Source of the DNA: a virus
Length of the DNA stretch: 20,176 bases
Virus record (IMG/VR): IMGVR_UViG_3300023210_002086
Location: 1 to 20,176 of that record
Reading direction: 5' to 3' (one strand)
Made by a program: the position numbers and the translations under genes. The notes below the pieces were generated by a model. That model saw only the letters and a program-made list of their open reading frames with translations. It searched no databases and was not told the origin of the DNA. Within the stretch, counting starts at the first letter, position 1; each line of letters opens with the position of its first letter. This document shows positions 1 to 20,176 of this stretch, piece after piece.

Positions 1-127
1 AACCAGTGTGATTTACCATGTCTGTATCCGAGCTTTCTGTCAACATCACGCCAAAATCGTAATTGATGGTCTCCAGTAAACTGGAATTTGAGGTTAACGA
101 CCTCTAATTCATCTGGTGGTAGTAGAG
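1..127. repeat. Left copy of 127-bp terminal direct repeat (circular overlap)
   Basis: Bases 1-127 are identical to bases 20050-20176. An exact terminal repeat of 127 bp equals a common maximum assembly k-mer, so it most likely marks a circular contig rather than a biological terminal repeat. The repeat lies inside a coding sequence that reads continuously when the ends are joined, which supports a 20,049-bp circle. A true short terminal repeat cannot be excluded from sequence alone. Confidence 0.95.
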
Positions 128-188
128 ATTTAAGGATGTCTGATAACTCGTTTATTTCAACCGTTTCTGGTGTTCTGTCGAATTCCAT
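1..188 (-). CDS. Sigma region 4-like small protein, copy B (5' part; gene crosses the circular junction)
   Basis: The start codon is ATG at 188-186, preceded by a strong SD (GAGGAGAAAGGAG). The reading frame stays open to base 1 and continues, after circularisation, to a TGA at 19989-19991, giving 82 aa that begin MEFDRTPETVEINEL. The second half (LPPDELEVVNLKF, then FWRDVDRKLGYRHGKSHWLW and a basic tail) has the layout of sigma-70 region 4: a short helix, a helix-turn-helix and a trailing basic helix. It is about 55% identical by hand alignment to the protein at 519-815. It follows the HNH gene at 209-538 by 20 bases and precedes the small-terminase candidate, so one transcript is likely. 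A role in late transcription or in DNA recognition for the adjacent nuclease is inference; it could also be a generic phage DNA-binding protein. Confidence 0.8.
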   Translation of the reverse strand, partial: MEFDRTPETVEINELSDILKSLLPPDELEVVNLKFQFTGDHQLRFWRDVDRKLGYRHGKSHW

Positions 189-208
189 TAGTCTCCTTTC
201 TCCTCAAT

Positions 209-538
209 TTATCCTTCCTTCATTAGTTTAGTGTATTCTTTTTCATAATTCCACTTTTTTTTCTTTTCATATTTGAAATTCTGAGCGAGATGCCATTCCT
301 GAGGAAGGTTATCCTTCATCCATTCTGAGGACCATATGGGGTTACCGTGAAATGACTCATACCCAAATTTGTGGTGACTTGGACACAACAGCACCAAAAA
401 TTGGAAGGGAGCGTATTTCTCACCTAAGATATGATGACAGTCAAGCTTACCCTCTGCACCACATACAGCACATGTCTTATATTTCAATCTGCATATATCC
501 TTGGCGAGTTTCATTACTTTAGCTCTGGTGTATTTCAT
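209..538 (-). CDS. Small HNH endonuclease, copy B
   Basis: A 109-aa protein with the HNH/zinc-ribbon pattern: C23-x2-C26, then DCHH (H35, H36), then LCPSHHKFG (C52, H55, H56). These fit one zinc-binding site plus the beta-beta-alpha metal nuclease core. The start at 538 was preferred over the ATG one codon upstream because it lies 6 nt after AGGAG and matches the paralogue at 817-1143. It overlaps the end of the upstream sigma-4-like gene by 20 bp, so translation is probably coupled. It is about 84% identical to the copy at 817-1143, mainly differing in the region after residue 75. Small HNH proteins next to terminase genes help cleave packaging ends in HK97-like phages; that role is plausible here. 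A free-standing homing nuclease is the alternative. Confidence 0.88.
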   Translation of the reverse strand: MKYTRAKVMKLAKDICRLKYKTCAVCGAEGKLDCHHILGEKYAPFQFLVLLCPSHHKFGYESFHGNPIWSSEWMKDNLPQEWHLAQNFKYEKKKKWNYEKEYTKLMKEG

Positions 539-815
539 CATCTTCTCCTAATATTCTGAGTGTTGACTTAAGTAGTTCCTCAAAGTCTGCGAGGTTAATC
601 TTAAGTTGCTCATTAGCATTATGCCATAACATGTTCGATTTGCCATACCTAAAGCCCATATGTCTGTCCAAATCACGCCAAAAATTGAAATGATGGTCTC
701 CTGTGAAAGCCCATTTAAGTTCACATATCTCACGCTGCTCTGGTGTGAGTAGGTTCAAGAGAATGCTGCTCAACTCCTCATTCTCAAGCGTCTCTGGTGT
801 TCTGTCATATTCCAT
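519..815 (-). CDS. Sigma region 4-like small protein, copy A
   Basis: A 98-aa protein starting MEYDRTPETLENEEL. The start sits one base after the stop of the HNH gene at 817-1143. Residues about 23-75 (LTPEQREICELKW, FWRDLDRHMGFRYGKS, LWHNANEQL) match the arrangement of sigma-70 region 4 helix-turn-helix domains. It is about 55% identical to copy B across the first 71 residues and has a longer acidic C-terminus (LGEDDEIHQS). There is no region 2 or region 3, so it cannot be a complete sigma factor. What is seen is a putative DNA-binding helix-turn-helix; promoter recognition or a DNA-specificity subunit for the HNH partner is inference. The gene's 3' end overlaps the start of HNH copy B. Confidence 0.85.
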   Translation of the reverse strand: MEYDRTPETLENEELSSILLNLLTPEQREICELKWAFTGDHHFNFWRDLDRHMGFRYGKSNMLWHNANEQLKINLADFEELLKSTLRILGEDDEIHQS

Positions 816-816
816 T

Positions 817-1143
817 TTATCCTTCCTTCATTAACTTAGTGTATTCCTTCTCATAATTCCATTTCTTTTTCTTATATTTAAAATTATTTATAATGTGCCA
901 ATCTAAGGGCATATTATCCTTAATCCACTCTGATGCCCATATAGGGTTACCGTGAAATGACTCAACCCCAAATTTGTGGTGACTTGGACACAAAAGCACC
1001 AAAAATTGGAAAGGTGAAAATCGCTCTCCTAGGATATGATGACAATCAAGCTTACCCTCTGCACCACACACGGCACATGTCTTATATTTAGCCTTGCACA
1101 TATCTTTGGCTAATTTCATTACTTTATTTCGGGTATATTTCAT
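817..1143 (-). CDS. Small HNH endonuclease, copy A
   Basis: A 108-aa protein with the same metal ligands as copy B: C23-x2-C26, DCHH with H35 and H36, and C52 followed by H55 and H56. Its ATG overlaps the stop of the replication-initiator gene (TAATG), so the two are likely translated together. It has one residue fewer than copy B in a lysine run near residue 92. The next gene downstream is the sigma-4-like protein at 519-815, making the repeat unit HNH then sigma-4-like. Zinc ribbon and HNH catalytic motifs are intact, so nuclease activity is expected. The biological target (packaging site, origin or foreign DNA) is unknown. Confidence 0.88.
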   Translation of the reverse strand: MKYTRNKVMKLAKDMCKAKYKTCAVCGAEGKLDCHHILGERFSPFQFLVLLCPSHHKFGVESFHGNPIWASEWIKDNMPLDWHIINNFKYKKKKWNYEKEYTKLMKEG

Positions 1144-2147
1144 TATGCCCTTTTCAAGATACTTAATGCATATTTAACTGGATATTTCTTAGTATAACTC
1201 TTCATAAGTGCTTCTTTTATAGCATCTTCCGACTTATCTGATAATTTCCTTAGCTCATTATGCCATTCCTTAATCTTATCTAAATCAACTGGCTTATGTT
1301 GGACTTTAACACCACTTATTTTATCTAATACTTTCTCATGGTCAATATATTTCTCCTTTAATTGCTTGGTCACAAATGCGATAGGGTTTAAGGCACCTGC
1401 ATAATTTGCATCTTTAAGTAATTTATTTTTAATTTCTATTCTTTTGACAGGGAGCTTAAGCGACCTGCAATTCTTCTCAATCTCTAGTAAATCTTTAATA
1501 TCATCTGGATGCATACCGTATAAAATTGAGTCTTCTAACCCACCATCATTTATAAATTGAGTTCCGCCATTTGCATGAGTGTGTAATCCATATTCCTCAA
1601 GATGTTGTATTTCTTCCTCTATAGAAACAAGCGTAGAAGCCTCTATCTCTACCAAGGCGACCTCTGCACCCTCTATCACCACGATAGGCTCTTCAGCGGC
1701 AACCTCCGGCGATTCTATCATCTCTACGTTGAGCTTCTTAGTCCATCGCTCAATCTTTCTTTTATCTGATAGCGATTTCTTTCCTTTAGATATTATGCCA
1801 AGACTTACCATGGCTCGTTGGATACCTGAAGGTCTTTTTTCTTTAGCCATTGATTTGATTGTTGCACGTATAGATGAAATAATCCAATTACCTAAATTCA
1901 ACTTATCTGGCTTTTGTACATTCTTAATATAGCCCCATTTACACAAAGTGGTTTTATCCACAATTATGTTATAATCAGAATTGATGTATCCATACTTAAT
2001 TAAATTATGGACATGTCTTTTTACTGTAGCTGTATCACAACCAGCTATCCTCTTAATTGAGTTCTGTGTCTTAGCACCATCTGAGATGAATGAGAAAAAC
2101 AACTTGTCGTTTGTACTACAATCTGTATCTAATTTGAATAAATTCAT
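1143..2147 (-). CDS. Candidate replication initiator (winged-helix N-terminus, DnaD-like C-terminus)
   Basis: A 334-aa protein. The ATG at 2147 follows the purine-rich stretch GACAGGGAA; an upstream TTG at 2195 would add a poly-Phe leader from a T-run and was rejected. Residues about 25-55 (IKRIAGCDTATVKRHVHNLI) look like a winged helix-turn-helix. A Glu/Val-rich linker lies at roughly 140-190. The C-terminus (AIKEALMKSYTKK, YALSILKRA) resembles the closing helix of DnaD-type primosome domains, a weak match. It sits beside five iterons and A/T-only tracts, the usual setting for an initiator acting at a nearby origin, as lambda O does. A 14-bp inverted repeat covers its start codon, suggesting autoregulation. 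Family assignment is inference; a transcription regulator is the main alternative. Confidence 0.65.
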   Translation of the reverse strand: MNLFKLDTDCSTNDKLFFSFISDGAKTQNSIKRIAGCDTATVKRHVHNLIKYGYINSDYNIIVDKTTLCKWGYIKNVQKPDKLNLGNWIISSIRATIKSMAKEKRPSGIQRAMVSLGIISKGKKSLSDKRKIERWTKKLNVEMIESPEVAAEEPIVVIEGAEVALVEIEASTLVSIEEEIQHLEEYGLHTHANGGTQFINDGGLEDSILYGMHPDDIKDLLEIEKNCRSLKLPVKRIEIKNKLLKDANYAGALNPIAFVTKQLKEKYIDHEKVLDKISGVKVQHKPVDLDKIKEWHNELRKLSDKSEDAIKEALMKSYTKKYPVKYALSILKRA

Positions 2148-2215
2148 TTCCCTGTCTTTTCCCTGTCCTGTAAAAAAAAAAAAAGTAAGCAACAAGAGAC
2201 CAAGACAGGGAAATG
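2145..2215 (-). promoter_or_regulatory. Perfect 14-bp inverted repeat over the initiator start codon
   Basis: CATTTCCCTGTCTT (2145-2158) and AAGACAGGGAAATG (2202-2215) are exact reverse complements separated by 43 bases. In the minus-strand mRNA the 3' arm contains the SD-like AGGG and the ATG of the initiator, so a hairpin would hide its start. A third copy of CAGGGAA (minus strand, 2159-2166) lies in the loop and could pair with the same 5' arm instead. The loop also holds 13 consecutive A (2172-2184, plus strand). The element could be an RNA switch, an operator bound by a dimeric initiator, or both. Confidence 0.65.
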
Positions 2216-2268
2216 TTTTAAATCTCCTGAAGCCTACAATCTATATAAGTAAGCTGTATGTGATTTTC

Positions 2269-2300
2269 TAAATAAAAATAAAATAAAAATAAAATATATT
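2269..2300. other. A/T-only tract, possible unwinding element
   Basis: Thirty-two consecutive A/T bases built from near-repeats of an 11-bp unit (AAATAAAAATA). Such tracts near iterons often melt first during initiation. It also lies upstream of the initiator gene and could be part of that promoter. Confidence 0.4.
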
Positions 2301-2324
2301 CTGAAGGAGCGTTGTTTGTGTCTC

Positions 2325-2344
2325 CGTCCCCGGAGGGGCTTGAG
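2325..2344 (+). repeat. 20-bp inverted repeat, left arm
   Basis: CGTCCCCGGAGGGGCTTGAG is the exact reverse complement of bases 2590-2609. Its core (CCCC-GGA-GGGG) can also fold on itself. The pair brackets 245 bp. It is GC-rich in an AT-rich setting. Confidence 0.85.
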
Positions 2345-2506
2345 GAGCACAACAACGTCTCTTTTATCTATCCAATTGCTCGCTTCGCTCACAATTGTCT
2401 TTGTAAGATATCATTCAGAACCATCCCCCCTTACAGTTATATATGCTGTGAGATACTTCAGATGGCGATTAATATAAGGTCTTACTTAGTTTAACTTATT
2501 TTTGGT

Positions 2507-2568
2507 GTTGCCGTTTTGCCGTTTTCTTCAGATTTAAAAACGAACCCGTTGCCGTTTGCCGTTGCTTC
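2507..2568 (+). repeat. Paired TGCCGTT repeats
   Basis: Two near-identical blocks, GTTGCCGTTTTGCCGTTTTC (2507-2526) and GTTGCCGTTTGCCGTTGCTTC-like sequence (from 2548), each hold two TGCCGTT heptamers. Four copies in 62 bp near the iterons suggest a protein-binding cluster, though no binder can be named. Confidence 0.55.
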
Positions 2569-2589
2569 TTTACGAAGGAGGGTGTGTGG

Positions 2590-2609
2590 CTCAAGCCCCT
2601 CCGGGGACG
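2590..2609 (-). repeat. 20-bp inverted repeat, right arm
   Basis: CTCAAGCCCCTCCGGGGACG is the reverse complement of bases 2325-2344 without mismatch. Both arms follow a GAAGGAG motif (2303-2309 and 2574-2580), so the flanks look partly like a direct repeat. No target-site duplication is visible. Confidence 0.85.
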
Positions 2610-2724
2610 CCCCACTCCTCTCCTTTAAAAAGATGTTCGCTTCTCTTTCTTTCTTTAAAGACTTTAGATGCAATTAAAAGGTAGGTTAAATACTTATCTC
2701 GAAGGTACTTACAGACATCTCTAT

Positions 2725-2828
2725 ATGTCAAAACCTCCAACATTTGATGTCAAAACCTCCAACATTTGTATGTCAAAACCTCCTCGGTAAAACATGTCAA
2801 AACCTCCTCTTTTCACGTCAAAACCTCC
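2725..2828 (+). repeat. Five iterons, (A)TGTCAAAACCTCC
   Basis: Copies start at 2725, 2747, 2770, 2794 and 2815, each 14 bp. The first four are identical (ATGTCAAAACCTCC); the fifth begins ACGTC. Start-to-start spacings are 22, 23, 24 and 21 bp, about two helical turns, so all copies face the same side of the DNA. Copies 1 and 2 are followed by AACATTTG, copies 3 and 5 by TCGGTAnAAC. This is the layout of initiator-binding iterons. On the minus strand each of the first four contains TTGACA, so initiator binding could also block promoters. Confidence 0.85.
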
Positions 2829-2841
2829 TCGGTACAACGGA

Positions 2842-2869
2842 AAACTCCCCCCCCCTAAAACGGGAGTTT
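2842..2869. other. Hairpin with C-rich loop beside the iterons
   Basis: AAACTCCC (2842-2849) pairs perfectly with GGGAGTTT (2862-2869) around a C-rich 12-base loop. It sits 14 bp after the last iteron. It could be an origin hairpin or a weak terminator; no strong T-tract follows on either strand. Confidence 0.5.
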
Positions 2870-2903
2870 ATGACACTTATTTTATTTTATTCTTAACTTT
2901 TTT

Positions 2904-2931
2904 TTGACTTTGTGCCGATATATAATATATA
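2904..2931 (+). promoter_or_regulatory. Putative sigma-70 promoter of the plus-strand block
   Basis: TTGACT (2904-2909), a 16-bp spacer, then TATATA (2926-2931). A TATAAT (2921-2926) also occurs but only 11 bp after TTGACT. The start codon at 2941 is so close that the mRNA leader would be nearly absent. Confidence 0.4.
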
Positions 2932-2940
2932 GAAGAAATT

Positions 2941-3414
2941 ATGAAAATATGTAAGAAATGTAAAGAAGAGAAAGAGTTATATGAATATGGTAAAATAAGA
3001 AAAAATAAGGATGGTCGTAATAATTTATGTCTTGTTTGTGCAGGTGAGCATAGAGATAAACTACATAATGAGCACCCAGAAAAAAGGCTAGTATCAAACA
3101 TTCAGAATTATGCCAGACAGCTTAATATGATAGATAAACCTATCAAGTGTTCTATATGTGACTATCAGCCAGACAATATTGGTCAGATATGGGCATATAC
3201 ACCAGACTATAATAAACCTTTAGATATTATATGGTGCTGTCGAAAATGCCACAAATTACAAACCAGACTAGAAATTGAAATTGATATCTCACGTCTAAAT
3301 GTTTTAGCTGGATGGATGGGATATGATTGTATTCAAAAGTTTAAGCATAATTCGAAGAGAAGAGTTCTAGAAGAACAGCTAAAAGAAAATTATCCAAATC
3401 TTATTTTAGCGTAA
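2941..3414 (+). CDS. Zinc-ribbon protein with degenerate HNH-like core
   Basis: A 157-aa protein. An N-terminal zinc ribbon uses C4-x2-C7 and C30-x2-C33 with DGRNNLC, as in many phage HNH and endonuclease VII-like proteins. A second metal site is C70-x2-C73 with C100-x2-C103-H104. The stretch PDYNKPLDIIWCCRKCH matches the phage HNH signature DY-x-KPL...W-C-x2-CH. However, the one or two histidines usual just before DY are replaced by Y86 and T87, so catalysis is doubtful. The start is supported only by a weak GAAG upstream. It is the first gene of the plus-strand block and its 3' end overlaps the 46-aa minus-strand ORF by 14 bp. It may be DNA-binding only. Confidence 0.75.
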   Translation: MKICKKCKEEKELYEYGKIRKNKDGRNNLCLVCAGEHRDKLHNEHPEKRLVSNIQNYARQLNMIDKPIKCSICDYQPDNIGQIWAYTPDYNKPLDIIWCCRKCHKLQTRLEIEIDISRLNVLAGWMGYDCIQKFKHNSKRRVLEEQLKENYPNLILA

Positions 3415-3541
3415 TCTTAGCTTGTTCATTGAGTTTTTCAATGATTTCTAATTGTTCCAGAGCTATCTTATACTCATCCGCCGTCATTGATTCCAGCATT
3501 TTGTCAAGGGCTTTTATTATTTTTTTATCTTGTTTGTTCAT
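3401..3541 (-). CDS. 46-aa hypothetical protein, helical
   Basis: The ATG at 3541 opens a 46-codon frame ending TAA at 3401-3403. The product (MNKQDKKIIKALDKML, then ESMTADEYKIALEQLEIIEK) is charged and has the spacing of amphipathic helices, so it looks like real protein rather than a chance frame. AAGG lies one base before the ATG, too close for a good SD, and a TATATA sits just upstream on the minus strand. It converges with and slightly overlaps the zinc-ribbon gene. Function unknown. Confidence 0.45.
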   Translation of the reverse strand: MNKQDKKIIKALDKMLESMTADEYKIALEQLEIIEKLNEQAKITLK

Positions 3542-3668
3542 ACCTTATATATAGTCCCGAAAAATATTTTGAAAAATCTTATTTTTTTCTGGAAAATTGA
3601 TGGTAGAAGTACTATCATACTAGTGGAAGGCAATAATGCCGACCCAATTATCTTGAAAGGATAATAAG

Positions 3669-3887
3669 ATGAGCAAAGCAATTGAAGCAGCAGTAGACGA
3701 TGGATTCATAATCATAAGACATATGGCAGTAGAGCTTATTGAGCTACTGGATGTATTAGTTCACACAGATGCACCAGCCCCAGAATATAAGGATGACGTG
3801 ATAGTTCTTGGTGATACTATAGCAAATGCTAGTACTACAATCAAGGCTACAATAGAATCAATGCATGGTAAGGGAGACATTGGTTGA
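3669..3887 (+). CDS. 72-aa hypothetical protein
   Basis: MSKAIEAAVDDGFIIIRHM begins 8 bases after AAGGA, a good SD. The product is acidic and mostly helical, with a hydrophobic stretch at residues about 19-31 (MAVELIELLDVLV) too short and charged for a clear membrane span. No family is recognised. A short imperfect inverted repeat upstream (GATGGTA / TACTATC, 3599-3616) could be an operator. The gene is followed at once by a set of pairing elements (3882-3932) and then by the 25-aa membrane peptide. A regulatory or anti-host role would fit a small early phage gene but is not shown. Confidence 0.7.
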   Translation: MSKAIEAAVDDGFIIIRHMAVELIELLDVLVHTDAPAPEYKDDVIVLGDTIANASTTIKATIESMHGKGDIG

Positions 3888-3940
3888 GGGCTTTCATCCT
3901 TTCAACCTCAACCGGGGGGTTAGAAAGCCCCCAAACTTTT
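3882..3940 (+). terminator. Terminator-like element with competing stems
   Basis: GGGGG (3915-3919) can pair with CCCCC (3928-3932), followed by AAACTTTT, a plausible intrinsic terminator. Two other exact stems compete with it: GGTTGAG (3882-3888) with CTCAACC (3907-3913), and GGGCTTTC (3888-3895) with GAAAGCCC (3923-3930). The stems interleave, so a pseudoknot or an attenuator-type switch before the 25-aa ORF is possible. Confidence 0.45.
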
Positions 3941-3953
3941 TAGGAGAACAAAA

Positions 3954-4031
3954 ATGATAGGAGCTTACTTAGTTATAGCAGTACCAACAATGATAGTAGT
4001 TGCATTCTTACTATCATGTTGGCAAAGATAG
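3954..4031 (+). CDS. 25-aa single-pass membrane peptide
   Basis: ATG at 3954 follows AGGAG by about 7 bases, a strong SD, and ends TAG at 4029-4031. The product, MIGAYLVIAVPTMIVVAFLL then SCWQR, is one hydrophobic segment with a short basic tail, suited to the inner membrane. It is far too short for most gene finders. No endolysin or clear holin is seen elsewhere, so a lysis-related role is possible; membrane regulators or host-modifying peptides are alternatives. It lies between the 72-aa gene and the convergent terminator. Confidence 0.6.
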   Translation: MIGAYLVIAVPTMIVVAFLLSCWQR

Positions 4032-4071
4032 AGTTTTCTTGCGTATAGCTCGTTGCTATACATTCATAATA

Positions 4072-4106
4072 AAGAAGCCCCTGCTTGGTTTACGCAGGGG
4101 CTTCTT
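4072..4106. terminator. Bidirectional intrinsic terminator between convergent operons
   Basis: AAGAAGCCCCTGC (4072-4084) pairs perfectly with GCAGGGGCTTCTT (4094-4106), a 13-bp stem with a 9-base loop. A-rich bases precede and T-rich bases follow, so it can end transcription in both directions: the plus-strand block and the long minus-strand structural operon. A second 7-bp hairpin, GTATAGC/GCTATAC, lies at 4043-4061. Confidence 0.85.
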
Positions 4107-4112
4107 CTTTAC

Positions 4113-4700
4113 CTACTTCATATCTTTTATAATTTTTTTAGTCTCGTTATCCTGTTCATGTCCTAGAGCATTCTTAATCGTCTCTTCAGCACCCTGAAGT
4201 TTGGCGATGGCTCTATCCACCCCTTTAACCGTTTGCTTCAAAGCTACTTCTTTTTTCTTTAATCTAACTTTGAAATAACTATCCCAGACCCAGTATACTG
4301 CCCCTGCCAATCCTAAGCCTGCGGCAATCAACATTATCCAAGGGTAGTGGGCTAAGGCTATCAGAGCTACACCAGCGCCGACTAGTGCTGCACCAATATA
4401 GTATCGTTTAAGCCAGATAGCACCGACTACACCTGCGATGATACACAATGCACCAAAGTAATACAAAGCATATATTCCAGTGTTCTCGCTTTCAGTATAA
4501 GTAGTGGAGCCTACAGAGGTGGTATCTGTTCCGAGGGAGCTTTCAGAAAAGATTGGAGCACGGATGGAGGCACCCCCCACCCCGTAAGCTATGGCTTTCT
4601 TTGTGACAGTTCTCTTACCATCACTAATTGTGTCTTCATTCTTGTACCAACTGCAACCACACATCGTCATCATCGCAACTAATAATAGTAACTTTTTCAT
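4113..4700 (-). CDS. Putative lipoprotein with three membrane segments
   Basis: A 195-aa protein with a strong SD (AAGGAGAGCGA). The N-terminus MKKLLLLVAMMTMCGC is a lipoprotein-type signal; C16 after MCG is the likely lipidated residue, although position -3 (M) is unusual. Ser at +2 would favour the outer membrane in a Gram-negative cell. After a Ser/Thr-rich stretch there are three hydrophobic segments at about 74-96, 100-117 and 119-138, then a Lys-rich helical tail (141-195) likely to form a coiled coil. It is the last gene of the structural operon, where many phages carry lysis or host-envelope genes. It could be a spanin-like or exclusion protein; combining a lipid anchor with three spans is odd, and the function is unknown. 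Confidence 0.75.
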   Translation of the reverse strand: MKKLLLLVAMMTMCGCSWYKNEDTISDGKRTVTKKAIAYGVGGASIRAPIFSESSLGTDTTSVGSTTYTESENTGIYALYYFGALCIIAGVVGAIWLKRYYIGAALVGAGVALIALAHYPWIMLIAAGLGLAGAVYWVWDSYFKVRLKKKEVALKQTVKGVDRAIAKLQGAEETIKNALGHEQDNETKKIIKDMK

Positions 4701-4709
4701 TCGCTCTCC

Positions 4710-5021
4710 TTAATGTTTTAAATTTGGGCAGTGACCCTTCTCAACGCAGCCAGCACAATCGTCAGGATAGAACCTGCGAATTTCTAAGCAGCTTTCCTCT
4801 TCCAGCATACCAACAAGGCTGCGTAATTTATCATATGCATTACACATGTCTTTAACTTTGGTGTGAGTCTCTTCTACATGTTTAATGACCTCTCGTGTGG
4901 CTGGTGTATCATCATGCTCCTGAGTGGCTAATAAATGTAATACGGTTAAATGGTGACACCACATCATTAGGGTCTCTCTCATAACCGGAACTGTCATCGC
5001 TAATTTTTTTGTAGGATTCAT
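4710..5021 (-). CDS. 103-aa hypothetical protein with C-terminal Cys cluster
   Basis: Start chosen at 5021, where ATG overlaps the stop of the upstream gene (TAATG); the longer frame to 5087 would run inside that gene. The middle is helical and His-rich (WCHHLTVLHLLATQEH). The C-terminus DCAGCVEKGHCPNLKH has three Cys and two His in 16 residues, preceded by another Cys (SCLEIRRF), a pattern fit for one metal ion. No family is recognised. Position between a distal tail gene and the lipoprotein gene does not settle whether it is structural. Confidence 0.7.
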   Translation of the reverse strand: MNPTKKLAMTVPVMRETLMMWCHHLTVLHLLATQEHDDTPATREVIKHVEETHTKVKDMCNAYDKLRSLVGMLEEESCLEIRRFYPDDCAGCVEKGHCPNLKH

Positions 5022-5710
5022 TATAGTGGACTCAATTTGCCCCAAGGGGATACCCAAACAGGTGAACCTTCTGATAGATAAGTCCATCCAACACAGTGTC
5101 CTTTTGTGTCATAATAGACTGTAGCTATGCAGCATTCACTGTGGGCTATAGTATAAGTTGTGCCAGTTAGGTCTGGTCCAATATGGTCAACTTGGAAATC
5201 TGGACTTCCAGTACTTTCTTCTGTCCATATGTCATCGCCTTCAACGGTAATAAAATTTTCTACGATTTCTTCTACATCTATTTCTGTTACAACTTTAGGT
5301 AAACAAACATATTGGTCAATACCATTTTGGTCTGTAACACGGTGAGCTATTACTTTATCACCAACTTCATAAGTTGCAGCATCAGTTGATAAATTTCTAT
5401 TTAGTTCTATTAGGTGAGGTAGGGTTCCTTTAGCTGTGCCATTTAAGATACTACTCTTTAAACTATCTTTGTATGTGATTGAACCATTTTGTGTGTTGTT
5501 AACAACATAGTCGATTTTCCATTTATATCGTGGTGCCTCAGTGCCACCCAAAACTTCTGTAATTTCACCAACTACAGCGTATAGTTCGTTAGGTCTGTTA
5601 TCATTAAAAGATAAATCTGTTAAATTAAAATCTTTTTCAAACTGTTGAGTTGTTCTATCATCACGAGCAGAACCTTTATCGCCAGCCTGTGCTACTCTAA
5701 ATGTTGACAT
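5021..5710 (-). CDS. Distal tail or minor structural protein, unassigned
   Basis: A 229-aa protein joined to the upstream gene by TAATG at 5710. It begins MSTFRVAQAGDKGSARDDR and looks mainly beta-stranded, with aromatic and Gly-rich patches near the C-terminus (YYDTKGHCVGWTYLSEGSPV). The C-terminal third holds a Cys pair (SECCIATVYY). Being two genes downstream of the tape measure, it is likely a tail-tip or baseplate part, possibly contacting the receptor. No family is recognised, so this rests on position only. Confidence 0.75.
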   Translation of the reverse strand: MSTFRVAQAGDKGSARDDRTTQQFEKDFNLTDLSFNDNRPNELYAVVGEITEVLGGTEAPRYKWKIDYVVNNTQNGSITYKDSLKSSILNGTAKGTLPHLIELNRNLSTDAATYEVGDKVIAHRVTDQNGIDQYVCLPKVVTEIDVEEIVENFITVEGDDIWTEESTGSPDFQVDHIGPDLTGTTYTIAHSECCIATVYYDTKGHCVGWTYLSEGSPVWVSPWGKLSPL

Positions 5711-6657
5711 TAGAACCCTCCTAGATTAAAGAAGAACGGTTCTTCATTGAAATTCCTTAGTCCGGGAAGCACCTGTGGTCTTGATATACCATATGGTTCT
5801 GCATCAGATACTCTAGGGTCGGGGTCGTCTGGGTCATCCTTAGCAGGCCATGGCTTCTTCATATCATCAGACACCACTATGTCGCTGGGGCGGAGTCCAA
5901 ATTGGTCAATAAATCCAATAAACTCCTCAAATCCGTCAACGTCATAGACAAAACTAGCTTCTACGTTAAAGGACCAGTTGTGATTTGTAGAGAAAATTCT
6001 CATGTTATTACACATCCACTGACCGGCGGTTAGGATTGTATTATCTCCTACCTTGTATTCTTCGTTAACATAATTTATGTATCTTCTAGGCCATTGGAAT
6101 AAAGTCTTTCCTGCTTCAAAATTCAGAGCATTTGTAAATGATATTTTTCTACGACCAATAACCTGTATTAGGTCTTTGCGTACCTGAGTTGTAGCTCCAC
6201 GATTGTTAGTTCTGGCGTTATCAATCAAAAACTGCGCTCTATCAGGTGCTGGTATAGTAAGCGGCACATACTTAATTTTAATTGGGTCTTCATTAATGTC
6301 CAGCCCCCTCGTAATGGTACGGCTAACGGTCTGCACCTCATAGACCCATGTGCCATCCAAAATTGGTTCGGCAGGTACACCCCACTGTATAATAACCTGT
6401 GCTCTCTGGTCTTGAAGAAGCATAACGCTTATAGACATTGCACGAACACCAGCCTTTTTTAAATCTTCATTAGGGTGTTCGTCATTAACATTGATTCCAA
6501 CTTTTGTTATAGCTGCTAATTTTGCCTTGGCTTCAGAATCTAGTGAATCATCTGTTTGCTTAGCCATCTTAACAAAGATATGTTGTTCATCAGAATAGGT
6601 TTCATCCTCATTAAAAGTAAACGTATTGCTTCTTGGAAACATCGGTTTTTCAGCCAT
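5710..6657 (-). CDS. Putative distal tail protein after the tape measure
   Basis: A 315-aa protein with an SD (AAGGGACAAT) and a start one base after the tape-measure stop. It is mixed alpha/beta, with an acidic N-terminal part (FNEDETYSDEQHIFVKM), a central basic section near 140-180 (RKDLIQVIGRRKISF) and a Pro/Asp-rich C-terminal tail near 270-285 (PAKDDPDDPDPRVSD). The first gene after the tape measure in siphoviruses usually encodes the distal tail protein or tail hub. Here that is inference from order, since no signature motif is visible. Confidence 0.7.
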   Translation of the reverse strand: MAEKPMFPRSNTFTFNEDETYSDEQHIFVKMAKQTDDSLDSEAKAKLAAITKVGINVNDEHPNEDLKKAGVRAMSISVMLLQDQRAQVIIQWGVPAEPILDGTWVYEVQTVSRTITRGLDINEDPIKIKYVPLTIPAPDRAQFLIDNARTNNRGATTQVRKDLIQVIGRRKISFTNALNFEAGKTLFQWPRRYINYVNEEYKVGDNTILTAGQWMCNNMRIFSTNHNWSFNVEASFVYDVDGFEEFIGFIDQFGLRPSDIVVSDDMKKPWPAKDDPDDPDPRVSDAEPYGISRPQVLPGLRNFNEEPFFFNLGGF

Positions 6658-6658
6658 A

Positions 6659-7822
6659 TTATTGTCCCTTTCCTGTATCCTTAGGAAGTCTCCCGTCTAG
6701 GATAATTTTAATATCAGTGAGTATTGTATTGGTTGCAGAGAACCCTGTAGATATTGGGTCTTCTTTTGGAATTTCTTGTAGTGCTCCAGCTACTCCGAAC
6801 GCTCCAAGTTTCCCACTTGCAACAGTAGTACCTCTTTGTTGGTCTAGAATAAATTTCCTGTCCTGAGCCTTTTTTGTATCATGTCGGATTTGTCTTAATC
6901 TATTGAGATTCTTCATAACCTCAGGTGAATGAGCAGACTCCCTCTGCTTAAGGCTTTCGTCTAGCTCAAACTTATTTTGTTTTAATTCTACATCTACTGC
7001 TCTTACCTTTTTTGCTCTTTCTGCGGCTGCAGCCCCATAAAGAGTAGGTTCTTGTAAACGTTCACGTTTTTCTAAAAGACCTTCTGTATGTTTGCCTGTT
7101 CTAAAATCTGTAGACCCTCTTCTTTTTGCCATTAAGGCTTGGAACTCATCTGTAAATCTATTTTGAACACCTTCTATACCAGCAATTTTAGCACCAATGC
7201 CTGCTCTTAATTGTAGTCTTCCCTGTTGGAACGAAGCGGCTTCTGGATTAAATGCAAATTTATTAGATAATTGAAGACTTTTTAAACTTACATTAGAAGA
7301 GTCAACAGACCCTCTAAGGCTATCAAACTCTGTAACTAATCTTACTGCTGCTTTTGCTATATCATTTAAACCAGCTCCCTCTCTGGTTTGTTCGTTTATC
7401 TTTTTAACAAAACCTAAACCCGGAACACCAGATACTACGTTTTCTAAAGTTCCACCACCAAGCCTTCTTTGAGCCAATTCTGCAAAATCACCCCTACCTC
7501 TTAATCTTCTTCGAAGACCAATTTCTCTTTCTCCAATAGCAATGGCAGAACCTATTTTTAATGCTTGGTTAAACACACCAAGTATAGCACCAGCCTTAAG
7601 AAATGTATCAGTTAATTTGCTTGAAGCATTTTCTAATGCTTTTTGTTGCCTTACTAAATCATCAGCGGCTTTCTTTTGCTTTTTTAAGAATACACTACTT
7701 TGTGGACCACCCATAGTTCTTTGTCTGAATCCTTCCATGGCACCGTGTCCAGCGGCTTCAGCGGCACTTCTAGCAGCAGCAAGTAGTCTTTCTCTATTTT
7801 CAGCCATTCTATTTTTAGCCAT
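6659..7822 (-). CDS. Short tail tape measure protein
   Basis: A 387-aa protein, largely alpha-helical and rich in Ala, Arg, Lys and Gln. It has a hydrophobic Gly/Ala segment near 88-118 (LKAGAILGVFNQALKIGSAI) and long charged helices around it, as tape measure proteins do. Its ATG overlaps the stop of the frameshifted chaperone extension (TAATG). Lying directly after a chaperone pair with a -1 slippery site is strong context evidence. Taking about 1.5 angstrom per residue, the known ruler relation, the tail would be near 58 nm, short for a siphovirus. No lytic or peptidase domain is visible. Confidence 0.8.
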   Translation of the reverse strand: MAKNRMAENRERLLAAARSAAEAAGHGAMEGFRQRTMGGPQSSVFLKKQKKAADDLVRQQKALENASSKLTDTFLKAGAILGVFNQALKIGSAIAIGEREIGLRRRLRGRGDFAELAQRRLGGGTLENVVSGVPGLGFVKKINEQTREGAGLNDIAKAAVRLVTEFDSLRGSVDSSNVSLKSLQLSNKFAFNPEAASFQQGRLQLRAGIGAKIAGIEGVQNRFTDEFQALMAKRRGSTDFRTGKHTEGLLEKRERLQEPTLYGAAAAERAKKVRAVDVELKQNKFELDESLKQRESAHSPEVMKNLNRLRQIRHDTKKAQDRKFILDQQRGTTVASGKLGAFGVAGALQEIPKEDPISTGFSATNTILTDIKIILDGRLPKDTGKGQ

Positions 7823-8453
7823 TATATATTGAACTCCCGTCTAATGTATTCCATCTCAAGCTTATCTCCATCATCTGGACCTTCACTTTTCTCCACACCC
7901 ATAATGTCTGGGATTCTATGTAAAAAACCTTGCATTTGTCTAAGTGTTAATTTTGTATAATCAACGCCGGGATAAAAATGACTCATCGACGCTAAATCCA
8001 AAATAAAATCATACTTAGTTACTTTTTTTTTATATCTTTAGAGTCTTTTTTGTCAACCATAACTCTTTTTATATCCACCAAATCATATACCAATTGAACA
8101 AGTTCATCAGTTATAGCAAGACCTGCAACCCAGTCATAGGTAACTTCTGGGTCTCTTTTGTGCAGAGCAGTGTAAAGAACAAAAGCATATCCCTCATGCG
8201 AACCCAAAAGAACAGTAACTAGGTCATAAGGAGACATTGAAATAACATTATTGTATTCGTTAATACATGCTGAAGATAATTCTCCACCTTTTTCGTTATT
8301 TTTATATTTTTCTTTTATAGCATTTCTTTCTCGCTCGACAAAAATATGAGCAAGCTCATGATAGTCTCCTATCGTAAGTTTTTCTGCTGTAAATTTCTTA
8401 TCATTAATTTCTATGTCAATCGGCACGTTACTGGATGTATACAATTTTAACAT
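7822..8453 (-). CDS. Tail assembly chaperone, frameshifted long form (GT-like)
   Basis: At the end of the 144-aa chaperone frame, codons ATA AAA AAA AAG TAA form a slippery run. A -1 shift at A-AAA-AAG skips the stop and enters a frame open for 66 more codons (beginning VTKYDFILDLASMSHFYPGV). It stops with TAA at 7822-7824, overlapping the tape-measure ATG. The fusion would be 210 aa. This matches the G/GT arrangement of lambda-like tails, where a minor frameshift product recruits the tape measure. The extension has an internal ATG but no SD near it, so separate initiation is less likely. The 66-codon length and its end exactly at the next gene argue against chance. Confidence 0.8.
8019..8453 (-). 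CDS. Tail assembly chaperone, short form (G-like)
   Basis: A 144-aa protein starting MLKLYTSSNVPIDIEINDKK, joined to the upstream gene by TAATG. It is mostly helical after the first strands, with an acidic C-terminal half ending in DKKDSKDIKKK over the slippery site. It occupies the standard slot between the tail terminator/tube genes and the tape measure. In lambda-type systems the short form is made in excess over the fusion and coats the tape measure during tail assembly. Direct sequence similarity to known families was not recognised; the call rests on order and the frameshift. Confidence 0.78.
   Translation of the reverse strand: MLKLYTSSNVPIDIEINDKKFTAEKLTIGDYHELAHIFVERERNAIKEKYKNNEKGGELSSACINEYNNVISMSPYDLVTVLLGSHEGYAFVLYTALHKRDPEVTYDWVAGLAITDELVQLVYDLVDIKRVMVDKKDSKDIKKK
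8022..8031 (-). promoter_or_regulatory. -1 frameshift slippery site (A9G)
   Basis: The minus-strand run AAAAAAAAAG is phased A-AAA-AAG with the chaperone frame, the same heptamer as in E. coli dnaX. The 0-frame stop TAA follows directly. No clear SD stimulator or downstream stem was seen, so efficiency is uncertain. Confidence 0.75.
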
Positions 8454-8848
8454 TAATCTTTGCTCCCAAATATTTGATAAACGTCATCACAGGTTAATAA
8501 ATTTGCGTCTTTTAAAATTCTTGTTTCTCTTCTCTCCATATTCCAAAGTGCAGTACCAGAATATCCAAGTGCTGTGAAATCCTGTTTATGTAATGCAGCA
8601 TAAACAACTTCTTCTATATCTCTAAGAGAACCTGACCCCAAGTCTGATTCATCAAAATAAGACACAAAAAGAGACCCTATTATATCTTGACCACCACCCA
8701 TAAAATTAACAGGAGATGCTACTTCTAAGTTAAAAATTATTATAGGGAAATCATCCTCATGCGCAGTAGGGTCTGTATGATATACGGATATATCAGGCAC
8801 AGCCGCTTCTATTGCTTCACGTATTCCAACTATAATTTCGTTTAACAT
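8453..8848 (-). CDS. Tail terminator / tail completion protein
   Basis: A 131-aa protein with a strong SD (AGGAGGGAGCA). It has the shape of phage tail terminator proteins: an N-terminal helix (IIVGIREAIEAAVPDISVYH), a DDFPIIIFNLEV strand, a central strand ending in a helix with DIEEVVYAALHK, then an ETRILKD strand and a closing DDVYQIFG strand. These proteins cap the tail tube and dock it to the head. Its place just before the chaperone pair is unusual but common enough, since terminator and tube genes swap order among siphoviruses. Confidence 0.7.
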   Translation of the reverse strand: MLNEIIVGIREAIEAAVPDISVYHTDPTAHEDDFPIIIFNLEVASPVNFMGGGQDIIGSLFVSYFDESDLGSGSLRDIEEVVYAALHKQDFTALGYSGTALWNMERRETRILKDANLLTCDDVYQIFGSKD

Positions 8849-8862
8849 TGCTCCCTCCTAGT

Positions 8863-9276
8863 TTATACCCAAGCTTCTGTTACAGGACCAGTAGATGCAA
8901 AGTCTACTCTAACTGTACTAGACCCAGCACCAGTTTCAGAACGACCTAACTCGACAGTGCTAATTGTAGCATCGAAATTATAAGTTTTGCCAGTATCAAC
9001 TGTTAGTTCGACTGCTCCTTTAAGGGTATCAACCCCACATGTTGATGCGAAGAAACCATCGTCAACTGGTTCTGTTGCACCTGATGCTATATGACCAATT
9101 GCTGTTCCTGTCATCTGTCCTGTTATAATTTCACCAGTCTGCCAACCTTCATCACCGAAGCCGGTTGTTGGAAACTGTTCTCCTATAACTTGTGCTGTCC
9201 AACCGATGAATTTAGCAGTTATGTTATTTATGCTAGCCGCTCCACCAGTTCCTTGTAATGTTTCTACTACTGCCAT
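8863..9276 (-). CDS. Candidate major tail tube protein
   Basis: A 137-aa, beta-rich protein with many Gly, Thr and Val and few charges, starting MAVVETLQGTGGAASINNIT after SD AGGAGAT. The C-terminal half (KGAVELTVDTGKTYNF, ISTVELGRSETG) alternates polar and hydrophobic residues as in tube proteins. It lies between the stopper candidate and the terminator candidate, where the tube gene is expected. No family motif is decisive; a minor structural protein is possible. Confidence 0.6.
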   Translation of the reverse strand: MAVVETLQGTGGAASINNITAKFIGWTAQVIGEQFPTTGFGDEGWQTGEIITGQMTGTAIGHIASGATEPVDDGFFASTCGVDTLKGAVELTVDTGKTYNFDATISTVELGRSETGAGSSTVRVDFASTGPVTEAWV

Positions 9277-9286
9277 GATTTATCTC

Positions 9287-9634
9287 CTATATCGACCTTT
9301 TTAAGTTAACTTGTTGAAAAACGTTCTCAAAATGAACGTTGTCTACTCCACTGACATCCCATACAACATTTTCAGACTGTTGTAGTCTATCATCTTCTCT
9401 TATATCTTCATCAGTACTACAAAACATCAGTGCCGTATAAAAACTTCTAGCACCAGTATCATGTAACTCATCTTCCATTGCTGGTGGACCTTGTATCCTG
9501 CAATTAAACGTTCCAATAGAAACTGGCATCTTAACAGATGCTCCACCTCTATCTTTAACAACAGTCATCCTCAAATGTGTCACTGTGACATTGTATAGAT
9601 GCGTTGGGTTTTTTAAAAGCTTAAATGCTACCAT
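9287..9634 (-). CDS. Candidate head-tail stopper (head closure) protein
   Basis: A 115-aa protein that starts 2 bases after the previous gene's stop. A middle section, EDIREDDRLQQSENVVWDVSG, resembles the 'DRL...YxV' strand region of SPP1 gp16/HK97 gp7-type stoppers, which seal the portal after packaging and join head to tail. The length is typical (about 100-115 aa). The match is by eye and moderate. It is followed by the tube and terminator candidates. Confidence 0.55.
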   Translation of the reverse strand: MVAFKLLKNPTHLYNVTVTHLRMTVVKDRGGASVKMPVSIGTFNCRIQGPPAMEDELHDTGARSFYTALMFCSTDEDIREDDRLQQSENVVWDVSGVDNVHFENVFQQVNLKRSI

Positions 9635-9636
9635 AT

Positions 9637-10383
9637 CTATGCCTCAGAACCGAATACCATAATTTCTAATGTCGCAGGAAGTATTGTATTAAGGTTCTCT
9701 ACTTTAATTATTTTTGCTCCTGCTGATATTGTCCAGCTTCCGCTGTGTACCGAGTACTTATCAGCATCAAGCCACTCATACTCAGTTGTACCTAACCACA
9801 AATTAGCAGGATTCGCAGCAGCAACCCCAATCTTCAATTGCGGTGCTGCTTGTACTGCTTTAGTGAACGTAGTGCCTGTAGTTGCTGCTGTGCTGTTGTC
9901 TATAAGGTCTAGTACATCTACATCCGCATAAGCAAATCCAGTGTCTAATAAAATAACATAGTTAGAATCATCTATAACGTTAAAGATAGTTCCAGTCCAA
10001 ATTAAGCCTGTATCCCCATCAGTCACGACGTCTAGTGCGTTCCAAGACGCATCAGGGGCAGCTAACGTGGCTACATAATACATTGCAACATCATCTAAGT
10101 CAGTACTGTTCTTTAGTATAACATTTTCTACGCTAGTGAACACTACTGTATGACCAAATGCATTAGTCTCACCTTGTAGGTCGATGTTATCTGTGGCAGA
10201 TGCAGCTATTGTACGTTCGTCGTGCCACATTTGGTCATAATCATCGCCAAGTACAATGGTGCTAGTGACATTCCAATTAAGGTTATCTGAAGCATTAGAC
10301 TGTGATAACGCTGTAGTTCCAGTAGCTTGTACATTTGAATTAATGTATATACTGCCATTTATATTTGTAAGGTCTGTTGCCAT
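9637..10383 (-). CDS. Beta-rich structural protein, unassigned
   Basis: A 248-aa protein with SD AGGATAAAATT. It is rich in Asn, Thr, Asp and Val with little Lys/Arg, typical of particle surface proteins. Residues about 66-92 (NIDLQGETNAFGHTVVFTSV) and the end (WTISAGAKIIKVEN, PATLEIMVFG) resemble a beta-sandwich often seen in environmental phage structural proteins. It sits between the adaptor and stopper candidates, so it may be a neck fibre, whisker or decoration. No named family can be assigned. Confidence 0.65.
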   Translation of the reverse strand: MATDLTNINGSIYINSNVQATGTTALSQSNASDNLNWNVTSTIVLGDDYDQMWHDERTIAASATDNIDLQGETNAFGHTVVFTSVENVILKNSTDLDDVAMYYVATLAAPDASWNALDVVTDGDTGLIWTGTIFNVIDDSNYVILLDTGFAYADVDVLDLIDNSTAATTGTTFTKAVQAAPQLKIGVAAANPANLWLGTTEYEWLDADKYSVHSGSWTISAGAKIIKVENLNTILPATLEIMVFGSEA

Positions 10384-10387
10384 AATT

Positions 10388-11035
10388 TTATCCTACTCTC
10401 GGTGAATATTTAAGAGGTTTAGTTTGGTACTGATACATTAGTTTATAAATCGGGTCAAACATAGAAGTACCAGCCGATGTCGCCTCATATTCTAGCTCGG
10501 TTTCAACTTCATACTCCCCAAGCTTTTCTTTGATTTTATTTCGTTTTTGATTACCAATTAATCCCTGAGACGTTTCAAAAATATACATTAATTGTGCTGT
10601 AGCTTCTTGAACAACTGGTTCAACACTTTCTGACACCAAATTACCATCAACAGTATAAGGTCCAATAACGTAATTATTATCTAACCAATCAGAAGCTAGT
10701 TCTATTAACTGATAATCCGTCACAGTTATATTAGGGTGAGTGTTAGCTCTTGTCTGTGAAATTAATCTTAAAGAAGGAGATTCTGTTTGAGGCCCAGCCC
10801 ATGTGTCAGTAAACACAATGGTTTGCTCACCTTCAGTAATAGTAATCGTAGATATATATGTTAAATCATTAGCTTCATCAACAAATGTTCTGGTAAATAC
10901 ACCAGTGCTAGATTCTGTCATAGCTCCAGCATCAACCACAGCAGATGTATCAGTTCTTTCGGTTGATACAGATACTCCACCATCAGGAGAAGCAAGAACA
11001 CCATTTTGATAAATTGTCTTATTTATAGTTGACAT
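10388..11035 (-). CDS. Putative head-tail adaptor with N-terminal Ig-like domain
   Basis: Start set at 11035, where ATG overlaps the stop of the preceding gene; a start five codons earlier is possible. Residues 1-95 form a beta-rich, Ig-like segment (GGVSVSTERTDTSAVVDAG, STITITEGEQTIVF). Residues about 105-215 are helical (ITVTDYQLIELASDWLDNNY, EATAQLMYIFETSQG, then KEKLGEYEVE and a closing DPIYKLMYQYQ). That helical part resembles HK97 gp6/SPP1 gp15 adaptors, where a sequence like GEYEVEY precedes the last helix. Fusion of an adaptor with an Ig-like domain is notable. The adaptor call is moderate and fits the place upstream of the stopper candidate. Confidence 0.6.
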   Translation of the reverse strand: MSTINKTIYQNGVLASPDGGVSVSTERTDTSAVVDAGAMTESSTGVFTRTFVDEANDLTYISTITITEGEQTIVFTDTWAGPQTESPSLRLISQTRANTHPNITVTDYQLIELASDWLDNNYVIGPYTVDGNLVSESVEPVVQEATAQLMYIFETSQGLIGNQKRNKIKEKLGEYEVETELEYEATSAGTSMFDPIYKLMYQYQTKPLKYSPRVG

Positions 11036-11331
11036 TATTGTACGCTCCAAGTATCATCATTAAGTGTCCACGAATTATTGACAGCCTCACTATCGCCAAT
11101 AGACTCAATAGCAAGATGACTGTCATCCGCATCATCTTCAATTATAATGTAATGGTCATTCGACTGAGCAGCAGTTAAGGTTGCATATCCCATATAGTCA
11201 CCTCCAGCAATCTCTCTCTGGTCTATAGGAGTGCCCGGAACAACGGTATTACCGTCTGCATCTTTAAGTATAAACTTAAGCGTTAATCCGGTAAACGCCA
11301 AACCCAAAACTATTGGAAACTGATATAACAT
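11035..11331 (-). CDS. 98-aa beta-rich hypothetical protein
   Basis: MLYQFPIVLGLAFTGLTLKF starts at a TAATG overlap with the upstream gene, and its own stop overlaps the next start, so it is embedded in a coupled run. It has the look of a small Ig-like or carbohydrate-facing domain, with a strand-turn pattern (FILKDADGNTVVPGTP, GYATLTAAQSNDHYIIIEDD). The start of the downstream adaptor gene carries a similar domain, and the two may be related or interacting. Function unknown. Confidence 0.7.
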   Translation of the reverse strand: MLYQFPIVLGLAFTGLTLKFILKDADGNTVVPGTPIDQREIAGGDYMGYATLTAAQSNDHYIIIEDDADDSHLAIESIGDSEAVNNSWTLNDDTWSVQ

Positions 11332-11576
11332 TATTTTTCCTCTTTAAACGTTAGCGGAGTCCCATACTTTTCAATTATGAGCATATCTAGCTTCTGCTCA
11401 TGCCTATCTAAAATCTTAATGATAGCTGCGTGTTCTTTACTATTAGTCCCCATCTCTACCGCCGTCGTGTTAGCTTGTTTACCTATGGAAATCATCAGAC
11501 CACCACCTACCATAATGGCTGCGCCAAGTATTCCGCACATTATTTTAAAAGCCCATCTTGGTGTTCCCTCGGTCAT
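11331..11576 (-). CDS. 81-aa single-span membrane protein, holin-like candidate
   Basis: SD AAGGA lies 6 nt before the ATG. One hydrophobic segment spans residues about 10-31 (FKIMCGILGAAIMVGGGLMI), followed by a polar helix with heptad character (KEHAAIIKILDRHEQKLDML). A single span plus coiled coil in about 80 aa is seen in XhlA-type haemolysin/holin accessory proteins. It lies inside the structural operon rather than in a lysis cassette. Holin function is a guess; another membrane anchor role is possible. Confidence 0.6.
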   Translation of the reverse strand: MTEGTPRWAFKIMCGILGAAIMVGGGLMISIGKQANTTAVEMGTNSKEHAAIIKILDRHEQKLDMLIIEKYGTPLTFKEEK

Positions 11577-11585
11577 TATGTTTCC

Positions 11586-11828
11586 TTAAGTTAATTCTAT
11601 ATCACTTACATTAATCGCATCTCTTGCTGACATCATTTCTGCTCTTGCTACCTGTGATTTTAAGAAGTTAATCACTACAAATTTAGCCCAAGCCGCATCT
11701 GTATATTCAGGTATTGTTTCACCAATATTTTCTGGGTCTTCCTTTACAGGAATAGGGTGAACTGCCTTGATTGCATCAAGAACTCTTTTTGTTTTATTGT
11801 CCGGTATTGTAATTTTTAATTCTGCCAT
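11586..11828 (-). CDS. 80-aa conserved-type phage protein, function unknown
   Basis: MAELKITIPDNKTKRVLDAI, then YTDAAWAKFVVINFLKSQVA. This pattern (ITIPD..RVLDA, YTDA-x-WAK, a basic-aromatic helix) looks like a family of small proteins found beside fibre or capsid genes in many tailed phages, for which no function is established. It begins two bases after the stop of the fibre gene. A role in fibre assembly is conceivable from position only. Confidence 0.7.
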   Translation of the reverse strand: MAELKITIPDNKTKRVLDAIKAVHPIPVKEDPENIGETIPEYTDAAWAKFVVINFLKSQVARAEMMSARDAINVSDIELT

Positions 11829-11830
11829 TT

Positions 11831-13747
11831 CTATGCTCCAATTTGTACTATGTTAAAGTTTGCGTTGAAGATGGTAACGTCATCCGTCCCGCCATCTGTT
11901 TGTTTTATTCGAATATCTACGTCGTGGGCCACGTTGGTAATCGCACAGAGGCAAGTGCCAGACATACTGCCAAGGTCACCTACGCCGGAGAACTTTCTAG
12001 CGGAACTACCATCCGTCTGTTCAACACCATTGATGAAGACATCAACTTCATAAATTTTGTTAACACCTGCACTTGAACAGCTTAGCTGCCAGTCAATTTT
12101 GTAGACTCCTACAGCTCCGACGTTGAAAGCGGATGCACTGGTTGTGACATTGTTGACAAGTCCTTCACCAAGGTCAGCGACCTTGTAGTACGTATCTGTT
12201 ACGGCTATTGTGATGACCTCTGCACCCTCATGTAGGAATAGCGAACCATATGGGAGACCACTACCAGCACTTACAAACGACATATCGCCATTTATGGTAG
12301 CATCTTCTACGCTCAAATCACCAGTTGTGGTTATGTCATTATCTGCGAGGTTTATCTGTTGAGTAGCAGTATCGTCTATAACAAGTTGAGTTCCGTCGTA
12401 GTATATTTCTGCGTCTTGTGCGGCCCCGAATTTAAGGGATTGGTCATCACCAGCCAAAGCCCAGTTTGCACCAGAAGCGTCATAAATGCCCCAGTTCGTA
12501 TCTGCAAATTTTGCATCGCTGATGTAGATGCCATAAACAGTGGAAGTTCCCTCAGTATTAGACGAGACAGACAGTTTTAAACCGTATATGTTTTTTATTA
12601 CCGATGTAGCAGCAGTTATAGTACTAGTGTCACTTACTAATAGGTCCAAGCCAGTCGTAGTTGTTGTCCATGAGCCACCGGCGTTATTGTAGCCCATGGA
12701 ATTAGCAACATTGATATCAGAACCAATTTGAGTAATTGCATTACCATAGATTCCTGCACCTGTCATTGTACCTGTACGGGTTACATTATTCTCTAGCCCA
12801 GCAAGGTTATCTAATATGAGAAAGGGCGTACCGGTGTGGTTGGATGCAGAGGTTACAGTGTTATTAAGACCTAGTGTTTTTCGTATTACAACATCACCAC
12901 CACCAGACGCCGTGCTGACTGTGTTATTTGCTACTGTGTTTTCTAGTGCAGTGAGGTCGAATCCAGAGCCGCCAGCATCATTACCGGAAGCGGTTCTCTC
13001 TAGAGTTGCTACGGTTGAGTCACTGTAGGTCGTTAGTGGGTTGGAAACACCATCAAGATGCAAACCGGTTAAGTCAGAAGCTCCCATCACATTCGTGAAG
13101 GTTCCAGCCATGTCCATATCGTCTGTGGAGGTTATCTGCTCACCTTGAACTGTGCCAGTCGTAGTGATAGCATTATCTTGGAAATCAAGCGTACCAGCAG
13201 AACTCCAATCTAACTGAGAGGAACCGTCGCTAGCCGTTAATAGGCGGTTGCCCCAGTCTACAGAAGTACCAGCAGTATTATCATTAAGAAGACCATTGCT
13301 CCAATCAACTCTCAAAGTTCCTGATGCATCATTTAATAATTGGGCATCCCAATCACAAACTATTTGTGAGTTGAAATCAATTAAATGTCGCTCTTCCCAA
13401 TCAATCGACGTTACACCATTGGCTTCATCAATAAGCTGTTCTTCCTGCCAGTCAACTACAGTAGTTGTACCATCATCAAGAAGTAGAAGTCTTTCATCGA
13501 CGTTGATAGAAAGTAGACCTTCTTCTTGGTCAAGAATGTCTGGGATTCTGATAGCGTCTGTAGACGTAGTAGGTATGAGAGTTGTTCCAGAACGGTTCCA
13601 ATGGCCAATCACTCCATCATCAGCAGATGAAATATTAAGCCACATAGACGTACCGGAATCGTATCGAAGCAAATCATTATCAGCTATTGAACTAATGTTC
13701 ACATCATCTACTAATTCGGCTATTCGTTGTAAAATTCTCCTAGCCAT
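11831..13747 (-). CDS. Tail-fibre or head-fibre-like protein with 16-residue repeats
   Basis: The largest protein, 638 aa, with SD AAGGGAGTAAG. Six copies of a motif built on (V/L)DW occur at residues 99, 116, 132, 148, 164 and 180, a 16-residue period with one of 17, of the form VDWxxxLLNDxxGT. The middle is Thr/Ser/Asn-rich. Residues near 445-460 (AEIYYDGTQLVID) match a motif common in environmental phage fibres. The last 140 residues, starting SGLPYGSLFLHEG, look like a globular beta domain with repeated strands, similar to C1q/jelly-roll receptor-binding heads. A trimeric adhesin is likely. Its place between capsid and neck genes, not after the tape measure, is unusual and might point to a head or neck fibre. 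Confidence 0.8.
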   Translation of the reverse strand: MARRILQRIAELVDDVNISSIADNDLLRYDSGTSMWLNISSADDGVIGHWNRSGTTLIPTTSTDAIRIPDILDQEEGLLSINVDERLLLLDDGTTTVVDWQEEQLIDEANGVTSIDWEERHLIDFNSQIVCDWDAQLLNDASGTLRVDWSNGLLNDNTAGTSVDWGNRLLTASDGSSQLDWSSAGTLDFQDNAITTTGTVQGEQITSTDDMDMAGTFTNVMGASDLTGLHLDGVSNPLTTYSDSTVATLERTASGNDAGGSGFDLTALENTVANNTVSTASGGGDVVIRKTLGLNNTVTSASNHTGTPFLILDNLAGLENNVTRTGTMTGAGIYGNAITQIGSDINVANSMGYNNAGGSWTTTTTGLDLLVSDTSTITAATSVIKNIYGLKLSVSSNTEGTSTVYGIYISDAKFADTNWGIYDASGANWALAGDDQSLKFGAAQDAEIYYDGTQLVIDDTATQQINLADNDITTTGDLSVEDATINGDMSFVSAGSGLPYGSLFLHEGAEVITIAVTDTYYKVADLGEGLVNNVTTSASAFNVGAVGVYKIDWQLSCSSAGVNKIYEVDVFINGVEQTDGSSARKFSGVGDLGSMSGTCLCAITNVAHDVDIRIKQTDGGTDDVTIFNANFNIVQIGA

Positions 13748-13756
13748 CTTACTCCC

Positions 13757-14236
13757 TTAGATTTCCATATCTGACCCACCACTCAAATCCACTGTAGTGC
13801 CGGCCACTGTCTCGGTGATTTGGCAATTTCCATCCGCTCCAGCCCTACTGCAATGGATAGTAATTGTATCATTATCTGCACCACCATTCTCAACTAGAAC
13901 CGCCGAGATAGACTGAGGGACATCGTATGGGGATAGAGGGTCGGCTGCGACGGAATTTAGATTGATAGCCGTAACTAAGCTAGCAGTCGTAGCATCAATC
14001 GTAGCTTCGATGTGAACTTCGTTTGCTGCACCTGTAAGTGTATCTAAGAAAGTATATACTTGAGCACCATCAGAAGTGGTGAGTGTGATAGTCTCTGTAT
14101 TAGTAGGTAATCCAACAGAAATATCAATTGTTCCGCCCGTTGTAGCTTTCTTCAACGAGGCGAGAATATAAAGTGCGTCCCTTATTTGAACGATAACTGG
14201 GTCACCGTAATTCGGGGGTACTGGTAAATTTGCCAT
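13757..14236 (-). CDS. Beta-rich capsid-adjacent protein, unassigned
   Basis: A 159-aa protein with SD AAGGAGACTAAC behind a small hairpin. After a helical start (VIVQIRDALYILASLKKA), residues 40-155 show the pattern seen in many phage structural proteins: ETITLTTSDGAQVYTFLDTL, TGAANEVHI, a LVTAINLNS helix and DNDTITIHCSRAGADGN. This domain recurs in fibres and surface proteins but has no firm function. It is separated from the capsid gene by a terminator-like hairpin and stands just before the fibre gene, so it may be a surface or fibre-base protein. Confidence 0.7.
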   Translation of the reverse strand: MANLPVPPNYGDPVIVQIRDALYILASLKKATTGGTIDISVGLPTNTETITLTTSDGAQVYTFLDTLTGAANEVHIEATIDATTASLVTAINLNSVAADPLSPYDVPQSISAVLVENGGADNDTITIHCSRAGADGNCQITETVAGTTVDLSGGSDMEI

Positions 14237-14250
14237 TGTTAGTCTCCTTA

Positions 14251-14264
14251 AGCCCTAACGGGCT
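14251..14264. other. Small hairpin before the 159-aa gene
   Basis: AGCCC-TAAC-GGGCT, a 5-bp perfect stem just upstream of the SD of the gene starting at 14236. It might protect the mRNA end or tune translation. Confidence 0.5.
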
Positions 14265-14279
14265 ATTTAGTTTTTAAAA

Positions 14280-14319
14280 GAGGGGTATGTGTCACTACTC
14301 AAGAGTAACACACACCCTC
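14280..14319 (-). terminator. Terminator-like hairpin after the capsid gene
   Basis: On the minus strand GAGGGTGTGTGTTAC pairs, with a few mismatches, with GTGACACATACCCCTC, followed by TTTTAAAAAC. It starts 13 bases after the capsid stop. Partial termination here would raise capsid mRNA over downstream genes, a common phage layout. The same stem can fold in either direction. Confidence 0.6.
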
Positions 14320-14331
14320 CTGTTTTGTTAC

Positions 14332-15348
14332 TTACGAATTCTGGATAAGCTTGATTAAAGCTTTAGGTCTCAGGCAAATCGGAAGAATATTCGATTGTGC
14401 TTCAATCACCATTCCCTTGCCATCAGTCTGTTCCCAACTACGGCCATAGAACTGTTGTCCCATAGTTCCGGCTGCACTGTTAAAGTCAGCCTGTGCTATA
14501 TACAACTTATAGATATCAACCATCGGTATCACTCTGGCGTGGTCAGTGTCGATGCCAGTTGCACCCGAAGTATTAGAGTAGTATTCCACGAACGTCACCC
14601 CGCCTGCCGTCAGGCGTTGTCTATTAGGTTTCATAAAGTCAACATTACCAAGTTGAGCTTGGAACTGACTCTGAGCCAGATACAGGTCACGCAGAACTGC
14701 ATGTCCACTCAAGGCACGGAAGAACTCACGACCGCAAATCACGAGGATATTGGGTGCGGGTCCACCAAGTGCGGCTTCAACTGCATCTCGAATGGAAGCA
14801 ATTTTATCCATAACTTTAGTCGTGGTCGTATCCAAAACCATATCAATCGTAGTTTCAGTCGTACCAAACTCAGTATACAAAGACAAATCAGCATCTACCG
14901 AATTGGTAGGATACGTGATATTGCCATGAATGGCCTTGGCCATCAGGTATTCTGTGGTTGTATCAATGCTTCTACGCATATCAATAAGCCTATCACCAAC
15001 AACCTGTCCGACACCAGATTCAACATCATTAGTTCCGAATCTGCGAACGTTGGTTAAATCGTCTGCGAACACCGTGTCATCAACTTGGATATGAGGAATA
15101 CGAAAATTACGAACTTTTCGATTCGCAACTTTGTTCTCTACTCCACGTTGTCCACGCTGCGTTGTAGGCAGAAGGGCCAAGCTGTGGTCTCTTTCCTCGA
15201 CAGAAATCAAGGTTCCGTTTACTGGAGTAGGGGTAAAGATACCCAAATCCATTAGTGTAGTTTCCTGCGGTGGTATTTTCTCAATAGCTGAAGTCAACTT
15301 CAGAACATCGAAGGCGTCGCTATTAAATACGTCTGTAAGATTAGCCAT
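14332..15348 (-). CDS. Major capsid protein, lambda E type
   Basis: A 338-aa protein with SD AGGAG. It follows the lambda gpE family closely: F-x-SDAFDVLKLTSAIEKIP at the start, LGIF near 35-38, a LLPTTQRGQRG segment near 59-69, the RIPHIQVDDTVFADDL block, R-x-FG near 102-105, a D-T-T-T-E-Y-L-M-A-K-A-I-H-G helix region (128-141) and a C-terminal LPICLRPKALIKLI. Length fits the family (about 340). It adopts the HK97 fold known for this group and forms the shell with the D-type decoration protein encoded just upstream. A terminator-like hairpin follows it. Confidence 0.92.
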   Translation of the reverse strand: MANLTDVFNSDAFDVLKLTSAIEKIPPQETTLMDLGIFTPTPVNGTLISVEERDHSLALLPTTQRGQRGVENKVANRKVRNFRIPHIQVDDTVFADDLTNVRRFGTNDVESGVGQVVGDRLIDMRRSIDTTTEYLMAKAIHGNITYPTNSVDADLSLYTEFGTTETTIDMVLDTTTTKVMDKIASIRDAVEAALGGPAPNILVICGREFFRALSGHAVLRDLYLAQSQFQAQLGNVDFMKPNRQRLTAGGVTFVEYYSNTSGATGIDTDHARVIPMVDIYKLYIAQADFNSAAGTMGQQFYGRSWEQTDGKGMVIEAQSNILPICLRPKALIKLIQNS

Positions 15349-15371
15349 TTATTTCTCCTATTTCTTTTTAA

Positions 15372-15791
15372 TTAAGTCGTCTGGGTAGACCAAGTTACAT
15401 CACCGGAAGTAGAAACACGAATATCCAGAGCGGCCAAAGCGGTAATAGCCGCAGCCTTCTGAGTTGCTGATTCGGTTGTCACAACGTTGTCGCTGTCAAT
15501 AAGGGCTGGGCCACGGACGAGTACCAATTTCTCTGTAGTTGCGACTGCATTCTCTGCCGCCGTCATATCTTCCATTAGAATTGCCACACAATCAGCTCCA
15601 GTCGATGCTGAAATTGCAATGTAATCAGCACCAGAACCTCCGTATCTAAGCAAATCGCCTGTATACAATGCTCCTGCTGCACCGGAAACTGCGTTATTCT
15701 GGTCCATAAGGCCAGATTCAAGGCAGAACCCTCTGTCATACATGTTCTTAAGCCACTCATTTGTGCGGGCTTGTTCAGTTAAAGTTGACAT
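15372..15791 (-). CDS. Head decoration protein, lambda D type
   Basis: A 139-aa protein starting at a TAATG overlap with the scaffold-like gene, with SD AGGAGATAA. Residues about 44-110 hold the gpD-family pattern: GDLLRYGGSGADYIAIS, CVAILMEDMTA, KLVLVRGPALI and a late LAALDIRVS strand. Such proteins bind as trimers on the outside of the expanded capsid and stabilise it. The order decoration then E-type capsid is the same as in lambda, which supports both calls. An N-terminal extension of about 35 residues precedes the core. Confidence 0.9.
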   Translation of the reverse strand: MSTLTEQARTNEWLKNMYDRGFCLESGLMDQNNAVSGAAGALYTGDLLRYGGSGADYIAISASTGADCVAILMEDMTAAENAVATTEKLVLVRGPALIDSDNVVTTESATQKAAAITALAALDIRVSTSGDVTWSTQTT

Positions 15792-16165
15792 TATTTATCT
15801 CCTATTTTATATTTTTTACTAATATAGTCACCCACAGCCCCGAGTGAATTACCCGTCGATTGTGCGCCGACTTTAGAGCCAGTACGACTGGCAATCTCTC
15901 CGTCTTTCTTAAGCTCTTGCATTTCGTCATGCAATTCACTAATTTTAATCTTAAGCCCTTTGATTTCTGTAATGTATTCCTTTTCAGGACTTTCTTCAGA
16001 ATCATTAGACTTCTCTTCTATATCTATAGAGTTGTCTTTATTAACTTCATCAATTTTATTTTCATTTTCTTCAATTTTTTCTTCAAGTTTACCATCTGCA
16101 TTATCCACTTCTTCCTGTAATTTTTCTACTTCAGTTGGTGGTGCTTGTTCTTTAGCTTTCGTCAT
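15791..16165 (-). CDS. Scaffolding-like acidic coiled-coil protein
   Basis: Start set at 16165 (MTKAKEQAPPTEVEKLQEEV), 6 nt after AAGGAG; a start ten codons upstream lacks an SD. The 124-aa product is very rich in Glu, Lys, Asp and Asn with heptad patterns over about 12-95, and ends in a Gly/Lys segment. It overlaps the end of the portal gene by 14 bp. Position between portal and decoration/capsid genes plus the coiled-coil makeup suggest a scaffold. In lambda the corresponding spot has a protease-scaffold; no Ser protease motif is seen here, so a protease seems absent. Confidence 0.7.
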   Translation of the reverse strand: MTKAKEQAPPTEVEKLQEEVDNADGKLEEKIEENENKIDEVNKDNSIDIEEKSNDSEESPEKEYITEIKGLKIKISELHDEMQELKKDGEIASRTGSKVGAQSTGNSLGAVGDYISKKYKIGDK

Positions 16166-17387
16166 TTTGTGCTCCTTCTGCGGGTTCTTCCGCAACTATT
16201 GGTTCTGTGATTGATTCAACGATTGGTTCTATAACTTGTTCTGGTAGAACTTCTGGTACAGGTATACTCACCTCTTCCAGTAATGCGTTAAGGTCTATGC
16301 TGCCGGGATTCTGTTTAATGAGTTCCAAGGCAACCTGTTGTTTATAAATTTTGTCCGAATTAGAAATAGGTGCCGCAATGAAGTTAACCTTATCAGCCTC
16401 TTCTTTGCTAATCATAAGCTCAATGTATGGCTTGGCAATCTGAGTCTCAAACTGCTCTGTGATATAATCTGATTGCATTTCCATGTAATCTAGGCTTACA
16501 TTACGATGTTCCACCGATTCCGCTAAAGTTCCTCCTCCAGAACTTTCCAAAATTGTTCTTTCTGGTAGGGTAAAACTACGTACCAACGCTGAATCAAGGG
16601 CTTTGAGCCTCTGAATGAAGGATGCCTGACGCTGTACAGGGTCTCCTACGTACTCTATTTCCCAGTTTGTACCAGCCGTATTAGGCATTCCGGGTATCTC
16701 AAGTCCATTATTAGCAACAATTGCGGACCCTCCACCGTCTAATGCTACGTCTAAATCCTCTGCTAATTCGAAATTAGTGGCCTCTGCACCGTCTGGACCG
16801 ATACCTGTACCACTTGGATTAGGTACTTTTATCAATCTATTGGAACCAGCAACCTTCAAATCGTATCTCTGAGCACCTTCTTCAGTAGTAACGTAAGCAT
16901 CATACGCCTCACGGCATATTTCTGTTGGTGGTACTCCGTAGTAATACCCCGGCTCTACGTTTAATCCGAGGAACGCTGCCGATTCTTTTGGAATAAATAT
17001 ATCTTTAGGAATAGGTTGAGTACTATACAATCCAGATATTTGGATTCCCATGTACGTCCCATTGTCGTCCACGACAATGCTCACGCTTTCACTGAGCAAT
17101 GGTTTCAGAACTAACTTTAAATCTGCATCCAGAAATTGTTCAAAACCTTGGTAGCCGAAACTGTACATTCCGTTTATAGCATCTGTAACATAGGTTTGTC
17201 TTAATTTCATTAATTCTGTAATCAATTCCCATGTCTCATCCGACGCATCGGGTGCCGAAACGCTCCAAGAACTCCTTATAATAGGACTAGAACTTAGGTT
17301 AAATGCCAGATTAACTGTAGCATGTTTCTTTATGGTACGATATGTTTCGTGTGAAACGGGTAGATTAGGGTATACTATACTAGGCAT
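16152..17387 (-). CDS. Portal protein
   Basis: A 411-aa protein with SD AAGGAGACGAC, overlapping the terminase end by 8 bp. It has a basic-aromatic start, a central alpha/beta region, and from about 285 a portal-like stretch: LDSALVRSFTLPERTILESS, GTLAESVEHRN, then a long helix (DYITEQFETQIAKPYIELMI), similar to Mu gp29/DUF935-type portals. The C-terminal 50 residues are acidic and Pro/Glu-rich (EPIVESITEPIVAEE). It would form the twelve-fold ring at the capsid vertex for DNA entry. The terminase-portal-scaffold-capsid order strongly supports the call. Confidence 0.85.
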   Translation of the reverse strand: MPSIVYPNLPVSHETYRTIKKHATVNLAFNLSSSPIIRSSWSVSAPDASDETWELITELMKLRQTYVTDAINGMYSFGYQGFEQFLDADLKLVLKPLLSESVSIVVDDNGTYMGIQISGLYSTQPIPKDIFIPKESAAFLGLNVEPGYYYGVPPTEICREAYDAYVTTEEGAQRYDLKVAGSNRLIKVPNPSGTGIGPDGAEATNFELAEDLDVALDGGGSAIVANNGLEIPGMPNTAGTNWEIEYVGDPVQRQASFIQRLKALDSALVRSFTLPERTILESSGGGTLAESVEHRNVSLDYMEMQSDYITEQFETQIAKPYIELMISKEEADKVNFIAAPISNSDKIYKQQVALELIKQNPGSIDLNALLEEVSIPVPEVLPEQVIEPIVESITEPIVAEEPAEGAQNDES

Positions 17388-18831
17388 GTCGTCTCCTTCT
17401 TATGTTGCGGCGGGGTCTGATTGATATAAACGAGTTATTTGTGTTGGTTCGGGTGGTTAATGGGAACTCCTGATGACAAAAATAGCCAATATTATCCATA
17501 CAGTGGCCCACATTCCCTCGGGTATCTACTTTGTTGTTAGTTCCTTCACGGTAGTAAACACTAACTATATCCTTCAATATGTTAGTACATGAAGGGTCAA
17601 TAAATAAGGACCGCCTTCCACTTGCTGAACATAACTTGGCATTTACCGCTGCCATCCTATCTGCTACTGGTGGATTTGCGGCTCGGTAGTGTATGGTTCG
17701 GCCAGCATTGAGGAACCGTTCATCATTGACAATCTGCTGATGGTCCGATAGGGCCGCAGCGGAGTGTCTGTTCTGACTTGAGGCGTCACCGTAGAACTTA
17801 AAACCAGCCTTGTGGTCCCCGTATCTCTCCCATAATTGCTGTAATGTGTACCTAGTATTGGTGTTTCTAACATATAATTCATCTATAATGTTTATGATAT
17901 CACCTTCCATTTGGATAATAGAGACCGTCATTGGGTTCACATTAAAATCCCATGTGAAGATTAATGGCTTATTTTTATCATAATGACATGGCCTTATATT
18001 GTTTTCACTGAATGCGTAATAGCATAGCCCTTCAGCACTTGTGAACCTCGCCATGAATCTTTGCTGGAATAGGTCAGCAGGTAACGTCTTTTTCGCAAGC
18101 TCAAAAGACTCCATTGGGTATGCAGGGTTCTCAATACTTGGCCACACGAAAGCACTAATATCCGGGTCTCCAGCTTGTGCCTTTTCTATGCATTCAGAGA
18201 ACCATCCTACTTTGTATGGCGTGGAACAGCCGTAAATTTTACCCTTTCGAACCATAGTCCTCTGTATCATTTCCTCATATACCGCTCTAGGCATCTGTCC
18301 ACATTCGTCCATAGCTACTGCGTGAGCCTGTCCACCTACTAATCCCAGTACATTGTCTGAGGATAATGTGTAAATAATACCTAAATTATTAGGTAATGTG
18401 TATTGACTCTTAGACTCTTTGTATGTACCCCTGAAGGCACTTGCATTAAATACGTCTAAGAATGGAGGGACACTGGCTCTCATTAGGATTTTATGAGTAG
18501 GTGCTATTAGAAACCCTAGGAAACCAGATGTGTTGCCAGCATCCCTATATTCAGTAACCTGTTTGAGTAGCCAAAGAGGCATGGCACAACTCTTGCCGCC
18601 GCCGGTTCCGGCGCAGGCGAGGGTTATCTTGGTATCAGATAAGACACTCAAACCTTGCTGATAGTGACAGTCAAATCGGCGATTGCCCTTCTCATCTATC
18701 TCGCCCCAATCGTATCTTAACCGTTTGCCCTTTTTGTCATACTTAGTTACAGCAAAGTCCGGTCGTTCATATGACAATTCTTCAATGTTTGTCTCTTCCG
18801 GTTCAATTTTTTGGGGCTTTTTTTTTGCCAT
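17380..18831 (-). CDS. terL: Terminase large subunit
   Basis: A 483-aa protein with both activities visible. ATPase: Walker A AGTGGGKS (74-81), Walker B VAMDE (172-176) and a coupling motif YGCSTPY (200-206). RNase H-type nuclease: FTWDFN with D295, FYGDAS with D349, and HCMDNIGYF with D446, the expected acid triad. It powers DNA packaging through the portal and cuts concatemers. The ATG at 18831 lacks a clear SD, but no other start lies before the Walker A motif. It opens the structural operon after the 545-bp non-coding region. A basic tail (RPRRNIRRRRHA) may bind DNA. Confidence 0.95.
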   Translation of the reverse strand: MAKKKPQKIEPEETNIEELSYERPDFAVTKYDKKGKRLRYDWGEIDEKGNRRFDCHYQQGLSVLSDTKITLACAGTGGGKSCAMPLWLLKQVTEYRDAGNTSGFLGFLIAPTHKILMRASVPPFLDVFNASAFRGTYKESKSQYTLPNNLGIIYTLSSDNVLGLVGGQAHAVAMDECGQMPRAVYEEMIQRTMVRKGKIYGCSTPYKVGWFSECIEKAQAGDPDISAFVWPSIENPAYPMESFELAKKTLPADLFQQRFMARFTSAEGLCYYAFSENNIRPCHYDKNKPLIFTWDFNVNPMTVSIIQMEGDIINIIDELYVRNTNTRYTLQQLWERYGDHKAGFKFYGDASSQNRHSAAALSDHQQIVNDERFLNAGRTIHYRAANPPVADRMAAVNAKLCSASGRRSLFIDPSCTNILKDIVSVYYREGTNNKVDTRGNVGHCMDNIGYFCHQEFPLTTRTNTNNSFISIRPRRNIRRRRHA

Positions 18832-18902
18832 ATTTTTGGTGGATTTCTGTAAGGATTCCCGCCCGACACTAATTTCTATCTTAAATCGCCGTTTTCGCTT
18901 CG

Positions 18903-18920
18903 CTCAAACGTCTCAAACGT
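18903..18920. repeat. Two tandem copies of CTCAAACGT
   Basis: CTCAAACGT at 18903-18911 and 18912-18920, directly followed by CTCC. It lies in the predicted leader of terL. An upstream GCTTCGCTCA stretch recurs near 2383 in the origin-like region. Confidence 0.6.
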
Positions 18921-18929
18921 CTCCTACTC

Positions 18930-18958
18930 ATTATAGATAGTCTATGACCAATCAAATA
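18930..18958 (-). promoter_or_regulatory. Possible promoter of the structural operon
   Basis: On the minus strand a perfect TATAAT (18935-18930) lies about 100 bp before the terL ATG. The matching -35 position (18958-18953, TATTTG) is poor, so an activator or an altered specificity factor might be needed. Confidence 0.35.
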
Positions 18959-19066
18959 TAGTTATAATTTTATTAATAATGGGATAATGTTATTAAGAAC
19001 GGGTTAAGAATGAGTGTAACATAACTCACATTATCGGACGTTAACGCTATAAGATGAGTAATGATA

Positions 19067-19095
19067 AACACTTACGTGCGTAGCACGTAAGTGTT
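19067..19095. other. 13-bp-stem hairpin, 3-base loop
   Basis: AACACTTACGTGC, loop GTA, GCACGTAAGTGTT: perfect pairing. No T-tract follows on either strand, so it is not a typical terminator. A protein-binding or packaging-site role is possible. Confidence 0.7.
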
Positions 19096-19190
19096 AGGTC
19101 TTCAACTATTCTTGAGTTGTTCATGAACTATCAGAGATGAGGACGCCCATAATTAATAACAAATAGATATTGTTCAGAATTGGTATAAGA

Positions 19191-19219
19191 TAATCCCTTC
19201 AGCTTTGCTGAAGGGATTA
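19191..19219. other. 13-bp-stem hairpin, TTT loop
   Basis: TAATCCCTTCAGC, loop TTT, GCTGAAGGGATTA: perfect pairing. No T-tract follows on either strand. It is the second such stem within 150 bp. Confidence 0.7.
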
Positions 19220-19294
19220 GTTGTCATTAGTTATGACTCATCATGATTAATCATAAACTATTTTATATGCTACACGCATCAATTGTAGCGCTAA

Positions 19295-19338
19295 TGTAAC
19301 AATTTTGTAACATTTGTGATACAATTCTGATACAATTA
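19295..19338. repeat. Four 11-bp tandem repeats
   Basis: Units TGTAACAATTT (19295-19305), TGTAACATTTG (19306-19316), TGATACAATTC (19317-19327) and TGATACAATTA (19328-19338). The period is exactly 11 bp, one helical turn, so bound proteins would line up on one face. It lies 38 bp downstream of the 67-aa gene and upstream of terL. Confidence 0.75.
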
Positions 19339-19376
19339 GAGAATAAATTGAAACAAATAAAAATGAGCGAGGGCGG

Positions 19377-19580
19377 TTAAGGTATGGTATGGTCTAAGAA
19401 TTTAAAGCCATTGTCTAGGTTAACTACCACATCATGTACTATGTCCCAGTCAGGCTCATCCTCATCCACCTCTAGCCTTAGGGCACTGACGACATGAGCT
19501 AGGTCAATGAGCATCTCACGCTGTCTAAATAGCTGCTCGAATTGACTCATATCTATCTCCTCATACTCGTACTCATACAT
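19377..19580 (-). CDS. 67-aa acidic hypothetical protein
   Basis: Start set at 19580 (MYEYEYEEIDMSQFEQLFRQ) because GGAGAG lies about 4-9 nt upstream; the longer frame from 19601 has no SD. The product is strongly acidic and helical (DLAHVVSALRLEVDEDEPDW) with an aromatic start. It follows the small-terminase candidate and ends just before the repeat region. No family is recognised; a packaging accessory role is possible from context. Confidence 0.65.
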   Translation of the reverse strand: MYEYEYEEIDMSQFEQLFRQREMLIDLAHVVSALRLEVDEDEPDWDIVHDVVVNLDNGFKFLDHTIP

Positions 19581-19613
19581 GTTACTCTCCAAACACAACA
19601 TTACTAAAAGCCA

Positions 19614-19958
19614 TTATTTACCTTTCTTCTTGTCCTCAGTAGGTGGCAACACATTGACTACGATAGGATGGGTCTCTGCCTTACCTACACCAATCTCTAT
19701 TGTGGATTTACTACGATTAGGCTCTATAAACTTAGTATAGAACAGGTATGTATCGTTGTCTATTAAGTCCTGTAGCATAGCCATTATCGTATCCTGATTC
19801 ACCTTCAAGCGTAAGAGTTCTTGTATCATGTTCTGACACTTTTTAATGCCATCAGTCTTCCCTTTAGGGCGACCTCTTTTGTTGCCACTTGTGCCGGGTT
19901 GAAATCCGTACTTACGGGCTACTTCTCGAATCGCTTTGTCTTGTTTTTCTGTTCTCAT
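19614..19958 (-). CDS. Candidate terminase small subunit (PGxSGNxxGRPKG type)
   Basis: A 114-aa protein starting MRTEKQDKAIREVARKYGFQ. It carries FQPGTSGNKRGRPKGK (19-34), a motif shared by a family of phage proteins (DUF5681-like) often found next to, and sometimes annotated as, terminase small subunits. A helical middle (MIQELLRLKVNQDTIMAML) may drive oligomerisation; the C-terminus is basic (PPTEDKKKGK). The basic GRPKG segment resembles an AT-hook and could bind DNA. SD is weak. It lies upstream of terL with the 67-aa gene and repeat region between, which suits recognition of a packaging site. Confidence 0.65.
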   Translation of the reverse strand: MRTEKQDKAIREVARKYGFQPGTSGNKRGRPKGKTDGIKKCQNMIQELLRLKVNQDTIMAMLQDLIDNDTYLFYTKFIEPNRSKSTIEIGVGKAETHPIVVNVLPPTEDKKKGK

Positions 19959-19988
19959 ACTATTATTTAGTGTATTACCTAGTAAACG

Positions 19989-20176
19989 TCAATCGAAATA
20001 ACCGTTCTCCTCTAAATATTGGTTAAAACGCCTATTAGCCTTACTCCATAACCAGTGTGATTTACCATGTCTGTATCCGAGCTTTCTGTCAACATCACGC
20101 CAAAATCGTAATTGATGGTCTCCAGTAAACTGGAATTTGAGGTTAACGACCTCTAATTCATCTGGTGGTAGTAGAG
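19989..20176 (-). CDS. Sigma region 4-like small protein, copy B (3' part at the contig end)
   Basis: This is the same gene as at 1-188. Here the frame is open from the contig end to TGA at 19989-19991, ending SKANRRFNQYLEENGYFD. Bases 20050-20176 duplicate 1-127, so only 19989-20049 is new. The stop lies 30 bases before the small-terminase start. Confidence 0.8.
   Translation of the reverse strand, partial: LLPPDELEVVNLKFQFTGDHQLRFWRDVDRKLGYRHGKSHWLWSKANRRFNQYLEENGYFD
20050..20176. repeat. Right copy of 127-bp terminal direct repeat
   Basis: Exact second copy of bases 1-127. Joining the contig at this overlap restores the 82-codon gene listed at 1-188 and 19989-20176. Confidence 0.95.

Follow-up and report, generated by a model that had tools for sequence, protein, structure and literature searches.

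A tandemly duplicated gene pair of a predicted HNH nuclease and a sigma-region-4-like protein beside the terminase genes of a circular 20-kb phage genome

In Streptococcus phage P3681 (KY705256), the genes for a late transcriptional regulator (Ltr) and an HNH protein are followed, across the circular junction, by those for TerS and then TerL. The cos phages of S. thermophilus carry a terminal HNH gene downstream of the regulator, which is absent from the pac phages; the same paper lists phages that have two HNH genes (PMC5601072). In phi13, Ltr triggers expression of the packaging genes and of the structural ones (PMC13123087). A passage of PMC5304195, citing Kala 2014, describes the HNH protein as a part of the packaging machine in many phages. 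Thus Gram-positive cos phages are known to have regulator, HNH and terminase genes as neighbours (PMC5601072; P3681), and the layout reported below is, in kind, not one that cannot be named, as the initial annotation of this DNA had it.

The window analysed here is a stretch of 20,176 bases, a single IMG/VR record of an uncultured bacterial virus (IMGVR_UViG_3300023210_002086). An identical 127-bp direct repeat at both ends (1-127 = 20050-20176) is an assembly overlap; the window represents a single circular phage genome or contig with a unit of 20,049 bp, and the reading frame of sig2 is therefore joined across the record ends. On the minus strand the order is Rep-like gene, HNH1, sig1, HNH2, sig2, DUF5681 gene, a 74-aa gene, a 545-bp non-coding stretch, TerL, a gene placed where the portal gene is expected, and the gene for the major capsid protein (Table 1). 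The full cassette HNH1-sig1-HNH2-sig2 is read through the circular junction (1143->1->19989) and lies between the replication gene and the probable small terminase gene. The initial annotation had assigned it to 1-1143; this span holds HNH1, sig1 and HNH2 but cuts sig2, which continues to 19989. Its placement next to terminase genes stands, the DUF5681 gene lying directly downstream of sig2 and TerL about 1.2 kb further on.

Table 1. Coordinates of the cassette and its neighbours, in the order of minus-strand reading
Feature	Position	Strand	Length	Remarks
Replication initiator-like gene (HTH_36)	1143..2195	-		Pfam HTH_36 E 9e-5, under gathering score
HNH1	817..1143	-	108 aa	Predicted Zn-ribbon/HNH nuclease; motif CAVC...CHHI...LLCPSHH; 85% identical to HNH2
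sig1	519..815	-	98 aa	Sigma-70 region-4-like; AlphaFold2 pLDDT 79; sigma region 4 heads the PDB matches
HNH2	209..541	-	110 aa	Second copy of the predicted nuclease
sig2, first part	1..188	-	82 aa in all	Runs on over the junction to 20049-19989
sig2, remainder	19989..20176	-		Bases 20050-20176 repeat 1-127; A2 profile match
DUF5681 protein	19614..19958	-	114 aa	Probable small terminase subunit; Pfam PF18932 E 6e-7
74-aa gene	19601-19377	-	74 aa	Between DUF5681 gene and 545-bp non-coding stretch
Non-coding region upstream of terL	18832..19376		545 bp	Repeats exceed those in shuffles
TerL, large terminase subunit	17380..18831	-		phrog_10250 E 2e-21; phrog_2 E 8e-21

The genes of this run are tightly packed. 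The Rep stop codon ends on the A of the HNH1 ATG, a single base separates the HNH1 stop codon from sig1, and the sig1 gene, whose product has an extra acidic C-terminal tail, extends 23 bases into the start of HNH2. Between HNH2 and sig2 there is a 20-base leader with a GGAG ribosome-site-like sequence. Since all genes from rep through HNH1, sig1, HNH2 and sig2 to the terS-like gene overlap or sit within about 30 bases, they are probably expressed as one transcript.

The Rep-like gene, which heads the run, has weak matches to phage replication initiators. Inverted TTTCCCTGTC / GACAGGGAAA repeats at 2136-2224 surround its probable start (ATG near 2147) and resemble an autoregulation site; five iteron-like copies of GTCAAAACCTCC are located upstream of the gene at 2720-2840. 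Iterons and Rep-like gene together look like a replication origin of the plasmid type, carried here by a tailed phage of 20 kb; a phage-plasmid is possible. Near the origin, the arms of a 27-nt inverted repeat with CGTCCCCGGAGGGGCTTGAG (89% complementary) are found at 2325-2351 and 2583-2609, 231 bp apart. A third, different nuclease gene of EndoVII/HNH-like type (phrog_2340, E 5e-12) occupies 2941-3414 on the opposite (+) strand.

Both HNH copies have C24xxC27, CHHI (35-38) and LLC53xxH56H57 in invariant form, and the metal/zinc-ligand residues are kept in both. Pfam HNH models gave no match above cut-off for HNH1 or HNH2; the PHROG matches comprised a weak one to phrog_7566 (E 2e-5), where no function is assigned, and still weaker ones to HNH PHROGs. 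The HNH2 model, of low confidence (pLDDT 50), places a strand at 34-39, a strand at 47-52 and a helix at 54-62, which is the beta-beta-alpha order. At this pLDDT of 50, its neighbours include EcoKMcrA (Z 5.7), Cap5 (Z 5.1) and T4 EndoVII (Z 3.9), interspersed with unrelated proteins, and Cas9 HNH as well. The zinc-ribbon/HNH motif and the beta-beta-alpha-metal structural neighbours speak for a probable HNH-type nuclease, as already proposed in the initial annotation. In an alignment with DUF222-type HNH proteins, the canonical central Asn (DNLVLLC) is replaced by Phe48, with Gln47 adjacent. Catalytic competence of HNH1 and HNH2 is likely but, with the canonical asparagine missing, not assured.

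The partner is predicted to adopt the four-helix helix-turn-helix fold of sigma-70 region 4. The AlphaFold2 model of sig1 reached a mean pLDDT of 79, which is good for so shallow an alignment, and has helices at 7-20, 25-36, 43-53 and 59-88. In VIA-align, sigma region 4 chains top the list with Z 8-9 (up to 9.0), and region 4 of M. tuberculosis SigD (3vfz) superimposes with Z 8.0 and an rmsd of 1.3 A over 61 residues of the partner model; Z values near 8 are common for helical proteins, and the point rests on the uniformity of the list, the helix-turn-helix arrangement and the low rmsd. The best Foldseek E value was 0.09, none reaching 0.001, yet the leading rows were sigma factors. Several phage proteins of 71-106 aa annotated as sigma70 region 4 are among the structural neighbours. 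The partner has no Sigma70_r4 profile match in Pfam (E up to 10), PHROG or NCBIfam. Hence the earlier label 'sigma-4-like' is borne out by the predicted fold but not by sequence profiles, and the helix-turn-helix, on whose presence the initial annotation had made its DNA-reading partner depend, is predicted.

This fold also bears on the possibility that the sigma-4-like proteins are TerS-like recognition subunits, or adaptors recruiting HNH and TerL to cos; the DUF5681 gene would then encode something other than TerS, or a second part of TerS. TerS proteins often have helix-turn-helix domains, the cassette is located directly before terS/terL, and the packaging role of HNH proteins cited above would fit. 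However, the fold matches are to sigma region 4, and the terS position is already taken by the DUF5681 gene; a similar GRPKG protein is encoded just upstream of TerL in L011. We therefore consider such an adaptor role to have little probability.

The tandem duplication of the HNH-partner unit is real, and both genes were duplicated together: the duplicated block aligns at the DNA level over the whole two-gene unit. HNH1 and HNH2 are identical at 92 of 108 residues (85%), sig1 and sig2 at 42 of 79 (53%), within about 2 points of the roughly 84% and 55% aligned by hand in the initial annotation. The unevenness it had pointed out is significant, with 16/108 differing residues in the HNH proteins versus 37/79 in the partners (Fisher p = 3e-6). 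A comparison of substitution rates (Nei-Gojobori), which had been proposed at the same time, gave a similar dS for both genes, namely 1.06 for HNH (bootstrap 0.60-2.40) and 1.38 for the partner (bootstrap from 0.72 with no upper limit; 1.15 when restricted to the first 70 codons), values near or above 1 being close to saturation and allowing only rough duplication ages. Where both copies encode the same residue, the codons differ at 23/85 positions in HNH and at 15/38 in the partner (p = 0.21). The similar synonymous divergence indicates that the two gene pairs are about equally old and differ in constraint. In contrast, dN was 0.093 (0.048-0.146) for HNH versus 0.37-0.39 for the partner (0.27-0.55 on 0.39), and omega was 0.09 and 0.28, respectively. 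Both gene pairs are thus under purifying selection, which is stronger on the nuclease.

The initial annotation had taken the nuclease to be either conserved or gene-converted. The first alternative agrees with the stronger constraint. Gene conversion is possible but neither supported nor required for the uneven divergence, because dS is similar in both genes and no significant conversion tract was detected; sliding windows showed a stretch of low pS at HNH codons about 41-75, the clustering of which was not significant (permutation p = 0.285).

Mobile HNH genes are frequent in phages, and HNH1 and HNH2 could be free-standing, homing-type endonucleases that took their neighbour with them and were duplicated together with it. 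The existence of two close copies and of the further HNH/EndoVII-like gene at 2941-3414 would be in line with this. Yet purifying selection on both copies is strong, both overlap or abut their neighbours and keep the same partner, and a search of the 110-aa proteins for a DNA-binding module of the homing type was negative, which makes a homing origin improbable.

The initial annotation had further suggested that the partner sets the target of the nuclease, i.e. that HNH and sigma-4-like protein form a nuclease/specificity complex and the duplication created two complexes with the same cutter and different targets. Each nuclease copy is indeed directly trailed by its own partner, and the nuclease is strongly constrained and the partner much less so. 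The recognition helix differs in sequence and in net charge, +1 in sig1 and +4 in sig2; that of sig2 is more basic and more sigma-like. This difference in charge is the sole suggestive item. The partner changes, however, are evenly spread and not enriched in the helix-turn-helix (15/30 there versus 17/42 elsewhere, p = 0.48), helix 2 has diverged to the same extent as the recognition helix, and an omega of 0.28 indicates constraint rather than diversifying selection. We know of no HNH nuclease that is aimed by a separate sigma-region-4 protein. The claim that the partner sets the target thus found no support, and a nuclease/specificity complex appears unlikely; that the two nucleases would be aimed by interchangeable sigma-region-4 proteins at two cut sites, e. 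g. cos-like or host targets, is more doubtful still. If the complex did exist, it would represent a novel type of nuclease made of two parts, in which the subunits that read the DNA can be exchanged.

Searches for relatives of HNH or the partner among viral contigs, with the single proteins and both two-row alignments as queries, and in phage and plasmid collections returned none. The same holds for the 16 records reached through TerL, no positive control being available among the other records, and for a pattern search with the HNH motif. The partner pattern GDHxxxFWRD matched 14 stretches, all of them chance matches on inspection, and a scan of genome contigs with the HNH core found nothing but DUF222-type HNH proteins, which have the general motif in common with it, and no match to the partner. 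A sequence profile search of solved structures gave nothing useful for the cassette proteins. The major capsid protein had no relatives in IMG/VR; the nearest capsid and terminase relatives come mostly from phages of Gram-negative hosts (about 25-36% identity). The TerL relatives that served to reach further records are only 22-29% identical.

The best explanation in our view, to which we assign a probability of roughly 0.45, is a packaging HNH nuclease combined with a sigma-region-4-like protein that activates or modulates late transcription, the pair having undergone a single tandem duplication. According to this tentative reading, the unit would have been duplicated long ago, and sig1 and sig2 have probably drifted or specialised under weaker constraint since. 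The sigma-like products, made from the presumed common transcript, would target a promoter inside the 545-bp non-coding stretch that precedes terL, activating or modulating the late (packaging and structural) genes, and the HNH product would work with the terminase in cleavage at cos. The 545-bp region contains two perfect hairpins with 13-bp arms (19067-19095 and 19191-19219), short palindromes and tandem GAGACGTTTGA, and both direct and inverted repeats are more numerous than in shuffles; it is a candidate late promoter and/or cos region as judged from its sequence.

The packaging and late-regulator reading is favoured by the sigma-region-4 fold, the HNH motif, the constraint and the analogous layout in P3681 and S. 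thermophilus phages. Several observations speak against it: the gene order is reversed, neither protein has sequence similarity to Ltr (DUF1492) or HNH of P3681, the canonical HNH asparagine is missing, and the phages with the nearest capsid and terminase genes mostly infect Gram-negative hosts. To our knowledge, phages of such hosts do not usually rely on Ltr families for their late switch. An acidic protein like sig1 (pI 4.8) would be unusual as a DNA-binding activator. As to packaging, no cos site was identified in the genome, and distant TerL relatives had no HNH-motif ORF in the upstream stretches covered, which is weak evidence, several of them having little upstream DNA.

If the packaging and late-regulator reading holds, the regulator-plus-HNH packaging arrangement of Gram-positive cos phages would extend to an orphan 20-kb phage whose cassette protein families are absent from the libraries searched. 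Compared with the packaging HNH proteins HK97 gp74 and GVE2 HNHE, HNH1 and HNH2 are similar in their putative Zn-ribbon HNH motif, their small size and a location next to the terminase genes, as in cos-packaging HNH proteins of the HK97 gp74 kind, but unlike these they occur in two copies, miss the canonical Asn and have only weak PHROG matches. The partners resemble stand-alone phage sigma-70 region-4 proteins in size and fold; unlike them, they are paired in tandem with HNH, and no sequence relative was found. The partner gave no profile match to the Ltr late regulator families (DUF1492/ArpU/RinA; the superfamily is named RinA/ArpU/Ltrb), to which it does not belong by sequence, and its hhalign probability with P3681 Ltr was 0.2%. 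In contrast to P3681, the nuclease here precedes the regulator, the pair is duplicated, and the proteins have 108-110 and 82-98 aa compared with 172 aa each. As in the Ltr-HNH-cos-TerS layout of Gram-positive cos phages, though, regulator, HNH and terminase stand together across the circular or cos junction. By this analogy we propose with moderate confidence, and with no claim of membership, that the cassette works like the Ltr-HNH-terminase layout; it looks like a doubled version of the known arrangement of late regulator and packaging nuclease.
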